This document shows, one piece after another, positions 1-64,000 of a DNA stretch of 64,000 nucleotides. The notes beneath the pieces were generated by a model. That model ran no database searches, was not told the origin of the DNA, and was given only the letters and a program-made list of their open reading frames with translations. The stretch's first letter is position 1, and the number at the start of each line of letters is the position of its first letter. The position numbers were made by a program, and so were the translations under genes. The stretch lies in contig JAHBXQ010000004.1 in the NCBI GenBank assembly GCA_019636345.1, forward strand, positions 434,001 through 498,000, given 5' to 3'. Origin of the DNA: Pirellulales bacterium. GTDB taxonomy: Bacteria; Planctomycetota; Planctomycetia; Pirellulales; Lacipirellulaceae.

Positions 1-117
1 CGGAGCCGGCGTCGCGCGAGCGTCGTCCGCTCGACTTGCTCCCCTCCCCTGCCCTCTCCTTGGGCCTGCCCGTGGCGAAGGGTCCGGCAAAAAGTCTTCG
101 CCGGACGCGGGGCAATC

Positions 118-145
118 TTGCCGAGGAACGACCGGCTGGTATGAT
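118..145 (+). promoter_or_regulatory. Candidate sigma-70 promoter of nrdR
   Basis: TTGCCG at 118-123 and TATGAT at 140-145 are separated by 16 bases. The -10 matches the consensus at five of six positions. The predicted transcription start would fall only a few bases before the nrdR ATG at 154, so the mRNA would be nearly leaderless. This is a pattern match only. Confidence 0.35.
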
Positions 146-153
146 AAGCGGCC

Positions 154-621
154 ATGAAGTGCCCATTCTGTCGCGTCGACAACGACAAGGTGATCGACTC
201 GCGGGCCTGCCAGGACGGCTTCTCGATCCGGCGGCGGCGCGAATGTCTGTCGTGCCAGCGCCGCTACACGACCTACGAGCGCATCGAGGAGGCGGTGGTC
301 AAAGTCGTCAAGCGGGACGGCTCGCGCGAACCCCTATGTCGCGACAAGATCAAGCGCGGGCTGGAGCGGGCGTGCTGGAAACGCCCCATCAGCGACCGGG
401 ACGTCGAGCGGACCGTCACCGCGATCGAGAACGACGTCTACACAAGCTTCGATTCCGAGATCGACAGCCAACGGCTCGGCGAGCTTGTGATGGAGCACCT
501 CCGCGACCTCGACGAAGTGGCGTTCGTCCGCTTCGCGAGCGTCTATCGGCAGTTTGCCGACGCGGGCGACTTCGTCGACGAGCTGCGCCCGTTCCTCGCT
601 GATCGCAAGTCGTTGCGCTAG
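154..621 (+). CDS. nrdR: Transcriptional repressor NrdR
   Basis: This 155-residue protein has the full NrdR architecture. An N-terminal zinc ribbon uses Cys3, Cys6, Cys31 and Cys34, followed by the arginine-rich DNA-binding segment around residues 26-37. An ATP-cone domain covers roughly residues 49-139. In characterised bacteria NrdR senses ATP/dATP and represses ribonucleotide reductase genes by binding NrdR boxes. Length and order match the family, so the call is firm. No ribonucleotide reductase gene lies in this window, so the regulated genes must be elsewhere. The ATG at 154 begins with the conserved MKCPFC segment, which fixes the start. Confidence 0.97.
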   Translation: MKCPFCRVDNDKVIDSRACQDGFSIRRRRECLSCQRRYTTYERIEEAVVKVVKRDGSREPLCRDKIKRGLERACWKRPISDRDVERTVTAIENDVYTSFDSEIDSQRLGELVMEHLRDLDEVAFVRFASVYRQFADAGDFVDELRPFLADRKSLR

Positions 622-756
622 CGTCACTGCGGCGCAAGCTCCTCCCCTGGCCCGCGGCACGCTTGCCGCCGCAGCCCGGTGGCTCGCTGGCGGACCGTCG
701 GTTAGCATGAGGACTCCGCCGCAGTCCTTGCCTGCCTCCTGCCCCTCGCGTCTTTC

Positions 757-2073
757 ATGAGCCGTCCTATGCGCACGTTCGCCTCCATGTTGCGCCTCTC
801 CCCTGCCCTCCCGCTCGCTTTAGCGGTGTTGGCCGTCGCACCGGCTTTCGCGCTCGACGAGTCCCCGCTGCCAGTGGACGTCGCGCCCGCGTTTCCGGAT
901 CTCAAGTGGCCTGACGACCTTACGGGGATGGACACGGGACGCATTCGCGACGTCCGCCCCTTGTGGATCGGCGGCAGCGGCGACGGCTCGGGGCGGCTGT
1001 TTCTTGCGACCCAACACGGCACGATTCACGTGCTCGGCAAAGGCTCCGCCGGAGGCGATCGGCGGATGGTTCTCGACATTCGCGATCGGGTCTCGTTCGA
1101 TCCCGGGGTGAACGAAGAAGGGTTCATGGGGCTCGCGTTTCATCCCAAGTTTCGCGAGAACGGCGAGCTGTTCGTCTACTATACCGCCAGCCGCGCACAC
1201 GATCAGCGGCGCCGGTCGATCGTATCGCGATTCAAAATGGCCAAGGACGACCCTGATCGCGTCGATCCGGGCAGCGAACAGGTGCTGATGTCGATCGATC
1301 AGCCGTACTGGAATCACAACGGCGGCACGATCGTCTTCGGCCCCGACGGGTTTTTGTACATTTGCCTCGGCGACGGCGGGGCGGCCGACGATCCGCACAT
1401 GAACGCGCAGAATCTCCGCTCGCTGCTCGGCAAGATCCTGCGGATCGACGTCGATCGCCGCGAGGGGGACCGGCCCTACGCGATCCCGGCCGACAACCCG
1501 TTCGCGGGGCAGCCGCGTTACGCCCGGGGCGAGATTTGGGCCTACGGGCTGCGCAACGTGTGGCGATTGTCCTTCGATCGCGAGACGGGCGCCGCCTGGG
1601 CCGGCGACGTCGGGCAAGATGCGTTGGAGGAGATCGACCTGATCGTCCGCGGCGGCAACTACGGTTGGAACCTGCGCGAGGGACGCCACCCGTTCGGGCC
1701 GTTCGGCGCGGGGGGGGCTCCCGCGCTGATCGATCCCGTCTGGGAGTACGATCGCAGCCAGGGAAAGAGCATTACGGGGGGCTCGGTCTATCGCGGTCCC
1801 GGCGTGCCGGAACTCACGGGCTACTACCTGTACGCCGACCACGTGTCGGGCACGGTGTGGGGATTGAAGTACGACTTCGACCGTCGCGAAGCGGTCGCCA
1901 ATCGGCGAATCGTCCCCTCGGGCGGGGCGGTCATTACGTTCGGCGAGGCCGACGACGGCGAAACGTACTACTCGACCATGGACGGCAGCGTGCTGAAGTT
2001 CGTCTCCCGCCCCGCCGCCTCGCGAGTCACCGGCCAAGGAGGTCGTCCGGGAATCGCGGCGCAACGGCCGTAG
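757..2073 (+). CDS. Secreted PQQ-dependent sugar dehydrogenase (GSDH family)
   Basis: The 438-residue protein starts with a signal peptide: basic start, a hydrophobic stretch rich in Ala/Leu, and a probable cleavage after AFA near residue 32. The rest is a six-bladed glucose/sorbosone dehydrogenase-type propeller. The NHNGG motif around His187 corresponds to the catalytic histidine region of soluble glucose dehydrogenases. It is followed by a G-D-G-G-A-A-D-D-P calcium/PQQ loop, a YGLRNVWR segment and GNYGWN. Family members oxidise aldose sugars or related alcohols in the periplasm using PQQ. The substrate cannot be read from the sequence. The gene stands alone between nrdR and a small regulator. 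Many planctomycete paralogues are of unknown substrate. Confidence 0.9.
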   Translation: MSRPMRTFASMLRLSPALPLALAVLAVAPAFALDESPLPVDVAPAFPDLKWPDDLTGMDTGRIRDVRPLWIGGSGDGSGRLFLATQHGTIHVLGKGSAGGDRRMVLDIRDRVSFDPGVNEEGFMGLAFHPKFRENGELFVYYTASRAHDQRRRSIVSRFKMAKDDPDRVDPGSEQVLMSIDQPYWNHNGGTIVFGPDGFLYICLGDGGAADDPHMNAQNLRSLLGKILRIDVDRREGDRPYAIPADNPFAGQPRYARGEIWAYGLRNVWRLSFDRETGAAWAGDVGQDALEEIDLIVRGGNYGWNLREGRHPFGPFGAGGAPALIDPVWEYDRSQGKSITGGSVYRGPGVPELTGYYLYADHVSGTVWGLKYDFDRREAVANRRIVPSGGAVITFGEADDGETYYSTMDGSVLKFVSRPAASRVTGQGGRPGIAAQRP

Positions 2074-2421
2074 TCGTCTGGCCCCGGGGCTGCTCCCTGG
2101 GGAACTCGACCGCCGACCACGGAGATTCCTCCCTGCCCCCTGAGATCCGGGTGCAACGGTCTCCGCGTTGTCTGGTAAAGCGATTTAGCTAGTGGATTCC
2201 CGCATCAACGCGGCTTCTTGGAGCGATCTGGAGAGCCGAAGGCGACAGGCAACCGCTTGAGCAGGCGGATGTCCAGAATCTGGTCGGCCGAGAGCGAACC
2301 TTACGGGAAATTTAGAATTGCCGCCGCTTGCAATCTGCGTGAAGGATTTACATTACATGATGCGAAAACCGTCGCGGTTGGCGGCTTGCTTGGTTTCACT
2401 CGATTGCAGAACGGCATTTGT
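2074..2421. other. Intergenic region before the LuxR-type gene
   Basis: About 350 bases lie between the sugar dehydrogenase stop and the ATG chosen for the regulator. An open frame runs from a TTG at 2218 through this stretch, with an internal ATG at 2269, but its residues show no family resemblance. The stretch 2300-2430 is distinctly richer in A+T than its surroundings, as expected for a promoter/leader, but I found no convincing -35/-10 pair. Confidence 0.4.
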
Positions 2422-2706
2422 ATGGCAGATGTGATGAAGACCCGGGTCGGCGCACTCACTCCCCGGCAGCGTGAAGTGGTTCGGTTGATCAGCCTCGGTT
2501 GCACCGATATCGAGATCGGCAAGATCCTCGGCCTCTCCCCCGCGACGATCAACAACCATCGCTCCGCGGCGATGCGAACGCTGGGCACCGACAAGGCGGC
2601 TCTCATCGCACGGATTGCGCTGCGGTGGCGCGTCACTTCGCTCGACGATCGCCTCACGACGTCCGAGAAGCGCAAAAGCGGACGCAAAGCCGACGGGTGG
2701 AATTAG
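2422..2706 (+). CDS. Small LuxR-type helix-turn-helix regulator
   Basis: From the ATG at 2422 the protein is 94 residues and almost entirely a LuxR/GerE DNA-binding domain (about residues 11-70). It has the typical LTPRQREVVRLISLG opening, the IGKILGLSPATINNH recognition helix and a basic tail. There is no receiver or ligand-binding domain, so it is a stand-alone DNA-binding protein. Similar free-standing HTH proteins are common in planctomycetes; that is a recollection of family distribution, not a search. The frame is open back to a TTG at 2218 and an ATG at 2269, so a longer product is possible, but the extra residues look non-coding. Targets cannot be inferred. Confidence 0.75.
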   Translation: MADVMKTRVGALTPRQREVVRLISLGCTDIEIGKILGLSPATINNHRSAAMRTLGTDKAALIARIALRWRVTSLDDRLTTSEKRKSGRKADGWN

Positions 2707-2745
2707 CCTGCCAACAGCCGCGTTTGACAATCAGCCGCAGGCGCT

Positions 2746-2784
2746 CGCCCCGGACGCCTGCGAGGCGGCGTGCGCGCCGGGGCG
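2746..2784. terminator. Inverted repeat between convergent genes, possible terminator
   Basis: CGCCCCGG at 2746-2753 pairs with CCGGGGCG at 2777-2784. It sits between the stop of the LuxR-type gene (2706) and the convergent stop of the symporter gene (2793). There is no T-tract on either strand, so termination is only a possibility. Confidence 0.25.
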
Positions 2785-2792
2785 TTGGCGGC

Positions 2793-4745
2793 TTAGGATT
2801 CGCGGGGCTGCGTCAGCAACGACACCACGATCACCGTGACGAATCCCAGCGGGATCGTCACGAGCCCCGGTTGGCTGAACGGCGCGGGCGCCTCGGCCGC
2901 AGGCAGGCCGAAGATCTGGGCGTACGTGTCTCCCGACAGCAGGATCCAGGCGAGCGAGCTGATCATCCCCGTCAGCACGGCCGCCACGATTCCCGGGGCG
3001 GTCACTCGCCGCCAGAACAGGGTCGTCACCAGCGCCGGCAGATTCGCCGACGCCGCGACGCTGAACGCCCAGCCGACGAGGTAACTGACGTTCATCCCCT
3101 TGAACACGATCCCTAGCGCAACCGCCGCGGCCCCGATGACGACCGCCGAGATTTTGGCAATTCGCACCTGCTGATGCTCGGTGAGATGGACGCCCCCCGC
3201 GACCGCGACCAGGTCGTGCGTCACGGCCCCCGCGGAGGCGAGGATCAAACCGCTGACCGTGCCCAACACGGTCGTGAAGGCGATCGCCGAGATGATCGCG
3301 AACAGCGTCTCGCTGATCGAGCGGGCCAACAGCGGCGCCGCCATGTTCGTGTCGGTCACGTCGAGCGCCCCGCTGGTCATCGCCCCCAGCCCCAGGTACA
3401 GGGTGAGCACGTAAAAGAACCCGATCGTCGCGATCCCGACGATTGTGCTCTTGCGGGCCGCGGCTTCGTCCTTGACCGTGTAATAGCGGATCAGAATGTG
3501 CGGCAACGACGCCGTGCCGCAGAACAACGCGAGCATGAGCGACAGGAAGTTCGCCTTGTCGGTCGGCTTGTCGCTGCGGATGCCCTGGAAGTTGGGGTGC
3601 TCGCCGGGGCGCAGGACCTGGCTGCCGGGGGTCGGTTTCTGGTAGTAGACGGTCGCGTCGACTCCATCGGGCCCTTTGAGCTTCCGCGAACTCCACAGCA
3701 CGACCTCGCTCTGCTGCAGAGTGCTGAAGAACTCCAGCGGTCCGAGCGGCCCGGTCTTCGCGACGTTCCCCGGCAACTTAGCCACGCGACCGACCGGCAG
3801 CAGCGGCGATTCCGACTCGCCTGCTGGCGCGATCCCGCCGAGGGTTGTCGACGTGCCGTCCGGCCTAGTGAACACCGCCTGAGCGAGATCGAGATAGTAG
3901 CTCCCTTCCCCTGCGTCGCGTTGGGTCCACACGGCGGCGGCGACCGCTTGCTTGTCGATGCCGGCCGTGGCGGGGAACTTCACGTGGAGCACGCCCGCTT
4001 CGGTCCATGCAGGGCCGTGGTCGACGAGCGTCGCCCCGGCGAGTTCGGGGTGCGCAAGCGCCGCCTGCGGCCAGGGGCCGGCGATCGGGCCGATGGTCGT
4101 GAACCGCTCGGCCGCCGCCTCGTCGACTTGAAACCCGCGTTCGAGGATCATCACGACAAGCGCCGCGCTGAACCCCACCAGCAGGGCCCCCTTGAGGAAC
4201 TGCACCCAGGTGGTCGAGACCATTCCCGCGGTCGCGACGATGAGGATCACCACGGTCCCGACGATCACGACCCCCGCCCAATGGGGCAGACCCAACAGCG
4301 GCTGCACGAGCGCTCCCGCCCCGACCATCTGCGGGATCAGGTAGAACAGACTCACGGCAAGCGTGCTCACGCCGGCGGCCAGTTTGATCCCCCGCGACTG
4401 GAACCGGGCGTTCAGCGCATCGGCGAACGTGAACTTTCCCAGCCGCTTCATCGGCTCGGCGATCACCAACAGCGCCACGATCCACCCGGCCAGGTAGCCG
4501 ATCGAGTACAGAAATCCGTCGTACCCGTAGAAGGCGATCATCCCGCAGATGCCCAGAAACGACGCGGCCGACAGGTAATCGCCGGCGAAGGCCACGCCGT
4601 TGACGAACCAGGGGATCTGCCCATGGGCGGCGAAATAGCCGGCCGACGATTTGGCCTTGCGCCCCAGGTAGAAGCTCAGTCCCAGCGTGAACGCCAGGAA
4701 GCCTGCAAACACGGCGATCGCCAGCGGCGAGGCTTCGTAGTTCAT
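2793..4745 (-). CDS. Sodium:solute symporter, ActP-like (cation/acetate symporter)
   Basis: This 650-residue, multi-pass inner-membrane protein belongs to the sodium:solute symporter family. The first helix follows the ATG at 4745 (MNYEASPL), and family segments such as GDYLSAASFLGICGMIAFYG and GTASLPHILIRYYTV are present. The latter resembles E. coli ActP, which imports acetate and glycolate with Na+. A hydrophilic stretch of about 170 residues separates two central helices (roughly residues 210-385) and makes the protein longer than ActP. The frame is open upstream to 4886, but the ATG at 4745 overlaps the stop of the DUF485 gene in an ATGA junction, which argues for translational coupling. 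Acetyl-CoA synthetase is also in this window (50.5-52.5 kb), consistent with acetate use. Substrate is inferred. Confidence 0.85.
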   Translation of the reverse strand: MNYEASPLAIAVFAGFLAFTLGLSFYLGRKAKSSAGYFAAHGQIPWFVNGVAFAGDYLSAASFLGICGMIAFYGYDGFLYSIGYLAGWIVALLVIAEPMKRLGKFTFADALNARFQSRGIKLAAGVSTLAVSLFYLIPQMVGAGALVQPLLGLPHWAGVVIVGTVVILIVATAGMVSTTWVQFLKGALLVGFSAALVVMILERGFQVDEAAAERFTTIGPIAGPWPQAALAHPELAGATLVDHGPAWTEAGVLHVKFPATAGIDKQAVAAAVWTQRDAGEGSYYLDLAQAVFTRPDGTSTTLGGIAPAGESESPLLPVGRVAKLPGNVAKTGPLGPLEFFSTLQQSEVVLWSSRKLKGPDGVDATVYYQKPTPGSQVLRPGEHPNFQGIRSDKPTDKANFLSLMLALFCGTASLPHILIRYYTVKDEAAARKSTIVGIATIGFFYVLTLYLGLGAMTSGALDVTDTNMAAPLLARSISETLFAIISAIAFTTVLGTVSGLILASAGAVTHDLVAVAGGVHLTEHQQVRIAKISAVVIGAAAVALGIVFKGMNVSYLVGWAFSVAASANLPALVTTLFWRRVTAPGIVAAVLTGMISSLAWILLSGDTYAQIFGLPAAEAPAPFSQPGLVTIPLGFVTVIVVSLLTQPRES

Positions 4746-4996
4746 CGCCCCGCCCCCGCATCGCCAGCTCTGCCGTCGTCGTAGTCGCCGCTCCCCCGGC
4801 AGGCCAGACCGTAGAGGAGCGACATGGCGATCGCCCCGGCGATCAAGCCGAAACCGTACCAGACGGCCAGGTTGATCCCCAGCCACGGGGTGCGATCCAT
4901 CGCCTCCGGCCAGAACGCCGCCAGCAGGACGAAGCCGCCGTAAAACACGATGTACAGGGCGCAGAGCACGAGCCCGATGCGCGCATTCTTGGACAT
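4742..4996 (-). CDS. DUF485-type small membrane protein (ActP partner)
   Basis: This 84-residue protein has two transmembrane helices, about residues 8-28 and 43-66. It has the DUF485-like pattern of a short N-terminus, a PWLGINLAVWYGFGL second helix and a hydrophilic tail. DUF485 proteins (YjcH in E. coli) are encoded immediately upstream of acetate symporters, as here, where the stop overlaps the symporter start by four bases. The role is probably an accessory subunit or regulator of the symporter, but the molecular function of the family is not established. The start at 4996 is chosen because the membrane domain begins right after it; the frame extends to 5311 without sensible protein character. 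Confidence 0.85.
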   Translation of the reverse strand: MSKNARIGLVLCALYIVFYGGFVLLAAFWPEAMDRTPWLGINLAVWYGFGLIAGAIAMSLLYGLACRGSGDYDDGRAGDAGAGR

Positions 4997-5257
4997 AGCG
5001 ACCTCGCAGGGCGTCCCAAGCAGGCGCCCGACGAGACGGCGGCGACCGGCATGGCAGATGGCAAGCGAACAGCGTCCCCGAACGCGGTCGAAATAACTGG
5101 CGACTGTCGCGACGGGGACGCTCAGCGTAACCTCGCCCCTGCCGCGGGGGAAAGCCCGGCCGTGAGAAAATGACGTAGGGACAACTCCCATTCGTGCGAC
5201 CAAGGTACGATGAATCCTCGCTCCCCGGACACTTCGAGGCTCAGGTTGCAACCCATC

Positions 5258-6370
5258 ATGCGATTCCAATTGACTGCCGTCGCGACGGTCCTCCTCGGAA
5301 GCCTCGCCCAATCAGGCGCCTTCGTGCATGCCCAGAATGCGGGCCCGGAGGACGCGGCTTTGGTCGCCGGCGAGCATCGGGCGATGGTCCCTCACCGGCT
5401 GCTCGCCTTGCTCCATGCGCCGGAGGTTCAGCAGGAACTCAAGCTTTCGCCCGGGCAGGTCGCCAAGCTCGAACGACGGTTCGCCCAGGTCGACGGGCCG
5501 TGGTTCCGCAACCGCATCCAGCCCCCCGAGGTTCAGTTGCCGGAGCTTGATCGGCTGGAGGCCGAGATGCGCACCTGGCTCGTCAAGAATTTCAGCTTCG
5601 GGCAGCGCCGACGGCTGCTGCAGATCGAGTGGCAGGCGCTGGGCGGCCGCATGCTGTTGCGAACCGACTTCGCCCGGGCGCTCGAACTCACGCCCGAACA
5701 GCAGCAGGAATTCGCCGCAGCCGCCGCCAAGACGGACGCCGCGCTCAAGGAGTTGCCGCAGGAGGAGCAGCCGCGCACCGAAGCGATTGCCGCGGCCCAG
5801 CGCACCGAGAACGAAGCCGTTAACGCGATCCTCACGGAAGACCAGAGGCAGCGATTCAGCGAAGTCGTCGGCAAACCGTTCGACGTCCGCAAACTCACCC
5901 GCGCCTTTCCGTTGGCGCCGGAGCTGGTTCCCGTCGCCACATGGTACAACTCCGAGCCGCTGACGCTCGCTTCCCTGCGCGGAAAAGTGACGCTGGTCCA
6001 CTTCTACGCCTTTCAATGCAGCAACTGCAAAGCGAACTTCGCCATCTACCGCCGCTGGCACGAGCAACTCGCCGCGCGCGGAGTGGTCGTCATCGGCATT
6101 CAAACCCCCGAGACCGCCTCCGAACGCGATCCCGCGGCCGTGGAGAAGGCCGCCAAGGAGACCCAACTCGAGTTTCCGATCCTGCTCGACGCCGAGGCGG
6201 CCAACTGGAAGGCCTGGGGCAACACGATGTGGCCCACGGTCTACGTCGTCGACAAGCGGGGTTACCTGCGCCACTGGTGGCAAGGAGAACTGAACTGGCA
6301 AGGCGCCACGGCGGACAAAACGATCGAACAGGTCGTCGAAGCGGCACTCGCGGAGCCGGATCCGGAGTAG
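5258..6370 (+). CDS. Secreted thioredoxin-fold redoxin with N-terminal LTxxQ-type helices
   Basis: From the ATG at 5258 the product is 370 residues with a signal peptide (MRFQLTAVATVLLGSL, ending near AHA/QN). Residues about 40-215 are helical and carry three L-[ST]-x-x-Q-like motifs (LSPGQ, LTPEQ, LTEDQ), reminiscent of Spy/CpxP-type periplasmic proteins. The C-terminal domain, about residues 220-365, is a TlpA/AhpC-like redoxin with an active-site pair Cys254-Ser-Asn-Cys257, an NTMWPTVYVVD cis-proline segment and a GELN turn. It probably acts as a periplasmic thiol oxidoreductase. The fusion of a Spy-like helical part to a redoxin is inferred from motifs only. It is divergently transcribed from the symporter pair. 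Confidence 0.82.
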   Translation: MRFQLTAVATVLLGSLAQSGAFVHAQNAGPEDAALVAGEHRAMVPHRLLALLHAPEVQQELKLSPGQVAKLERRFAQVDGPWFRNRIQPPEVQLPELDRLEAEMRTWLVKNFSFGQRRRLLQIEWQALGGRMLLRTDFARALELTPEQQQEFAAAAAKTDAALKELPQEEQPRTEAIAAAQRTENEAVNAILTEDQRQRFSEVVGKPFDVRKLTRAFPLAPELVPVATWYNSEPLTLASLRGKVTLVHFYAFQCSNCKANFAIYRRWHEQLAARGVVVIGIQTPETASERDPAAVEKAAKETQLEFPILLDAEAANWKAWGNTMWPTVYVVDKRGYLRHWWQGELNWQGATADKTIEQVVEAALAEPDPE

Positions 6371-8056
6371 TCACTCCGCCGCGCGCCGATACGTCATCTT
6401 TCCCCCGACCACCGTCGCCATGACGCGGACCTTCGGCAAGTCGTCGTCGGTCGTTTCGAGCAGGTTGCGGTCGAGGACGACCAAGTCGGCCAGCTTGCCC
6501 GGTTCCAGCGTGCCGAGCCGCTCCTCCTGGAAGCCCGCGTAGGCGACCCCTGCGGTGTAAGCCCGCAGGGCCTCCTCGACGGCGATCTTTTGGGCGGGGA
6601 CCCAGCCGCCGGGGTGCTTGCCGTCGAGCGTGCGGCGGGTCGCGGCGGCGGCGATCCCTTCGAGCGGAGTCGCCGGGGCGACGAACCAGTCGCTCCCCAA
6701 GGCCAGCCGAGCGCCGTCGTCCAGCAGCGAACGGAACGCGTAGGTCGTCGCCGAACGCTCGGGGCCGATCACCGCTTCGGCCCATCGGCCGTCGTCAATC
6801 GCGTGGTACGGCTGCATGCTCGCCACGACTCCCTGCCGGGCGAACCGCGGCAGGTCGTCGGGGTGGATGTGCTGGGCGTGCTCGATGCGGAACCGCCGGT
6901 CGCGCGGGCCGTTCTCCCGAGCGACCTGTTCGAACACGTCGAGCTGCAACCGGATCGCCCGATCGCCGATCGCGTGGACCATGACCTGCAGCCCCGCGCG
7001 GTCGGCCTCCTTCGTCCAGCGATACAGATCATCCCGCCGGCAGACCAGCAGTCCGCGGCTCGAGGGATCGTCGGCGAACGGTTCGAGCATCGCCGCGGTG
7101 TGCGAGCCGAGCGAGCCGTCGACGAACCCCTTGAGCCCGCCGATTCGCAGCAGGTCGTTGCCGCGACCTTGGTCCGCGATCTCGTCGGCGAGTTGCCGCC
7201 ACTGATCGAGCGGCGTACAGGCGTAGACTCGCACCGTGAGCAGTCCCCGCGACTGAGCGAGCCGCAGCGCCGCGACGTCGGCGAACTCGCCCATGTGGTG
7301 GACCATCGTTACGCCGCGCTCGGCGAGGTAGTCGCAGGCCGCGGTGATCGCGGCGAGCTTCTGCGGCATCGTCGGATCCGGTACGGCCCGAGCGATCAGC
7401 CCCATGGCGTTGTCCTTGAACACCCCGGTCGGTCGGCCGGCGGCGTTGCGGACGATCTCGCCCCCCGGGACGTCGGCCACGTCGTCGCCGACTCCCGCGG
7501 CCCGCATCGCGGCGGTGTTCGCCAGGGCCATGTGCCCGTCGAGCCGCGCGATCCACACCGGGTGGTCGGGGGCGACGGCGTCAATCCAGGAGCGTTGGGG
7601 CAGTTGGCCTCCCCAGTGGGTGTGATCCCAATCGCCCCCGGTGATCCAGGCCCCCGCCGGGAGCGTACGAGCGTACTCGCCGATTCGGCGGGCGAACTCC
7701 TCGGGGGTCGCCGCGTCGCGCAACTGGACCGAGGCGAGATGCGCCCCGCCGGAGACGAGGTGGATGTGGGAGTCACCCATTCCCGGGACGACCAGCCCGG
7801 CCCCGGCGTCGACGATGCGCGTCTCGGGGCCGACGAGCTCGTTGATCTCGCCGCGGGCGCCGACCGCGACGATCCGCTCGCCGCGGATCGCGATTGCCTC
7901 GGCCCACGGTTGGACGGCGGCGCCGGTCCAAGTCTTGCCGAATACCACGAGCGCGGCCGGTTCGGCGGCACATGCGGCGTCGCCGACCGAGCCCGCGAGA
8001 GTCGACGCGAACGCAGCGATCAGGATGGCGCAACGAACAACCGGCATGCGCGTCAT
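6371..8056 (-). CDS. Secreted metal-dependent amidohydrolase, YtcJ-like
   Basis: This 561-residue protein has a signal peptide (after MTRMPVVRC..., cleavage near ACAAEP) and the amidohydrolase TIM-barrel pattern. It shows an HxH motif in GDSHIHL, the GGDWDHTHWGG and KGFVDGSLGSHTA segments, VHAIGDRA and RIEHAQH metal/active-site histidines, and LGSDWFV near the C-terminus. These are hallmarks of the YtcJ-like subgroup, whose substrates are mostly unknown amides or formamides. The ATG at 8056 overlaps the stop of the upstream propeller gene in a 4-base ATGA junction, so the two are very likely cotranslated. A second ATG lies at 8047. Two longer frames to 9094 are shadows. Confidence 0.9.
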   Translation of the reverse strand: MTRMPVVRCAILIAAFASTLAGSVGDAACAAEPAALVVFGKTWTGAAVQPWAEAIAIRGERIVAVGARGEINELVGPETRIVDAGAGLVVPGMGDSHIHLVSGGAHLASVQLRDAATPEEFARRIGEYARTLPAGAWITGGDWDHTHWGGQLPQRSWIDAVAPDHPVWIARLDGHMALANTAAMRAAGVGDDVADVPGGEIVRNAAGRPTGVFKDNAMGLIARAVPDPTMPQKLAAITAACDYLAERGVTMVHHMGEFADVAALRLAQSRGLLTVRVYACTPLDQWRQLADEIADQGRGNDLLRIGGLKGFVDGSLGSHTAAMLEPFADDPSSRGLLVCRRDDLYRWTKEADRAGLQVMVHAIGDRAIRLQLDVFEQVARENGPRDRRFRIEHAQHIHPDDLPRFARQGVVASMQPYHAIDDGRWAEAVIGPERSATTYAFRSLLDDGARLALGSDWFVAPATPLEGIAAAATRRTLDGKHPGGWVPAQKIAVEEALRAYTAGVAYAGFQEERLGTLEPGKLADLVVLDRNLLETTDDDLPKVRVMATVVGGKMTYRRAAE

Positions 8057-9513
8057 GGCTCTGCAAACGCCCACAGGTGGCCGGCCGTGCGAACAAACAG
8101 CGTCTCGCCGACGATCGCCGGGGTGGCCGCAGTCCGCTCGCCGAGCGGCTTGTTCTTGGTCACGACCTGGGGCGTCGGGGCCCCCGCCTTGAGGACCGTG
8201 ATCGCCCCGTCGGCGAGCGACGTGAAGTACACGTGGTCCCCCGCGGCGACAGGCGACGCGTAGTACCCCCCCGACGCGACAGCCCGCTTCTGGTAAATCC
8301 GCTTGCCGGTCGCGGCGTCGCATGCGGTGACGATCCCGCCGTCTTTGACCATGATCAGTTGCCCGCGATAGACCAAGGGGGAAGGCACGTACGGCAGCCC
8401 GCCGGACTGCTCGCGCCAAAGGACGTGGGTCTGGGACGCATCCCCCTCGCCCCCCGGCACGACGGCGAACGCGCTGCACACGCTGTTGGACATGAACGCG
8501 AGGGTGTGCTCCCACTCGTCGCGCGCGATCTTGCCGTCCTTGTTCGCGTCGTTGCTGTCGAACAGAGCGGCAAACATCCCTCCTTCCGCCTCGGCCTTTG
8601 CAAAGACGCCGTCGTCGTTCCGGTCGTACTGCCTGAGCAGTTGGTCGTACGTCGGCATCTTGAAGCCTTCCGCGTCGTCGGCGGCGCCGGGGGACCATCC
8701 GGCGAAGTACAGCACCCCGTCGCTCACGACGGGGCTTGTGCACGACGACGCGGGCATCCCCTCGATGAACCACGCCTCGGCCCCTGTGGCTGCGTCGTAG
8801 CCCACCATCCGGCCGTAGCCGGGTGCAGCGATTTGCGTCCCCGCGGGAGTCGTCCACGCCGCCGGAGTGCCGTATCCGCTGACGCTGGTCCGCGCCTTGT
8901 CCCACTTCGGTCGGCCGGTCCGTACGTCCAGGGCGATGATCTGCGGCGAGTTCAATTCGTCGCGGACGAGAACTGCCAGCCCGGCGGCGATGATCGGCGA
9001 CACGCCGGTCCCGAAATCCGCCGGGGTCCTGGCGGGAGGCATCGAGAACCGCCACAACTCGTTTCCTGCGAGGTCGTAACAGAACAGCCCGCAAGAGCCG
9101 AAGTACGAGACGATCCGCTCGCCGTCGGTCGCGGGGGTTGAGGCGGCGGGGCTCCCTTCATTGGCAAGAAACGGCTCGAGCTTGTCGTAGGGCGCCTCCT
9201 TCCGCCACGCTTCGCTGCCGTCGGCGCGCCGGTAGGCGATCGTCCACAACGCGTCGCCGTCGTAGGCCGTAAGGACGAGCAGGTCGCCGACGACGATCGG
9301 CGAGGACCACCCTCCGGGCGCCTCGACCTTCCACTTCAGATTCGTCTCGGGGCCGACTTCCGTCGGAGGAGCGGCGTCGGCCGCAGCGATTCCGCCGCCT
9401 CCCGGGCCGCGAAAGCGCGGCCAAGGCGCCTCGGCGCCCCAAGCCGTTTGAAGCCCGCCGCACCAGGCCAGCCAGACGCACAGTGCCGTCAGTCTCGTCA
9501 GCGATCGCCTCAT
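8053..9513 (-). CDS. PQQ-like beta-propeller protein with inserted EF-hands
   Basis: This 486-residue exported protein begins MRRSLTRLTALC with a signal peptide ending near TAWGAE. The body consists of PQQ/quinoprotein-type propeller repeats: W-x-R-F-R-G-P, repeated G-x-x-x-W-x-x and L-D-x-x-T-G-x-x-x-W blades. Two EF-hand loops, DRNDDG from about residue 297 and DANKDG from about residue 322, are inserted in the propeller and should bind calcium. It is a well-known planctomycete architecture of unassigned role. True PQQ enzyme activity is not shown, because these repeats also occur in non-enzymatic scaffolds. It lies directly upstream of, and overlaps, the amidohydrolase. The frame is open to 10164, but that part lies over the restriction gene and is not coding here. 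Confidence 0.88.
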   Translation of the reverse strand: MRRSLTRLTALCVWLAWCGGLQTAWGAEAPWPRFRGPGGGGIAAADAAPPTEVGPETNLKWKVEAPGGWSSPIVVGDLLVLTAYDGDALWTIAYRRADGSEAWRKEAPYDKLEPFLANEGSPAASTPATDGERIVSYFGSCGLFCYDLAGNELWRFSMPPARTPADFGTGVSPIIAAGLAVLVRDELNSPQIIALDVRTGRPKWDKARTSVSGYGTPAAWTTPAGTQIAAPGYGRMVGYDAATGAEAWFIEGMPASSCTSPVVSDGVLYFAGWSPGAADDAEGFKMPTYDQLLRQYDRNDDGVFAKAEAEGGMFAALFDSNDANKDGKIARDEWEHTLAFMSNSVCSAFAVVPGGEGDASQTHVLWREQSGGLPYVPSPLVYRGQLIMVKDGGIVTACDAATGKRIYQKRAVASGGYYASPVAAGDHVYFTSLADGAITVLKAGAPTPQVVTKNKPLGERTAATPAIVGETLFVRTAGHLWAFAEP

Positions 9514-9644
9514 GACCCCGTGCTCCAGAATCTTGGGGAACAAACGAACAGCGCGGGGTATTGTCGCAGGAATCAGCGAACCGGCAAGAGAGCGTCGCAT
9601 TCGAACAGGCATTCCGCGGATCGACGCCAATGCCTGCTCGACTC

Positions 9645-10373
9645 TTAGCTGCGCTGGGCCCGCGCTATCGCATGGGCGTAGAGGCCTGCTGCAAAAGTCC
9701 GAAACTGCAGTTCTTCCGAGGGGCACGAGTACGCGCCCTGTCGCCCCTGATCGCGAGGGGTCAGCAAGAGGCTTGCTCCGTCGTAGAGTCGCTCGCGCAG
9801 AAGCTTGGTGAGCAGTAATTCGTATCGTTTGGCATAAGAGGCGCCGACGAATTCCGGAAACGCCTGGAAGTGCGGTTGCTTGAGCTTCACAGGCGCTTGC
9901 GAGCGAGGGCAGTCTTCCAGAATGAACACGTACCCAAGCCAGGGGCGTGCGGAGGGCTTGAACGCCCCTTCGCGATACGCCGCCCACAAGTCGGCGGCGT
10001 TGCCCAAGGCCTCTTCGGTACGATTGTTGAAATTGTTGCCGAAGGACGGCCCGACCTGCGCCTTGAACTCGACGACTGCCAGCAGACGCCCCTCGACGAC
10101 GACCAGCAGGTCCCAGCTCTTCTCCGCCCGATAGTATCCGGGGAGTTCTTTCTTGCTTCTCCAATGGACTTCGGCGTCCGCGAGACCCGCCTGGGCCAGG
10201 AGATCGCGGCAGATGCCGGTGAAGCCGTCGAGGTGTTTTCCTCCCGTGACGGCGGCCCGCAGCCCGGCGTCTTTCTTGCCGGTGGCGCTCCCCTGATTCT
10301 TCGCCTGCTTGGCTCGCGTGCGCCAGAACAACTTGACGGCTTGGCTTACGCGGGCGTCAAGGTCTTCAATCAT
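9645..10373 (-). CDS. Type II restriction endonuclease, PaeR7I/XhoI-like
   Basis: The 242-residue protein resembles PaeR7I-type type II restriction endonucleases, whose known members cut CTCGAG. Features include the basic N-terminal region, the KHLDGF and SWDLLVV segments, and a PD-(D/E)xK-like core: Asp in SWDLLVV followed by EFK in LLAVVEFKAQVG. The family-typical GPSFGNNFNNRTEEALGNA stretch follows. Its start at 10373 overlaps the end of the methyltransferase gene by eight bases, giving the expected M-then-R operon. The frame is open to 10433. Site specificity is inferred by family, not proven. Confidence 0.85.
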   Translation of the reverse strand: MIEDLDARVSQAVKLFWRTRAKQAKNQGSATGKKDAGLRAAVTGGKHLDGFTGICRDLLAQAGLADAEVHWRSKKELPGYYRAEKSWDLLVVVEGRLLAVVEFKAQVGPSFGNNFNNRTEEALGNAADLWAAYREGAFKPSARPWLGYVFILEDCPRSQAPVKLKQPHFQAFPEFVGASYAKRYELLLTKLLRERLYDGASLLLTPRDQGRQGAYSCPSEELQFRTFAAGLYAHAIARAQRS

Positions 10374-11337
10374 CGACCGCCACCTCCGCGTCGGTGAAGA
10401 AATCTCGGGCCGAATAGACGCGCTTTTCGGCAATCTTGAGATATCCGGCGTTGATCTCGAAACCGACGCTGTTGCGTCCCGTATTCATGGCGGCGATCGT
10501 CGTGGTCCCGCTCCCCAGGAAGGGATCCAAGACCGTGTCGCCGGCGAAGCTGAACATGCGAATCAACCGCTCCGCCAATTCCACGGGATAGGGCGCCGGA
10601 TGCTGCTTGGTCGAGGCTCCGGTCAGGCCCGTCCAGATTTGCTGAAACCAAGCCCGATGATCGGATTCGGCAATCAAACTCAGGACGCGCGTGGCGACCG
10701 AAGGACTTCGATATCCCCCTGGCTTGCGCTCCATGAGAATAAACTCGATGTCGTTCTTGATGACGGCGTTCGGCTCGTAGGGTTTTCCCAAGAACGAACC
10801 GCCGTTGCCCGTCGCCTCGTAGGCGGCGTTAGCGATCTTGTGCCAAATGATCGGCGACAGATTGTCAAATCCGATCAGCCGACAATGTTCCTGGATCGAA
10901 GCATGGAGCGGTACGACCGTGTGACGGCCGTTGTTTTTGCGGCGGGACAGGCAGACGTCGCCGACGACGCAGATTACTCGCCCCCCCGGCACAAGCGCGT
11001 CGTAGCACGCCCTCCAAACGCGATCGAGTTCGACGAGGAACCCTTCGTAGTCTTCGTGATGCCCGAGTTGTCCTTCCGATTCCGCATACCGCTTGAGCGT
11101 CCAGTAAGGAGGCGAGGTCACGACGAGGTGGACCGATTCGCCGGGGATCTCCATCGTCCGCGCGTCGCCGAGGATCAGCCGATGGGCCGTCGGCATCGAT
11201 TTGAGGGCTTCGGCGATCCGTCCCATCGCGACAGCGTCTTTTGCCAAGGCGGGCAGCGCCGTTTGCGCGTCCTCGAACTCAATGAGTTCTGGCGGCAAAT
11301 ATTGTGCGGCATCTGCAGTGGCGGGGAGTGAAATCAT
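10366..11337 (-). CDS. DNA methyltransferase of the restriction-modification pair (beta-class order)
   Basis: This 323-residue protein is an amino-methyltransferase of the D12/N4-N6 type. The catalytic motif TSPPYW (motif IV) is at residues 74-79 and the AdoMet-binding motif DPFLGSGTT (motif I) near the C-terminus at 271-279, which is the circularly permuted beta-class order. Such enzymes make N4-methylcytosine or N6-methyladenine. It sits directly upstream of the PaeR7I-like nuclease gene and overlaps it, so it presumably protects the same site. The codon use of this pair is less strictly GC-ending than its neighbours, a hint of acquisition by transfer (inference). No clear ribosome binding site precedes the ATG at 11337. 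Confidence 0.9.
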   Translation of the reverse strand: MISLPATADAAQYLPPELIEFEDAQTALPALAKDAVAMGRIAEALKSMPTAHRLILGDARTMEIPGESVHLVVTSPPYWTLKRYAESEGQLGHHEDYEGFLVELDRVWRACYDALVPGGRVICVVGDVCLSRRKNNGRHTVVPLHASIQEHCRLIGFDNLSPIIWHKIANAAYEATGNGGSFLGKPYEPNAVIKNDIEFILMERKPGGYRSPSVATRVLSLIAESDHRAWFQQIWTGLTGASTKQHPAPYPVELAERLIRMFSFAGDTVLDPFLGSGTTTIAAMNTGRNSVGFEINAGYLKIAEKRVYSARDFFTDAEVAVDD

Positions 11338-11449
11338 GCAATCGCTGAAAGTATGCGGGCTGGGTGACGGAACCGCTGTCGGAACGTCGCCAATGTATCA
11401 CGACCTGCACGACGGGGGGACAGCGCGTGAAAGATTGCCCCATGTCCGC

Positions 11450-11488
11450 CGAAAAAGAAGCAGCCCGCGGAAAGCTCCGCGGGCTGCT
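11450..11488 (-). terminator. Rho-independent terminator of pckG
   Basis: On the minus strand AGCAGCCCGCGG (11488-11477) pairs perfectly with CCGCGGGCTGCT (11470-11459) around a 6-base loop. CTTCTTTTTC follows immediately. It lies about 55 bases after the PEP carboxykinase stop. Confidence 0.85.
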
Positions 11489-11541
11489 CGTCCGAATCAG
11501 ATGGACGTCGGTCGGCCGGGCGTCGCCGGCGACGCCGACGG

Positions 11542-13419
11542 TCAGGCCAACTCGTCGTCCTCCTCTTGACTGCCGTGGGTGTCCCAGTGCTCAGGGGCGC
11601 GCCACAGGCCCGAGAGCAGCAGTTCGCGCACGCAGTACATCTCGCGCGGCAGGCGGTTGTACATCTTGAAGAACAACTCGTCGTGCGACGCGATCTCCTG
11701 CAGCCATTCGTCGCGCTCGGTGCTCATGAGCTGGTCGAACTGCTCTTCGCTGAAGTCGAGTCCCCGCCAGTCGATGTCGGAGTAGCTGGGCATGCGCCCC
11801 AGCGGGCCCTCGACGCTGGCGGCCTTGCCGCGCACCCGTTCGACGATCCATTTCAGGATCCGCATGTTCTCGCCGAACCCCGGCCACAGGAAGTTGCCGT
11901 CGGCGTCGCGCCGGAACCAGTTCACGCTGAACACCTTGGGAGGCAAAATCTGCCGGCCAAAGTCGAGCCAATGGCTTACGTAATCGCCGATGTGGTAGCC
12001 GCAGAACGGCAGCATGGCGAACGGATCGCGTCGCACCTGACCCATCTGGCCGAACGCGGCGGCGGTCATTTCCGAACCCATGGTCGTCGCCGAGTAGACG
12101 CCGAACGGCCAGCAGGGCGCCTCGTACACCAGCGGCACAATGCTCCCCCGTCGCCCGCCGAAGATGAACGCCGAGATCGGCACCCCCTTCGGATCGTCGT
12201 AGGCCGGATCGGCTGACGGGCACTGGCTGAGCGGCGCCGTGAACCGGCTGTTGGCGTGGGCGGCCTTGTTGGGGCTGTCCGGGGTCCAATCGCTCCCCTG
12301 CCAGTCGATGGCGTGGGCCGGCGGCTCGTCGGTCATCCCTTCCCACCACACGTCGCCGTCGTCGGTGAGCGCCACGTTCGTGAAGATCGTGTTCTCGCGG
12401 ATCGACGCCATCGCGTTGGGATTGGTCTTCTCGTTCGTCCCCGGTGCGACGCCGAACAGGCCCGCCTCGGGGTTGATCGCGTAGACCTTGCCGTCCTCGC
12501 CCGGCTTGATCCAGGCGATGTCGTCGCCGACGGTCGTCACTTCCCAGCCGTCTTTCTGGAAATCCTTCGGCGGGATGAGCATGGCGAAGTTGGTCTTCCC
12601 GCACGCGCTGGGGAAGGCGGCCGCGACGTAGGTCTTTTCGCCGTCGGGGCTCTTCACGCCCGAGATCAGCATGTGCTCGGCGAGCCACCCTTCGTCGCGG
12701 GCCATGACCGACGCGATCCGCAGGGCGAAGCACTTCTTGCCCAACAGCGCATTGCCGCCGTAACCCGAACCGTACGACCAGATCGTCCGTTCCTCGGGGA
12801 AGTGGACGATGTACTTGTCTTTGGGATCGGGGCTGCACGGCCAGGCGACGTCCTCGACGCCCGGATCGAGCGGCATGCCGACCGAATGGAGGCAGCGAAT
12901 GAATTCGTCCTCGCCCAGGGTCTCGAGCACCTTGGCGCCCATGCGGGTCATGATCCGCATGTTGACGACCACATAGGCCGAGTCGGTCACTTGCACCCCG
13001 ATATGCGAGATCGGTCCGCCGATCGGTCCCATGCTAAACGGGATGACGTACAGCGTGCGCCCCTTCATCGAGCCGTCGAATTTCTCGGTGAGGAGGGCCT
13101 TCATCTTGTCGGGGGCCATCCAGTTGTTCGTCGGACCGGCGTCGCCGGGGCCGACCGAGCAGATGTAGGTGCGGTCCTCGACGCGCGCCACGTCGCTGGG
13201 ATGACTGCGGGCCAGGAAGCAGTTAGGCCGGAGTTCCGGGTTGAGTCGGATGAACGTTCCGCTTTCGACCATCTCTTCGCAGAGGCGGTCGTATTCTTCT
13301 TGCGAGCCGTCGCACCAGTGAACTTGGTCAGGCTTGCAGAGGGCCGTCATCTCCTCGACCCAAGCGACGAGTTGCTTGTTCTTCACGGCGGGAGGGGGGG
13401 ACGCGGTCGCGGCGGGCAT
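11542..13419 (-). CDS. pckG: Phosphoenolpyruvate carboxykinase (GTP)
   Basis: This 625-residue enzyme interconverts oxaloacetate + GTP and phosphoenolpyruvate + CO2 + GDP, the entry step of gluconeogenesis. The GTP-dependent family is identified by the kinase-1a loop FPSACGKTN with reactive Cys273 and Lys275. It also has the [18 protein letters not shown] region and conserved late segments around [11 protein letters not shown] and WFRRD. Length is normal. The ATG at 13419 follows AAGGAG at seven bases, which decides the start against the longer frame to 13815. A strong terminator follows the gene. Together with the acetate-uptake and acetyl-CoA synthetase genes it fits growth on C2 substrates. 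Confidence 0.97.
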
Positions 13420-13887
13420 GGACAAACTCCTTCCTACTTGTCGGGCGGGGGCGGGCAATCCGCCGGTCGCCAAGGTCCCGGGAATGCAATTCGCCTCGGC
13501 GGAGCGAATCGACGAATCTCGCGGCAGCGGCGCCGCGGCGACGCCAGGGTCGCTGCACCAAGGGGGTGCGGGCGTCGCTCGACGGTCTCCAAGAGCAACG
13601 CGCGTGCCAGTCGACCGGCGGCCGCATGCGACCGCTGATCTTAGCAAGTTCCCGCTGTGCGGCGAAATGTTCTCGCCGACAGAGTGTGCGAAGCCGCGCG
13701 CTTCCTCGCAAACAGGGAGCGTTTCATGCCGCGGGCCCGTGCCGCATCGCACAGCGGCGACGGCCGATGCGCGAGCGCGGCGCCGTGAGAAGTCCTCCGC
13801 TTGGCTGTCGGCCAATGCAGCGGAGCCGTCGTGACAACGGCAGATTCAAGTCGCGCCAGGCGCGGCTGCCGAACGCGACGTTCCGCC
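13420..13887. other. Intergenic region upstream of pckG
   Basis: This 468-base stretch separates the pckG start from the stop of the ExeA-like gene, both on the minus strand. It should hold the pckG promoter, but I could not find a convincing -35/-10 pair. Open frames here (for example 13334-13834 on the plus strand) are arginine-rich artefacts of GC-rich DNA. I see no RNA gene. Confidence 0.4.
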
Positions 13888-15423
13888 TTACATCCCCGCC
13901 GCCATGCCCGCTTCCAGGTTGCTGAACAGCCTGCGGAACTGGCGGGCGGAGACGACCTGGGCGATCGGCAGTTCGTCCTCCTCAATCACCAGCAGGTCGC
14001 CCGCGACCGCGGCCGGTTCGCTCAACCGGGGCGCCGCTGCCGGCAGAGGGGCCGCAACGGGCGCGGCGGTCTCCGCGATCTCGACGACGATCGACTTGGC
14101 CGACTCGGTGCGCGGGGCCGCGGGCACGACCAGTTGCGTCGCCAGCATGGCGTCGATCCGGTTGAAAACCCGCGGCGCTTTGGCCAGCAGCGAGGATTCG
14201 AAGTCGGCGTACGGGTCGACCAGCACCTCCTCCTCGTCAAACCGATCGTCGAACGGGTTCTCGGCCGCGGGCTGCTGCGGTTCGCCGACGTCGGCGGCGA
14301 CCGGATCGTCGAACACGATCCCCACGGCGTCGAACGTCGAGAGGAGCCTCTCAGCCGCGTCAAGATCGGCCGCGACCGACGAGGCGCTTAACCGCCGCTG
14401 GTCAGCCAGCGCAGTGATGGGGATCGACGCGACGCGCTCGGCCGGGCCTTCCTCCGACTCCTCCGCGTCAGGATCGCCGAGTTCGAGATCGTCCTCGCCC
14501 TCGAACGCTTCGTCGAGTTCCGAATCGCCGATGAAGTCGTCGTCCCCTCCCAGGACGCCGAACTCGATCACGCCGGCGACCCCTTGCTCGCCGCCGACCT
14601 GCTGCCAGGGGGCGGGGAGCTGCTGCAGGTCGGCCCAGGCTTGTTGCACCATGCTCGCGTCCAGTGGAGCCATTCCCGTTTCGTCGGCCATCCACATGAG
14701 CTGGTCTCCCAACTGGTTGATCAGCCGCGGAACGCCGCCGGTCGCTTCGTGGATCGCGACCATGGCGTCGGCAGCAAGCACCGTTTCGGGCGACTTGCCG
14801 GCCGCGGCCAACTGGGCCCGCAGGTACTGCACGGTCTCGCTGCGCTCCAGCGGAGCGAGATAACATCGCGTCGCAGCCCGCTGGCTGAACGCTTCGAGCT
14901 GCGGATCGGCGAACCGCTCCTCAAGCTGCGGTCCGCCGGCCAGCACCACCGTCACCAGCGGCGCTCCGGCCGCGGCGAGATTGGTCATCGCCCGCAACTC
15001 GTCCAACAGCCGCACCGGCAGGGCGTGGGCTTCGTCGACCAACAGCAGCAGGCGCCGCGTCGCCCCGTCGCGCGGGCGGAGGTGCTCCTTCAGCTCAAGT
15101 CGCAACTCGCCCTCCTCCATGCCCCGATAGGGGAGTCCCAATTCAAAGAGCAGCATTTGCCACAACGCGCGGCGGGTGCACAGCTGGGCGCCTTGCAGGC
15201 GCGCCACCAGGGCCTTGCCGGCAAACTGCGCGGCCAGGACTTCCAACAGGAGCGACTTGCCCGTGCCGGCGGCCCCGATCACCAGGGCGGCCCCTTCGCG
15301 CCGGTCAATGCAGCGAGCGACGCGGCGACGGGCGTCCTCAATCGCGGCAGCGGCGAAATAGCGGCTCGCCTCGGGGGCGGCCAGGAAGGGGCGTTGGGCG
15401 GGGGCGGCGGGGCGAGTCGTCAT
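13888..15423 (-). CDS. ExeA/GspA-like AAA ATPase with long acidic C-terminal tail
   Basis: The 511-residue protein has an N-terminal ExeA-type AAA+ domain, with Walker A GAAGTGKS at residues 50-57 and Walker B LLLLVDEAH at 125-133. Sensor/arginine regions follow and end in GGVPRLINQLGDQ around residues 245-258. The C-terminal half is low-complexity, acidic and Ala/Pro-rich, and lacks the peptidoglycan-binding domain of classical ExeA. ExeA family members help assemble type II secretion or pilus machinery, which fits the pilus motor block starting at 16.7 kb. The ATG at 15423 has AGGAG eight bases upstream and is preferred to a GTG at 15432. Function is inferred by family. Confidence 0.85.
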   Translation of the reverse strand: MTTRPAAPAQRPFLAAPEASRYFAAAAIEDARRRVARCIDRREGAALVIGAAGTGKSLLLEVLAAQFAGKALVARLQGAQLCTRRALWQMLLFELGLPYRGMEEGELRLELKEHLRPRDGATRRLLLLVDEAHALPVRLLDELRAMTNLAAAGAPLVTVVLAGGPQLEERFADPQLEAFSQRAATRCYLAPLERSETVQYLRAQLAAAGKSPETVLAADAMVAIHEATGGVPRLINQLGDQLMWMADETGMAPLDASMVQQAWADLQQLPAPWQQVGGEQGVAGVIEFGVLGGDDDFIGDSELDEAFEGEDDLELGDPDAEESEEGPAERVASIPITALADQRRLSASSVAADLDAAERLLSTFDAVGIVFDDPVAADVGEPQQPAAENPFDDRFDEEEVLVDPYADFESSLLAKAPRVFNRIDAMLATQLVVPAAPRTESAKSIVVEIAETAAPVAAPLPAAAPRLSEPAAVAGDLLVIEEDELPIAQVVSARQFRRLFSNLEAGMAAGM

Positions 15424-15697
15424 CCGTGGCACTCCTGGCGCGCATGCCGTTGCGCGTCGTGCTGCAATTCAAGAAACACCGAGGGTATGTGGTGTTGGAT
15501 CGGCGAGGGGGCTAAGCTGGCTTCACGACCACCTCGAAGTTTGACCACTGCGCAGGTTTGCGCGGTCGTAACAGTCGCCGACAGTTTACGTAGCCTGCGC
15601 CGGTCCCTGCGACTCTGCTAGCACGGCGCTCGCGCACGGCCAGCTAGCGGCTCCGCGCGCCGCCGGCCGCTTCACTTCAACTCACGCCGCTTTCGCC

Positions 15698-16357
15698 ATG
15701 TTCCGCATCAAGATCTGCGGCGTGACTACGGTCGCCGACGCTCGAGTCGCCGTCGACGCGGGGGCAGACGCGATCGGGCTGAACTTCTACCCGCGCTCGT
15801 CGCGCTGCGTCTCGTTGGAGCAGGCGCGCGAGATCGCCGTCGCAGTCGGCGCCGACGCCCTGGTCGTCGGAGTCTTTGTCAACGAGTCGCCACAGGCGAT
15901 TGCGAACGTTGCCGCGGAAGTCGGCTTGCATGCCTTGCAACTGCACGGCGACGAGCCGGCCCCGTCGCTGGCGGCGCTGCCGAGCCTGCCGCTCGTTCGC
16001 GCTCGCCGCATGGGCGACGGGGGGCTTGCCGAGTTGGCGGCCGACTTGGCCGCCTGCCGCGCCGCGGGGCGAGTCCCCGCGGCGTTGCTCGTCGACGCCC
16101 CGGTCGTTGCTGGCCAGTACGGCGGCGGCGGCGAACCGTTTGCCTGGGAGCGACTCGCCGATCGCGGAGAGGAGTTCGCCGGCGTGCCGGTGATTCTCGC
16201 CGGCGGGTTGCGGCCCGAAAACGTCGCCCAGGCCGTCGCAGCGGCTCGCCCTGACGGGGTCGACGTCGCAAGCGGCGTCGAGTCCTCCCCGGGCCGCAAA
16301 GATGCCGACTTGGTGCGGCGATTCATCGAGACGGCTCGCCAGGCGCTCTCGTCCTGA
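15698..16357 (+). CDS. trpF: Phosphoribosylanthranilate isomerase
   Basis: This 219-residue TIM-barrel enzyme catalyses the Amadori rearrangement of phosphoribosylanthranilate in tryptophan synthesis. The catalytic general base Cys7 lies in KICG, and the general acid is Asp133 in LLVDAP. The phosphate-binding loops are LAGGLRPENV and VDVASGVESSPGRKD. Length is normal for a stand-alone TrpF. No other trp gene is nearby, so the pathway genes are dispersed. It is transcribed divergently from the ExeA-like gene. Confidence 0.96.
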   Translation: MFRIKICGVTTVADARVAVDAGADAIGLNFYPRSSRCVSLEQAREIAVAVGADALVVGVFVNESPQAIANVAAEVGLHALQLHGDEPAPSLAALPSLPLVRARRMGDGGLAELAADLAACRAAGRVPAALLVDAPVVAGQYGGGGEPFAWERLADRGEEFAGVPVILAGGLRPENVAQAVAAARPDGVDVASGVESSPGRKDADLVRRFIETARQALSS

Positions 16358-16677
16358 ACGAGCTCCCGCGGCCAAGGCGAGCGGGCGAATTCAACACGCT
16401 CTCAAGCGGGGGGCTTGTCTCCCCGGCCGGCGTTACAGGGCGAATCGGAACAACCATGAGGACTCGCGCCCCCTGCTCACTGCCGTAATGATCGCTTCGC
16501 GGGCGTTTGTTGACATCCGCAGCCGGCGTCATTAGCTTGGCACGTAGGGTGGCCGGCGTGCGCAAAGCCTGATTTCAACGGGACTTCCGCCGTGCTCCGA
16601 CCCGCTTCTCGGGACTTGCCGCGGCGCGCACCGTCGCGCCGGTGCATCGAACTTGTGGAACAGAGAGTGTCGCCGCC
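16358..16677. other. Intergenic region between trpF and the first PilB-like gene
   Basis: This 320-base stretch holds no gene I can support. It presumably contains the promoter of the pilus ATPase gene, but no clear -35/-10 pair, hairpin or repeat was found. Confidence 0.35.
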
Positions 16678-18393
16678 ATGGCCGATCGATTGGGTGATTT
16701 TCTCATCAAGAAGGGGATCGTCGGCCCCGAGCAGCTCCAGGAGGCGGAGAAGCTCGCCGCGGCGAAGAAGATCAAGGTCCCGGATGCCATTGTCCAGCTT
16801 GGTTACGCCTCGAGCGATCACGTCACCAAGGCGGTCGCAAAGCTGTACGGGTTTGAGTTTTACGATCTGAACAACGTGCCGATCCCCCCGGCGGTGGTCG
16901 AGCTCGTCCCCGAGTCGGTCGCCCGCGAGAACGTGGTCATTCCGTTCTCCGAGGAGGACGGCGTGCTCAAGGTCCTGGTCCATGATCCGCAGGACTTCGC
17001 CACGATCGAAAAGCTGCAGTTCATCCTCAACCGCCGCATTGAGATCGGCGTGTCGACCAAGGAGAGCATCCTCGAAGCGATCAACCGCAACTACGGCCAG
17101 ACCGACGGCGAGTCGGCCGACTCGATGCTCCAGGAATTCACTGACACGGCCATCGACTTCACCGAGACCGAAGGGGACGACGCCGGCGGCGGGGGAGACG
17201 ACGACTCGGTCGACGAAACCAGCGCCCCGGTCGTGCGGCTGGTGCAGTTGATGATCGCCGAGGCCGTGCAATTGCGGGCCTCGGACATTCACGTCGAGCC
17301 GTTCGAGGACCGCGTGCGGATCCGCTACCGCATCGACGGGGTGCTGGTCGAACGCGACAGCCCGCCGCGGCGGCTGTTGGGGGCCTTGCTCTCGCGCATC
17401 AAGATTCTCGCCCGGATGGACATCGCCGAACGTCGCCGCACCCAGGACGGCCGGATCAAGATCACCGCCGGCGGCAAGGAACTCGACCTGCGGGTCAGCA
17501 TGCTGCCCACGAACCATGGCCAGTCGTGCGTCATGCGGCTGCTGGACAAGGACAACATCAAGATCGGCGTCCGGCAGTTGGGACTCTCGGAACGCGACTT
17601 CAAGACCTTCCGTAACCTCATTCGGCGTCCCAACGGCATTTTCCTGGTCACCGGGCCGACCGGGTCGGGGAAGACGACCACCCTGTACGCAGCGCTCAAC
17701 GAGCTCAATCGCCCCGACCGCAAAATCATCACCGCTGAGGACCCGGTCGAGTACTACCTTCCCGGGATCAATCAGGTCGAGGTGAAGCACTCGATCGGCC
17801 TGGACTTCGCCAAGATCATCAAGGCGATGCTGCGGCAGGCCCCCAACGTGATCCTCGTGGGCGAGATGCGCGACCACGAAACCGCCTCGATGGGCATCCA
17901 GGCGTCCCTGACCGGGCACTTGGTGTTCAGCACCCTGCACACCAACGACGCCCCCGGCGCCGTGACCCGCATGGTCGACATCGGGGTGCCGGCCTACCTG
18001 GTGGCCGGCTCGGTCATCGGAGTGCTGGCCCAACGGTTGGTGCGAGTCGTCTGCAGCAAGTGCAAACAGCCTCACCAACCCTCCCAAGCCCAACTCGACC
18101 TCGCGGGAATCACTCCCGAGATGGCCGCCAGCGCCACCTTCATGAAAGGGGTCGGCTGCAGCCACTGCGGCAAGAAGGGGTACCGCGGACGAATTGGCAT
18201 CTACGAGCTGATGCTCATGAACTCGAAGGTCCGGGAACTGTCGTTCCAGGGCGCCTCGACCGTGGATATCCGCAAAGCCGCGATCAAGGGGGGGATGACC
18301 ACGCTCTACGAGGACGGCCTCCTCAAGGCGATGGCCGGCATCACGACGCTCGAGGAAGTCTTCCGCGTCGCCAAGAAGGTCGAGCAGATCTGA
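16678..18393 (+). CDS. PilB/GspE-family secretion or pilus assembly ATPase (copy 1)
   Basis: This 571-residue cytoplasmic hexameric ATPase has the N-terminal GspE-N domain (about residues 1-140), a short acidic linker, and the ATPase core. The core has the aspartate-box start RASDIHVEPFED from residue 200, Walker A GPTGSGKT at 326-333, and a Walker B-region GEMRDHETASM. Zinc-binding cysteines are Cys459, Cys462, Cys494 and Cys497. In most relatives the Walker-B region reads GE-I-RD-x-ETA; here His follows Asp. It powers extension of pilus or pseudopilus fibres. It is the first gene of a block with pilT, a second PilB-like ATPase and pilC. The ATG at 16678 is chosen because MADRLGDFLI is the family start; an ATG at 16642 adds twelve unlike residues. 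Confidence 0.93.
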   Translation: MADRLGDFLIKKGIVGPEQLQEAEKLAAAKKIKVPDAIVQLGYASSDHVTKAVAKLYGFEFYDLNNVPIPPAVVELVPESVARENVVIPFSEEDGVLKVLVHDPQDFATIEKLQFILNRRIEIGVSTKESILEAINRNYGQTDGESADSMLQEFTDTAIDFTETEGDDAGGGGDDDSVDETSAPVVRLVQLMIAEAVQLRASDIHVEPFEDRVRIRYRIDGVLVERDSPPRRLLGALLSRIKILARMDIAERRRTQDGRIKITAGGKELDLRVSMLPTNHGQSCVMRLLDKDNIKIGVRQLGLSERDFKTFRNLIRRPNGIFLVTGPTGSGKTTTLYAALNELNRPDRKIITAEDPVEYYLPGINQVEVKHSIGLDFAKIIKAMLRQAPNVILVGEMRDHETASMGIQASLTGHLVFSTLHTNDAPGAVTRMVDIGVPAYLVAGSVIGVLAQRLVRVVCSKCKQPHQPSQAQLDLAGITPEMAASATFMKGVGCSHCGKKGYRGRIGIYELMLMNSKVRELSFQGASTVDIRKAAIKGGMTTLYEDGLLKAMAGITTLEEVFRVAKKVEQI

Positions 18394-18800
18394 CCGCTTC
18401 GGGAGGTCTCCTGCCGGCCGGACGGCCTGGAGGCGCCCCCCGCCCCCTTGGCCGATCTCGGGGCTCGGCGCATGGCGACGCCGGCCCGGGCGAATTGGCC
18501 CCATCCCCTTGAATTGCTTGAGTTTAGCGGCTCTCCCGGGCATAATTGAGCCAGCACCGCGGCGGCGACGAACCTTCGCGCGACGGCCACTCCCTTGATG
18601 CGACCGGCCGACCGGAACATCGGCCCGCACGGGTCGTTGCGCGCCTTGCTTGGTCGTCTTGCCTGCGGTCGTCGCTCGTTTTGCACAACCTGTTCGCCGA
18701 GGCTGCGGGAAGAGGCTCTCACGGCCGGGCCCGTCGTCGCTCACCCTCCGCGTCGCGCCGCCGGCGCTTCCGCGGCTCGCACCGTCGAGACAGTTACGCC
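18394..18800. other. Intergenic region upstream of pilT
   Basis: This 407-base region contains a strong candidate promoter at 18518-18546 and would give a leader of about 250 bases. The pilT frame is open through the leader back to 18546, but the residues are arginine/serine-rich and lack any family resemblance. I see no riboswitch-like structure. Confidence 0.45.
18518..18546 (+). promoter_or_regulatory. Candidate sigma-70 promoter of pilT
   Basis: TTGAGT at 18518-18523 and CATAAT at 18541-18546 are separated by exactly 17 bases in otherwise GC-rich DNA. It is the best -35/-10 match seen in this half of the window. The start codon of pilT is at 18801. Confidence 0.55.
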
Positions 18801-19907
18801 ATGGGAACGATTCTCATCGACAAGTTGCTCTCCGCCCAGGTGAAGCAGGGCGCCAGCGACTTGCACATCACCGTCGGGCAGCCCCCCGTGCTGCGCCTGC
18901 ACGGGCGGATGCAGAAGCTCAAGACGAAGGTCCTGGAGCCGGCCGACACGATGGGGCTGATGAAGAGCATCACCCCGGATCGCTGCCAGCAGGAATTTCA
19001 GGAGACCGGCAGCACCGACTTCGGCTTCGCGTTCGGCGACCAGGCGCGGTTCCGCGTCTCGGTCTTCCGCCAGCGCGGCAACGTGGCGATGGTGCTGCGG
19101 CAGATCCCCGTCAACCTGATGTCCATGGACCAACTGGCGGTGCCGCCGGTCTTCAAGGAGCTCATCATGCGCCCCCGCGGACTGGTGCTGGTGACCGGGC
19201 CGACGGGGTCGGGCAAGAGCACCTCGCTCGCGGCGATGGTCGACCATATCAACAATACGGTCGACCACCACATCATCACGATCGAGGACCCGATCGAGTT
19301 CTATCACAATCATAAGAAGTCGACCGTCAACCAACGCGAGGTGGGGGTCGACGTCACCTCGTTCGCCGAGGCGATCCGCCGGGCGTTGCGGCAGGACCCT
19401 GACGTGATCCTGGTGGGCGAGCTCCGCGACCTCGAAACGATCGAAGCCGCGATCACCGCGGCCGAAACGGGGCACGTCGTGTTCGGCACGCTCCACACCT
19501 CCAGCGCCGCGGGGACGATCAACCGCATCATCGACGTCTTCCCCACGAACCAGCAGGATCAGATCCGCACCCAGCTCGCGACGGCGATCATCGGCATCCT
19601 CGCCCAGCAGCTCATCCCCAAAATCGGCGGCGGACGGTGCGCGGCCTTCGAAACGCTGGTGGTCACCCCCGGCATTGCGAACCTCATCCGCGAGAACAAG
19701 GTGTTCCGCATCACGTCGGCCATTCAAACCGGCTCGAAGCACGGCATGCAACTGCTCGACGACCACCTGTTCAAGCATTGGCGCGAGGAGCGAGCCACCA
19801 AGGAGGACGTCCTCGCCAAGGCGAACAGTCCCGACGACCTCGCCAAGCGAATTGCCGCGGCCGAACGCGGCATCTTCGACGAGGAAGGACCGGGCGAAGA
19901 GTCGTGA
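18801..19907 (+). CDS. pilT: Type IV pilus retraction ATPase PilT
   Basis: The 368-residue protein is a PilT. It has no GspE-N domain, and begins directly with MGTILIDKLL and the ASDLHITVGQPP PAS-like domain. Walker A GPTGSGKS is at residues 133-140. The AIRRALRQDPDVILVGELRDLET region contains the PilT-specific AIRxxLR motif, and a GTLHTSSA switch follows. PilT depolymerises type IV pili and so drives twitching motility. It lacks the C4 zinc motif of PilB/GspE, as expected. Its position between two PilB-like ATPases and before pilC supports a type IV pilus rather than a pure secretion system. The ATG at 18801 matches the family start. Confidence 0.96.
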   Translation: MGTILIDKLLSAQVKQGASDLHITVGQPPVLRLHGRMQKLKTKVLEPADTMGLMKSITPDRCQQEFQETGSTDFGFAFGDQARFRVSVFRQRGNVAMVLRQIPVNLMSMDQLAVPPVFKELIMRPRGLVLVTGPTGSGKSTSLAAMVDHINNTVDHHIITIEDPIEFYHNHKKSTVNQREVGVDVTSFAEAIRRALRQDPDVILVGELRDLETIEAAITAAETGHVVFGTLHTSSAAGTINRIIDVFPTNQQDQIRTQLATAIIGILAQQLIPKIGGGRCAAFETLVVTPGIANLIRENKVFRITSAIQTGSKHGMQLLDDHLFKHWREERATKEDVLAKANSPDDLAKRIAAAERGIFDEEGPGEES

Positions 19908-20019
19908 GTCTCGCGAACATCAGATCTCGACCGCCGCTGCTCCGACGACCGAAGCTCGCACAATAACAAGACCTCCGTCGTACATCTGACCTCCGAACTC
20001 TCACCTCTCCGCTCTTCGC

Positions 20020-21735
20020 ATGGCCGTACGTCGCATCGGACAAGTTCTCGTCGACCTGGGGTATCTCTCCGACGATCAGTTGGAGCTGTTGCTCGAGGAA
20101 CAACACCAACGCCCCGGCCAGCTGTTCGGCCAGGTGGCGATGGACATGGGCCTGATCAACGACGATCAACTCGCCCAGGGGCTGGCCGAGCAGCTTGGAC
20201 TGCGCGCCGTGGCGTTGCAGGACTTGACGATCGACAAAAAGGTCCTCGCCATGGTCACCGAGCCCATGGCCCAGATGTACCGGATCGTCCCCACCGAGTT
20301 CGACGGCAACACGCTCACCGTGGCGATGTGCGATCCGCAGAACTTGGCCGTGCAGGACGAGTTGCGGACCTTCCTGGGCTTTCACATCCGGGTGGTCGTG
20401 GCCACCGAGCCGGCGATGCTCAAGAGCCTCGAACGCTACTACGGCGAGAACACCGAGAGCGTCGAGTCGATCGTCGCCGAGTTGGAAAGCGACGACGACC
20501 TCGCGCGGGCGGTCGCCGAGGCCGAGGGAAACTCGGTCGATCTGGCCAGCGTCGAGGCGATGGCCGACAGCGCCCCCGTGCGCAAGCTGCTGAACATGGT
20601 GCTGCTCTTGGCGATCAAGGACCACGCCAGCGACTTGCACTTCGAGCCGTTCGAGGACGAGTTCCGCATCCGGATCAAGGCGGACGGCGTGTTGTACGAA
20701 ATGGTCCCCCCGCCGCGGCACTTGGCGTTCGCGATCACGACTCGCATCAAGGTGATGGCCAATCTCGACATCGCCGAGCGGCGCCTGCCGCAGGACGGCC
20801 GGATCGAGCTGACCGTCGGCGGCCACCCCGTCGACCTGCGGGTCAGCGTGCTCCCCACGATGTTCGGCGAGAGCGTCGTCATGCGGGTGCTCGACCGGTC
20901 GGTCGTGTCGCTTGACCTGCGCAACGTGGGGTTGAACGAGGCCACGATGGCCTCGTTCCGCGAGGTGATCAGCAAGCCCAACGGCATCGTGCTGGTGACC
21001 GGGCCGACCGGTTCGGGCAAGACGACCACCCTTTACTCGGCCCTCAACGAGCTGAATACGATCGAGGACAAGATCATCACGACCGAGGACCCGGTCGAGT
21101 ACGACATGGAAGGGATCATCCAGGTGCCGATCGACGCCTCGATCGGCAACTCGTTCGCCCAATGCCTGCGGGCCATTTTGCGGCAGGATCCCGACAAGAT
21201 CCTCGTCGGCGAGATCCGCGACTTGGAAACGGCCGAAATCGCGGTCCAGGCGTCGCTGACCGGGCACATGGTGTTCAGCACCTTGCACACGAACGACGCC
21301 CCCAGCACCGTCACTCGGCTGCGGGATATGGGCGTTCCGACGTTTCTCATCACCGCGACGGTCGAGGCGATTCTCGCCCAGCGGCTGGTCCGCCGGGTCT
21401 GCATGAAGTGCCGGGAGGAGTACACCCCGGGTCGCGAAATCATGGACGACCTCGAACTTACCGCCCAAGATATCAAGGGGAAGAAGTTCTATCGTGGCTC
21501 CGGTTGCGAAACTTGCAATAATACCGGATACAAGGGTCGCGTCGGGCTGTTCGAGCTCATGATCATGAACAACGAGCTCCGCGAGATGATCATGCGCAAC
21601 GCCAGCACCGACGAACTTCGCGAGGCAGCCCGCAAGAGCGGAATGGTCACGCTCCGAGACGCCGGACTGCGATCCATGTTCGATGGCACCACCACCGCCG
21701 ACGAAGTCATCCGCGAGACGATTATGGAAGCGTGA
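20020..21735 (+). CDS. pilB: PilB/GspE-family pilus extension ATPase (copy 2)
   Basis: This 571-residue ATPase has a GspE-N domain (about residues 1-150), an acidic linker, and the motor core with HASDLHFEPFED. Walker A GPTGSGKT starts at residue 328, and the Walker B region is the canonical GEIRDLETAEI. Zinc cysteines are Cys461, Cys464, Cys496 and Cys499. It is about the same length as copy 1 but clearly diverged throughout. Because it directly precedes pilC and follows pilT, it is the best candidate for the dedicated pilus extension motor, but the assignment between the two copies is inference. The start at 20020 gives the family N-terminus. Confidence 0.93.
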   Translation: MAVRRIGQVLVDLGYLSDDQLELLLEEQHQRPGQLFGQVAMDMGLINDDQLAQGLAEQLGLRAVALQDLTIDKKVLAMVTEPMAQMYRIVPTEFDGNTLTVAMCDPQNLAVQDELRTFLGFHIRVVVATEPAMLKSLERYYGENTESVESIVAELESDDDLARAVAEAEGNSVDLASVEAMADSAPVRKLLNMVLLLAIKDHASDLHFEPFEDEFRIRIKADGVLYEMVPPPRHLAFAITTRIKVMANLDIAERRLPQDGRIELTVGGHPVDLRVSVLPTMFGESVVMRVLDRSVVSLDLRNVGLNEATMASFREVISKPNGIVLVTGPTGSGKTTTLYSALNELNTIEDKIITTEDPVEYDMEGIIQVPIDASIGNSFAQCLRAILRQDPDKILVGEIRDLETAEIAVQASLTGHMVFSTLHTNDAPSTVTRLRDMGVPTFLITATVEAILAQRLVRRVCMKCREEYTPGREIMDDLELTAQDIKGKKFYRGSGCETCNNTGYKGRVGLFELMIMNNELREMIMRNASTDELREAARKSGMVTLRDAGLRSMFDGTTTADEVIRETIMEA

Positions 21736-21867
21736 GCCGGGCTCGTAGCCGCCCGCATAAAGGCTCGTTGATCAGACGGGAGACTCATCAAAGAACGGAA
21801 CAAGCGGTTTGGCCGATTGCTTACGGCCAGAGACTAGAAGTCGGCTTGCTTCCGCAGGAACGTCGCT

Positions 21868-23196
21868 ATGCCAACCTTCCAATTCGAGGCGATGGACTCG
21901 ACCGGGGCCGAGATCAAGGACGTGATCGACGCCGCGACCGAGGAAGATGCGCAAGCGACGATCCGCCAGATGGGGTACTTCGTCACGAAGATCTCCGTCA
22001 AAAAGGCGCGCAAAAAGGCCGAATCGGCCGGTCGGGGCAAGAAGAAACGCGGCTTCGTCTTCGGCGGCGTAAGGAGCAAGGATCTCACGGCGTTCACCCG
22101 GCAGTTGTCGATCCTTCAGGACGCCGGCTTGCCGATCCTGCGGAGCTTGCGCATCCTCGGCGAACAGGCCAAGCCGGGCCGGCTCAAGTACTCGCTCGAA
22201 GACACCTGCGAGGCGATCGAATCGGGCGACACCCTCAGCGAAGCGATGGCCAAAAGCCCCAAGTGCTTCGATCGCCTGTACGTCAACATGATCAAGGCGG
22301 GCGAAGCGGGCGGCGCCCTCGAACTCATCTTGCAGCGGCTCGCCGACTTCAAGGAACGGGCCGAGTCGCTCAAGCGCAAAGTCAAGGGCGCCATGATCTA
22401 CCCGGTCATGGTCGTCAATGTGGCCGTGGGCATCTTGACGTTCATCATGATCAGCATCGTCCCGTCGTTCGTCGAGATCTTCGCCGACTTCGACCTCGAC
22501 TTGCCGGCGATGACCGTCTACCTCATCGCCGTGGCCGAGTGGTGCCAGGAGTATTGGTACTTGATTCCCGGCATCCCGATGTCGATCTGGCTGATGGTCA
22601 AGCTCATCCGCAAGTTCAAAGCGGGTCGGATGGGCTGGGATCAGTACATCATCAAGGTGCCGATCTTCGGTGCGTTGATTGAAAAGAACATCATGGCCCG
22701 CACCTCTCGGACCCTGGGAACGCTGATCGCCTCGGGGGTGCCGATCCTCGAAGCCCTGACGATCACGCGCGAGACCTCCGGCAACGCCGTGTTCGAGAAG
22801 ATGTTCAGCAAGATCTCCGAGCGGATCCGCGATGGGGACGCCATCGCCCAGCCGATGAAGGAGAACTCGAAGCTGAGCTTCCACCCGGTTGCCCTGTTCT
22901 TCTGGATCACGTCGATCCCGCTCATCGGCGCCCTGATCTACATGATGAAGTACCGTCAGCGGATCGTCGACGACATCGTCGTGAACATGGTCGACGTCGG
23001 TGAAGAGACGGGCGAACTCGACACGATGCTCTACAAGGTGGCCGACACCTACGACGAAGAAGTGGCGGTCCTCACCGACGGGCTCACGAAACTGATGGAA
23101 CCGCTGCTGATTATCTTCCTCGGCGGGGCGGTCGGGTTCATCGTCGTGGCGTTGTTCCTGCCGCTTGTCGACCTCATCAACGGCCTGAGCGGTTGA
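21868..23196 (+). CDS. pilC: Type IV pilus inner-membrane platform protein PilC (GspF family)
   Basis: The 442-residue protein has two tandem GspF domains, starting around residues 68 and 270. Each is introduced by a FTRQLSILQDAGLPIL or RTLGTLIASGVPILEAL type segment. Membrane helices lie near 175-200, 225-250 and 405-435. The short N-terminal segment (MPTFQFEAMDSTG) is typical of PilC/GspF. The protein anchors PilB and PilT at the membrane and couples ATP use to pilin polymerisation. It follows the second pilB-like gene by 132 bases on the same strand and is followed by a clear terminator, so it probably closes the transcription unit. Confidence 0.95.
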   Translation: MPTFQFEAMDSTGAEIKDVIDAATEEDAQATIRQMGYFVTKISVKKARKKAESAGRGKKKRGFVFGGVRSKDLTAFTRQLSILQDAGLPILRSLRILGEQAKPGRLKYSLEDTCEAIESGDTLSEAMAKSPKCFDRLYVNMIKAGEAGGALELILQRLADFKERAESLKRKVKGAMIYPVMVVNVAVGILTFIMISIVPSFVEIFADFDLDLPAMTVYLIAVAEWCQEYWYLIPGIPMSIWLMVKLIRKFKAGRMGWDQYIIKVPIFGALIEKNIMARTSRTLGTLIASGVPILEALTITRETSGNAVFEKMFSKISERIRDGDAIAQPMKENSKLSFHPVALFFWITSIPLIGALIYMMKYRQRIVDDIVVNMVDVGEETGELDTMLYKVADTYDEEVAVLTDGLTKLMEPLLIIFLGGAVGFIVVALFLPLVDLINGLSG

Positions 23197-23258
23197 CGCG
23201 GAGTCCCCGCTCGTGGAGTCTCGCGGCCCCGGAAGCGCCGCGGGCGCCCTCCCTGACA

Positions 23259-23295
23259 AACGCCCCCCAAGTCGCCATACTGGGGGGCGTTTTCG
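23259..23295 (+). terminator. Rho-independent terminator after pilC
   Basis: AACGCCCCCCA (23259-23269) pairs with TGGGGGGCGTT (23281-23291) around an 11-base loop, followed by TTCG. It lies about 60 bases after the pilC stop. Confidence 0.8.
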
Positions 23296-23429
23296 TTCCC
23301 ATGAGCCGCCGGCGACCTGCCGCCGAGGCCTCGATCGAGCTTCCTCGGGGGCATGCGCCCGCCGCTCGTTTTCGAGTCTTGGGACAGAGTCAAAAGCCCG
23401 TTCTGCGTCCCCCGCCAGGAGCCCTCCCG

Positions 23430-24830
23430 ATGTCGACAACGCCCGCTGCCATGGAAGCCTTTCTCGCCCAACTGCTTGCCGGACGCGAGGCGGCCCGCGG
23501 GCGGACGCTCAACGACTATTTGGCGGCGATCCCGAGGCTCGATGCCCTGGCCGACGTCCCCAGCGGCACGCCCGTGCTGGTCCGCGGCGACGTCGACGCC
23601 AAGCCCGGCGATGCGATCGGCAAAGGCGACATTCGCCTGCGGTCGATGGTCGAGACGCTCAAGTTCGGCCGCGACCGGGGTTGGAAGCAAGTGATCTTCG
23701 GCCACATCGGCCGCGACCCCGCCGGCACGCTCGCCAAAGTGGCCAAACGGATTGGCGAGCTTTTGGGCTGCGACGTCCCGCTGGTGACGGACTGGCTCGA
23801 CGAGGCGACCGGCGCCGTCTCCGACGCCGTGCAGCAGCAGATCGCCGCCGCTCCCGCTGGCGCCGTGCTCGTGCTGGAAAATACGCGGCGGTACGACATT
23901 GAGCGGGTGCTGTGGAAGGCCAAGCCCGCCGATGCCGCCCAGCACGCTCCGGCTCTCGCGACGCTGGCCAATTCGCTGGCCGAGAAGGTGGCCAAGGTCT
24001 ACGTCAACGAAGCCCTGTCGGCCGGCAGCCTCGACTCGTCGACCGTCGCCGTTCCGCTGGCGATGGACCGGATCGCTCTCGGCAAGTACGTGGCCGGCGA
24101 GTTCGACGGCCCGATGCAGCAGTGTCTCAAGACGCAATTGGTCGTGTTCAGCGGGTTGAAGATCGACAAGCTCGACGACCTCGAGGCGATGATCGGCCGC
24201 GGCACGATCCGCACCGTGTTCGCCGCGGGCTCGCTGGCGATGGCCCTCCGCAAGGCAATCGGCGAACTCGACGGCGCACCAGCCTGCATCGGCGTCGCCG
24301 AGGACCCGGCGCACAGCGACAAGCCGTACTACATTCCCCCGGCGCGGGTTGAGCAGGCGAAGCGAATGGTCGCCGAGGGACGGACCAAGGGGATCGAGTT
24401 CGTCGTGCCGGTCGACTCGGTCGTCGAGGACGGTTCGATCGTGGACGTGCTGCAGCCGACCCAGCAGCAGTTCGACATCGGTCCCAAGTCCAACGCCCTG
24501 TTCGAGCAGAAGGCGGGCGAGTTCATCGCCAAGCACGGCGCCGGGGCGGTTGCGTTCCACAACGGAGTGTTCGGCATGTTCGAAGACCCGCGATTCGAGA
24601 ACGGCACGAAGAACTTTATTCCCCAGCTCAAGCGGCTCAAAGACGCGGGGGCGCTCGTCTACGTCGGCGGCGGCGAGGGGGGGAAGGCCCTCGAGAAGTA
24701 CGGCCAAGAGGATTGGGTCACCCACGTCTTCACCGCGGGAGGGACGGTGCTGAACGCCTTGGGGAGCGAACCTGTGCCCTATCTGGTGACGCTCGAAGCC
24801 GCCGCGAAGCAGGCCTGCGAATCAGCGTGA
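23430..24830 (+). CDS. Divergent phosphoglycerate kinase-like protein
   Basis: The 466-residue protein aligns by eye with the two-domain PGK fold. VLVRGDVDAK stands for the usual RADxNVP, FGHIGRDP for HLGRP, VLENTRRYDIE for LENxRF, SGLKIDKLDDL for GGxKVxDKL, FHNGVFGMFE for WNGPxGVFE, and YVGGGEG for the GGGD loop. Several substrate-binding positions differ: the Asn of NVP is missing, and the HRAxAS motif, which carries a 3-phosphoglycerate-binding arginine, reads LSAGSLDSS. A 35-residue N-terminal extension precedes the core. It could be a diverged PGK or a paralogue with a changed substrate. The ATG at 23430 follows AGGAG by eight bases. The frame extends upstream through the pilC terminator, so a longer start is rejected. 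Confidence 0.75.
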   Translation: MSTTPAAMEAFLAQLLAGREAARGRTLNDYLAAIPRLDALADVPSGTPVLVRGDVDAKPGDAIGKGDIRLRSMVETLKFGRDRGWKQVIFGHIGRDPAGTLAKVAKRIGELLGCDVPLVTDWLDEATGAVSDAVQQQIAAAPAGAVLVLENTRRYDIERVLWKAKPADAAQHAPALATLANSLAEKVAKVYVNEALSAGSLDSSTVAVPLAMDRIALGKYVAGEFDGPMQQCLKTQLVVFSGLKIDKLDDLEAMIGRGTIRTVFAAGSLAMALRKAIGELDGAPACIGVAEDPAHSDKPYYIPPARVEQAKRMVAEGRTKGIEFVVPVDSVVEDGSIVDVLQPTQQQFDIGPKSNALFEQKAGEFIAKHGAGAVAFHNGVFGMFEDPRFENGTKNFIPQLKRLKDAGALVYVGGGEGGKALEKYGQEDWVTHVFTAGGTVLNALGSEPVPYLVTLEAAAKQACESA

Positions 24831-24988
24831 TGCGGGCGCTCGACTGGAACCGCGCACGACGCGCGCACGACCCGAGAATCGCCGTCTCGCGCCGGGGCCT
24901 GCCAGGCGTTGCGTCCATGTCGCATAGCTTCGCGCGTTTCACGATTCCTTAAACTCAGCCCTCGTCCAGCGCCCGGATTGCCGTCCCC

Positions 24989-25789
24989 ATGCACGACCCA
25001 GCGACGCTCAAGACGCTCGTGCGGCAACAGCTTGAAAGCCTCGCGGCGGCGGGGGTCGAGGCGTTGCCGCACGCCGTTGCAGCGTCTCCAGCCGTCGCCC
25101 CGTCCCGCACACCGGCGTCGCCCGGTCGCCCCGCTTCACCCCAGCAGGAAGCCGTCATGCCTCGGGCCAAGCGTTCGCAGCCTGCCAAGTCGTCTGCCGT
25201 CGCGGTCGACGATGCGACGATCGCCGCGGCCCCGTCGCTGGAGGTGCTGCGCGAGCTTGTGGCCGATTGCACCCGCTGCAGCGAGCTGGCGACGACCCGC
25301 ACGCAGACGGTATTCGGCGTCGGCAATCCGCGGGCGAAGCTCTGCCTGCTGGGCGAGGCGCCAGGCGCCGACGAAGACCGCCTCGGCGAGCCGTTCGTCG
25401 GCCGAGCCGGGCAACTGCTGACCAAGATCCTCGAAGCCTGCAAGCTCACCCGCGACGAAGTCTACATCCTGAACGTGCTTAAGTGTCGCCCGCCGGGCAA
25501 TCGCAACCCTGAGCCGGACGAAGCGTGCCGCTGCCGCCCCTATCTTGATCGCCAGCTGGCCTTGATCGACCCCGGCTTCATTTGCTGCTTGGGCGCCGTT
25601 GCCGCGAAGAACCTGCTCGACACGCAAGAGGCCATCGGCAAACTGCGCGGCAAAGTGCTCGACTATCGCGGGATCAAGGTCGTCTGCACGTACCACCCCG
25701 CCTACCTGCTGCGCAACCCCGCGGCGAAGGGCGCCACGTGGGACGACATGAAGCTGCTGTTGCGCACCATGGGCCGGCCGGTCGACTGA
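24989..25789 (+). CDS. Family 4 uracil-DNA glycosylase (iron-sulfur type)
   Basis: This 266-residue protein has a variable Ala/Pro-rich N-terminus of about 80 residues, then a family 4 UDG domain. The [4Fe-4S] cysteines are Cys94, Cys97, Cys166 and Cys182. The active-site motif [10 protein letters not shown] is at residues 122-131, [13 protein letters not shown] is the conserved DNA-binding stretch, and His236 lies in TYHPAYLLR. These enzymes remove uracil from DNA in base-excision repair. The N-terminal extension begins [18 protein letters not shown], which looks genuine; an internal ATG at residue 57 is the alternative start. Confidence 0.93.
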
Positions 25790-25838
25790 GCCGAACTCGG
25801 TCGGGGGAAGGACCCGCGAATCGCGACGAGGCAGGATG

Positions 25839-27311
25839 TCAGCGAGTCGCGGCCGCGCGGCCGCGCCAGGAATTGCTTCCGGCCGGTTCCGTCGCGCTCG
25901 CCGGCCGGACGCCGGACGGCACGTCCGCGGGGGTCGCGACCGGGCCGGTCGACCAACCGCCCGGGGCCGTCGTCGCGAATCCTCGCGACAGCGGGCCAAT
26001 CGGCGTCGCAGCCTTGCGCCACGTCGGCTCGTCGGTCGTCGCCGCGGCCGATTTCGTTGGTGTGTCGAGGCGGCGCGCCGGCCGGTCGGTCGGAATCGGC
26101 TTCGCAATCGGTTCGGCGTCGACGGTTCGCGTAGGAGCCGCCGACAGGGCCTCGTCGAGCGACGCGAGTGCGCCGGCGTCGACGACCGCCTTGGCCAGCA
26201 GCTTGGTCCCGTCCTCCTGGACGATCCGCGCCCAGGCCTGCACGGGTCCCGCGGGAAGTTGCGCCCCGCGGAGCGGCAGTTCAAAGTGAAGCCCCGCCCC
26301 GAGCGCCGATTCTTGCCAAGCCGTCGCTGCTTCCTCCTGCGAGAAGTCCCACCGGCGAATCGACTCGAACGACCCCGGAGCGTCTTCGCGCAGCAGCATG
26401 ATCGAAGTCGCCTCGATCGCCGTCGCCGGGCGGCCGTGGATGTCGACCGCTTCGACGACCACGAACAGACTCTGCGGCTCGGCGCCGTCCGAGCCCGCGT
26501 CGTCGCGGAGGAGGTGACGCACGACCAATTGAACCGGCGCCCCGGCGACGAGCGGCGATTCTTCCTCGGGATTCGCCGCCGTGAGTTGCAGTGCGTCGGG
26601 GGCGCGGACGAGCGCGGCATCCTCCGCCGCGAGCAAGGCGGAACCGTCCTCCGGCGGCAGGTCGTCGGCCGCAGGGTCGGGCAAGACCAACGCCAAGTCC
26701 CCGAAGCCTTCCGGTTCGTCCCCAGGCGTCGCGGCGTAGCTCGGCGCCGTCTCAAGCGGTCGGGCGTCGCTCGTCGGACCGATCTCCAGTTCCGGCGCTT
26801 CCAACTCCTCCGGCGAGAAGTTCTCGGGGAGCAACTCTTCCGCGGGCGCATCGAGCTCCTCGGGCGCCGCGTCGGGGAGCTCCGTTTCGGGGAGTTCGAA
26901 CTCGGGCGCGGTCGGAGCCGGATCTGTCGGCGTCGTGCGCGGTCGCGGCGTCGGAGCGGGCGTCGCCGCCTTGGCGTTCGCTCGCGGCGCCGGGGCGTCC
27001 TCGGCCAGCGTCGGCTCAGGCAGGGGCCGCTTCGACGGCGGAGATTTCTTCGTTCCGTTGGTCGCGGCGTTCGGATTCGCGCACCGGCACTCGCGCAGCT
27101 TTTCGGAGTAGGTGAGGAGATTGTCCTCGAGTTCGTAGATATAGTCCTCCTGCTGCCGCAGCTCGCGTTCGAGCAGATCGAGCTGCGCGGTGTTGACCCC
27201 GCGACATCCCGTCGCCGCGCTCAGCACGGCCAACGCCCAGCAAATCCGTCGGCGGACCGGTCGCGGGAGAGCCGACGGAGACGTTCGATCGTCGCGATTC
27301 ACAAAAGCCAT
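25839..27311 (-). CDS. Predicted lipoprotein with coiled coil and proline/acid-rich linker, unknown function
   Basis: I do not recognise a known family. The 490-residue protein has a basic, hydrophobic N-terminus ending in LSAATGC, a lipobox with Cys36, so it is probably an exported lipoprotein. Residues about 41-68 (LDLLERELRQQEDYIYELEDNLL) look like a short coiled coil. A long Ala/Pro/Glu-rich low-complexity region runs to about residue 250. A compact domain of about 120 residues follows, with beta-strand character (VQLVVRHLL, LFVVVEAVDI, SIMLLRED, GLHFELPLRG), possibly an immunoglobulin-like fold. The C-terminus is again disordered. It is convergent with the UDG gene. Codon use matches the neighbours. 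Confidence 0.75.
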   Translation of the reverse strand: MAFVNRDDRTSPSALPRPVRRRICWALAVLSAATGCRGVNTAQLDLLERELRQQEDYIYELEDNLLTYSEKLRECRCANPNAATNGTKKSPPSKRPLPEPTLAEDAPAPRANAKAATPAPTPRPRTTPTDPAPTAPEFELPETELPDAAPEELDAPAEELLPENFSPEELEAPELEIGPTSDARPLETAPSYAATPGDEPEGFGDLALVLPDPAADDLPPEDGSALLAAEDAALVRAPDALQLTAANPEEESPLVAGAPVQLVVRHLLRDDAGSDGAEPQSLFVVVEAVDIHGRPATAIEATSIMLLREDAPGSFESIRRWDFSQEEAATAWQESALGAGLHFELPLRGAQLPAGPVQAWARIVQEDGTKLLAKAVVDAGALASLDEALSAAPTRTVDAEPIAKPIPTDRPARRLDTPTKSAAATTDEPTWRKAATPIGPLSRGFATTAPGGWSTGPVATPADVPSGVRPASATEPAGSNSWRGRAAATR

Positions 27312-27819
27312 GGCTGGCAGACTCGCAGCAGGGACGGTCGTCGCTTGCGCCGCAGGCGCAGCGATTCAGGGCGGGAGGAATAGAAAAACCGCTGCTGGGA
27401 GTCAACGGCGCTGAGCAGCGAGTGCTAGCACTCGGGCGCCGGCGTGACCTCAAAACTCGGACTCCGGCGGCGAGAGCATCGTCTGCAGCCGGACGCGGCA
27501 TGATCCTGTTCTTGGTAGAAAATGGGCCGCGGTTTCGTGTAGAACAATCGCCGGCGAAAGCGCGGGGGACGGCGCGCAGCAAAGCGAGAATCGCTTGAAA
27601 CGCCGGGGGCATTTTGCTCGACTGGCTGCGAGTTTTGCTGGCAAAACGCCCGCCCGGGGACCGCCGAGCTCGGTCGTAAACCCTTTGCGATCAAGCAGTA
27701 AGGCAATTCGCCATCGCGTGGTGCAGCGGAGTTTTGCACCGAAGAATCGAGTTCGGCCGCCTTGGCCAATGTGCAAAAAGGCCCTCGCCGCCGCTGCGTC
27801 GTCCCGCGCCGAACCTTGC
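27312..27819. other. Long intergenic region with inverted repeats
   Basis: This 508-base region lies between the lipoprotein start and the pntB stop, both on the minus strand. It contains a perfect palindrome GTTTTGCTGGCAAAAC at 27632-27647. A second pair, TTTTGCAC at 27732-27739 and GTGCAAAA at 27771-27778, carries the same TTTTGC core. They could be operator sites or part of the lipoprotein promoter region. I see no gene or RNA. Confidence 0.4.
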
Positions 27820-29313
27820 CTACGATTCCTTGAGCGCTGCAACCAACTCGACGAGCGCCTTCTTCCCGTCGCCGAACAGCATGAGGCAGTTGTCGGCGGC
27901 GAACAGCGGATTGGGGATCCCCGCGAAGCCGGGGCTGAGGCTCCGTTTGACCACGACCACCGTGCGGGCTTCGCCGACGTTCAGGATCGGCATTCCCGCG
28001 ATGGGGCTCGTGGGGTCGGTGTTCGCCAGCGGGTTGACCACGTCGTTGGCGCCGATCACGATCGCCACGTCGCACTGGGCGAACGTCGGGTTGACTTCGT
28101 CCATCTCTTTGAGCTGGTCGTACGGCACGTCGGCCTCGGCCAACAGCACGTTCATGTGCCCCGGCATGCGGCCCGCGACGGGGTGGATGGCGTACTCGAC
28201 GGTCGCCCCCTTCGCTTCCAGCAGGTTGGCCAGTTCGCGCACCGTGTGTTGCGCCTGAGCGACCGCCAAGCCGTAGCCTGGCACGACGACGACTCGCTGG
28301 ACGCCGTCGAGCAGCATCGCGAGCTCCTCGGGCGAGGTTCGCTTGATCTTGCCGGCATAGACTTCGTCGTCGGTGGGGCCCGTGCCGCTGGCTTCCATCT
28401 TGCCGAACAGCACGTTGGCGAGCGAGCGATTCATCGCCTTGCACATGATCTTGGTCAGGATGAGTCCCGACGCCCCCACGAGCGAGCCGGCGATGATCAG
28501 CACGTTGTTGTCGATCACGAACCCCGCGGCCGCGGCCGCCAGACCCGAGTAGCTGTTCAACAGCGCGATGACCACGGGCATGTCGGCCCCGCCGATCGGC
28601 GTGGTGAGCAGCACCCCCAGGACGAACGACAGCAGCACGATCGCAAAGTACTCCCACCCCGTGCCGTCGGTCATCTCCAGGCACAGCAGCACGGCCACGC
28701 CGACCAACAGGGCGTTGACGAGTTGCTGGCCCCCAAAGCTCCATGGCTTCTTGAATTGCGGCAATTCTTGCAATTTGCCTGCCGCGACGAGCGAACCGGT
28801 GAAGGTGACGGCGCCGATCAGCCCCGTCAGCCCGGCGAACAGCCCCGCGGTCTCGGGCGAGTCGGAGCTGCTCGTGGGATGGATGATCTCGGCTCCGGCG
28901 ACCAACACCGAGGCGATCCCGCCGAACCCGTTCAACAGCGCCACCATCTGCGGCATCTGGGTCATCTGGATCTTGATCGCCATGAAGATCCCGATGCCGC
29001 CGCCGACGAGCATTCCCGCGATCCACACCGCAGGGGGAGCGCCGGAAATGGTCAGCGTGACCACGACGGCGATCAACATGCCGATCGCCCCCAGCAGGTT
29101 GCCGCGCACGGCGGTCCGCGGGTGGGTCATCCCCTTGATGCCAAGGATGAACAGAATCGAGGCGACGAGGTACCCGACGTTGGCCACGCGGACGGCTCCG
29201 GCGGCCTCGATTGCTTCCTCGACCTTCTCCAGGGCGTCGGCGGCGGGTTTCGCCAGTTCAGTCGCGGCGGCAAGCAAGGGGGAGAACATTTCGAACATGG
29301 CGTGCGCGACCAT
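27820..29313 (-). CDS. pntB: NAD(P) transhydrogenase subunit beta
   Basis: This 497-residue subunit of the proton-translocating (Re/Si-specific) transhydrogenase has nine or so transmembrane helices over about residues 45-300. It then has the NADP-binding domain III with VVVPGYGLAVAQAQ, HPVAGRMPGHMNVLLAEA, GANDVVNP and KRSLSPGFAG. It moves hydride between NAD(H) and NADP(H) at the expense of the proton gradient. The gene order on the minus strand is pntAA, pntAB, pntB, the usual arrangement where the alpha subunit is split. M1 at 29313 is used; MFEMF at 29298 is an alternative start. Confidence 0.96.
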   Translation of the reverse strand: MVAHAMFEMFSPLLAAATELAKPAADALEKVEEAIEAAGAVRVANVGYLVASILFILGIKGMTHPRTAVRGNLLGAIGMLIAVVVTLTISGAPPAVWIAGMLVGGGIGIFMAIKIQMTQMPQMVALLNGFGGIASVLVAGAEIIHPTSSSDSPETAGLFAGLTGLIGAVTFTGSLVAAGKLQELPQFKKPWSFGGQQLVNALLVGVAVLLCLEMTDGTGWEYFAIVLLSFVLGVLLTTPIGGADMPVVIALLNSYSGLAAAAAGFVIDNNVLIIAGSLVGASGLILTKIMCKAMNRSLANVLFGKMEASGTGPTDDEVYAGKIKRTSPEELAMLLDGVQRVVVVPGYGLAVAQAQHTVRELANLLEAKGATVEYAIHPVAGRMPGHMNVLLAEADVPYDQLKEMDEVNPTFAQCDVAIVIGANDVVNPLANTDPTSPIAGMPILNVGEARTVVVVKRSLSPGFAGIPNPLFAADNCLMLFGDGKKALVELVAALKES

Positions 29314-29374
29314 CAGGTAAGGCGAGCGGGAGGCGTCGTCAGGCGGTATGAGGGTCTGCGCCCTCCGTCGACCG

Positions 29375-29641
29375 CTATTTCTTCTTGAACATTCCCAACA
29401 TGCGATTCGTCACCAAGAACCCGCCGACGACGTTGATCATGGCGAACACGACGGCAAAAAAGCCGAGGACGTTGGCCGCCCAGCCGCCGCCGGCGAGCAC
29501 CGCCCCCACGAGCGTAATGCCGCTGATTGCGTTCGAGCCGCTCATCAACGGCGTGTGCAAGGTCGGAGGCACCTTGGTGATGATCTCGAAGCCGACGAAC
29601 ACGGCCAAAGCGAAGATCGTCAGTGCAGTAATGAGGTCCAT
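29375..29641 (-). CDS. pntAB: NAD(P) transhydrogenase subunit alpha part 2
   Basis: This 88-residue protein supplies the membrane segment of the split alpha subunit. It has three hydrophobic helices, with the characteristic KVPPTLHTPLMSGSNAISGI loop after the first and a GMFKKK end. It lies 61 bases upstream of pntB and downstream of pntAA on the same strand. The ATG at 29641 is fixed by the conserved MDLITALTIF start. The longer frame to 30178 overlaps pntAA and is rejected. Confidence 0.95.
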   Translation of the reverse strand: MDLITALTIFALAVFVGFEIITKVPPTLHTPLMSGSNAISGITLVGAVLAGGGWAANVLGFFAVVFAMINVVGGFLVTNRMLGMFKKK

Positions 29642-29745
29642 GGCGGGAAGGACAGGGTGATTGGTGGTTGGTGATTGTTGGGGCGGGCTGCGGCGTTGGG
29701 CGCCGAGTCGCTCGCGCTCGGCGCCAATCGCAAATAACCGGTCGC

Positions 29746-30948
29746 TTACGTCGCCAGATGCTCCGCCGGCGGAGTCGTCTCCGGCAGGACCAGCGGTCCC
29801 AGGCCGAGCGTTTCGCGGATGCGGGCGTTCTGCACTTGGCCGTCTTTGGCGGCCAGGGTGTCGCGAATCACCTCGTCGCCGAGGTTGACGTCGAGTTCGC
29901 CGTTCTGCATCAAGAGCCCCAACAGCGTCGCCACGTTCTTGGCGAACATCTGGCTGGCGTGCTGGGGGACTTCGCTGGGAAGATTCGTCGGCCCCAGGAT
30001 CGTCACGCCGTGGACGACGGCGGTTTGGTCGGGGCAGGTGAGGCCGCAGTTGCCGCCCCGTTCGGCCGCCAAGTCGACGATGACCGAGCCGGGCCGCATT
30101 CGCTCGACCGCCGAGTCGGTGATCAATCGCGGCGAAGGCCGCCCCGGGATCGCGGCGGTCGAGATGCAAACGTCGCATTCCGCGATCACGTCGGCCAGCA
30201 GGTCGCGCTGACGCTGCTGCTGCTCCTCGCTGAGTTGCTTGGCGTAACCCCCTTTGTCTTCACTGCCGGAGGTGTCGAGCGGCAGTTCGACGAACTTCGC
30301 TCCCAGCGATTCGATTTGCTCCTTCACGACGGGCCGCACGTCGTACCCCAGCACGACGGCGCCCAGTCGCCGGGCCGAGGCGATCGCCTGCAACCCCGCG
30401 ACCCCGGCGCCGATCACCAGCACCTTGGCCGGGGTCAACGTGCCTGCGGCGGTCATCAGCATGGGGAACATCTTCGGCAGGTGATTCGCCGCCAGCAGCA
30501 CGGCCTTGTAACCGGCGATCGTGGCCATCGACGACAGCACGTCCATGCTCTGGGCCCGCGTGATCCGCGGGATCAGCTCGAGCCCGAACAGCGTGACGCC
30601 GCGGTCGGCGAGGTCCTTCACCGCGGCGGGATTTCCCAGCGGATCGCACATGCCGATGACGACCTGCCCGCGGCGAAACAGTTCAAGATCGCTGCGTCCC
30701 GCGTCGGGATTGGCCCCCAGAGCGCGGACCTGCAGCACGACGTCGGCCGCGGCGATCGCCGCAGCCCGATCGGCGGCCAACTCGGCCCCTTTGTCCAGGT
30801 ACTCTTGATCGGGCAGATCGGCGCCCGCGCCGGCGCCCGGTTCCATGACCACCGTCAGGCCCAGCTTGGCGAGCGCAGGCAAGACGGCGGGGACCAGGGC
30901 GACTCGACGCTCGCCGGGAAACGTCTCGCGAAGGAGGGCGGCTTTCAT
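29746..30948 (-). CDS. pntAA: NAD(P) transhydrogenase subunit alpha part 1
   Basis: The 400-residue soluble NAD-binding subunit resembles alanine dehydrogenase. The N-terminus has the RETFPGERRVALVP motif. The Rossmann dinucleotide motif VLVIGAGVAGLQA is in the middle, and the mobile-loop region PGRPSPRLI, RMRPGSVIVDLAAERGGN and GPTNLPSEVPQHAS follow. It forms the transhydrogenase with PntAB and PntB, about 100 bases downstream. The start at 30948 gives the family N-terminus; the longer frame to 31149 has no supporting residues. Confidence 0.95.
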   Translation of the reverse strand: MKAALLRETFPGERRVALVPAVLPALAKLGLTVVMEPGAGAGADLPDQEYLDKGAELAADRAAAIAAADVVLQVRALGANPDAGRSDLELFRRGQVVIGMCDPLGNPAAVKDLADRGVTLFGLELIPRITRAQSMDVLSSMATIAGYKAVLLAANHLPKMFPMLMTAAGTLTPAKVLVIGAGVAGLQAIASARRLGAVVLGYDVRPVVKEQIESLGAKFVELPLDTSGSEDKGGYAKQLSEEQQQRQRDLLADVIAECDVCISTAAIPGRPSPRLITDSAVERMRPGSVIVDLAAERGGNCGLTCPDQTAVVHGVTILGPTNLPSEVPQHASQMFAKNVATLLGLLMQNGELDVNLGDEVIRDTLAAKDGQVQNARIRETLGLGPLVLPETTPPAEHLAT

Positions 30949-31161
30949 CGACACTTCGGCGCGGGAGGAACGACGGACGCGGTTCGGCCACGGCGCAACG
31001 AGTCGTGCGCTCGAGCGCGCCGGGGGGCGATTCCCCCGTCGACGCGGCCCGCATTGTTTCACACCCGGGGGGGCGGGCGAAAGGGGGGCGAACCCGCCCC
31101 GCAAGAATCGCTCCTCGCGACTCTCGCCCGAACGACGACCGCCCCGCAAGCCGAGGCGGAA

Positions 31162-33168
31162 TTATCGCAAGAGAAGAGCCCCCGGCCGTGGGATCGGCCG
31201 CGGTTCATCGAGCGAGAAGACGCACGGGGCGACGACCAGCACCTCGGCGCCGCCTGCGTATCCGACGAGCCTTTGGGTCGGTTGGGGCACGATCAGCCCG
31301 GCTGCGACGACCTCGTCCCCCAGTCGCCCCCGCCCGTTTTCGCCGAGTACCGCCGCGATTTGCGCCTGGTCGCCGTCGCCCATCACCAACTCGTACTCGG
31401 TCCACGGTCCGCGGGCGTGCAGGTCGCGCACCCGGCCGCGGACGACGACGCCGGCCGTCGATCGCTTGTCGTAGGCGAGCCACTGCCCGGCGACCTGCGC
31501 GATGACGCCTGCTCGCTCGGCTTCGCTCCCGGCCCGGCGAAAGAGCTCCTTGGCGAGCATCCGCTGCGTGACTGCTGCGTTGGGATCGTCGCTGGTTGCG
31601 GCCAGGGTCGCGCGCTCGGCGAGCTGCGCCAGGGCCACGTACGCCCGGCCGGTGCGACCGGCGGCTTCGGTGTTGCTCAGATCGCCGGCCAGGAAATCGG
31701 GGAGCGCTCGCTCGGCCGTTGCGACAGCCGCGGCGAGCTCCGCCAGTTCGCACCGCGAGGCGTCCAGGGCCGTCGCCGCCAGATCCTCCAGTTCGGGGAT
31801 CGGTTCGGCGTGCGAGCCGATCGTCGTCGGCGTTTCTGCGAGTCCTCCAGCGGATTCGGCTGCCAGGGGGGACGTCGACTCGACGGCCAACGACGCGGTC
31901 GCCGCTTCGACCGCGGCATCGGGCCGCAACTCAGCCAACGGCGCCGCGACGACCGGCGGTTCCGACTCGATCGCCGGTTCCTCGGCGCCGAAGTCATTTC
32001 CACCGACGGCGAGCAATTTCTCGCTCGCGATCTCGGGCCCCGCGGCGGAACGCATCGCGGGGGGGAGCATCGACTCGGGCAGCACTGTCGCCAATTGCAG
32101 CAGGTCTGCCTGTCGCCCGCCGATCCAAAGCATGAGGTACCCGCCGGCGAGCGTCCCGACGGCGCCGAACAGAACGACCCCGACGAGCGTTCGCACCCAA
32201 CTGCCGCGAACTCGCCGTCGGGGGCGCCCCACGGCGATCGGCTTCGACAGCGTCACCGCATCAGCCGCTTCCGCGGGCCGGGCGGCGAGGGCCGCGCTCA
32301 GGTTGAGTTCCGCCGGCGCTTCGTCCGCGAGGAGTTCCTCAATCTCCGAGGCGTCGGCGTTGAGACGGAACGCGCCGAGCGCCTCGCTGACGGCCGGGAT
32401 CGACTCCGGTTCCGGCGCCGCCTCGGACGAGGCCGACTGGCGAGCGAAGTCGCGCAGCGAATCGCCGACATCGTCCCGTGCCGCCGTCGCCAGCGGCTCG
32501 CAGGGCGTCTCCTCGGCCGGCTGCGATCCTCTAGCGCCGAGGTCGAGGGCTGCGCGGCCGTTGGCGGACGACTTCGATCGCAGTTCGGCAAGCAGCGAGT
32601 CAATCTCCTCGGCCGCTTCCCGCTGCGCGTCGGTTTGATCAGGATCCTCCTCCCCGGCCGCGGCGCCGGCGTTCGTTCTTCCTTTGACCGGATCGGCCGA
32701 GTCAGCGGCGTCGGCTGATTCGAACTCTGCCGCGATGAATGGCGATGCTTCGTCGGCCAAGGGATTGATCGAGGGTTTCCCCGTCTCGGTCTCGTTGTCG
32801 GCGGCAGGGGCGTCGCAGGTTGCGGGGTCGACGTCTTCCAGCCACTGCGAGAAGTCGCGGTTCGGCGAGTCGCCGAGCACGGCCGGCGCCGAAGTGAGGG
32901 ATCGCAGGCGAGCTGAGAGACTCTCCAGCGGGTCGGCGCTCAGCAGCGAGTCGCCTGCCGACTGCGTCGCCGGCTCCGTCTCGACCGGCGCAGGTCGCGA
33001 AACGATCCGCGCCAGAGGCGCACGACGCACCGCGGCGGCGTCTCGCGCGAACTTGCCGCCGCACACAGGGCACTCCAGCGTCGCCTCGTCCGGGGCGTCG
33101 TCGGGAAGCGCCAACTCGGTCGAGCAGCGCGGGCATCCGCAGATCATCGTCATGGCGAGGAATTCCAT
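31162..33168 (-). CDS. Zinc-ribbon, single-pass membrane protein of unknown function
   Basis: The 668-residue protein starts with a zinc ribbon (Cys12-x2-Cys15 and Cys33-x2-Cys36). About 280 residues of acidic, Ala/Ser/Glu-rich low-complexity sequence follow, then a basic stretch (RPRRRVRGSW), one transmembrane helix at about residues 326-351, another low-complexity linker, and a helical/beta C-terminal domain from about residue 470. The predicted topology puts the zinc ribbon in the cytoplasm and the C-terminal domain outside. This MJ0042-like ribbon plus TM plan is common among uncharacterised planctomycete proteins. An alternative start is residue 6 (33153). It lies directly upstream of pntAA on the same strand, but a functional link is not indicated. 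Confidence 0.75.
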   Translation of the reverse strand: MEFLAMTMICGCPRCSTELALPDDAPDEATLECPVCGGKFARDAAAVRRAPLARIVSRPAPVETEPATQSAGDSLLSADPLESLSARLRSLTSAPAVLGDSPNRDFSQWLEDVDPATCDAPAADNETETGKPSINPLADEASPFIAAEFESADAADSADPVKGRTNAGAAAGEEDPDQTDAQREAAEEIDSLLAELRSKSSANGRAALDLGARGSQPAEETPCEPLATAARDDVGDSLRDFARQSASSEAAPEPESIPAVSEALGAFRLNADASEIEELLADEAPAELNLSAALAARPAEAADAVTLSKPIAVGRPRRRVRGSWVRTLVGVVLFGAVGTLAGGYLMLWIGGRQADLLQLATVLPESMLPPAMRSAAGPEIASEKLLAVGGNDFGAEEPAIESEPPVVAAPLAELRPDAAVEAATASLAVESTSPLAAESAGGLAETPTTIGSHAEPIPELEDLAATALDASRCELAELAAAVATAERALPDFLAGDLSNTEAAGRTGRAYVALAQLAERATLAATSDDPNAAVTQRMLAKELFRRAGSEAERAGVIAQVAGQWLAYDKRSTAGVVVRGRVRDLHARGPWTEYELVMGDGDQAQIAAVLGENGRGRLGDEVVAAGLIVPQPTQRLVGYAGGAEVLVVAPCVFSLDEPRPIPRPGALLLR

Positions 33169-33361
33169 TCGCGCGAATTGCTGCTGGATCTCTTGGGCAA
33201 GTGCGGCCCCCGTCCCGGAGCGAAGCCGCGGATGCCGTCATCCAGCCCGGCAGTTGTATTCTAGCAGCCTCGTCTTCGTGCGCCGGGGCCGAATTGCCCT
33301 GTCGACCCCCGGCGCCAGCATCTCGAATTCGGGTCGAGGCGGTCGCTTGCTTTCCCAGCCG

Positions 33362-34882
33362 TTACAACCGATACAGCTCGCTGTACTTAGCCGTGCATTG
33401 CCCGAGCCAGTCGGCGTGCGACAGCGGCTTGCCGGTGATCCGCTCGGCGAGCTGCGCGGCCGAGTAGCGCCGACCATGGCGGTGAATGTTCGCGCGGAGC
33501 CATTCCAACAGCGGCGCGAACTCGCCGCGGGCGAACATCGTCGGCAGGTCGCCCAAATCGCGCTCCGCCTGGGCGAAGAACTGAGCCGCGTAAAGATTGC
33601 CCAGCGCGTACGTGGGGAAGTAGCCGAACGCACCGCCGCTCCAGTGAACGTCCTGCAGCACTCCCTGGGCGTCGTTGGGGGGAGTGACGCCGAGATAACT
33701 CTCGTACGCGGCCCGCCACGCGTCCGGCAAATCGCGCGCGGCGAGCCGGCCCTCGATCAACTGTCGCTCCAGATCGAACCGGATGCAGATGTGCAGGTTG
33801 TAGGTCACCTCGTCCGCGTCGACGCGAATCAGCGACGGCGCCACGGCGTTCACCGCGCCGTAGAACTCGTCGACCCCGGCGTCGGCGAGCGCCGGAAACC
33901 GCGCCGCCGCGCGGGGGAGCATGGACTGCCAGAACGCCCGACTTCGGGCGACTTGGTTTTCCCACATCCGCGACTGCGACTCGTGAATCCCCAGCGAGGT
34001 CGCCTCGCCCAGCGGCAGGCCGAACTGCTCGGCGGGGAGCCCCTGCTCGTACAGACCATGCCCCGCCTCGTGGAGGATGCTGAAAAACGCATCGCCGAAA
34101 TCGTTGCGGCGGTACCGCGTCGTGAGTCGCACGTCGCGCGGGCCCGAGGTGGAACAGAACGGGTGGACCGTCCTATCGAGCCGGCCGGCGTTGAAATCGA
34201 ACCCGATCGCCGCGGCCGCCTCGATTCCGAACGCTTCTTGCGCGTCTTCGGGAAAGTCGCGCTGCAGCACGTCGGACTGCGGTCCGCGATCGCTGCCGAC
34301 GATCTGGTCGACCAGCGGCGCCAGGGCGTCGCGCAAGCCCTCCAACACGCGCGCCACGTTGGCGGTCGTCTCGCCCGGTTCGAATTCGTCGAGCAGCGGG
34401 TCGTACGGAGTGGCGTCGTAACCGAGCGCCGAAGCCTGCTCGCGCTTCAGGGCGAGCGTCTGATCGAGCACCGGCAGGAACATTGCAAAGTCGTCGGCCC
34501 CCCGAGCCTCGGCCCAGATCTGCTGCCCCCGAACGCTCAGCCGCGACAACTCCTCGACCAGTTCCTGCGGCAACTTCGTCTCGCGTTGGTAGTCGCGGCG
34601 CATCAGTCGGATGATCGCCCCCGCATCGCTGTCGGGATCGGCCGCGAGCGGCGAGTCGGCGAGCGTCGCCAGCCACTCGCCCCGCACTGGGTCGATTTGT
34701 CGGCGATGGATTTCTCCGGCCAGGAAGGCGACCTGCTCAGCCCGATAGTCTCCCCCCGCGGGCGGGAGCTTCGTCCGCTCGTCCCATTCCAACAGGCCCA
34801 CGACGCTCCTCAGAAGCCCTGTCTGGCGGGCGTGAGAACATAGTTGGTCGAACAACTCGGCAGGAGCAGGCATGCTGGACAT
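33362..34882 (-). CDS. M32-family carboxypeptidase (Taq type)
   Basis: The 506-residue zinc metallopeptidase carries all M32 signatures in order: HPF at residues 240-242, DxRxT (D250-VRLT), the catalytic HEAGH at 271-275, and IHES at 299-302, with the metal-ligand Glu301. Family members release C-terminal amino acids from peptides with broad specificity and act in the cytoplasm. Length is normal and no signal peptide is present. A second in-frame ATG lies three codons in. The gene stands alone between a hypothetical gene and a divergent deacetylase gene. Confidence 0.95.
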   Translation of the reverse strand: MSSMPAPAELFDQLCSHARQTGLLRSVVGLLEWDERTKLPPAGGDYRAEQVAFLAGEIHRRQIDPVRGEWLATLADSPLAADPDSDAGAIIRLMRRDYQRETKLPQELVEELSRLSVRGQQIWAEARGADDFAMFLPVLDQTLALKREQASALGYDATPYDPLLDEFEPGETTANVARVLEGLRDALAPLVDQIVGSDRGPQSDVLQRDFPEDAQEAFGIEAAAAIGFDFNAGRLDRTVHPFCSTSGPRDVRLTTRYRRNDFGDAFFSILHEAGHGLYEQGLPAEQFGLPLGEATSLGIHESQSRMWENQVARSRAFWQSMLPRAAARFPALADAGVDEFYGAVNAVAPSLIRVDADEVTYNLHICIRFDLERQLIEGRLAARDLPDAWRAAYESYLGVTPPNDAQGVLQDVHWSGGAFGYFPTYALGNLYAAQFFAQAERDLGDLPTMFARGEFAPLLEWLRANIHRHGRRYSAAQLAERITGKPLSHADWLGQCTAKYSELYRL

Positions 34883-35125
34883 GGGGGCAAGGGCTTTGTG
34901 ACGGGGGAGTGCGAGCAGCGCGGGCTCTCACCCTACGGCGCCTCGCCCGGTCCGACAATGCCGCGGCAGCCGTCGCCCAGCCGTCGCGAGGGCAAGGTCC
35001 TCGGTCGTACCTGCTGGCGGCGGTTCTGCGGGGCGCGGCATTGAGACTTGCGACTGCTACAATGCACCGGCCCGACCGGTTGCGCGCGACGCAGGCAAGC
35101 TCCATCCCCCGCGGACAGGTTCCCG

Positions 35126-35815
35126 ATGCTCGATATCCTGGTGATCGCTCCCCATCCCGACGACGCCGAATTGGGGGCCGGCGGGGCCATGCTCAAGTGG
35201 AAAGCCGAGGGTTTGCGCGTCGGGGTCCTCGATCTCACCACGGGCGAGCCGACTCCGCACGGCTCGTCGGAGATCCGTGCTCGCGAGACGGCCGCGGCCA
35301 CCGCGATCCTGGGGCTCGAGTGGCGGGGCAATCTGGGCCTCCCCAATCGCAGCCTGCAACCGACGCTCGAGGCTCGGGCCCAACTAGCCGGGGTGATCCG
35401 TCAGCAGCGCCCGCGGTGGCTGCTGGGGCCGTATTGGGTCGACGCTCATCCCGACCATGTCGCGGCGATCGAACTCGTCGAGGCGGCCCGGTTCTGGGCG
35501 AAGCTCACCAAGACCGACCTGCCGGGCAAACCGCACCATCCCGAGCGGATCTACAACTATTACTGCGTCCATCTGAAGCTCGCCCCCCAGCCGGCGTTCG
35601 TGCTCGACATTTCCGACGTGTGGGAGCAGAAGGCCGCGGCGATCGCGGCGTACCAGAGCCAGTTTGTCACGGGTCGACCTGTCGACTCGCCGACGTTCCT
35701 GGAACGCTTGCGCGACGAAGCGGCGTATTGGGGCAAGACGATCGGCGTTCGCTACGGCGAGCCGTTCACCTGCCGCGAACCGCTGGGATTGGCGACGACG
35801 GTCGGGCTGATCTAG
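35126..35815 (+). CDS. bshB1: BshB1-like LmbE-family deacetylase
   Basis: The 229-residue protein is a zinc-dependent LmbE/PIG-L deacetylase. The HPDDAEL motif (residues 10-16) and the HPDH motif (108-111) supply metal ligands and the catalytic Asp. BshB1 enzymes remove acetate from GlcNAc-malate in bacillithiol synthesis. The close resemblance over the full length supports this subfamily, but other LmbE substrates cannot be excluded, and bshA or bshC are not in the window. The start at 35126 gives MLDILVIAPHPDD, typical of the family. Confidence 0.85.
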   Translation: MLDILVIAPHPDDAELGAGGAMLKWKAEGLRVGVLDLTTGEPTPHGSSEIRARETAAATAILGLEWRGNLGLPNRSLQPTLEARAQLAGVIRQQRPRWLLGPYWVDAHPDHVAAIELVEAARFWAKLTKTDLPGKPHHPERIYNYYCVHLKLAPQPAFVLDISDVWEQKAAAIAAYQSQFVTGRPVDSPTFLERLRDEAAYWGKTIGVRYGEPFTCREPLGLATTVGLI

Positions 35816-35917
35816 CGGTCAGTTCCGAGGGTCGCTCGTGAGCATCCCTAGGCAGGACCCGAGCGAACGATCGGGATCAGCAAGGCGCCGCCGCGAGTCG
35901 TTCGCCGCATGGCGCGT

Positions 35918-37114
35918 TCAAGCGTTGCGTCGTAATGCCGTTGACGACACGTCGGAGCGGAACGCGGCTTCGGGCACCTCGTCGCAGAGTTGCGACAGGG
36001 CCGGCGGCAGGGGCAGGGTCCCCAGCGTGGCGAACCTCTCCGCCTCGGCGCGGCCGAACACGAGAAATCGACAGCCGAGCGTTGCGAGCTCGGCAAGCGC
36101 TTCGTCACGATCCGCCTCGCCGCCGTAGTACCGCGGCTGGGCGATCCGGGCGATCGTGTCGGCCCCCACGACGAAGACGCACCCCGGGGCGAGGCGGGCC
36201 TTTTCGACGAACGTCGGCGCCGCCGTGAGCACCAGCGGCGCTCCCCTGAATTGCTCGGCCCGCGCGGCGATCTCCAGGAAATCGAGCGGCGGCTTGTCGA
36301 CGTTGGCGATCGACAGCTCGAACGCAACCGGCCGACCGAGCCGCTCGGCCGCGATCGCCGCCATCCGGCGATGCCCCTCGTGGAGCGGGTGGAACGCCCC
36401 GGGGAAGAGCGCTCGCGGAGAGCGGCGCGTTCCAAATTCGCTCGCCGCGCGCCAGGTTCCTTGCTCGTCGCAGCAGGCGGCAGCTGCGCGGCCGGCGAGG
36501 AGCGCGGCGACCGGCTGCGGGGCGGTCGCTACGCTCGCATCGATCGCTTCGCCGGGCAGCAACAGCGGCGCCAACAGGGCCCCGCGCGACGAGCTCGCCC
36601 CGAGGATCGCATCGCCCAGGGCGTCGAGGACCAAAGCCGCCGCGACGATTTCCTCCTCGTCGCGGCTGCGGGCGTCCTTCGTCAGTCCCAGCGAGCGGAC
36701 CTCGGTCGTCGTCGCCGTCTGCACGGCGACATGGACGCGGTGTGCGCCGCGCTTGGGGCGATCGCTCGCCAAGCTGGCGGTGCAGCCGGCGCCGAGGAGT
36801 CGCTCGATCGGCGCCTCGGGCGCCAGCCGGCGGGCTCGCTGCCACGCGGCCATTGCCATGGCGCGGGCGGTTGCGTCGCTGCAGGCTTGCTCGGGCGCGG
36901 CGCCGAGCCACGCGGTCAGCGCTGCGGCCGAATAGGGGACGACCGCCTCAAGAACGGTTCGCGACGCACCGGGCGTTTGGGCCAACGCGGCGATCGCCCC
37001 GGTTCCTCCCCCGGCGCACGCCAACACGAATTGCCTCCCGTGGGCGTGAATCGCCGCGGAGATCTCGGTTGCGCGGTGCGGATCCCATGCTGAAGTCATC
37101 GCATCAGTCGACAT
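35918..37114 (-). CDS. Fusion of CinA-C-like domain and nicotinate/nicotinamide-nucleotide adenylyltransferase-like domain
   Basis: The 398-residue protein has two halves. Residues about 10-200 resemble the CinA C-terminal (PncC, NMN deamidase-like) fold, with GGGTG at 35-39 and a later GAGCTASLASDRPKRGAHR stretch. Residues about 235-395 form a nucleotidyltransferase domain, with FPGAFHPLHEGH at 237-248 (the (H/T)xGH phosphate-binding motif) and a C-terminal SSTALRR (ISSTxxR-like). NadD/NMNAT-type enzymes attach AMP to nicotinate or nicotinamide mononucleotide. The combination suggests an NAD-metabolism or salvage role, but the substrate is inferred. The start is ambiguous between 37114 and 37099. 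Confidence 0.8.
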   Translation of the reverse strand: MSTDAMTSAWDPHRATEISAAIHAHGRQFVLACAGGGTGAIAALAQTPGASRTVLEAVVPYSAAALTAWLGAAPEQACSDATARAMAMAAWQRARRLAPEAPIERLLGAGCTASLASDRPKRGAHRVHVAVQTATTTEVRSLGLTKDARSRDEEEIVAAALVLDALGDAILGASSSRGALLAPLLLPGEAIDASVATAPQPVAALLAGRAAAACCDEQGTWRAASEFGTRRSPRALFPGAFHPLHEGHRRMAAIAAERLGRPVAFELSIANVDKPPLDFLEIAARAEQFRGAPLVLTAAPTFVEKARLAPGCVFVVGADTIARIAQPRYYGGEADRDEALAELATLGCRFLVFGRAEAERFATLGTLPLPPALSQLCDEVPEAAFRSDVSSTALRRNA

Positions 37115-37481
37115 GAACGAATAAGCGTCGGGCCGGGGCGAAGCGCCGGCGACGAGGGCCCGGTTCGCCTCGACGCGATCCGCGGGGAGCCGTATGTCGC
37201 CAATCCGCAACCTCGTGAGTCCGCAACCCGGGACGATGTTGCCGAAACGCCACGTCCGACGCCAAGTTCGCGGCGGCCGCAACAATCTTCCCGCCCCGGG
37301 CAGTCCCCAATTTCCGCAGCATAGTAGGTTTTTAGCAGGGAGACAGCGCCGCTCGGCACGTCCCTTGCCATTTCACGGGGCAGACGCCGTTTTTCGGCGT
37401 CCGCCCGCCAGCGCGAGACCGACCGCTCCGTCGACGAACACGTCGACTTGTTTGTCACGGTCTTGTCAGACAGGTATCGCC
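37115..37481. other. Divergent intergenic region
   Basis: This 367-base region lies between the CinA/NMNAT-like gene and the GNAT-type gene. It includes a small hairpin with a T5 loop (GACGCCG at 37383-37389 with CGGCGTC at 37395-37401) without a T-tract. It should contain promoters for both genes, but no convincing pair of boxes was found. Confidence 0.35.
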
Positions 37482-38672
37482 ATGCGGGCCAAGTTGCACC
37501 CAAGCGACGAGTGGCTCCGGATGGCCGATGTGGTCGAAATCACCGACCTGGCGGAACTCGATCATTATCGCATGGCGTGGAACGCCCTGCTGCCGGCGAC
37601 GCCGCGGGCCTCGTTCTTCCACACCTTCGACTGGTTTGCGGCCCAATGGCGTCACGCCGCGGGACCCGACCGGCGGTTTCGCGTGTTGGCAATCCGCTCC
37701 GCCGGCTCGATCGTCGGCATCGTGCCGTTGTGCGTCCAGACCGAGCGGTACCGGCTGGGCCGCGTGCGGGTGCTGACCTATCCGCTTGCCGACTGGGGAA
37801 TGTGGTACGGCCCGATCGGCCCCAACCAAGCGGCCTCGATGCGATTGGCGATGCAGCACGTCCGCAACGCGCCGCGCGATTGGGACTTGCTGGAACTGCG
37901 CTGGCTGGACGCCGCCCCCTGCGACCGCAGCGGGGCGGTCGCCTCGCTGCTGGCCGTCGGCATGCCCGCGCGGATGAGTCGGTACCAATCCACCTCGGTC
38001 GTCGAGTTTAAGCCGTCGTGGGACGAGTATCTCGCCGGCCGGTCGAGCAAGTGGCGTCATGAGTTGCGCCGGCAGTTGCGCGTCGTCGACGAACTGGGTG
38101 ACGTGGAGTTCGTGCGGCATCGTCCCGCCGGGGCCGTCCGCGGCGACGCCGACCCGCGTTGGGATTTGTTCGACGATTGCCAGCGCGTCGCCGCCGCTAG
38201 TTGGCAGGGTCGGTCGAACTCGGGCAATACGATCTCGCACGGCGACGTCCGCGAGTTTCTCCGCGAGTCCCATGCCGCGGCCGCGCGGCTGGGGATGCTT
38301 GACGTGGCGCTGTTGAAAGTCGACGGCGTCCCTGCCGCGTTTGCCTACAACTATTTCTACGACGGCCACGTCGTCGGGCTGCGGATTGGCTACGACAAGA
38401 GCGTCTCCGATCGGGGCCTCGGCCGGGCGCTGTTGGCCCATGTGATTCGCGACAGTTGCCGGCGCGGGGACAAGGAGATCGACATGGGTCCCGGGGATTA
38501 CGACTTCAAACGCCGCTTCCGGACCCGCGTCGAGACGAGCGCCCGCGTGGTCCACTATCCCCCGTTGGCGATGCGTTCGCTGGGAGTGCGGCTGACCCGC
38601 TGGCTCAAGACCCAGCCGTTCGTCCAGGACGGGGGAAAGCAACCGGCCGTAGGCGAGCCGTCGGTCGTTTGA
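37482..38672 (+). CDS. GNAT-type acyltransferase, CelD/BcsL-like (GNAT_6 domain)
   Basis: The 396-residue protein has the two-lobed organisation of CelD/FemAB-type acyltransferases. An N-terminal lobe contains FFHTFDWFAAQW and the ADWGMWYGP segment. A C-terminal GNAT lobe has LLKVDGVPAAFAYNYFYDGHVVGLRIGYD, SDRGLGRALLAHVI and the ending EIDMGPGDYDFKRRF, which is characteristic of the family. Such proteins often act on cell-surface polysaccharide precursors, but the substrate is unknown. The ATG at 37482 is chosen because the frame upstream is Arg/Pro-rich and looks non-coding. Confidence 0.85.
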   Translation: MRAKLHPSDEWLRMADVVEITDLAELDHYRMAWNALLPATPRASFFHTFDWFAAQWRHAAGPDRRFRVLAIRSAGSIVGIVPLCVQTERYRLGRVRVLTYPLADWGMWYGPIGPNQAASMRLAMQHVRNAPRDWDLLELRWLDAAPCDRSGAVASLLAVGMPARMSRYQSTSVVEFKPSWDEYLAGRSSKWRHELRRQLRVVDELGDVEFVRHRPAGAVRGDADPRWDLFDDCQRVAAASWQGRSNSGNTISHGDVREFLRESHAAAARLGMLDVALLKVDGVPAAFAYNYFYDGHVVGLRIGYDKSVSDRGLGRALLAHVIRDSCRRGDKEIDMGPGDYDFKRRFRTRVETSARVVHYPPLAMRSLGVRLTRWLKTQPFVQDGGKQPAVGEPSVV

Positions 38673-38908
38673 CGAAGCGGCGGTCGCGACGGCCGTATTG
38701 ACCCCTGCGGGCAAGGGCGCCTGAGTCGCGTCGGGCGCCGCAGGGGCGAATCCCAACGACGGCTCAGGCGCCTGCCGCGCGAGGCGCCGTCCCCCCTCTT
38801 CCCGCGGTCGGGGCGCACGTGGTGCGCAGCCGAACGCGAGCGGCGATGACTTGAGAAGCTCGGCCGTCGAGCGACGGCGGCGAGGCGCTCGAGGGGAGCC
38901 GGCGACAA

Positions 38909-39154
38909 TTAGCGAGTTTGCGGCTCGCTGACGTTCTCGGCGTTCATCTCGGCCAGGGCCGCCGCCTCGCGGGCCAGTTTGAATTCCGGCCCAGGGGCGT
39001 AGTACTGAACGTCGTCCGATAGATGGTGCGGACTCGGCAACGTCTGTCCGGCGACGTCAATCTGGCAGCCAGTGACCCCCAGGCAACCGCAAGCGAGCAT
39101 TCCGCCGGCCCACCAGGGCATCCGACGACGAGACGAGGGCGAAGTCGCATTCAC
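38909..39154 (-). CDS. Small planctomycete-type lipoprotein
   Basis: This 81-residue protein starts with GTG at 39154, preceded by AGGAG at eight bases. It has a signal peptide ending in LGVTGC, a lipobox with Cys30. The mature part (QIDVAGQTLPSPHHLSDDVQYY, then APGPEFKLAREAAAL) has a regular sequence that I believe recurs in small planctomycete lipoproteins; this is memory rather than a search result. Its function is unknown. The longer frame to 39478 has no protein character. The gene is convergent with the GNAT-type gene. Confidence 0.75.
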   Translation of the reverse strand: MNATSPSSRRRMPWWAGGMLACGCLGVTGCQIDVAGQTLPSPHHLSDDVQYYAPGPEFKLAREAAALAEMNAENVSEPQTR

Positions 39155-39537
39155 AACTACGGCTCCTGGCGAGGAGGGGGCGAGCTCGGCCGGCGCGGCT
39201 TGGCCGCGACGGAAAGAGCGACCTAGTGCTTTGCCGACCCAAAAATTGACATGTGTCAAAGCGCTCGTTCCAAACGGCCGCACGGCGGCCGACGAGTTTC
39301 GGGCGTTACAATCGTTATCGACCGCGTGACCCGCAAACTTTGACCTGTCCGCTGAATTCTCCCGCTGGACTCTCCCGCTGGCGGCGCCAGCATTTCCCCG
39401 GGATGAAGGGTCCGTTCCGGCGTCGACCGCCCCGCTGCAGGGCGAACTGCTAGAATGACCGTGGTCGCCGGGCGTCACTTGTCTGGGTCGATCTCAGCTT
39501 TCCGCGCGTCGCTCCCCCGGAACGGAGTTGTGCCGAC
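39155..39537. other. Divergent intergenic region with TTGACA palindrome
   Basis: This 383-base region lies between the small lipoprotein gene and the CHAT-like gene. It holds the perfect inverted repeat TTGACA-TG-TGTCAA at 39246-39259, which presents a consensus -35 hexamer on both strands, in a short A-rich patch. No matching -10 box is evident at the right spacing on either strand. I see no other structure. Confidence 0.4.
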
Positions 39538-42500
39538 ATGCTAGCAAGAACTCTTCTTTGCGCCCTGGTCACGGCGACAGCCCTGGCGTCGGCGTCCCGG
39601 GCGACGGCCCAGGCTGTTTATCGGGACTCGATCCCGGGACAGGCGTACTTTGCCGGGACCGCCTCGCTGTACCGCGGCGATTACCGCGACGCGATCCGTT
39701 CGCTCAACTCCGGCGCCCGCGGCGCCATCCAGACGATCAACGCCCGGTGGGTCGATTCGGTCTGCTTCTACGCGATGCTGGGCGAGACGTACTATCACGC
39801 CGGGCGGTACCAGGATGCGCTCGCTCAGTTCGACGCCGCCTGCAGTCTGCTGCTGCAGAACCGGCAGTGGCTGTTGCGGGTGCAGTTCGAGCAGTTGACT
39901 CCCGACCCGACCGTCGCCCGCCGGGCGGCGCCGTGGGGCGTCACCGGGCGGCAAGTCGTTCCCGCACGGTTCGGCAACACGATGGCGGTCAGCCAGGGCC
40001 AGTTCGACAACAGTCAGGCCGTCGCCCAGGGCGGGGTCGTCCAGCAGTTGCAGTTTTGGCAAGTGAACGTCGTCGAGATCATGCGCTGCTCGGCCCTGGC
40101 CATCCGCCGCCGCAACGAGATCCTCGGCCCGCTGGCCAAGTACGACAAGCTCTCGGGCGACATGACGCGGCTGTACGCGGGCGGAGGCGGCGCGCCCCCC
40201 AACCATTGGTCCAACGCGTGGACTTCGCTGCTGCGCGGAATCGCCCAGGCGGGGGTCGGCGACACGACGCAAGCGGCTCGCTCGCTCGAAGCGGCGGTGC
40301 TCGCCGGAGGGCGGTTCGATCACCCCCTCACGGGCCTTGCCCTGTTGGAACAAGGCCGGCTTGCCATGGCAGGGGGCGAACCGCTGGTCGCGGAGAGTCT
40401 GCTGGCCGAGGCGAGCTTTTCCGCGTTCCAGTTCAGCGACCCCGCCGTCGTCGACGAGGCGTTTCGCTTGATCGCGATGAATCGTCAGGCCGCTGGAGCG
40501 CGGGACGTCAGTCCCTTGTGGCAGCCTGCCGCAGCATGGGCCCGCCGAGATCGGTTCGAACACATCGCCGCGCGCGCCCAATTGGCCGCTGGGGAGGAAC
40601 TGCTGGTCGTGGGGAATCATGCCGCGGCGGCTTCCGCACTGAAGGACGCTCAGAGCCGCATGCGCGACGCCCGCTCCGGCCAGTTGGGGATCGCCGCGGG
40701 GTTGCTCGACGCTCGGCTGCAATACGCTTTGGGGCGCGATTCGGCTGCGGCGGCGTTCAACGCGGCGCTGGCGGCGCAAAGCGACGCCTCGCTCCGCAAC
40801 TTCCAGATCGCTTTGGCCAATCAGATGTTCGACGCCCAGACCTTGCCGACGCGCGGGGCTCAGGACGTCTACGCCCAAATGCTCGCCGATCCCGGGGCCG
40901 CGGATCTGGCCTTTCGGTTCCTTGATGCGCTGGCCGTGATGAAGACCCCGCACGACGCGGCGTTCGATCGCTGGTTCGCCGCGGCGCTGGAGCGAAACAA
41001 CGTCGGCTATCTGATCGAGGTGGCCGATCGCGCCAAGCGTCGGCGGTACCACCAGCTTCTCCCCTGGGGGGGCCGGATTGACGCCATGCGGTTGGCGACG
41101 GCGGCGCCGCTCGGATCGCGCGACCCGCAATCCGCTCAAACGCGGCGCGACTTGCTGGCCGGTTTCCCCGACTTGGCCGCGGCGCTGGCGACCGAGCAGT
41201 CGCTCCGCACGCAGATTCAACAGCAATGGCTCCCCGAGCTTGAACTTGACGCCAAACGCCGCCAGACGCGGCTTTGGAAGGAGTACGCCGCGGCGATCGG
41301 CGCCCGCGAGCAGGAAGTGGCCGCGGCGGCGTTGACTCGCGTGCCGGTCGACTTCGCCTTCCCCCCGCGGGCCGAGACGGTTCAGGTCCAGCAGCGGCTT
41401 CGCCCCGGGCAGGCGATCCTCGTGTTCCACGACAGTCCCGCAGGCCTGTCGGCCATGTTGATGACCTCGAAAACCGCGTCCCATTGGAACTGCGGCCCCG
41501 CCGGACGCCTCGGACCCGCGGTCACGCAGTTGCTGCGCGCCCTGGGCAATTACGACGCGAATCGCGAGATCTCGACCGACGAACTGGCCTCCGACGAATG
41601 GCACGCGGCGAGCGACAAGGTCTTCGCCGCGTTGTTCGAGGGCGCCCGCCAGCCTCCCCACGCGATCAAGGAACTGGTGATTGTTCCCGACGGCGTCACA
41701 TGGTACGTGCCGTTCGAGGCGCTCTGGATCGAGGGAGAAGATCGCTCGGCGTCTTGGATTTCTTTCACGCAGATTCGGTACGCCCCGACCGTGGGACTTG
41801 CCATCCGGCACGATGGCCCCTGGCGTCGAGTCCAACGAACCGGCGTCGTCCTGGGGAGCCTCTCTCCCGGCAAGACCGTCGAAGAGCAGACCGACGCGGC
41901 CGAGATCATCCGCGACGCGGTCACGGGGGCGATCACGCTCGACGGTTCGCTGACGGCGCCGGGATACGTCGCCGGGTCGGCGCTCGACGGGCTGGTCGTG
42001 CTGACCGACGTCGACGCGACGTCCGGCGGGCCGCTCGATTGGAATCCCGCGCCGCTCCCTGAGGACCGCCGGGGGGCGCTCGCCGATTGGCTGCTGCTCG
42101 CCGGGACGGGGCCGCAGCGGGTCGTTCTCCCCGGGCTTCACACCCTGGCCGAGACGGGGGGGCGCGGCTCGCGGCGAGCCGGTTCGCTCGCGCCGGGCGA
42201 CGAGCTCTTCGCCGGGAGCTGCGCCCTCGCCTCCGCGGGGGCCGAGACGGTGTTGTTGTCGCGGTGGCGCGTCGGAGGGGATTCGGCGCTGCAACTGGTC
42301 CACGATTTTTTGCAGGAAGCGCCCCATTCCGCAGCGGCGGACGCATGGCAGCGGAGCGTGCAACTGGCGATGGAAACCCCTGTCGATCCGGTGAACGAGC
42401 TCCGCGTTCGGCAAGGCAAGTCGACGGAACCGCTCACCGCGGCTCACCCGTTCTTTTGGGCCGGTTACATGGTCGTCGACACGGGGTGGCGTCCTGACGA

Positions 42501-42669
42501 GGATGATGACCAGGTCGAGCCGGCGGACGTCGAGGTTCCGCCCGCAGCGGGGCCTGTCGCCGAAGGCGAGCCGCCGGCCGAGCCCGCACCGGCGGACGCC
42601 CCCGCCGCTGCGCCTGCGCAAGGGGATGAAGTCGCCTCCGAAACGCCCCCCGCCCCGGCGAGCGAGTGA
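39538..42669 (+). CDS. Exported CHAT-like protein with TPR-like repeats, catalytic dyad apparently lost
   Basis: The 1043-residue protein begins with a signal peptide (MLARTLLCALVTATALASA, cleavage near AQA). Residues about 30-450 are helical repeats, with TPR-like A-x-x-x-x-G-x-Y-x-x-A motifs such as YHAGRYQDALAQF. Residues about 640-985 have the CHAT fold pattern: VIVPDG-type strand, VPFEALW, and later VVLxGxxT, a GAETVLLSRWRV strand-turn around residues 901-912 and HPFFWAGYMVV from 970. The active positions differ. The usual HFACHG is LTDVDA (822-827), with Asp for the catalytic His, and the usual VVLSACxT is VVLPGLHT (862-869), with Leu867 for Cys. So it is likely a pseudo-protease. The tail is Pro/Ala/Glu-rich. 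It is upstream of the vWA-PP2C-kinase triad on the same strand. Confidence 0.8.
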   Translation: MLARTLLCALVTATALASASRATAQAVYRDSIPGQAYFAGTASLYRGDYRDAIRSLNSGARGAIQTINARWVDSVCFYAMLGETYYHAGRYQDALAQFDAACSLLLQNRQWLLRVQFEQLTPDPTVARRAAPWGVTGRQVVPARFGNTMAVSQGQFDNSQAVAQGGVVQQLQFWQVNVVEIMRCSALAIRRRNEILGPLAKYDKLSGDMTRLYAGGGGAPPNHWSNAWTSLLRGIAQAGVGDTTQAARSLEAAVLAGGRFDHPLTGLALLEQGRLAMAGGEPLVAESLLAEASFSAFQFSDPAVVDEAFRLIAMNRQAAGARDVSPLWQPAAAWARRDRFEHIAARAQLAAGEELLVVGNHAAAASALKDAQSRMRDARSGQLGIAAGLLDARLQYALGRDSAAAAFNAALAAQSDASLRNFQIALANQMFDAQTLPTRGAQDVYAQMLADPGAADLAFRFLDALAVMKTPHDAAFDRWFAAALERNNVGYLIEVADRAKRRRYHQLLPWGGRIDAMRLATAAPLGSRDPQSAQTRRDLLAGFPDLAAALATEQSLRTQIQQQWLPELELDAKRRQTRLWKEYAAAIGAREQEVAAAALTRVPVDFAFPPRAETVQVQQRLRPGQAILVFHDSPAGLSAMLMTSKTASHWNCGPAGRLGPAVTQLLRALGNYDANREISTDELASDEWHAASDKVFAALFEGARQPPHAIKELVIVPDGVTWYVPFEALWIEGEDRSASWISFTQIRYAPTVGLAIRHDGPWRRVQRTGVVLGSLSPGKTVEEQTDAAEIIRDAVTGAITLDGSLTAPGYVAGSALDGLVVLTDVDATSGGPLDWNPAPLPEDRRGALADWLLLAGTGPQRVVLPGLHTLAETGGRGSRRAGSLAPGDELFAGSCALASAGAETVLLSRWRVGGDSALQLVHDFLQEAPHSAAADAWQRSVQLAMETPVDPVNELRVRQGKSTEPLTAAHPFFWAGYMVVDTGWRPDEDDDQVEPADVEVPPAAGPVAEGEPPAEPAPADAPAAAPAQGDEVASETPPAPASE

Positions 42670-43051
42670 TCGCGCGCTCGGCTGCGGCGTGGTGCGTTCG
42701 ATCGCCTTCAAGTTCGAGTTTGGAATTTAGTGCGAGGTTCGGAAGATCGAGCTTCTGAGTCTCGCAACAACGGGGCGCCGGCGGCGATCTTCGCTCACTT
42801 TCTTCGTCGCTCAGCCAAGACGATCGTTTCTCCGGGCCTCGCCTCTCGGCAGGTGTTCGCTAATCGTTGCGATCGCGCCAGCACCGCTGAGGATTGGGGC
42901 CTTCACACGTTTTTCGCCCTGTTCGGTCCCGCGGGCTGCGGGGAAATTTCGTTGAATCCCTTACCCGGCCGCGATACAGTGAAAAAACGCGTCTGAATGA
43001 CGACGGGACCGCGCCGCTGCGTTCCCGGCCGCAGCGACTGAAAGGACGGTC
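42670..43051. other. Intergenic region with candidate promoter of the vWA gene
   Basis: This 382-base region lies between the CHAT-like gene and the vWA gene. It contains a plausible promoter at 42952-42980 and a normal ribosome binding site before 43052. I see no terminator hairpin after the CHAT-like gene and no other gene. Confidence 0.45.
42952..42980 (+). promoter_or_regulatory. Candidate promoter of the vWA-PP2C-kinase operon
   Basis: TTGAAT at 42952-42957 and TACAGT at 42975-42980 are separated by 17 bases. Each matches the sigma-70 consensus at four of six positions. The vWA start codon is about 70 bases downstream. Confidence 0.4.
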
Positions 43052-43735
43052 ATGGAGCAGCTTTCCGCCGATAACGCATTTGCGTCCGTTGAATTCGCCG
43101 AGAACCCCGAGCCGCGCGTCCCCTGCGTGCTGATCGTCGATACGTCGACCTCGATGCAGGGCCTCAAGATCGACGAGTTGTGCGTCGGTTTGCGCTGTTA
43201 CCAGGAAGAGCTGCTCGCCGACACGCTCGCCTGCAAGCGGGTCGAGGTGGCCATCGTCACCTTCGGCGGGCGAGTCCAGCGGGTCGTCGAGTTCACGACC
43301 GCCCCGGAACTCAAAATCCCCGCGTTGCAAACGATGGGCCACACCCCCATGGCCGAAGCGATCAACGTGGCTCTTGACATGATCGAACAGCGCAAGGAGT
43401 CGTATCGCCAGCACGGCATTGCGTACTATCGCCCTTGGGCGTTCATGATCACCGACGGCGAGCCGAGCGACGACCCGCAGCACGTCGCCCGCCGGATCCA
43501 ATTGGGCGAGGACGCCAAGTCGTTTTGCTTTTTCGCCGTCGGCGTCGACGGGGCCGACATGGACGTCCTGGCTAAGATCTCGGTCCGGGCGCCGCTCAAG
43601 CTGCAGGGGCTCAAGTTCCGCGAGTTGTTCAGTTGGCTCTCGAACTCCCAACAGGCGGTTTCGCGATCCAGCCCCGGCGACGAAGTGCCGCTCGAAGACC
43701 CCACCAGCGGCCCCAAAGGTTGGGCGTCGGTGTAA
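43052..43735 (+). CDS. TerY/YegL-like von Willebrand factor A domain protein
   Basis: This 227-residue cytoplasmic protein is a single vWA domain with a complete MIDAS metal site: DTSTS at residues 30-34, Thr98 in GHTPM and Asp135 in ITDGEPSD. It resembles TerY of tellurite-resistance loci and E. coli YegL. In these systems the vWA protein is encoded together with a PP2C phosphatase and a protein kinase, which is exactly the arrangement here. Its likely role is metal-dependent protein binding or scaffolding within a phospho-signalling module. The start has an AAGGA ribosome binding site at a good distance. Confidence 0.88.
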   Translation: MEQLSADNAFASVEFAENPEPRVPCVLIVDTSTSMQGLKIDELCVGLRCYQEELLADTLACKRVEVAIVTFGGRVQRVVEFTTAPELKIPALQTMGHTPMAEAINVALDMIEQRKESYRQHGIAYYRPWAFMITDGEPSDDPQHVARRIQLGEDAKSFCFFAVGVDGADMDVLAKISVRAPLKLQGLKFRELFSWLSNSQQAVSRSSPGDEVPLEDPTSGPKGWASV

Positions 43736-43889
43736 CGCCCGGTCAGGCTCGCAACCCGCCAAGCGCGCTGGTCGGTTGGTCGAGCAGTTCCGTCAACCGC
43801 CGTCGTCGGCCTCCAGCGGCGCCTGCCGCGCGTCGACAATTCGTTGAATCGCCGCTTGGCGTCCCCGCTCTCCGCCCCGTCGCCCCCGT

Positions 43890-44660
43890 ATGGACCAGGA
43901 CGAACACCGCTGGCGGTTCCTCGCTCAGAGCGTGACAGGGGCTTCCCATGCCGCGGCCGAATTGCCGTGCCAGGACTCCCATGCCGTGGCGGTGGTGGGC
44001 GAAGGCGACGCGGCGGCGCTCGTGGCTTGCGTGGCCGACGGAGCGGGGAGCGCCCCCCACAGCGACCAAGGCTCGGCGATCGCCTGCGAATCGCTCCTGG
44101 CGAGCGCCCGGCGGCACTACGCCGAGGCGGGCAGTTTCGCGGAGCTCGACGAACCGACCGTCGTCGCCTGGGTCGCCGAAGCTCGGCAGAACGTCGCACG
44201 GCGGGCGGAGGAACTCGCTTGCGACCCTCGCGACTTGGCCACCACGATCTGCGCGGCAGTCGTCGGTCCTGAGCGGGCCGTTTTTTTCCAACTCGGCGAC
44301 GGGGCGATGGTCGTCTCTCGCCAGGGAGTGCACGGAGTCGTATTTTGGCCCCAGTCGGGGGAATACGCCAACACGACCAACTTTCTCACGGCCGACAAAT
44401 TCGAGCAGAAGCTCGAGTTCGCCGTCGCCCCGGGCCGCATCGAGGAACTGGCGTTGATGACCGACGGGCTCGAACGGCTGGCCCTGCAGTTCGATGCGCG
44501 AACCCCGCATTTGCCGTTCTTCGCCCCGCTGTTCAAGGCGATCGTTTCCGACCAGGACGAAGAGACGCTCGCCGCCGACCTTGCCACGTTCCTCCGCTCC
44601 CCTGCCATCGAGTCGAGATCGCATGACGACAAGACCCTCGTCCTCGCAACCCGAAATTAG
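43890..44660 (+). CDS. PP2C-family serine/threonine phosphatase (YegK-like)
   Basis: The 256-residue protein has the PP2C-type metal-binding aspartates: Asp29 in CQDS, Asp50-Gly51 in CVADGAGS, Asp137 in LGDG, Asp192 in LMTDGLER and Asp246-Asp247 in SHDDKT. The G-A-x-H opening SVTGASHAAAELPCQDS is typical of the PP2C_2 subgroup found beside TerY-like proteins. It should remove phosphate from Ser/Thr residues, probably on the partner kinase or its substrates. The gene lies 154 bases after the vWA gene, and its last 38 bases overlap the kinase gene in another frame. Confidence 0.88.
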   Translation: MDQDEHRWRFLAQSVTGASHAAAELPCQDSHAVAVVGEGDAAALVACVADGAGSAPHSDQGSAIACESLLASARRHYAEAGSFAELDEPTVVAWVAEARQNVARRAEELACDPRDLATTICAAVVGPERAVFFQLGDGAMVVSRQGVHGVVFWPQSGEYANTTNFLTADKFEQKLEFAVAPGRIEELALMTDGLERLALQFDARTPHLPFFAPLFKAIVSDQDEETLAADLATFLRSPAIESRSHDDKTLVLATRN

Positions 44661-46722
44661 CGCGCTGCAGCTCGTGCTGGTCGACGGCGCGGGGCGCGAA
44701 GTCGTGCTCGGCGACGAGATCGGGCGCGGCGGCGAAGGAACCGTCTTCGAGGTGGTCGGCCGCCCCGAGCTGGCGGCCAAGCTGTACAAGAAGTCCCCCC
44801 TGGACGAGGAGCAGACTGCCAAGTTCCGCGCTCTCGTCGCACGCCGGAGCGCCGAGCTAGACAAGATTTCCGCGTGGCCGCAGGGGATGCTGTTCAATCC
44901 GGGGGACAACGTCCCGTTGGGGTTGATGATGTCGCGCGTCGTCGGCGCCCGGTCGCTGCACGAATTGTACGGCACGACCAATCGTCGGCGTCACTTCCCC
45001 GACGCCCAGTGGCGACATTTGCTGCTCGCGGCCCGCAACATCGCCGCGGCGTTTCACACGCTGCATGACGCGGGGGTCGTGTTGGGGGACGTCAACCAGG
45101 GGAACATGCTGGTCGACTCGCAGATGATGGTCCGGCTCATCGACTGCGATTCGTTTCAGATTTCCACGGGCGAACGGCTCTTCACCTGCCCGGTGGGGAC
45201 TCCGCACTTCACGCCTCCGGAACTGCAGACCCTCAAGCTCCGCGAGGTCGCCCGCACGGTCGAACATGATCGGTTCGGGCTGGCCGTGCTGGTGTTCCAC
45301 ATGCTGTTCGTCGGGCGGCACCCGTACGCGGGGCGGTTTCGTCGCACCGGGGATTTGTCGATCGAGCGGGCGATCGCCGAGCGGCGGTTCGCGTTCTCCC
45401 GTGATCGCCACGAAACGCTCGTCGACCCGCCCCCCGCGTCGCTCCATTTGGAGGACCTGCCGCCGGGGCTGGCGGTGTTGTTCGAGACGGCCTTCCGGGG
45501 CGAGCCGCGCGAACGGCCTGAGCCGATCGACTGGATTCGAAGTCTCGAGTCGCTGATCAAGGAGTGCAAGCTCTGCTCCTACGACGCGGCCCATGTGTAT
45601 TACCGAGGGCTCAAAGAGTGCCCGTGGTGTCGGATCGAAGACGCGGGAGGACCGTCGTTCTTCGTCGCCGATGCCGGAGGGACGATGGTCAGCAAGGATC
45701 GGCTGGCTGCGCTCGAGCTGAAGATTTCGCGATTGTCGCCGGTGACGTTCCCCGCGGTGCCGGCGACGACCCTCGCCCCTCCCAAGATGGCGCTGGTCAA
45801 GGCGGCGACGAAACCGGGGCGGCGAACCGCCGTCGATTGGGCCGTCTACGGACTTGTCGCCGCCTGGGGGCTGTGCCTGGCGGGCACGGGGTGGGGGCTG
45901 CTGTTGGCCGCAGGAACGGTCGGTTCGCTTGCCGCGGGCGGCTACCTTGTGTTCGGTCGTCCCGGCAAGGAACGCCGCCTTGCCGCGCATGATCAACGGG
46001 CCAAGATCGACGCCGGCTACGAGAAGGCGACCAAGCTGTCGCAAATGATCAAGTCGCGCCACGAGCAGCGGCAAGCGGCGTTCGATCGCATGTCCGAGGA
46101 GCTCAAGGCCGAGGCGGCCCGGTATCTGGCCAAGGGAGACAAGCTGCAAAGCGTGATCGCCGAATCCGCCCAAATCCAAAAGGCCGAGTACCTCCGCGGG
46201 TTTCTTATCGGCGACGAGTGGCGCTCGATCCCGGGGATGTCGCGAAATCTCGTGACGATCCTCGAATCGTTCGGCGTCGAAAACGCCAACGACGTCGATC
46301 CGATGATCCTGCACGGCGTGCCGTACGTCGACGACGAAGCGGTGCTGGAGCTCGTGGCTTGGCGGCGCGACAAGGAACACAGCTTCTCGTTCGCGCCGGA
46401 TCACGGCGTGACGGTGCAGGATCTGAAGGCTCAGGGCGAGTTGGCCGAGCGGCGATTCAAGGCGTCGCAGGCCCGGCGGATTCTCACGGCCGCCAAGCAG
46501 CGCGAGGAGTTCGCCGCGACGGCCCGCGAACAGCTCGCCCGCGAGGTCGCTCAGTACGAGAAGGTCGCCGACGAGTGGCGCGAGCAGGCCAAACGGTTCC
46601 GCGATTGGCAATCGAGCCGCCGCAAGCGCGAACGCCAGTTGAACGACAACCCGGCCGTCCTGATCGGCTTGGCCACGGGAATCCCGGCGGTCGCGGCGCT
46701 GCTGTGGCTGATGCTAGGGTAG
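44623..46722 (+). CDS. Membrane-anchored protein kinase-like protein with zinc ribbon and helix-hairpin-helix (YegI-like)
   Basis: The 699-residue protein starts with a kinase domain. It has a glycine loop GRGGEG at residues 34-39, a Lys53 candidate, a catalytic-loop equivalent GDVNQGN at 155-161 (HRD replaced by GDV, with Asp156 kept), DCD at 174-176 in place of DFG, and PEL near 199. A four-cysteine zinc ribbon follows (Cys315, Cys318, Cys333, Cys336). Then come two hydrophobic helices at about 405-445, a coiled coil, a helix-hairpin-helix-like segment around 525-580 and a C-terminal membrane helix. The plan matches E. coli YegI and the TerY-P kinase. The start overlaps the phosphatase gene by 38 bases; a GTG at 44674 would avoid the overlap. 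Confidence 0.85.
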   Translation: MTTRPSSSQPEISALQLVLVDGAGREVVLGDEIGRGGEGTVFEVVGRPELAAKLYKKSPLDEEQTAKFRALVARRSAELDKISAWPQGMLFNPGDNVPLGLMMSRVVGARSLHELYGTTNRRRHFPDAQWRHLLLAARNIAAAFHTLHDAGVVLGDVNQGNMLVDSQMMVRLIDCDSFQISTGERLFTCPVGTPHFTPPELQTLKLREVARTVEHDRFGLAVLVFHMLFVGRHPYAGRFRRTGDLSIERAIAERRFAFSRDRHETLVDPPPASLHLEDLPPGLAVLFETAFRGEPRERPEPIDWIRSLESLIKECKLCSYDAAHVYYRGLKECPWCRIEDAGGPSFFVADAGGTMVSKDRLAALELKISRLSPVTFPAVPATTLAPPKMALVKAATKPGRRTAVDWAVYGLVAAWGLCLAGTGWGLLLAAGTVGSLAAGGYLVFGRPGKERRLAAHDQRAKIDAGYEKATKLSQMIKSRHEQRQAAFDRMSEELKAEAARYLAKGDKLQSVIAESAQIQKAEYLRGFLIGDEWRSIPGMSRNLVTILESFGVENANDVDPMILHGVPYVDDEAVLELVAWRRDKEHSFSFAPDHGVTVQDLKAQGELAERRFKASQARRILTAAKQREEFAATAREQLAREVAQYEKVADEWREQAKRFRDWQSSRRKRERQLNDNPAVLIGLATGIPAVAALLWLMLG

Positions 46723-46743
46723 GGGAGAGGACCGCACAGAGGA

Positions 46744-46786
46744 TTCATGATCGACGATTTTCAAAGATCGCAAATCATGAACTTTT
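46744..46786 (+). terminator. Hairpin and T-tract after the kinase gene
   Basis: TTCATGAT (46744-46751) pairs with ATCATGAA (46774-46781). An inner CGAT...ATCG stem is nested inside and CTTTTT follows. It is strikingly AT-rich and lies 20 bases after the kinase stop, between convergent genes. Confidence 0.55.
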
Positions 46787-46798
46787 TCCCGGGCTCCC

Positions 46799-48280
46799 TT
46801 ACATCGCCCCCGCCGCGTTCAGTTCCTCGAGCGTCGTCATGCCCGAGAGGAGTTTGAGCGACGCGTCCTCTTGGAGACTGGGGTGTTTGCATTGTCGGGC
46901 GTAGCGGGCGACGTCCCCCTCGGTTCCCCCGGCGACGACCATGCGGGCCAGTTCGGCGTCGATCGGTATCATCTCGAACACCCCGACGCGACCTTTGAAC
47001 CCCCGGTCGTTGCACGCCGCGCAGCGACCCGGACCGTACACCGTGCGGCCGACCGCCTCGGGCCGTCCGATCGCCGCGGCCTCCTCCTCGCTCAGCGGGC
47101 GGGGAACGCGGCATTTTTGGCAGAGCCGGCGGACCAGCCGCTGCGCCACCGCCAATCGCAGCGTCGCCGCCGCCTGATACGGGGCAATCCCCATGTCAAC
47201 CAGCCGCGTGACGACCCCCGCGGCCGAATTGGCATGCACCGTACTGAACACCAAATGTCCCGTGAGCGCCGCCTTGATCGCCACGTCGGCCGTGATCAGG
47301 TCGCGAATCTCGCCGATCATGATCACGTCGGGGTCGCTCCGCAGGATGTTGCGCAGCACGGTTTCGAACTTCACGCGGTCGGAACTGTCGACCTCGATCT
47401 GCGCGACGCCGACCATGTCGTACTCGACGGGCTCCTCGACCGTGATGATCCGCCCCGGCTGATACGCCAGCCGGTGTCGCAGCGCCGCGTACAGGGTCGT
47501 GCTCTTCCCCGCGCCGGTGGGGCCCGACAGCAGCACCAGTCCTTGCTGCTGGGCCGCGGCGCCGGCGAACATCTTGTACCCCTCGGCGCTCATCCCCAGC
47601 TTGTTGAGCGTGAGTTGGTCGATCTCGACCGCTAACAGGCGCAGCGTGATCCGCTCGCCGTGGGTCGTGGGAAGCGTCGCCGCTCGGATCGAAATCCGCC
47701 GCTTCGGCTCTCCCAACTCGACCAGGAACTGCCCGTCCTGCGCCATCCGCCGTTCGGCGATGTCCATTTTGGCCAGGATCTTGAACCGTCCGATCACGGC
47801 GCCGTGGATCGCGATCGGCAGCTTGCGCAGCGGCTCCAACTGCCCGTCCACGCGCAACTGGACGAGCGAGAAGCTCTCCTCGGGATCGATGTGCAGGTCA
47901 GACGCCCCGCGCTCGAGCGCCGTCTCCAGCAGTTGATCGCAAAACTCGATGACGTCCGGCAAGTCGGCGCCGGCGTTCTTGGCGTCCCCCTTGCCTTTGA
48001 GCCCCAAGGTCCGCGCAAGCGAAGCCAGTTTCGAGTGGGCCTCGGGGTCCTCGCGCTCGGCGACGACCTGCCCCGCAGGCGCCGCGGTCGTCAGCTCCAG
48101 CCCCGGGATGTACGCGGCGATGATCCACTCGCTGGAGTCGGCCCGCCGGACCCGATGGGTCGGCATGAGATTGCCCGCCGCGGCCCACTTCTGCAGCTTC
48201 TCGAGCGTGTACGGGCCGTACACCTGCCCGTCGCCGATTTCAAAGAACCACTGGTCGGAAGCAGCCGGAGCGGTCGACAT
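46799..48280 (-). CDS. GspE/PilB-family ATPase with N-terminal GYF_2 domain
   Basis: This 493-residue ATPase lacks the usual GspE-N domain. It begins instead with a GYF_2-like module (residues about 11-58): the WFFEIGDGQVYGPYTLEKL start and W52 near the end, as in DUF4339. The motor core has GASDLHIDPEE, Walker A GPTGAGKS at 253-260, GEIRDLITADV and STVHANSA. Zinc cysteines are Cys387, Cys390, Cys420 and Cys423. GYF_2 domains usually bind proline-rich partners, so this may tether the motor to a different partner from the two PilB-like ATPases at 16-21 kb. It is separated from other secretion genes here and convergent with the kinase gene. Confidence 0.88.
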   Translation of the reverse strand: MSTAPAASDQWFFEIGDGQVYGPYTLEKLQKWAAAGNLMPTHRVRRADSSEWIIAAYIPGLELTTAAPAGQVVAEREDPEAHSKLASLARTLGLKGKGDAKNAGADLPDVIEFCDQLLETALERGASDLHIDPEESFSLVQLRVDGQLEPLRKLPIAIHGAVIGRFKILAKMDIAERRMAQDGQFLVELGEPKRRISIRAATLPTTHGERITLRLLAVEIDQLTLNKLGMSAEGYKMFAGAAAQQQGLVLLSGPTGAGKSTTLYAALRHRLAYQPGRIITVEEPVEYDMVGVAQIEVDSSDRVKFETVLRNILRSDPDVIMIGEIRDLITADVAIKAALTGHLVFSTVHANSAAGVVTRLVDMGIAPYQAAATLRLAVAQRLVRRLCQKCRVPRPLSEEEAAAIGRPEAVGRTVYGPGRCAACNDRGFKGRVGVFEMIPIDAELARMVVAGGTEGDVARYARQCKHPSLQEDASLKLLSGMTTLEELNAAGAM

Positions 48281-48584
48281 AGGCGGGTTCGCAAACGAGT
48301 GACAAGTCCCGGCGCTTGTGGCGCCCTTGGCTTGATTGTACCAAGGGAGGAATCGGTTCGCGCGGCCGATGTTCCCGCCCCAGGGGCGAGAACGTGCAGG
48401 TGTCAGCGGAACGGGCCATGGCCGGGGAGCTTTCCGGGCCCAATGTCTACTCTCGTCCCGACGGCTCGCTTATGCTGACGGCGAACCTTCCCGCCTCGGG
48501 GCGCGTCCCCCCTGAATCGGCCTCGGCGACGTTCCGGCGACTTCGCCAACTTGCCTCCCTGCTCTCTTTTGCCTCGAACGTCCC
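48281..48584. other. Divergent intergenic region
   Basis: This 304-base region lies between the GYF_2-ATPase gene (minus strand) and the MATE gene (plus strand). Promoters for both must lie here, but I found no clear boxes, repeats or hairpins. Confidence 0.3.
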
Positions 48585-50021
48585 ATGCACGGACCGCTGC
48601 TTGACGATTCCACGGAGTCGGTCCCGGGCTCGTGGACCCCGCTGAGTCGCTGGTGGACCCGCCCGGCCGGGGGGGCCGAGGTGCTGCGCGTTGCTGCGCC
48701 GCTGGTCGCCTCGAGCGTCTCCTGGACTGCTCTGACGTTCATCGACCGAGTGTTTTTGAAGTGGGAATCAGGCGAGTCGATGTCGGCCGCGTTCGGGGCC
48801 TCGGCGGCGTGGTTTGCAGTGCTTTGCTTGCCTTTGGGGATCTGCGCCTACGTAAACACCTTCGTCGCCCAATACCACGGCGACGAACAACCGCGCATGA
48901 TCGGCCCTGCCGCGTGGCAGGGGGTCTACGTCGCCCTGCTATCGACCCCGCTCTTGGCCGCGGCCGTCTGGGGGGCGCCGCTCATGTTCGGCTGGGCCGA
49001 GCACGCCCCGCACGTCACCGACCTTGAGGTCCGCTATTTCCGCATCGTCTGTTATGGCGGCTTGGGGATGTGGATCGCCCAAGCGCTCTCCTGCATTTAC
49101 AGCGGCCGGGGGCTGACCTGGGTCAACATGTGGATTGACGCCGCGTTCGCCGGGGTGAACGCGGTGCTCGACTACTGCTGGATTTTTGGCCACTTCGGCT
49201 TCCCCGCGTTGGGGATCGAAGGCGCCGCGTGGGCGACGACCGTGTCGTTGTGGCTCAAGGGGGCGTTCTATTTGGCCCTGGTGCTGCGAGCCCGCAATCG
49301 CCGGGAGCTGGGAACCGACGTCCTACGTTTCGATCCGGAACTGTTCCGCAGGCTGTTGAGGTTCGGCGCCCCCAGCGGCGCCCAGATGCTGCTCGACGTC
49401 TCCGGGTTCACCGTTTTTATCCTGATGATGGGCAAGCTGGGGCCCAGCGCCGCCGAGGCGACCGCCCTGGCGTTCAGCGTGAACATGGTCGCCTTCATGC
49501 CCATCTGGGGCATCGGCATGGGGGGGAGCATCCTTGTCGGCCAGCACTTGGGCGAGAACCGCGACGACTTGGCCGCTCGCGCCACGAGCACCGCCATGGT
49601 CGTTGCGTGCGTATATGCCGTGGCGATTGCGCTGTTGTACGTTGCGGCGCCGGGGTGGTTCCTGGATCCGTTTTTCGCCGGCTCCGGCGGCGCCGACGAC
49701 GCGGGCATCTACGCCACCGCGACCCGACTGCTGTGGTTCGTCGCCGCGTACACGGTGTTCGACGCGGTGCAGTTGGTGTACGTCTGCACGCTCAAGGGGG
49801 CGGGCGACACCCGTTACATCATGCTGGTGAGCCTGGCGATGGCCGCCTTGCTGGCGAGTTCGGCGTGGCTGGCCGTGACGCGCCTGGGCGTGGGGATCTA
49901 CGGCTGCTGGACCCTGATCATCGCCTGGCTCCTGGCGCTTGCGGTGCTGTACTTCCTGCGCTACCGCGCCGGGCATTGGCGCTCGATGCGGGTGATCGAG
50001 ATGATCCACGCTCCGCAATGA
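48585..50021 (+). CDS. MATE-family multidrug/metabolite exporter
   Basis: The 478-residue protein has about twelve transmembrane helices in two homologous halves. MATE features include APLVASSVSWTALTFIDRVFL in the first helices, the GAPSGAQMLLDVSGF opening of the second half and the WGIGMGGSILVGQHLGE motif. MATE proteins export cationic compounds in exchange for H+ or Na+ across the inner membrane. The substrate is unknown. The start at 48585 leaves a 35-residue cytoplasmic N-terminus before helix 1. The gene appears to be monocistronic. Confidence 0.92.
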   Translation: MHGPLLDDSTESVPGSWTPLSRWWTRPAGGAEVLRVAAPLVASSVSWTALTFIDRVFLKWESGESMSAAFGASAAWFAVLCLPLGICAYVNTFVAQYHGDEQPRMIGPAAWQGVYVALLSTPLLAAAVWGAPLMFGWAEHAPHVTDLEVRYFRIVCYGGLGMWIAQALSCIYSGRGLTWVNMWIDAAFAGVNAVLDYCWIFGHFGFPALGIEGAAWATTVSLWLKGAFYLALVLRARNRRELGTDVLRFDPELFRRLLRFGAPSGAQMLLDVSGFTVFILMMGKLGPSAAEATALAFSVNMVAFMPIWGIGMGGSILVGQHLGENRDDLAARATSTAMVVACVYAVAIALLYVAAPGWFLDPFFAGSGGADDAGIYATATRLLWFVAAYTVFDAVQLVYVCTLKGAGDTRYIMLVSLAMAALLASSAWLAVTRLGVGIYGCWTLIIAWLLALAVLYFLRYRAGHWRSMRVIEMIHAPQ

Positions 50022-50126
50022 CGAAGCGTCGGCATTGCGCCGACGATTCGCGCCGGTCGGCGTAGGTCGCAAACGATGCCGTCGGCCAAGGGCGCGCTGT
50101 GCTCGCCCCTGACCGACAGGCGGGGA

Positions 50127-50414
50127 TTACTTGCTCATCGCTTTCTTGATGAGCCCGACGATCAGGGTGAGGATCGCCCCGCCGCCGGCCGACGCGGCGC
50201 CGTTGCCCAGCAGGCCCCCCGCGGCGCCTTCGCCGAAGATCTTCGTGATCAGATCGAACACCCCGGCGAGCTGTCCCCCGCCGATTCCGCCGATGATCCC
50301 GCTGATCGTCGCGATCAGCTTGTTAAGATCGAGTTTCTTGAGCGCCGCTCCGACGGCGTTTCCTCCGACCGCGCCGCCGATGAGTTGGATAAGAAGAGGA
50401 AGCAACTGATCCAT
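50127..50414 (-). CDS. Small glycine-rich hydrophobic protein
   Basis: The 95-residue protein starts at 50414 behind a strong AAGGAG six bases upstream. It begins MDQLLPLLIQLIGGAVGGNAVG and is dominated by Gly/Leu/Ile with regularly spaced Gly-Gly pairs and a C-terminal IVGLIKKAMSK. It probably associates with membranes or self-assembles. It resembles a widespread small-protein family of unknown role that some databases mislabel as methyltransferase; that is memory, not a search. It lies 131 bases downstream of acs on the same strand. Confidence 0.8.
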   Translation of the reverse strand: MDQLLPLLIQLIGGAVGGNAVGAALKKLDLNKLIATISGIIGGIGGGQLAGVFDLITKIFGEGAAGGLLGNGAASAGGGAILTLIVGLIKKAMSK

Positions 50415-50545
50415 AGCCGACTCCTTGTGCGAGGATGAGACCGAAACTTGCCACGGGCAAGTCCGCCGGGCGTCAATGTACGCGGTCCCGGTGCTGGAGC
50501 CTAGCAATTTTCTTCAAGAGGCGAATGTTCGCGCTCGCCAACGAC

Positions 50546-52504
50546 TTACTCCTCGTCGCTTCGCAGCTTCGCCAGTACGCTGTAGTCTTCCAAGGTGGTC
50601 GTGTCGCCGACCGACTCCTTGCCCGCGGCGATGTCCTTGAGCAGCCGCCGCATGATTTTGCCGCTGCGAGTTTTGGGAAGCGTGGCGGTGAAGCGGATAT
50701 CGTCCGGCTGGGCCAAGGCGCCGATCTCCTTGCGGACGTGCTGTTTGAGTTCCGCCCGCAGGGCGTCGCTCGGCTCGCACCCCGCGACGGTGACGAACAC
50801 CGCGACCGCCTCTCCCTTTAGTTCGTCAGGTCGGCCGACCGCCGCCGCTTCGGCGACGTTGGGGTGGCTTACCAGGGCCGATTCAATCTCGATCGTGCTC
50901 AGCCGGTGGCCCGAGACGTTCAGCACGTCGTCGATCCGGCCCATGATCCAGTAGTACCCGTCCTCGTCCCGGCGGGCGTTGTCGCCAGCCAAGTAGCGGC
51001 CCGGCGTCTTGCTCCAGTAGACGTCGCGGTACCGGTCGTCGTCTCCCCATATGCCGCGCAGCATTCCCGGCCAGGGGTGAGCGATCGTGAGCCAGCCCCC
51101 CTGGTTCTCGCCGACCTCTTCGCCCAGGGGATCGATGATCTGGGGGATGATCCCCGGCAGGGGCTTCGTGCAACTTCCCGGCTTGGCGGGAATCGCCCCT
51201 GGGAGCGGGCTCATCATGATCCCTCCCGTCTCGGTCTGCCACCACGTGTCGACGATCGGGCAGCGCTCGGCGCCGATCTTCTCGTGGTACCACGTCCACG
51301 CCCGCGGGTTGATCCCCTCGCCCACGGTGCCCAGCAGCCGCAAGCTCGACAGGTCGTGCTTCTCGACATGGCTGTCGCCCCACTTCATGAACGCCCGAAT
51401 CGCCGTCGGGGCCGTGTAGAAGATCGACACTTTGTACTTTTCGATGATCTTCCAGAACCGATCCTCGGCCGGGAAGTTGGGGGCGCCCTCGTACATCACG
51501 CACTGCGCCCCGGCCGCCAGGGGACCGTAGACCAAGTAGCTGTGGCCCGTGACCCAGCCGCAGTCGGCCGTGCACCAGTACACGTCCTCTTCGCGATGAT
51601 CGAAGACCCACTCGAACGTCTTCTTCGCGAACAGGTTGTAACCGGCGGTCGTGTGGCGAATTCCCTTGGGCTTTCCGGTCGAACCGCTCGTGTAGAGGAT
51701 GAACAGGGTCGTCTCGCTGTCGAGCGGCTCGGCGGGGCAGTCGTCGCTCGCATGGGCCGCCAGTTCGTGCCACCAGTGGTCGCGCCCCGGCTCCATGTGA
51801 ACCGCTTCGTTGACGCGATTCAGCACGATGCAGTGCTTGACGGTGGGGGATTTGGCGAGCGCCTCGTCGACCGTCGCTTTGAGCGGCAACGCCTGCCCTC
51901 GCCGCCAGCCCGAGTCGGCGGTGATCTGCAATTTCGCTCGGGCGTCGTTGTTGCGATCGGCGATCGCCTCGGCCGAGAACCCCGCGAAAATCACCGAGTG
52001 AATCGCCCCGATCCGTGCGCAGGCCAGCATCGCGACGACCAGCTCGGGGGTCATCGGCATGTAGATCGACACGACATCGCCCTGCGCGATCCCCAGCGAC
52101 TTCAGCATGTTGGCGCAGCGGCAGACTTCGCGCAGCAACTCGGCGTACGACAGCCGCCGCGAATCGCCGGGCTCCCCTTCCCACAGAATCGCCGTGCGAT
52201 CGCCGCGGCCCTCGGCGACGTGTTTGTCGAGGCAGTTGTACGAGGCGTTCGTCTTGCCGCCGACAAACCACTTGGCAAACGGTTCGTTCCACTCGAGGGT
52301 CGTCGTGAACGGCTCGAACCAGTGGAGCTCCTCACGGGCCAACTCGGCCCAAAACGCTTGAGGATCGGCCGCGGCCTTGTCCCACAGCGCCTGGTACTCG
52401 TCCAGCGACTTGATCCTGGCCTTGGCCGCGAACTCCGCAGGGGGCGGGAAGACCCGCGACTCGTGCATCACGTTGTCGATGCTGACTGCGGACTGCGACC
52501 CCAT
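50546..52504 (-). CDS. acs: Acetyl-CoA synthetase (AMP-forming)
   Basis: This 652-residue adenylate-forming enzyme activates acetate to acetyl-CoA via acetyl-AMP. The A3 motif [11 protein letters not shown], the [17 protein letters not shown] region, DTWWQTETG and the C-terminal [11 protein letters not shown] with acetylatable Lys616 identify Acs. Length equals that of E. coli Acs. The ATG at 52504 is supported by the conserved N-terminus; the frame upstream to 52663 does not align. In other bacteria this lysine is regulated by acetylation. With the ActP-like symporter at 2.8-5.0 kb and PEPCK it makes up an acetate-assimilation set scattered over the window. Confidence 0.97.
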
Positions 52505-52756
52505 GGCGAATCTCCGAATCGAATACGACGAGCGGCGGCGTAAGCCAGGAAAACTGAGAAGAACCTCGATTGTAACGGGCGAGAAATCAGGTTCAATGAT
52601 GATCAAGCCGGGGTTGGGACGCCGTCTGCCCCGGAATTCGGCCCCGTTTCGTCCCGGCTGCAACAGGGAGCGGACGTGTTCTGCTCGTCAGTACGGGATC
52701 CGCTATCTCCCAGAATAGTCCGCCAGAATTGAATCGTTCGAGGACGCAGCACTACG

Positions 52757-54739
52757 ATGATTGCCAAGCTTTTCGCCATATTTATCGTCCTGTCCCTGGC
52801 GGGCGTCGCTCGCGCTGCTGAAACGTGCGGCGACGTGAGCAGCCCCGATGGCCAGTTGCGGGTGCGGATTGTGCTCGACGACGCGGGAGCGCCACGGTAC
52901 GCGATCGAACGGCAGGGCCGCCCCGTGCTGCTCGACTCGAAGTTGGGGCTCGTGCGGGACGACGCCGATTTCACGAGCGGCCTTCGCTTCCTCGGCGCCG
53001 AGCCGGTGCACGTCGTCGTCGACGAGTACGAGATTCTCACGGCCAAGCGTCGCCGCAATCGCTACGAGGCGAACGAGGCCGTATTTCACTATGCCGAATC
53101 CGGGGGGCGATTGCTCGATGTCGTGTTCCGCGTTTCTCGCGACGGCGTCGCGTTTCGCTATCGCTTTCCCGAGACCGACGCGACGACGCATGAGATCAAG
53201 ACCGAGGCGACCTCGTTCCGCTTCCTCCCCGCGACGCGCGCCTGGTTGCAGCCGATGTCGGTCGCCAAGACCGGGTGGGAGAAGTCCAATCCGTCGTACG
53301 AGGAGTACTACGAGAAGGACGTCGAAGTCGGCAAGCCGTCGCCGACCGGCGCCGGATGGGTCTTCCCCGCGTTGTTTCGCACGACAGCGTTTGAGGAAGG
53401 TGACACGTGGGTGCTCCTCAGCGAAACGGGGCTGGGCCGCACCTACTGCGGCTGCCGTCTGGGGAGCGAGTCTCCCGGCGGCGAGTACGCGATCGCTTTC
53501 GCCGATCCCCGCGAGGTCTTCCCCGGCGGTCCGGCGAATCCGACCTCGTCGCTCCCGTGGACGACCCCCTGGCGGGTGATCGTCGTCGGCTCGCTGGAGA
53601 CCGTGACCGAATCGATGTTGGGGGTCGATTTGGCCGATCCGCCCGCGGAACCGGCGGCCGCCGCCGATCTCCCGGGCAAGTCCTCGTGGAGTTGGGTCTT
53701 GCTGAAGGACGACCACACCGTGTTCGACGTGCAGAAGCAGTTCATCGACTACGCCCGCGACATGCACTGGAAGTATTGCCTCGTCGACGCAGATTGGGAT
53801 CGCAAGATCGGCGAAGAAAAATTGGCCGAACTGGTTCGCTACGGTCGCGACAAGAATGTGAAGATCATTGTCTGGTACAACTCGGCCGGCTCGTGGAACA
53901 CGACCCCCTACACGCCGCGCGACAAGATGCTTTCGCACGAGAGTCGCGTCGCGGAATTCGAGAAGCTCAAGGAGCTCGGCGTCGCGGGGCTGAAGATCGA
54001 CTTCTTCGGCGGCGACGGGCAATCGATGATCGCCTACTACCACGACATTCTCGAGGACGCGGCGCCGTACGGACTGGCGATCAACTTCCACGGGGCCACG
54101 CTCCCCCGCGGCTGGCAGCGAACTTACCCCCATTTGATGACGATGGAGTCGATCCGCGGCATGGAGTTCATCACGTTCGAGCAGGCCAACGCCGATCAGG
54201 CGCCGAGTCACAACGCCCTGCTGCCGTTCACGCGCAACGTGTTCGACCCGATGGACTACACGCCGACGGCGCTCGACCGCGTGCCGAACATCCGTCGGCG
54301 GACGACGGCGGGGCACGAGTTGGCGCTGGCGGTGCTGTTCACCTCGGGGATCCAGCACTACGCCGAGATCCCCGCCGGGATGGTCAAGGCGCCTGATTTC
54401 GTGCAGGAGTTCTTGCGTCATGTCCCCGCCGTTTGGGACGACGTGAAGTTCCTCGCCGGCGAGCCGGGCAAGTTCGTCGTCCTGGCCCGCCGCTGCGGCG
54501 ATCGCTGGTACGTCGCGGGAATCAACGGCGAACCGACCCCGCGGAGCATCGCGTTGCCGCTGGGCGAACTGGGCGTCTCGCGGGCGGAGACGATGACGGT
54601 CATCGCCGACGGCCCCGTCGAAGCCGAAGGACCGTCGTTCCGGGAAGAGCGCGTCTCGCTCGGCGAACGGCCGTGGGAAACGACGCTCCCTCCCCACGGC
54701 GGATTTGTCGGCGTGGTCCGCGCACGCGCGAGCCAATAG
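52757..54739 (+). CDS. Exported glycoside hydrolase family 97 enzyme
   Basis: The 660-residue protein has a signal peptide (MIAKLFAIFIVLSLAGVARA) and the three-part GH97 plan: an N-terminal beta-sandwich (about 25-300), a (beta/alpha)8 catalytic domain (about 305-570) and a C-terminal beta domain. In the catalytic domain GLKIDFFGGDGQ carries Asp415, at the position of the nucleophile in retaining members. TMESIRGME carries Glu464, the likely acid/base. That pattern favours a retaining alpha-galactosidase-like enzyme over inverting SusB-type alpha-glucosidases. The substrate is an inference. The calcium-binding Glu residues are not checked. It is divergently transcribed from acs. Confidence 0.93.
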   Translation: MIAKLFAIFIVLSLAGVARAAETCGDVSSPDGQLRVRIVLDDAGAPRYAIERQGRPVLLDSKLGLVRDDADFTSGLRFLGAEPVHVVVDEYEILTAKRRRNRYEANEAVFHYAESGGRLLDVVFRVSRDGVAFRYRFPETDATTHEIKTEATSFRFLPATRAWLQPMSVAKTGWEKSNPSYEEYYEKDVEVGKPSPTGAGWVFPALFRTTAFEEGDTWVLLSETGLGRTYCGCRLGSESPGGEYAIAFADPREVFPGGPANPTSSLPWTTPWRVIVVGSLETVTESMLGVDLADPPAEPAAAADLPGKSSWSWVLLKDDHTVFDVQKQFIDYARDMHWKYCLVDADWDRKIGEEKLAELVRYGRDKNVKIIVWYNSAGSWNTTPYTPRDKMLSHESRVAEFEKLKELGVAGLKIDFFGGDGQSMIAYYHDILEDAAPYGLAINFHGATLPRGWQRTYPHLMTMESIRGMEFITFEQANADQAPSHNALLPFTRNVFDPMDYTPTALDRVPNIRRRTTAGHELALAVLFTSGIQHYAEIPAGMVKAPDFVQEFLRHVPAVWDDVKFLAGEPGKFVVLARRCGDRWYVAGINGEPTPRSIALPLGELGVSRAETMTVIADGPVEAEGPSFREERVSLGERPWETTLPPHGGFVGVVRARASQ

Positions 54740-54814
54740 TCGGCGCCAGTCGGCGTCGCCCCTCCGGGGCGACCGATCGCCGACGCTTCCTGCGCCCAGG
54801 CGACGATTGCATCG

Positions 54815-56041
54815 CTATTCCGCCAGCGCCTCGTCGGCCGCCGCTTCGCACAAGTCGAGCGTGAACTCGACGTCCGCTTCCACTTCGTCCGCGGTCGCGG
54901 CTTCGCCCTCGTCGGCGAGCAGCCAGTTCGGACACGCGAACGGGCTCTCGTCGGCCGGGCAGTCGCCGAAGCTGATCCCCATCGCCCGGGCCGCTTGCAC
55001 CGCGGCCCCGCACGGATCGACCTCGCGAATGTGATTGACCGCCTCCATGATCGCCACGCTTCCCATCTCGGGCGGGTTGTAGCAAATCATCTCTCCGAAC
55101 CGTCGCTCGACAATCAGCCGCACCGCGTGGGCGCCGTATTGCGTGGCCAGCACGCGATCGAATGTCGTTGGCGCCCCGCCTCGTTGCAGATGGCCGAGGA
55201 TCACCGTGCGGCACTCGCGATGGAGCCGGCGTTCGATCTCACCCGCCACCAGCGGCCCGATCCCTCCCAGCTTCGCTTGGGCGCCTGCTCGCTCCTGCGA
55301 TACGAGCCCCACGTCCGGCAACGGCGCCCCCTCGGCGACGACGACCAGCGTGAACTTCTTCCCTTTCGCCTCGCGGTCGAGGATTTTGTGGCATACGTCG
55401 TCGTAGGTCCACGGAATCTCGGGGAGCAGGATGACGTCCCCCCCGCCCGCAATTCCTGCGTGCAGGGCGATCCACCCCGCGTGGCGCCCCATAACCTCCA
55501 GGACCATGATTCGCTCGTGGCTGGCCGCGGTCGTGTGGAGCCGATCGAGGGCGTTGGTCGCGCACTCGACCGCGCTGTCGAACCCGAACGTAAATGCGGT
55601 CGCCTGCAGGTCGTTGTCGATCGTCTTGGGGACCCCCACGACGGGGATGCCGTATTCGTGAAATTGCTGGGCGACGGCAAGCGAGCCGTCGCCGCCGATG
55701 CAGATCAGACCTTCGATTCCCAACTGCCGAACCGTGCCGGCGACTCCTTCGAGCAGTTCCGGATCCAGTTCGACCCGATCGGCGACCCCGACCGTGGCTG
55801 CGAACCGGCCTTTGTTCGTCGACCCCAGGATCGTCCCCCCCTGGTTGAGGATCCCGGTCGTGTTTTTCGAAGTGAGCGTGACGTAGTTGACGGGGTTGTA
55901 GAGTCCCTCGTATCCCTTGAGGAACCCGAGACACTCGTACCCGAGTTGATGGGCCGCCTTGAACGCTCCGCGGATGACCGCGTTGAGTCCGGGGCAGTCG
56001 CCCCCGCTGGTGAGAATGCCGATGCGTTTCTTGGCGCTCAT
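54815..56041 (-). CDS. pfkA: 6-phosphofructokinase
   Basis: The 408-residue enzyme has the PFK family core: TSGGDCPGLN at residues 11-20, GGDGS at 116-120, PKTIDND at 138-144 with catalytic Asp142, and the MGRHAGWIAL segment. It phosphorylates fructose-6-phosphate. Gly119, at the position of E. coli Gly104, predicts use of ATP, whereas Lys139 (E. coli Gly124) is usual in pyrophosphate-dependent enzymes, so the phosphoryl donor is uncertain. A C-terminal acidic tail of about 50 residues follows the core. The start at 56041 is chosen on the conserved MSAKKRIGILTSGGD; the longer frame is not supported. Confidence 0.92.
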   Translation of the reverse strand: MSAKKRIGILTSGGDCPGLNAVIRGAFKAAHQLGYECLGFLKGYEGLYNPVNYVTLTSKNTTGILNQGGTILGSTNKGRFAATVGVADRVELDPELLEGVAGTVRQLGIEGLICIGGDGSLAVAQQFHEYGIPVVGVPKTIDNDLQATAFTFGFDSAVECATNALDRLHTTAASHERIMVLEVMGRHAGWIALHAGIAGGGDVILLPEIPWTYDDVCHKILDREAKGKKFTLVVVAEGAPLPDVGLVSQERAGAQAKLGGIGPLVAGEIERRLHRECRTVILGHLQRGGAPTTFDRVLATQYGAHAVRLIVERRFGEMICYNPPEMGSVAIMEAVNHIREVDPCGAAVQAARAMGISFGDCPADESPFACPNWLLADEGEAATADEVEADVEFTLDLCEAAADEALAE

Positions 56042-56308
56042 GACGGAGGGAATCCTGCGAGGATACGTAGGCGACGATGGTCTGCGGCGCAACGCCGAAC
56101 AGACAATCGTAGGTCGCACTCGGCCCTCGCGCGGGGGATTGCCGCGGCCGGAACAACCGGCGCACTCCGCGTGCCCTGCAAGACCCGTCCCGCCCGACGC
56201 TTGCCGGCTTAGCAGGCAGACCAAGGGAACAGGTACGCGCGCGGATCACAGCCGTCCGGGAGTCTGCCGGCCGTGCTCCGCAAGCCGGTCTCTTCTTTCA
56301 ACGACCGG

Positions 56309-57025
56309 TCAGCGCCTCGACAGCCGCCGCCAACCCAATCGCAGGAGCATCCGCAACTTCCCGAGCCCCTCGCCCGCAGTGACCTTCGACTCCCCTTCGC
56401 GACGGTCGGTGAACGTGATCGGCGTCTCAGCGAAGGTCGCCCCTTGCTCTCGCAGTCGCCACAGCATTTCTTCCAGATATGCGTAGCCGCTCTCACGCAG
56501 CAGCGAGAAGTCGAGCCGCTCGAGCGCCGCGACGCGGTACAGCCGGAACGCCGTGCTGGCATCGCGGACCGGCAGTCCGAGCGCCGCCCGAGTCGCGAGA
56601 TTCACCGCGCGGCTTACGAGCCGCCGCGACAACGGCCACCCGTCGACGATTCCGCCGGGACAGTAACGCGAGCCGATCACCACGTCGGCGTCGGTGCGGA
56701 CCTGCGTCTCGACGAGTCGCGGCAAGGCGTCAGGGGGATGACTCCAATCGGCGTCGAGCGTCGCAAGCCACTCCGCTCGTCGGGCAATCGCCCACTGCAT
56801 CGCCGCCCATGTCGCGCTGCCCAGCCCCTGCTTGCCGGAGCGGTGGATGACGTGCAACCAGTCGCATTGCCGGGCTTGCTCGTCGCACCACGTCCCCGTG
56901 CCGTCGGGCGAATTGTCGTCGACCACCACTACCTTGGCGTCGGGCGAGGCGTCGCGCACCGCCGCCACCAGCGACGGCAGGTTCTCTCGTTCGTTGTACG
57001 TGGCTATCGCGACCAGCATCGGCAC
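56309..57025 (-). CDS. Dolichol-phosphate mannosyltransferase-like glycosyltransferase (GT2)
   Basis: The 238-residue protein begins MPMLVAIATYNERENL and has the GT-A nucleotide-sugar motifs VVVDDNSPDGT and TLDADWSHPP, with the metal-binding D-A-D. A DPM1-like tail follows (GSRYCPGG, VRDASTAFRLYR, EMLWRL, EVPITF-like ETPITFTDR). It has no membrane tail, like human DPM1. It likely transfers a sugar to polyprenyl phosphate for cell-envelope glycosylation. The start is GTG at 57025, with GGGAG six bases upstream; ATG at 57019 is the alternative. Confidence 0.9.
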   Translation of the reverse strand: MPMLVAIATYNERENLPSLVAAVRDASPDAKVVVVDDNSPDGTGTWCDEQARQCDWLHVIHRSGKQGLGSATWAAMQWAIARRAEWLATLDADWSHPPDALPRLVETQVRTDADVVIGSRYCPGGIVDGWPLSRRLVSRAVNLATRAALGLPVRDASTAFRLYRVAALERLDFSLLRESGYAYLEEMLWRLREQGATFAETPITFTDRREGESKVTAGEGLGKLRMLLRLGWRRLSRR

Positions 57026-57119
57026 GCAGGACTCCCTCCATGAATCGCAACACTCGGCGCCCCGCGTCGCCGGCGCCAGGGGCGAAGGACAGGCGTCAAG
57101 TACGGCTGGCGTCGAAGGG

Positions 57120-58727
57120 TCAGTCGAGGAACAGCCAGTTCATCAGGGCCAGGATCGGCAGCAAGATGCAGCAGCTGTAGGCCATGTAGCCGAAGAAGCT
57201 GGGCATCTTCACTCCCGATTTCTCGGCGATCGCCTTGACCATGAAGTTCGGGCCGTTGCCGATGTAAGTCATGGCGCCCATGAAGACAGCTCCCAGACTG
57301 ATGCCGGAGAGAATCGCCGCGGGGACTTGCCCCGTATCGGCCGAGCTGGCCGCCGAAGCCGGGTCCTGCGCGGTCTGGAAGAACACCAAATACGTCGGCG
57401 CGTTGTCGAGGAACGACGACAGGGCGCCGGTCGCCCAGAAGAACTCGGCCGGGCCGAGCTTGAACTTTTCGACGATCGCCGCTCCGTTGGCGTTGAGAAT
57501 TTGCAGCGCGGGCTGCATGCAGACGAAGATCCCCACGAACAGCGCGGCCACCTCGACGATCGCCGCGTAGTTGAAGTTGTTCTCTTCCCGGACGCGACTC
57601 GAGCCGAAGTGAAGCGACGCGGCCACGAGGGCGAGTTGCACCACCTCGCGAAGGTACATCGGCGGGTGCCATTCGGTTCCGGGCAGCGCCTTCGAGGGAT
57701 CAAGCAGCGCTACGGCCAACACGACCCCGGTCAGCAAGGCTCCGTTGACGGCCAGTCCCTCGATCTTCAGCCGGCGAACCTGCGTTAGGTCCCGCTCGAT
57801 GTCGCGGAGCGTCTCACGCCGGTGGAACCAGAGGTGATCAAGGAGACAGTACGTAAGCAACAACATCCCGTTGGTGAAGAGCCACTCCTGCCACAGCCCC
57901 ATCGTCCACAGGAACCCGACTCCCTTGAGATAGCCCAGGAACAGCGGCGGGTCGCCGATCGGCAGCAGGCAGCCGCCGCAATTGCAGACGATGAAGATGA
58001 AAAAGATGACGGTGTGGGCGACGTTTTTGCGCTCGCGATTGGTTTCCAAGAGCGGTCTGATAAGCACCATCGCGGCGCCGGTGGTGCCGATGAAGCTGGC
58101 CAGCACGCCGCCGACGGCCATGAACAGCCCGTTGGTGAGCGGATCGGCGGTCAGATCGCCCGTGATGCGAATGCCGCCGGCGATGACATAAAGGCTGAAC
58201 AAGAGCACGATGAACGGGATGTACTCGTGCAGAATCGCATTGGCGAGGATTGCCTTGACGAAGCCGACCTGAACGCCGTCGACGGGTTGGACCACGGCGT
58301 GCCCGGGCCAGTGCGCCTCGACCGGCGCGTGATGCAGGAAGGCGTAGTACGCGAGGGTGACCAGCCCCAGCCCTGCGGCAACCTTGAATCGGTTGAGGTT
58401 GTGCTCCCACCAATGCTCGGTGGCGTGCAGCAGCGGAAAGACTGCAATCGCGCCCAGAAGCAGCACGAACGGAATCACCGACCAAGCGGGCGGGGGCGAG
58501 GCGTGGTCGGCGGCATGCTCGACGGCCAGACCCGCCGCGTGAGCCGCGCCTTCCGAGACCGCGACGGCGTGGGCCGCGTGGCCGAGCGACTGCTCGGTCC
58601 ATCCTTGCGGCACATGAGCGAACATCGCCGCGGCGTAGGCCAGCAGGACCGCAAGGAGGACCAGGACGACGCTGTTGCCGCCGGGCAGCGTTCCGGCACG
58701 ATTCATGGTGATGGCGTCCGACGACAC
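57120..58727 (-). CDS. nhaD: NhaD/ArsB-type sodium:proton antiporter
   Basis: This 535-residue protein belongs to the ion transporter (IT) superfamily, with about twelve to thirteen helices. It shows [39 protein letters not shown] and [14 protein letters not shown] motifs of the NhaD/ArsB group, and the [16 protein letters not shown] ending. An extra N-terminal hydrophobic segment and a histidine-rich loop (about residues 48-80) precede the core. It likely exchanges Na+ for H+, which fits a marine or saline lifestyle. The start is GTG at 58727 with GGGGGAG upstream; an ATG at 58706 is the alternative. It is transcribed with the glycosyltransferase gene 94 bases downstream. Confidence 0.85.
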
Positions 58728-59579
58728 GGTGACTCCCCCCGGGAGGCGGCAATGCGTGGAGCCTGCCGTGCGAGGGACTTGCGAGTGCGACGGCCGCAGC
58801 GTCGCATCGGTCCCAAACTACGGGGTCGGCAGGCGTTCGTCCATGCCCCGCGGACGCACCCCTGGCGAGCGTCGGTCAGAGCACGCTCGCCGGCGGCTTT
58901 GCAAGTGCAAAGTCTGGCCATCCGGGCGCATTGGTGCGCAACGACTGCGCACCGGCGGACCCTAGGCCGCGAGTTACGCAACCGTAGCTCTAGGATGCGA
59001 ACGAATCTCGATCGGCAACCCGCAGGGGGGGAGTTCGGGCGAATTCCGCCCCGGCGGCGATCGGCAGAAGCCGTACAGGCGATACGGTGCGCGAGCTTCG
59101 CGGGGGGGGCGACTCGGAAAGACGGATGAGATCCCAGCGTTCGAACGAGGTCCCGACTGCAAGGAGCCGGAACCCCGCGGTCGCCTGAGTCGGCAGGCGG
59201 CGCGCACCGGCGAGTGATTTCGGTCCCGCCCCCCCGTCGCCGGTCTGCCGCAGTTCCGCGCTTGGGTCCGTCGTCGAACGAGGTCGATTCTTCCCGGCTG
59301 CGAGGGGGGGTGGCCACGACGTTCTTGGCCACCCCCAGCTTTCCCCAGCTTTTGGCGGGCCGCCCGGGGGGGGGGCGAAGGCCGAGTTCGCCCCCCAAAC
59401 CCCGCATTTGCGAAAAACAGAGAATTCAATGCGCAACGTTTGCGTGCGATCTTGGGTGATTTTGATTAATCTGAGGGTAGCGATTCCTCGCGATTTGAGC
59501 CCTGCTCGATCCGCGACTCCTCATTTTCGCCTCGCTGTCGGGTCCCGCTCGTCAGCCGCCTTCAACGGGAGAAGACCTC
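58728..59579. other. Long intergenic region with inverted repeats and homopolymer tracts
   Basis: This 852-base region lies between nhaD (minus strand) and the PEP-CTERM gene (plus strand). It contains two perfect inverted repeats (58897-58912 and 58933-58953), a G10 run at 59366-59375 and a tandem CCCCAGCTTT repeat at 59333-59352. A G7-8 run lies near 59100 and an AT-rich patch near 59455-59485 that may hold the PEP-CTERM gene promoter. Several open frames here are arginine/proline-rich artefacts. I see no conserved gene or structural RNA. Confidence 0.45.
58897..58953. repeat. Pair of perfect inverted repeats upstream of nhaD
   Basis: CTTTGCA-AG-TGCAAAG occupies 58897-58912. GGTGCGCA at 58933-58940 pairs with TGCGCACC at 58946-58953. 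Both are 170-230 bases upstream of the nhaD start on its coding strand and could be operators or attenuator-like structures. Confidence 0.5.
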
Positions 59580-60320
59580 ATGAAGTTACCGAGACTGTTG
59601 GCCGCCGCGGCCCTGACGCTGGTCGTCGGGCAGGCCCAGGCGGCTTCCTTGACCTTCAGCATCGGCGTGCGCGAAGCGAGCAGCACGACGACGATTGGCG
59701 CTAACGGCGGAGCGACCGCCGGGATTGAATTCATCGATCTTGACCTGCACCCCGTCCCGCTCGACGGCAGTTGGCATAAGGTCACGATCGACCTGCCGAC
59801 GGGGACGGTCACGCCGTTCGCCGGCGCCACTGCCGACGGCATTCTCACTTCGTCGAACGGTTACGGCGTGTTGGAGATGATCCGGATCCGTAACACGGCC
59901 GGCATCACCGCTCCCATTCAGATCTTCCTCGACGATCTTGTCCATACCGAGCCGAACGGGAACGCGACGCACTTAGGCTGGGAAGGCCTGCCGCTCGCGA
60001 CCGAGCACATCTTTCAGGAGCCGAACTTCTCCGGCTCGACGGCGGGCAACCTGTTGGCCGGCGGGACCTCGTTAGTCACGGACTCGATGGCTAACACCGG
60101 CTCGCAGTCATATGAAGTGAAGATGCAGTTCGTTGACGCCACGACGACGAGGTGGGTGCGCCTGACGACGTTCAACACCGTCTCGGGCGGGAACCCCACG
60201 ATCCGGCTCGACGCGGAGATCAGCTTCTGGGTCAAGGGGACTCCGATCCCCGAGCCCGCGAGCCTGACTCTGGCAGGGATCGTCGCCTGCGGATTGGCCG
60301 TCGTTCGGCGACGGGGCTAA
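59580..60320 (+). CDS. Exported PEP-CTERM protein of unknown function
   Basis: The 246-residue protein starts with a signal peptide (MKLPRLLAAAALTLVVGQAQA, cleaved before ASLTFS). It ends with a PEP-CTERM sorting signal: PIPEPASL, a hydrophobic helix and RRRG. The mature part is beta-strand-rich (FSIGVRE, FIDLDLHPV, KVTIDL, IQIFLDDL, VKMQFVD, AEISFWV), probably a carbohydrate-binding-like or jelly-roll fold. PEP-CTERM proteins are processed by an exosortase and displayed on the cell surface or exopolysaccharide. Function is unknown. It has a GGGAG ribosome binding site and a strong terminator, and so is monocistronic. Confidence 0.9.
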   Translation: MKLPRLLAAAALTLVVGQAQAASLTFSIGVREASSTTTIGANGGATAGIEFIDLDLHPVPLDGSWHKVTIDLPTGTVTPFAGATADGILTSSNGYGVLEMIRIRNTAGITAPIQIFLDDLVHTEPNGNATHLGWEGLPLATEHIFQEPNFSGSTAGNLLAGGTSLVTDSMANTGSQSYEVKMQFVDATTTRWVRLTTFNTVSGGNPTIRLDAEISFWVKGTPIPEPASLTLAGIVACGLAVVRRRG

Positions 60321-60354
60321 GCCGCAGCGGATCGACAATCTGCTCTCAGCGCAA

Positions 60355-60391
60355 CGAGCCCCCGGCGAAACGCCGGGGGCTCGTTTGTTTT
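60355..60391 (+). terminator. Rho-independent terminator after the PEP-CTERM gene
   Basis: CGAGCCCCCGGCG (60355-60367) pairs perfectly with CGCCGGGGGCTCG (60371-60383) around AAA, and TTTGTTTT follows. It lies 35 bases after the PEP-CTERM stop. Confidence 0.9.
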
Positions 60392-60417
60392 GCGGAGCGG
60401 TCGTCGTCGGAGACGGC

Positions 60418-61212
60418 TCAGGCGCCAAACTCCGGCCGACGGCGGCCAAGCTGGTTCTGCAGCCGCGAGACGATGGCGCTGTGCATCTGACTCACTCGGC
60501 TTTCGCTGAGATCGAGCGTAGCGCCGATCTCCTTCATCGTCATCTCCTCGTAGTAGTAGAGGATGATGATGAGCCGCTCGTTGCGGTTGAGACCCTTGGT
60601 AACGAGCCGCATGATGTCGGATTTCTGAATGCGGCCGGTGGGGTCTTCGCCTTTCTTGTCTTCCAGGACGTCGATCTCGCGGACGTCCTTGTAGCTGTCG
60701 GTCTCGTACCACTTCTTGTTGAGGCTCACCAGGTTCACGGCGTTCGCCTCAGTAATCATTTTTTCGAGTTCGGCGACTGAAATCGCCATGCGCTCGGCGA
60801 GTTCGATCTCGGTCGGTTGCCGGCCGTACTGGGCCTCGAGCTGCTTGACCGCCTCGTTGAGCTTGCTGGCCTTGGAACGAACCAGCCGCGGGACCCAGTC
60901 CATGCTTCGCAGTTCGTCGAGCATGGCGCCGCGAATGCGGGGAACGCAGTAAGTCTCGAACTTGACGCCGCGGTCCATGTCGAAAGCGTTGATCGCGTCC
61001 ATCAGCCCGAAGACGCCGGCCGAGATGAGGTCGTCGAGTTCGACTCCGTCGGGGAGCCGGGACCAGATGCGTTCGCCGTTGTATTTGACCAGGGGCAGAT
61101 ACTGCTCGACGAGTCGATTGCGCAACTCGCGACGGGGGTCTTTTTTGAACTCGCGCCAGACTTCGGCGATTTCCTCATCCGACGACCGTCTAGCCACCAG
61201 CATTGTCGCCAT
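60418..61212 (-). CDS. fliA: Flagellar sigma factor FliA (sigma-28)
   Basis: The 264-residue protein is a FliA/WhiG-type sigma-70 factor. Region 2 has LVEQYLPLVKYNGERI, DDLISAGVFGLMDAI and FETYCVPRIRGAMLDELRSMDWVPR, which is the sigma-28 signature. Region 3 has AVKQLEAQYGRQPTEIELAE. Region 4 ends with RLIIILYYYEEMTMKEIGATLDLSESRVSQMHS. It directs transcription of late flagellar genes. The ATG at 61212 has GGAGG five bases upstream. It lies downstream of the FlhG-like gene and the small membrane protein, in a flagellar-type cluster. Confidence 0.96.
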   Translation of the reverse strand: MATMLVARRSSDEEIAEVWREFKKDPRRELRNRLVEQYLPLVKYNGERIWSRLPDGVELDDLISAGVFGLMDAINAFDMDRGVKFETYCVPRIRGAMLDELRSMDWVPRLVRSKASKLNEAVKQLEAQYGRQPTEIELAERMAISVAELEKMITEANAVNLVSLNKKWYETDSYKDVREIDVLEDKKGEDPTGRIQKSDIMRLVTKGLNRNERLIIILYYYEEMTMKEIGATLDLSESRVSQMHSAIVSRLQNQLGRRRPEFGA

Positions 61213-61375
61213 GCAATCCTCCGTGATGCCTTGCCTCGCGCGGGGGACCGCAATGGTCGCCCGCCGAGTGCGAAGTCAGCGAGAGTCCTTCTCGCAGTGT
61301 CAGTTGTAATTGGATCGTGTCGTAAGGCTCGTCCCGACGCGAGGGGCGGTCAGTCAAGGCGCGACCAGGATGCAA

Positions 61376-61636
61376 TTAGGTCGTCGCGTTGGCATGTCCC
61401 CCCGCCGCCCGGGCGGCGGCAATGTCGCGAAGATCGGCTTCGATGCGCACGCGAATCGAATCCTCGATGGTCGTTTGGGCGAGGGTCCCGACGATGCCGC
61501 CGAGGACCGCAAAGATCGCCATCCAGCTCAAACCGGCGAACACCGCCGTCTCGAGGCTTCCGCCGTTCTTGAACGCTCGCAGCAGGACGACCGTCAGGCT
61601 GACCAGCCCCATAATGACGGCGTAACGTCGTGCCAT
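61376..61636 (-). CDS. Small membrane protein between flhG and fliA
   Basis: This 86-residue protein has two predicted transmembrane helices (about residues 5-20 and 30-52) and a basic/acidic amphipathic tail (TTIEDSIRVRIEADLRDIAAARAAG). I do not recognise a family. Its position between the flhG-like gene and fliA on the same strand suggests a flagellar or polar-placement role, but that is context only. The start at 61636 is chosen at the first ATG with a hydrophobic N-terminus. Confidence 0.7.
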   Translation of the reverse strand: MARRYAVIMGLVSLTVVLLRAFKNGGSLETAVFAGLSWMAIFAVLGGIVGTLAQTTIEDSIRVRIEADLRDIAAARAAGGHANATT

Positions 61637-61797
61637 GCGAACTGCCTCGACTGCCGGTAAACTCGTCGCAGTCGCGCCACATTGCCAACTCGGCGCGCGG
61701 CGAACTGCACTCTTGCGTTATCGTCATGGCGAGGCGTGGGGGTTGATCGGAATATGAGGAGGGAGCGATTTTTTTTCGTGCGAGAACTGCGCCCGCG

Positions 61798-62748
61798 TCA
61801 GGGGCGCCAGCTCAACGTCGGAGCGTCGTCTGCCGGGTGCGGGTCGACTTCCCGCGCCGCTGCGAGGCGACGGCCGAGATCGCGCGACGTGCGTGGACGT
61901 CGCTGATGTGCAATGCGCATCGGCGCCAGCAACTCGGCCGCCAGCAGTCGGCACGCGCTGCGGCGTTCAGCTTGCGCCGCCTTGTCGTTGCCGGGGACGA
62001 GCACCGCGGGGGGATGCACCAGCGGATCGACTCCCGCGTATTGGAGCGCCGTTTCGCCGATTTTACGGGCGACGGCCCCGGCAGCCTCCCACGAGCCGCG
62101 CAGCGCGAGTCGCACGCGATGCCGTCCCCCGAACGATTTCACGAGGGCGTAAGCGGAGCGGACGTCGTCGGGGCGGACCGACCCGGCGAGGAGAATCTCG
62201 CTGCTGGAGCGACAAATACGATCGCCCCAGGGAGTCAGTTCGGCGCCGACGTCGACCAGGATCGCGTCGAACCGCTCGGCGGCGGCGCGGAGCTCCCGGA
62301 CGAGGCGATCGAGCGACTCTCCCTGCGGCGGTTGATCGAGCGGGTCGGGCTTTGCGCAGATCACCGCGGCGCCGAACGGGGCGGGGACGGTCGCTTCGGT
62401 CAACCGTCGGCGTCCGGCCAACACGGCGTGAAGGTCGGCCGATGCGGCGACCTCGAGCCGCGAGCCGAGGGCAGGCCGGGCGAGATTGGCGTCGACGACC
62501 AGAGTACGCGCCCCCAGCGAAGCGAGTTGCTGAGCCACGCTTGTCGCCAACGTGGTGACTCCGACGCCGACTGAACTGCCCGCGAGCGCCACGTAGCCCG
62601 CGGGCGAACCGCCGGCGAGCACCAGCGTTTCGCGAACCAGCTCGCGGAGTTGATCGGCCTGATCAGGCATAGGGAGCAGAGACGGGGGATGAGGCGCCAG
62701 AGGTTTGGACGCAGGGTTTGAGGCGGCAGGGGACGAGGGTTGGCTCAC
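61798..62748 (-). CDS. flhG: FlhG/MinD-like ATPase relative with degenerate P-loop
   Basis: The protein of 316 residues from the GTG at 62748 (or 290 from the ATG at 62670) has the MinD/ParA-type fold pattern: YVALAGSSVGVGVTTLATSVAQ, LVVDANLARPALG, DAILVDVGAE and a LAGSVRPDDVRSAYALVK stretch. FlhG controls flagellar number and position together with FlhF. The deviant Walker A motif, which should read KGGxGK(T/S), is GSSVGVGVTT here at residues 57-66, lacking both lysines, so ATP hydrolysis is doubtful. Some features, such as DANLARP, recall CpsD-type kinases. The neighbour flhF supports the flagellar assignment. The C-terminal tail is basic. Confidence 0.8.
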   Translation of the reverse strand: MSQPSSPAASNPASKPLAPHPPSLLPMPDQADQLRELVRETLVLAGGSPAGYVALAGSSVGVGVTTLATSVAQQLASLGARTLVVDANLARPALGSRLEVAASADLHAVLAGRRRLTEATVPAPFGAAVICAKPDPLDQPPQGESLDRLVRELRAAAERFDAILVDVGAELTPWGDRICRSSSEILLAGSVRPDDVRSAYALVKSFGGRHRVRLALRGSWEAAGAVARKIGETALQYAGVDPLVHPPAVLVPGNDKAAQAERRSACRLLAAELLAPMRIAHQRRPRTSRDLGRRLAAAREVDPHPADDAPTLSWRP

Positions 62749-62862
62749 TCGGACGGCAATCGCTCGTCCCCGTCACCGGAAGTTGCCGAGAGATCTCTTG
62801 TTTCGAGCACGCCGCGACAAACAGCGAGCTTCGAACCGGGGCAGTTGCAAGCGCCGCTTCCC

Positions 62863-64000
62863 CTACTCATAGGCCGCTGCGATCATTGCGCCGAGCGTTA
62901 CCGCGTCGGCGGGGGCGATATCGTCGGGGACGTGCTGACCATGGGTGAAGTAGCTCATGGGGAGCGATTTGGTTTGCGAGAGCTTGAGCAGATTGCCGGG
63001 GGCCTCGACTTCGTCGAGCTTTGTGACGACGACATGGGTCAATCCCGCGGGGGCGAATTGGTCGACCGCGGCGGCCAGCGAGCGAGCGCTCGACGCGGCG
63101 CTCAGGACCAGATGCACCTCGTCGGGCCGAGCCTCTGCCAGCAACGAGCGGAGCTCGCGAATCTGCACCTCGTCGCGGGGACTGCGGCCCGCGGTGTCGA
63201 TGAGCACCAGGTCGCAACCCTGCAGGCGAGCCGCCGCCTCGCGCATCTCGCGCGGCGTGCCGACGACTTCCAGCGGCAGGTCGATGATGTCGGCGTAGGT
63301 GCGAAGCTGTTCGACCGCGGCGATCCGGTACGTGTCGACCGTGATCAGCCCGACGCGGCGGCCCTCGCGGAGACGGAAGTTCGCGGCCAATTTGGCGATC
63401 GTGGTCGTCTTGCCGACCCCGGTCGGGCCGACCAGGGCGACGATCCGCGTCTCGCCGGTCGGAAGGCGGATCGGGCCGGTCGCGGCGAAACGCTCGGCAA
63501 TGCGTCGGCCCAGTGCGGCGCGGTCGCCGGGGGCGTCGAAATCGCGTTCCGGCCCGGCGAGCGATTCGATCAACTCGCGGGCCAGATCCTCGTCGACCTC
63601 GCGCTCGACGAGCTCGGCGAACAGATCGAACAGCGAGGTCGTCGGCGCCAAGGGCTCAGTCGTTTGCGGGGCGGGCTGCGGCGGAAGCGACCGACTCCGC
63701 AGCTGCTGGACCATCTCCTCCAACTCGGCTAATTGCGAACTGGGGAGCGACGGATCGCGCGGGGCGTAGGTGACGGCGGCGTCAAGCCGTGATGGGTCGC
63801 TTGTTTCAGGGAGCGGCGCCATGCGCGGCGCGGTCGCGCGCTGCGACGCATAGGCCGCCGCGACGGGGGAGACTTGCGGCGCTGCGGAGGGAGCGCCGAC
63901 GCGATCATCGAGGGTCGCGGCGATTTCGTACCGCCGGCCCAACAGCATGCGACTGAGCAGCCCGGCGCTTACCTCCCGAGCATGCAACACCGTGGCCGCA
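62863..64000 (-). CDS. flhF: Flagellar biosynthesis GTPase FlhF (5' end beyond window)
   Basis: This is the C-terminal part of an SRP-type GTPase. GPTGVGKTTTIAKLAANF is the P-loop, then DTYRIAAVEQLRTYA, LIDTAGRSPRDEVQIREL, and TKLDEVEAPGN. The reading frame stays open to the edge, and the residues ATVLHAREV at 63.97-64.0 kb match the FlhF N-terminal segment, so about 25 N-terminal residues are missing. FlhF recruits the first flagellar components to the pole. It is upstream of the FlhG-like gene on the same strand, as in most flagellated bacteria. The GTG at 63990 is not the real start. Confidence 0.95.
   Translation of the reverse strand, partial: AATVLHAREVSAGLLSRMLLGRRYEIAATLDDRVGAPSAAPQVSPVAAAYASQRATAPRMAPLPETSDPSRLDAAVTYAPRDPSLPSSQLAELEEMVQQLRSRSLPPQPAPQTTEPLAPTTSLFDLFAELVEREVDEDLARELIESLAGPERDFDAPGDRAALGRRIAERFAATGPIRLPTGETRIVALVGPTGVGKTTTIAKLAANFRLREGRRVGLITVDTYRIAAVEQLRTYADIIDLPLEVVGTPREMREAAARLQGCDLVLIDTAGRSPRDEVQIRELRSLLAEARPDEVHLVLSAASSARSLAAAVDQFAPAGLTHVVVTKLDEVEAPGNLLKLSQTKSLPMSYFTHGQHVPDDIAPADAVTLGAMIAAAYE

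Follow-up and report, generated by a model that had tools for sequence, protein, structure and literature searches.

A dyad-less TPR-CHAT protein with a predicted export signal, kept across most sampled Pirellulales genomes and commonly paired with a small lipoprotein gene

There is a single CHAT-like protein encoded in the window (the whole stretch of 64,000 nucleotides that was analysed) that lacks both the catalytic His and the catalytic Cys of CHAT proteases, and it carries a long TPR-like superhelix and an apparent signal peptide. The loss of the dyad extends to all homologues that could be read at both positions, and the gene is present in most sampled genomes of the order Pirellulales. 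We consider this protein most likely to be a catalytically dead scaffold or receptor in the cell envelope, with a small, divergently encoded lipoprotein as the best candidate for its partner or tether, and we give this reading a probability of roughly 0.6. The gene, its parts and its neighbour are listed in Table 1.

Table 1. Positions in the window of the CHAT-like gene, its predicted parts and the divergent lipoprotein gene
Feature	Position	Strand	Basis
Predicted exported TPR and dyad-less CHAT protein (1043 aa; stop codon included in the coordinates)	39538..42669	+	ORF, Pfam, relatives, AlphaFold2 model
Putative signal peptide, cut likely after residue 24 (between ATA and Q)	39538..39609	+	Sequence; crude tests with inner-segment controls; low-confidence model stretch 18-28
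Predicted helical TPR-like superhelix, residues ~31-600, with beta insert 141-176	39628..41337	+	Model; weak Pfam TPR matches below cut-off
CHAT/separase-like domain, residues ~613-985	41374..42492	+	Pfam CHAT; fold match to separase 5fby; hhalign E 2.7e-21
Asp824 in the position of the catalytic His	42007..42009	+	His in 0/124 homologues, Asp or Glu in 87/124; register could shift by a few residues
Leu867 in the position of the catalytic Cys	42136..42138	+	Cys in 0/124 homologues; hhalign alignment
Predicted disordered, acidic, Pro/Ala-rich C-terminal tail, residues 988-1043	42499..42666	+	pLDDT <50 for nearly all residues from 990
Intergenic region common to the divergent CHAT and lipoprotein genes	39155..39537	.	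Coordinates of both genes
Divergent small lipoprotein of 81 aa with lipobox Cys30, the core LPSPHHLSDDVQYYAPGPEFKLAREAAAL and a putative GTG start	38912..39154	-	Neighbour counts; alignment A2

The open reading frame begins with an ATG at 39538 and ends with a stop codon at 42667-42669, and on re-reading, the frame, forward strand and coordinates given by a first-pass annotation proved to be correct. The protein matches the Pfam CHAT family (PF12770) with an E-value of 2.3e-10 and 40.8 bits against a cut-off of 24, wherein the match covers part of the model and is best over residues 893-980. An NCBIfam scan of the protein gave no score near the cut-offs. An antisense reading frame of 1056 codons (39541-42711, reverse strand) is located opposite the gene. 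Frames on the other strand cluster in relatives as well, and the antisense frame is probably an effect of high G+C codon usage.

The AlphaFold2 model of the protein, based on an alignment of 48 homologues (A1), has a pLDDT of 89.5 and a pTM of 0.88. It depicts a helical superhelix of about 570 residues, followed by an alpha/beta domain and then a disordered tail. The structures ranked highest by Foldseek for this model are Csx29/TPR-CHAT and separase. A structural aligner, run as a second look at the matches from Foldseek, scored separase (5fby) at Z 24.1 with 308 residues of the model part 488-985 aligned at 3.6 A and 12% identity. The Csx29/TPR-CHAT chains follow at Z of about 20-23, mostly with an rmsd above 12 A over the whole length, and gingipain scores a Z of about 15. 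The strands that hold the two catalytic residues in the separase/caspase-like fold are found in order in the model (818-822, 861-864 and 904-908). When PDB sequences were searched with the family profile, the matches were TPR proteins (largely designed ones) and some weak others, with neither separase nor Csx29 among them, and thus the relation to both rests on the fold and on the profile comparison with CHAT.

The first-pass annotation had proposed that the His/Cys dyad is replaced, citing the strings LTDVDA (822-827) and VVLPGLHT (862-869), and both strings are found at these places. The replacement is confirmed, and it is order-wide among the homologues that were read. A local hhalign alignment of the family with the canonical CHAT domains of the phylum has an E-value of 2.7e-21, and Leu867 is taken to stand for the Cys because this alignment pairs VVLSACeT with VVLPGfhT. 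The register of the His strand is less certain, as hhalign places gaps there, and an ungapped match of the strand sets Asp824 at the His. Nevertheless, the absence of the His is independent of the alignment register because there is no His between residues 758 and 868 of the protein.

There are 126 loci in the homologue set, which yield 128 ORFs, and 124 of these have letters at both sites; for all but one of the 128 ORFs the pairwise identity stays below 90%. Cys is never found at position 867, which is mostly occupied by F (66), M (18), L (11), V (10) or Y (9), and His is never found at position 824, where Asp or Glu is present in 87 of the 124. Some His is located within 806-861 in 55 of the 124 homologues, wherein there is no conserved column and the commonest position is 818 (14 sequences). 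A Cys is present within 862-870 in five ORFs, in none of them at 867, and the only ORF with both a His and a Cys in the two stretches (L192) has neither at the catalytic place. In the control, His and Cys occupy the aligned places in 31 of 31 canonical CHAT ORFs from 30 loci (L142-L171) drawn from the strongest CHAT matches, a comparison that is partly circular because 22 of these ORFs were picked by their His/Cys motif to build the alignment model; the remaining nine were not, and all nine show both residues. The predicted fold and profile match mark the protein as a CHAT homologue. It has neither of the two sequence features of CHAT proteases, the catalytic His (HG) and the catalytic Cys (VVLSACxT), and by these features does not qualify as one.

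When the protein was used as the query, 55 of 59 near relatives proved to have it, including all 48 with a completeness of 90% or more and a contamination of 5% or less. In the order Pirellulales, 237 of 247 genomes have a match to the family profile (A1, 48 rows). In a sample of 294 genomes from the phylum, E-values below 1e-60 are restricted to 16 genomes from Pirellulales and a single further genome (G151), which is possibly misbinned because its contig is 6.3 kb long and the bin is 6% contaminated. Of 73 genomes in this sample with any match, 56 show only partial matches. The gene is one long open frame in 51 of 54 loci (L001-L054), with two others cut by contig ends and one (L054, genome G040) split in two frames. 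The protein is kept by selection, as is evident from its presence in 237 of the 247 genomes and in all 48 near relatives, from the intact frames and from near-invariant residues. These residues include W133, E180, R191, W722 and E954, all away from the dyad. One genome (G055) has two copies of the family (L033 and L045), neither of which is located beside the lipoprotein gene. A literature search returned no paper that we recognised as concerning this dyad-less family.

The N-terminus has the appearance of a Sec-type signal peptide. The signal helix in the model spans residues 3-17 with only two residues before it, and it is followed by a low-confidence stretch (18-28). Export was assessed with crude tests that compare the N-termini of homologues with inner segments of the same proteins (120 readable). 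A hydrophobic start is found in 120 of 120 N-termini versus 24 of 120 inner segments, an AxA-like site in 111 versus 51, and a lipobox-like pattern in four versus none. A stricter test that is bound to the start codon is passed by 105 N-termini and by seven inner segments. The signal peptide suggested by the first-pass annotation is therefore supported, since these tests, crude as they are, exceed their controls. However, the accompanying claim that export is unusual for CHAT proteins is not borne out. Among canonical CHAT proteins of the same phylum, 13 of 19 have a signal-peptide-like start in the stricter test, versus two of 19 inner segments (19 of the 20 proteins fetched have a readable 5' end).

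A search for conserved neighbours, which had been recommended along with the dyad hypothesis, identified the divergent lipoprotein gene. Its product has the lipobox VTGC, followed by QIDVAGQTLPSPHHLSDDVQYYAPGPEFKLAREAAAL. The first member of this lipoprotein family matches no Pfam or NCBIfam family, and other members match families weakly and singly. When modelled alone, the lipoprotein folds poorly, with low confidence (pLDDT 64.9). The gene is divergent and at most 2 kb upstream of the CHAT gene at 90 of 126 loci, is lacking from the stretch that was read at 29 loci, and cannot be scored at seven, which corresponds to 90 of 119 informative loci. The median distance between aligned starts is 392 bp. 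No sigma-70-like promoter sites were found in a scan of the shared intergenic region.

The frequency of the pair varies among sets of loci, with 49 of 53 informative loci in L001-L054, 31 of 40 in L202-L241 and nine of 24 in L172-L201, a set picked for weak CHAT matches; L091 has the pair and L109 does not. These counts are limited by the length that was read, and two genomes scored as lacking (G467) or uninformative (G507) also have the two genes divergent and close by their coordinates, which would bring the L172-L201 set to 11 of 30 genomes. In another genome (G421) the lipoprotein gene is close to the CHAT gene and on the same strand. The CHAT/lipoprotein pair is conserved in this order.

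The lipoprotein is also found where the two genes are unlinked (G003, G016, G055, G216 and others), and a match is present in 45 of 49 genomes examined, which comprise linked, unlinked and CHAT-less ones. Across the phylum sample there are 53 genomes with the lipoprotein, namely 16 from the same order, 36 from the rest of the class and G151. None of the 36 genomes from other orders of the class has a full-length CHAT relative. Likewise, seven of the ten genomes of the order without a CHAT match have the lipoprotein, and thus the lipoprotein has a role of its own. No CHAT relative was found beside the lipoprotein gene at 19 loci from other orders, read to at most 8 kb on each side (some shorter), and no neighbour is common to more than five of these 19 loci.

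Pfam scans of four other neighbours gave Acetyltransf_6, VWA, PP2C_2 and Pkinase, with no sigma factor and no Cas protein. The gene for the GNAT-fold acetyltransferase (Acetyltransf_6) is located at 37194-38672 on the forward strand, and members of its cluster are found near the CHAT gene at 22 of 41 loci, although this clustering may mix unrelated GNATs. Genes for a VWA protein, a PP2C phosphatase and a protein kinase are arranged in a row just downstream (43052-46722, forward strand). These three were considered as partners and set aside, as none of the listed neighbour clusters with members at many loci was recognised as one of them.

Given that the protein is kept in most genomes of the order, mostly as an intact frame, and that the protease site is gone in every homologue read, it would most simply be a binder. 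TPR superhelices bind peptides. The cleft of separase and Csx29 also binds peptides, according to the title of entry 5fc2 and to passages of PMC10028731. We therefore favour a model wherein a Sec-type signal would send the protein out of the cytoplasm, and the TPR superhelix and the dyad-less, separase-like CHAT domain would form one large body. This body would most likely bind proteins or peptides, both in the groove of the TPR superhelix and in the cleft of the former active site, and so serve the periplasm or envelope of planctomycetes as a scaffold or receptor, with the divergently encoded lipoprotein perhaps acting as a partner or membrane tether. The first-pass annotation had proposed a pseudo-protease that acts as a binding or regulatory module. 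As a class of function this is the likeliest one, judging from the lost catalysis and the conservation. However, the protein is unlikely to regulate an active CHAT paralogue within its own cell, since it is the sole match to the CHAT model in the source genome (5.18 Mb). Elsewhere in the phylum, CHAT matches are found in 57 of 98 genomes, with up to 21 scored per genome.

The lipoprotein is a candidate ligand or membrane tether, and several observations weigh against it as the partner of such a scaffold. It persists in genomes without the CHAT family, the genes are not divergent neighbours at 29 of 119 loci within the stretch read, no match to the lipoprotein was found in one genome that has the CHAT protein (G393), and the lipoprotein folds poorly by itself. 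Its wider spread speaks for another or an additional receptor.

One possibility is that the two proteins resemble a separase-securin pair, wherein the lipid-anchored lipoprotein would pass its conserved linear segment through the cleft of the dead CHAT domain, anchoring the CHAT protein to the membrane. By analogy with securin or Csx30, a poorly folded lipoprotein with a strongly conserved core behind its lipid anchor would be an obvious candidate ligand, and both the retention of the divergent pair at most informative loci and the peptides accommodated by related clefts (title of 5fc2; the Csx29-Csx30 passages of PMC10028731) are consistent with this arrangement. However, the lipoprotein is kept in genomes that lack this CHAT family, and its core motif is also found in unrelated envelope proteins, which points to some other, wider receptor. 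We regard the securin-like arrangement as unlikely.

The core motif of the lipoprotein, LPSPxYLxDDVQYFxPG, is also present in larger envelope proteins (L092-L101, L322-L326). These include YfbK-type VWA proteins of nine genomes, four of which were assigned by Pfam and five by their common N-terminus. Weaker matches are found in a polysaccharide-export protein, a secretin-like protein, an outer-membrane protein and a DUF11 protein. In two genomes, G016 and G024 (L106 and L050), the motif also occurs in another small protein, whose gene is near that of the lipoprotein. The motif has the appearance of a portable signal for docking or sorting in the envelope. A role as a frequent address tag was rejected, as the pattern DD[VIM]Q[YF][YF] has only 0-4 sites per genome in 39 genomes. 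Perhaps the former cleft of a periplasmic 'dead separase' is the receptor for the motif LPSPxYLxDDVQYFxPGPEF on its partner lipoprotein and on other envelope proteins, which would constitute a peptide-docking system that organises the planctomycete envelope, although we consider this broader proposal quite unlikely.

Alternatively, the protein might still be an enzyme that catalyses a different reaction with other residues of the cleft, such as the acid at 824 paired with His868, or His868 paired with Cys895. An acid is present at 824 in 60 of the 63 sequences with His868 (phi 0.55, within the highest 0.4% of all column pairs that were compared), Cys895 is present in 77 of 124 homologues, and the conservation of E954, R909, S908 and D718 would be compatible with an unfamiliar catalysis. 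However, position 868 is His in only 63 of 124 homologues and Arg in 36, and H868 and C895 occur together in 48 homologues, compared with 20 for R868 and C895. In addition, on a tree of 123 sequences, changes at 824 and 868 share branches no more often than expected by chance (two seen versus 1.66 expected, p 0.52). Only two His columns of the CHAT half, 868 and 970 (94 of 123), and one Cys column, 895, rise above 30%, and none exceeds 77%. At the level of sequence there is thus no conserved pair of His and Cys columns that could form another competent dyad, the finding that would have overturned the first-pass proposal, and a replacement His/Cys dyad was rejected for lack of conserved columns. 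We consider an enzyme with different chemistry to be very unlikely, and continue to favour a binding scaffold.

Planctomycetes are known for unusual cell envelopes, and pseudo-enzymes illustrate how protease folds come to serve as scaffolds. In this bacterial order, a fold of the separase/Craspase type no longer has its dyad, yet the great majority of the sampled genomes retain it, apparently outside the cytoplasm. If our reading is correct, the family would offer a TPR-CHAT architecture that is naturally free of protease activity, together with a specific gene as candidate partner.

The resemblance to separase (5fby, 5fc2, 5u1s and 7nj1), as judged by fold comparison, consists of a helical superhelix followed by a caspase-like domain. 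Separase carries a His/Cys dyad, cleaves cohesin and is inhibited by securin. In contrast, the protein described here has neither residue, looks exported and is bacterial. Csx29, the TPR-CHAT protein of Craspase (type III-E CRISPR; 7y9x, 8eey and 8d9f), shares the whole TPR-CHAT layout. According to passages of PMC10028731, it cuts Csx30 by using H615 and C658 and works with Cas7-11. Unlike Csx29, the present protein lacks the dyad, and no Cas protein is encoded by the four neighbours scanned.

A bacterial protein of the same fold is already known in DdvA, a transmembrane anti-sigma factor (8rot and 8rw5). DdvA is reportedly a periplasmic TPR-CHAT protein with an incomplete His-Cys site, and is said to have a cytoplasmic sigma-binding domain before its transmembrane helix. 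A comparable sensor that controls transcription from the periplasm would agree with the fold match (8rot, Z 17.5, 496 residues aligned, rmsd 15.5), but it is highly improbable, as there is no room for a cytoplasmic domain when only two residues precede the signal helix, and no sigma factor is among the four neighbours scanned with Pfam. Thus, the protein begins with a signal helix at the place where DdvA would have its cytoplasmic sigma-binding domain, and no such domain is found.

The canonical CHAT proteins of the Planctomycetota (PF12770) are homologous to this family by profile (E 2.7e-21), and most of those with a readable start look exported as well. They differ in that His and Cys are kept in 31 of 31 (22 of them picked by this motif), whereas the family described here has neither.
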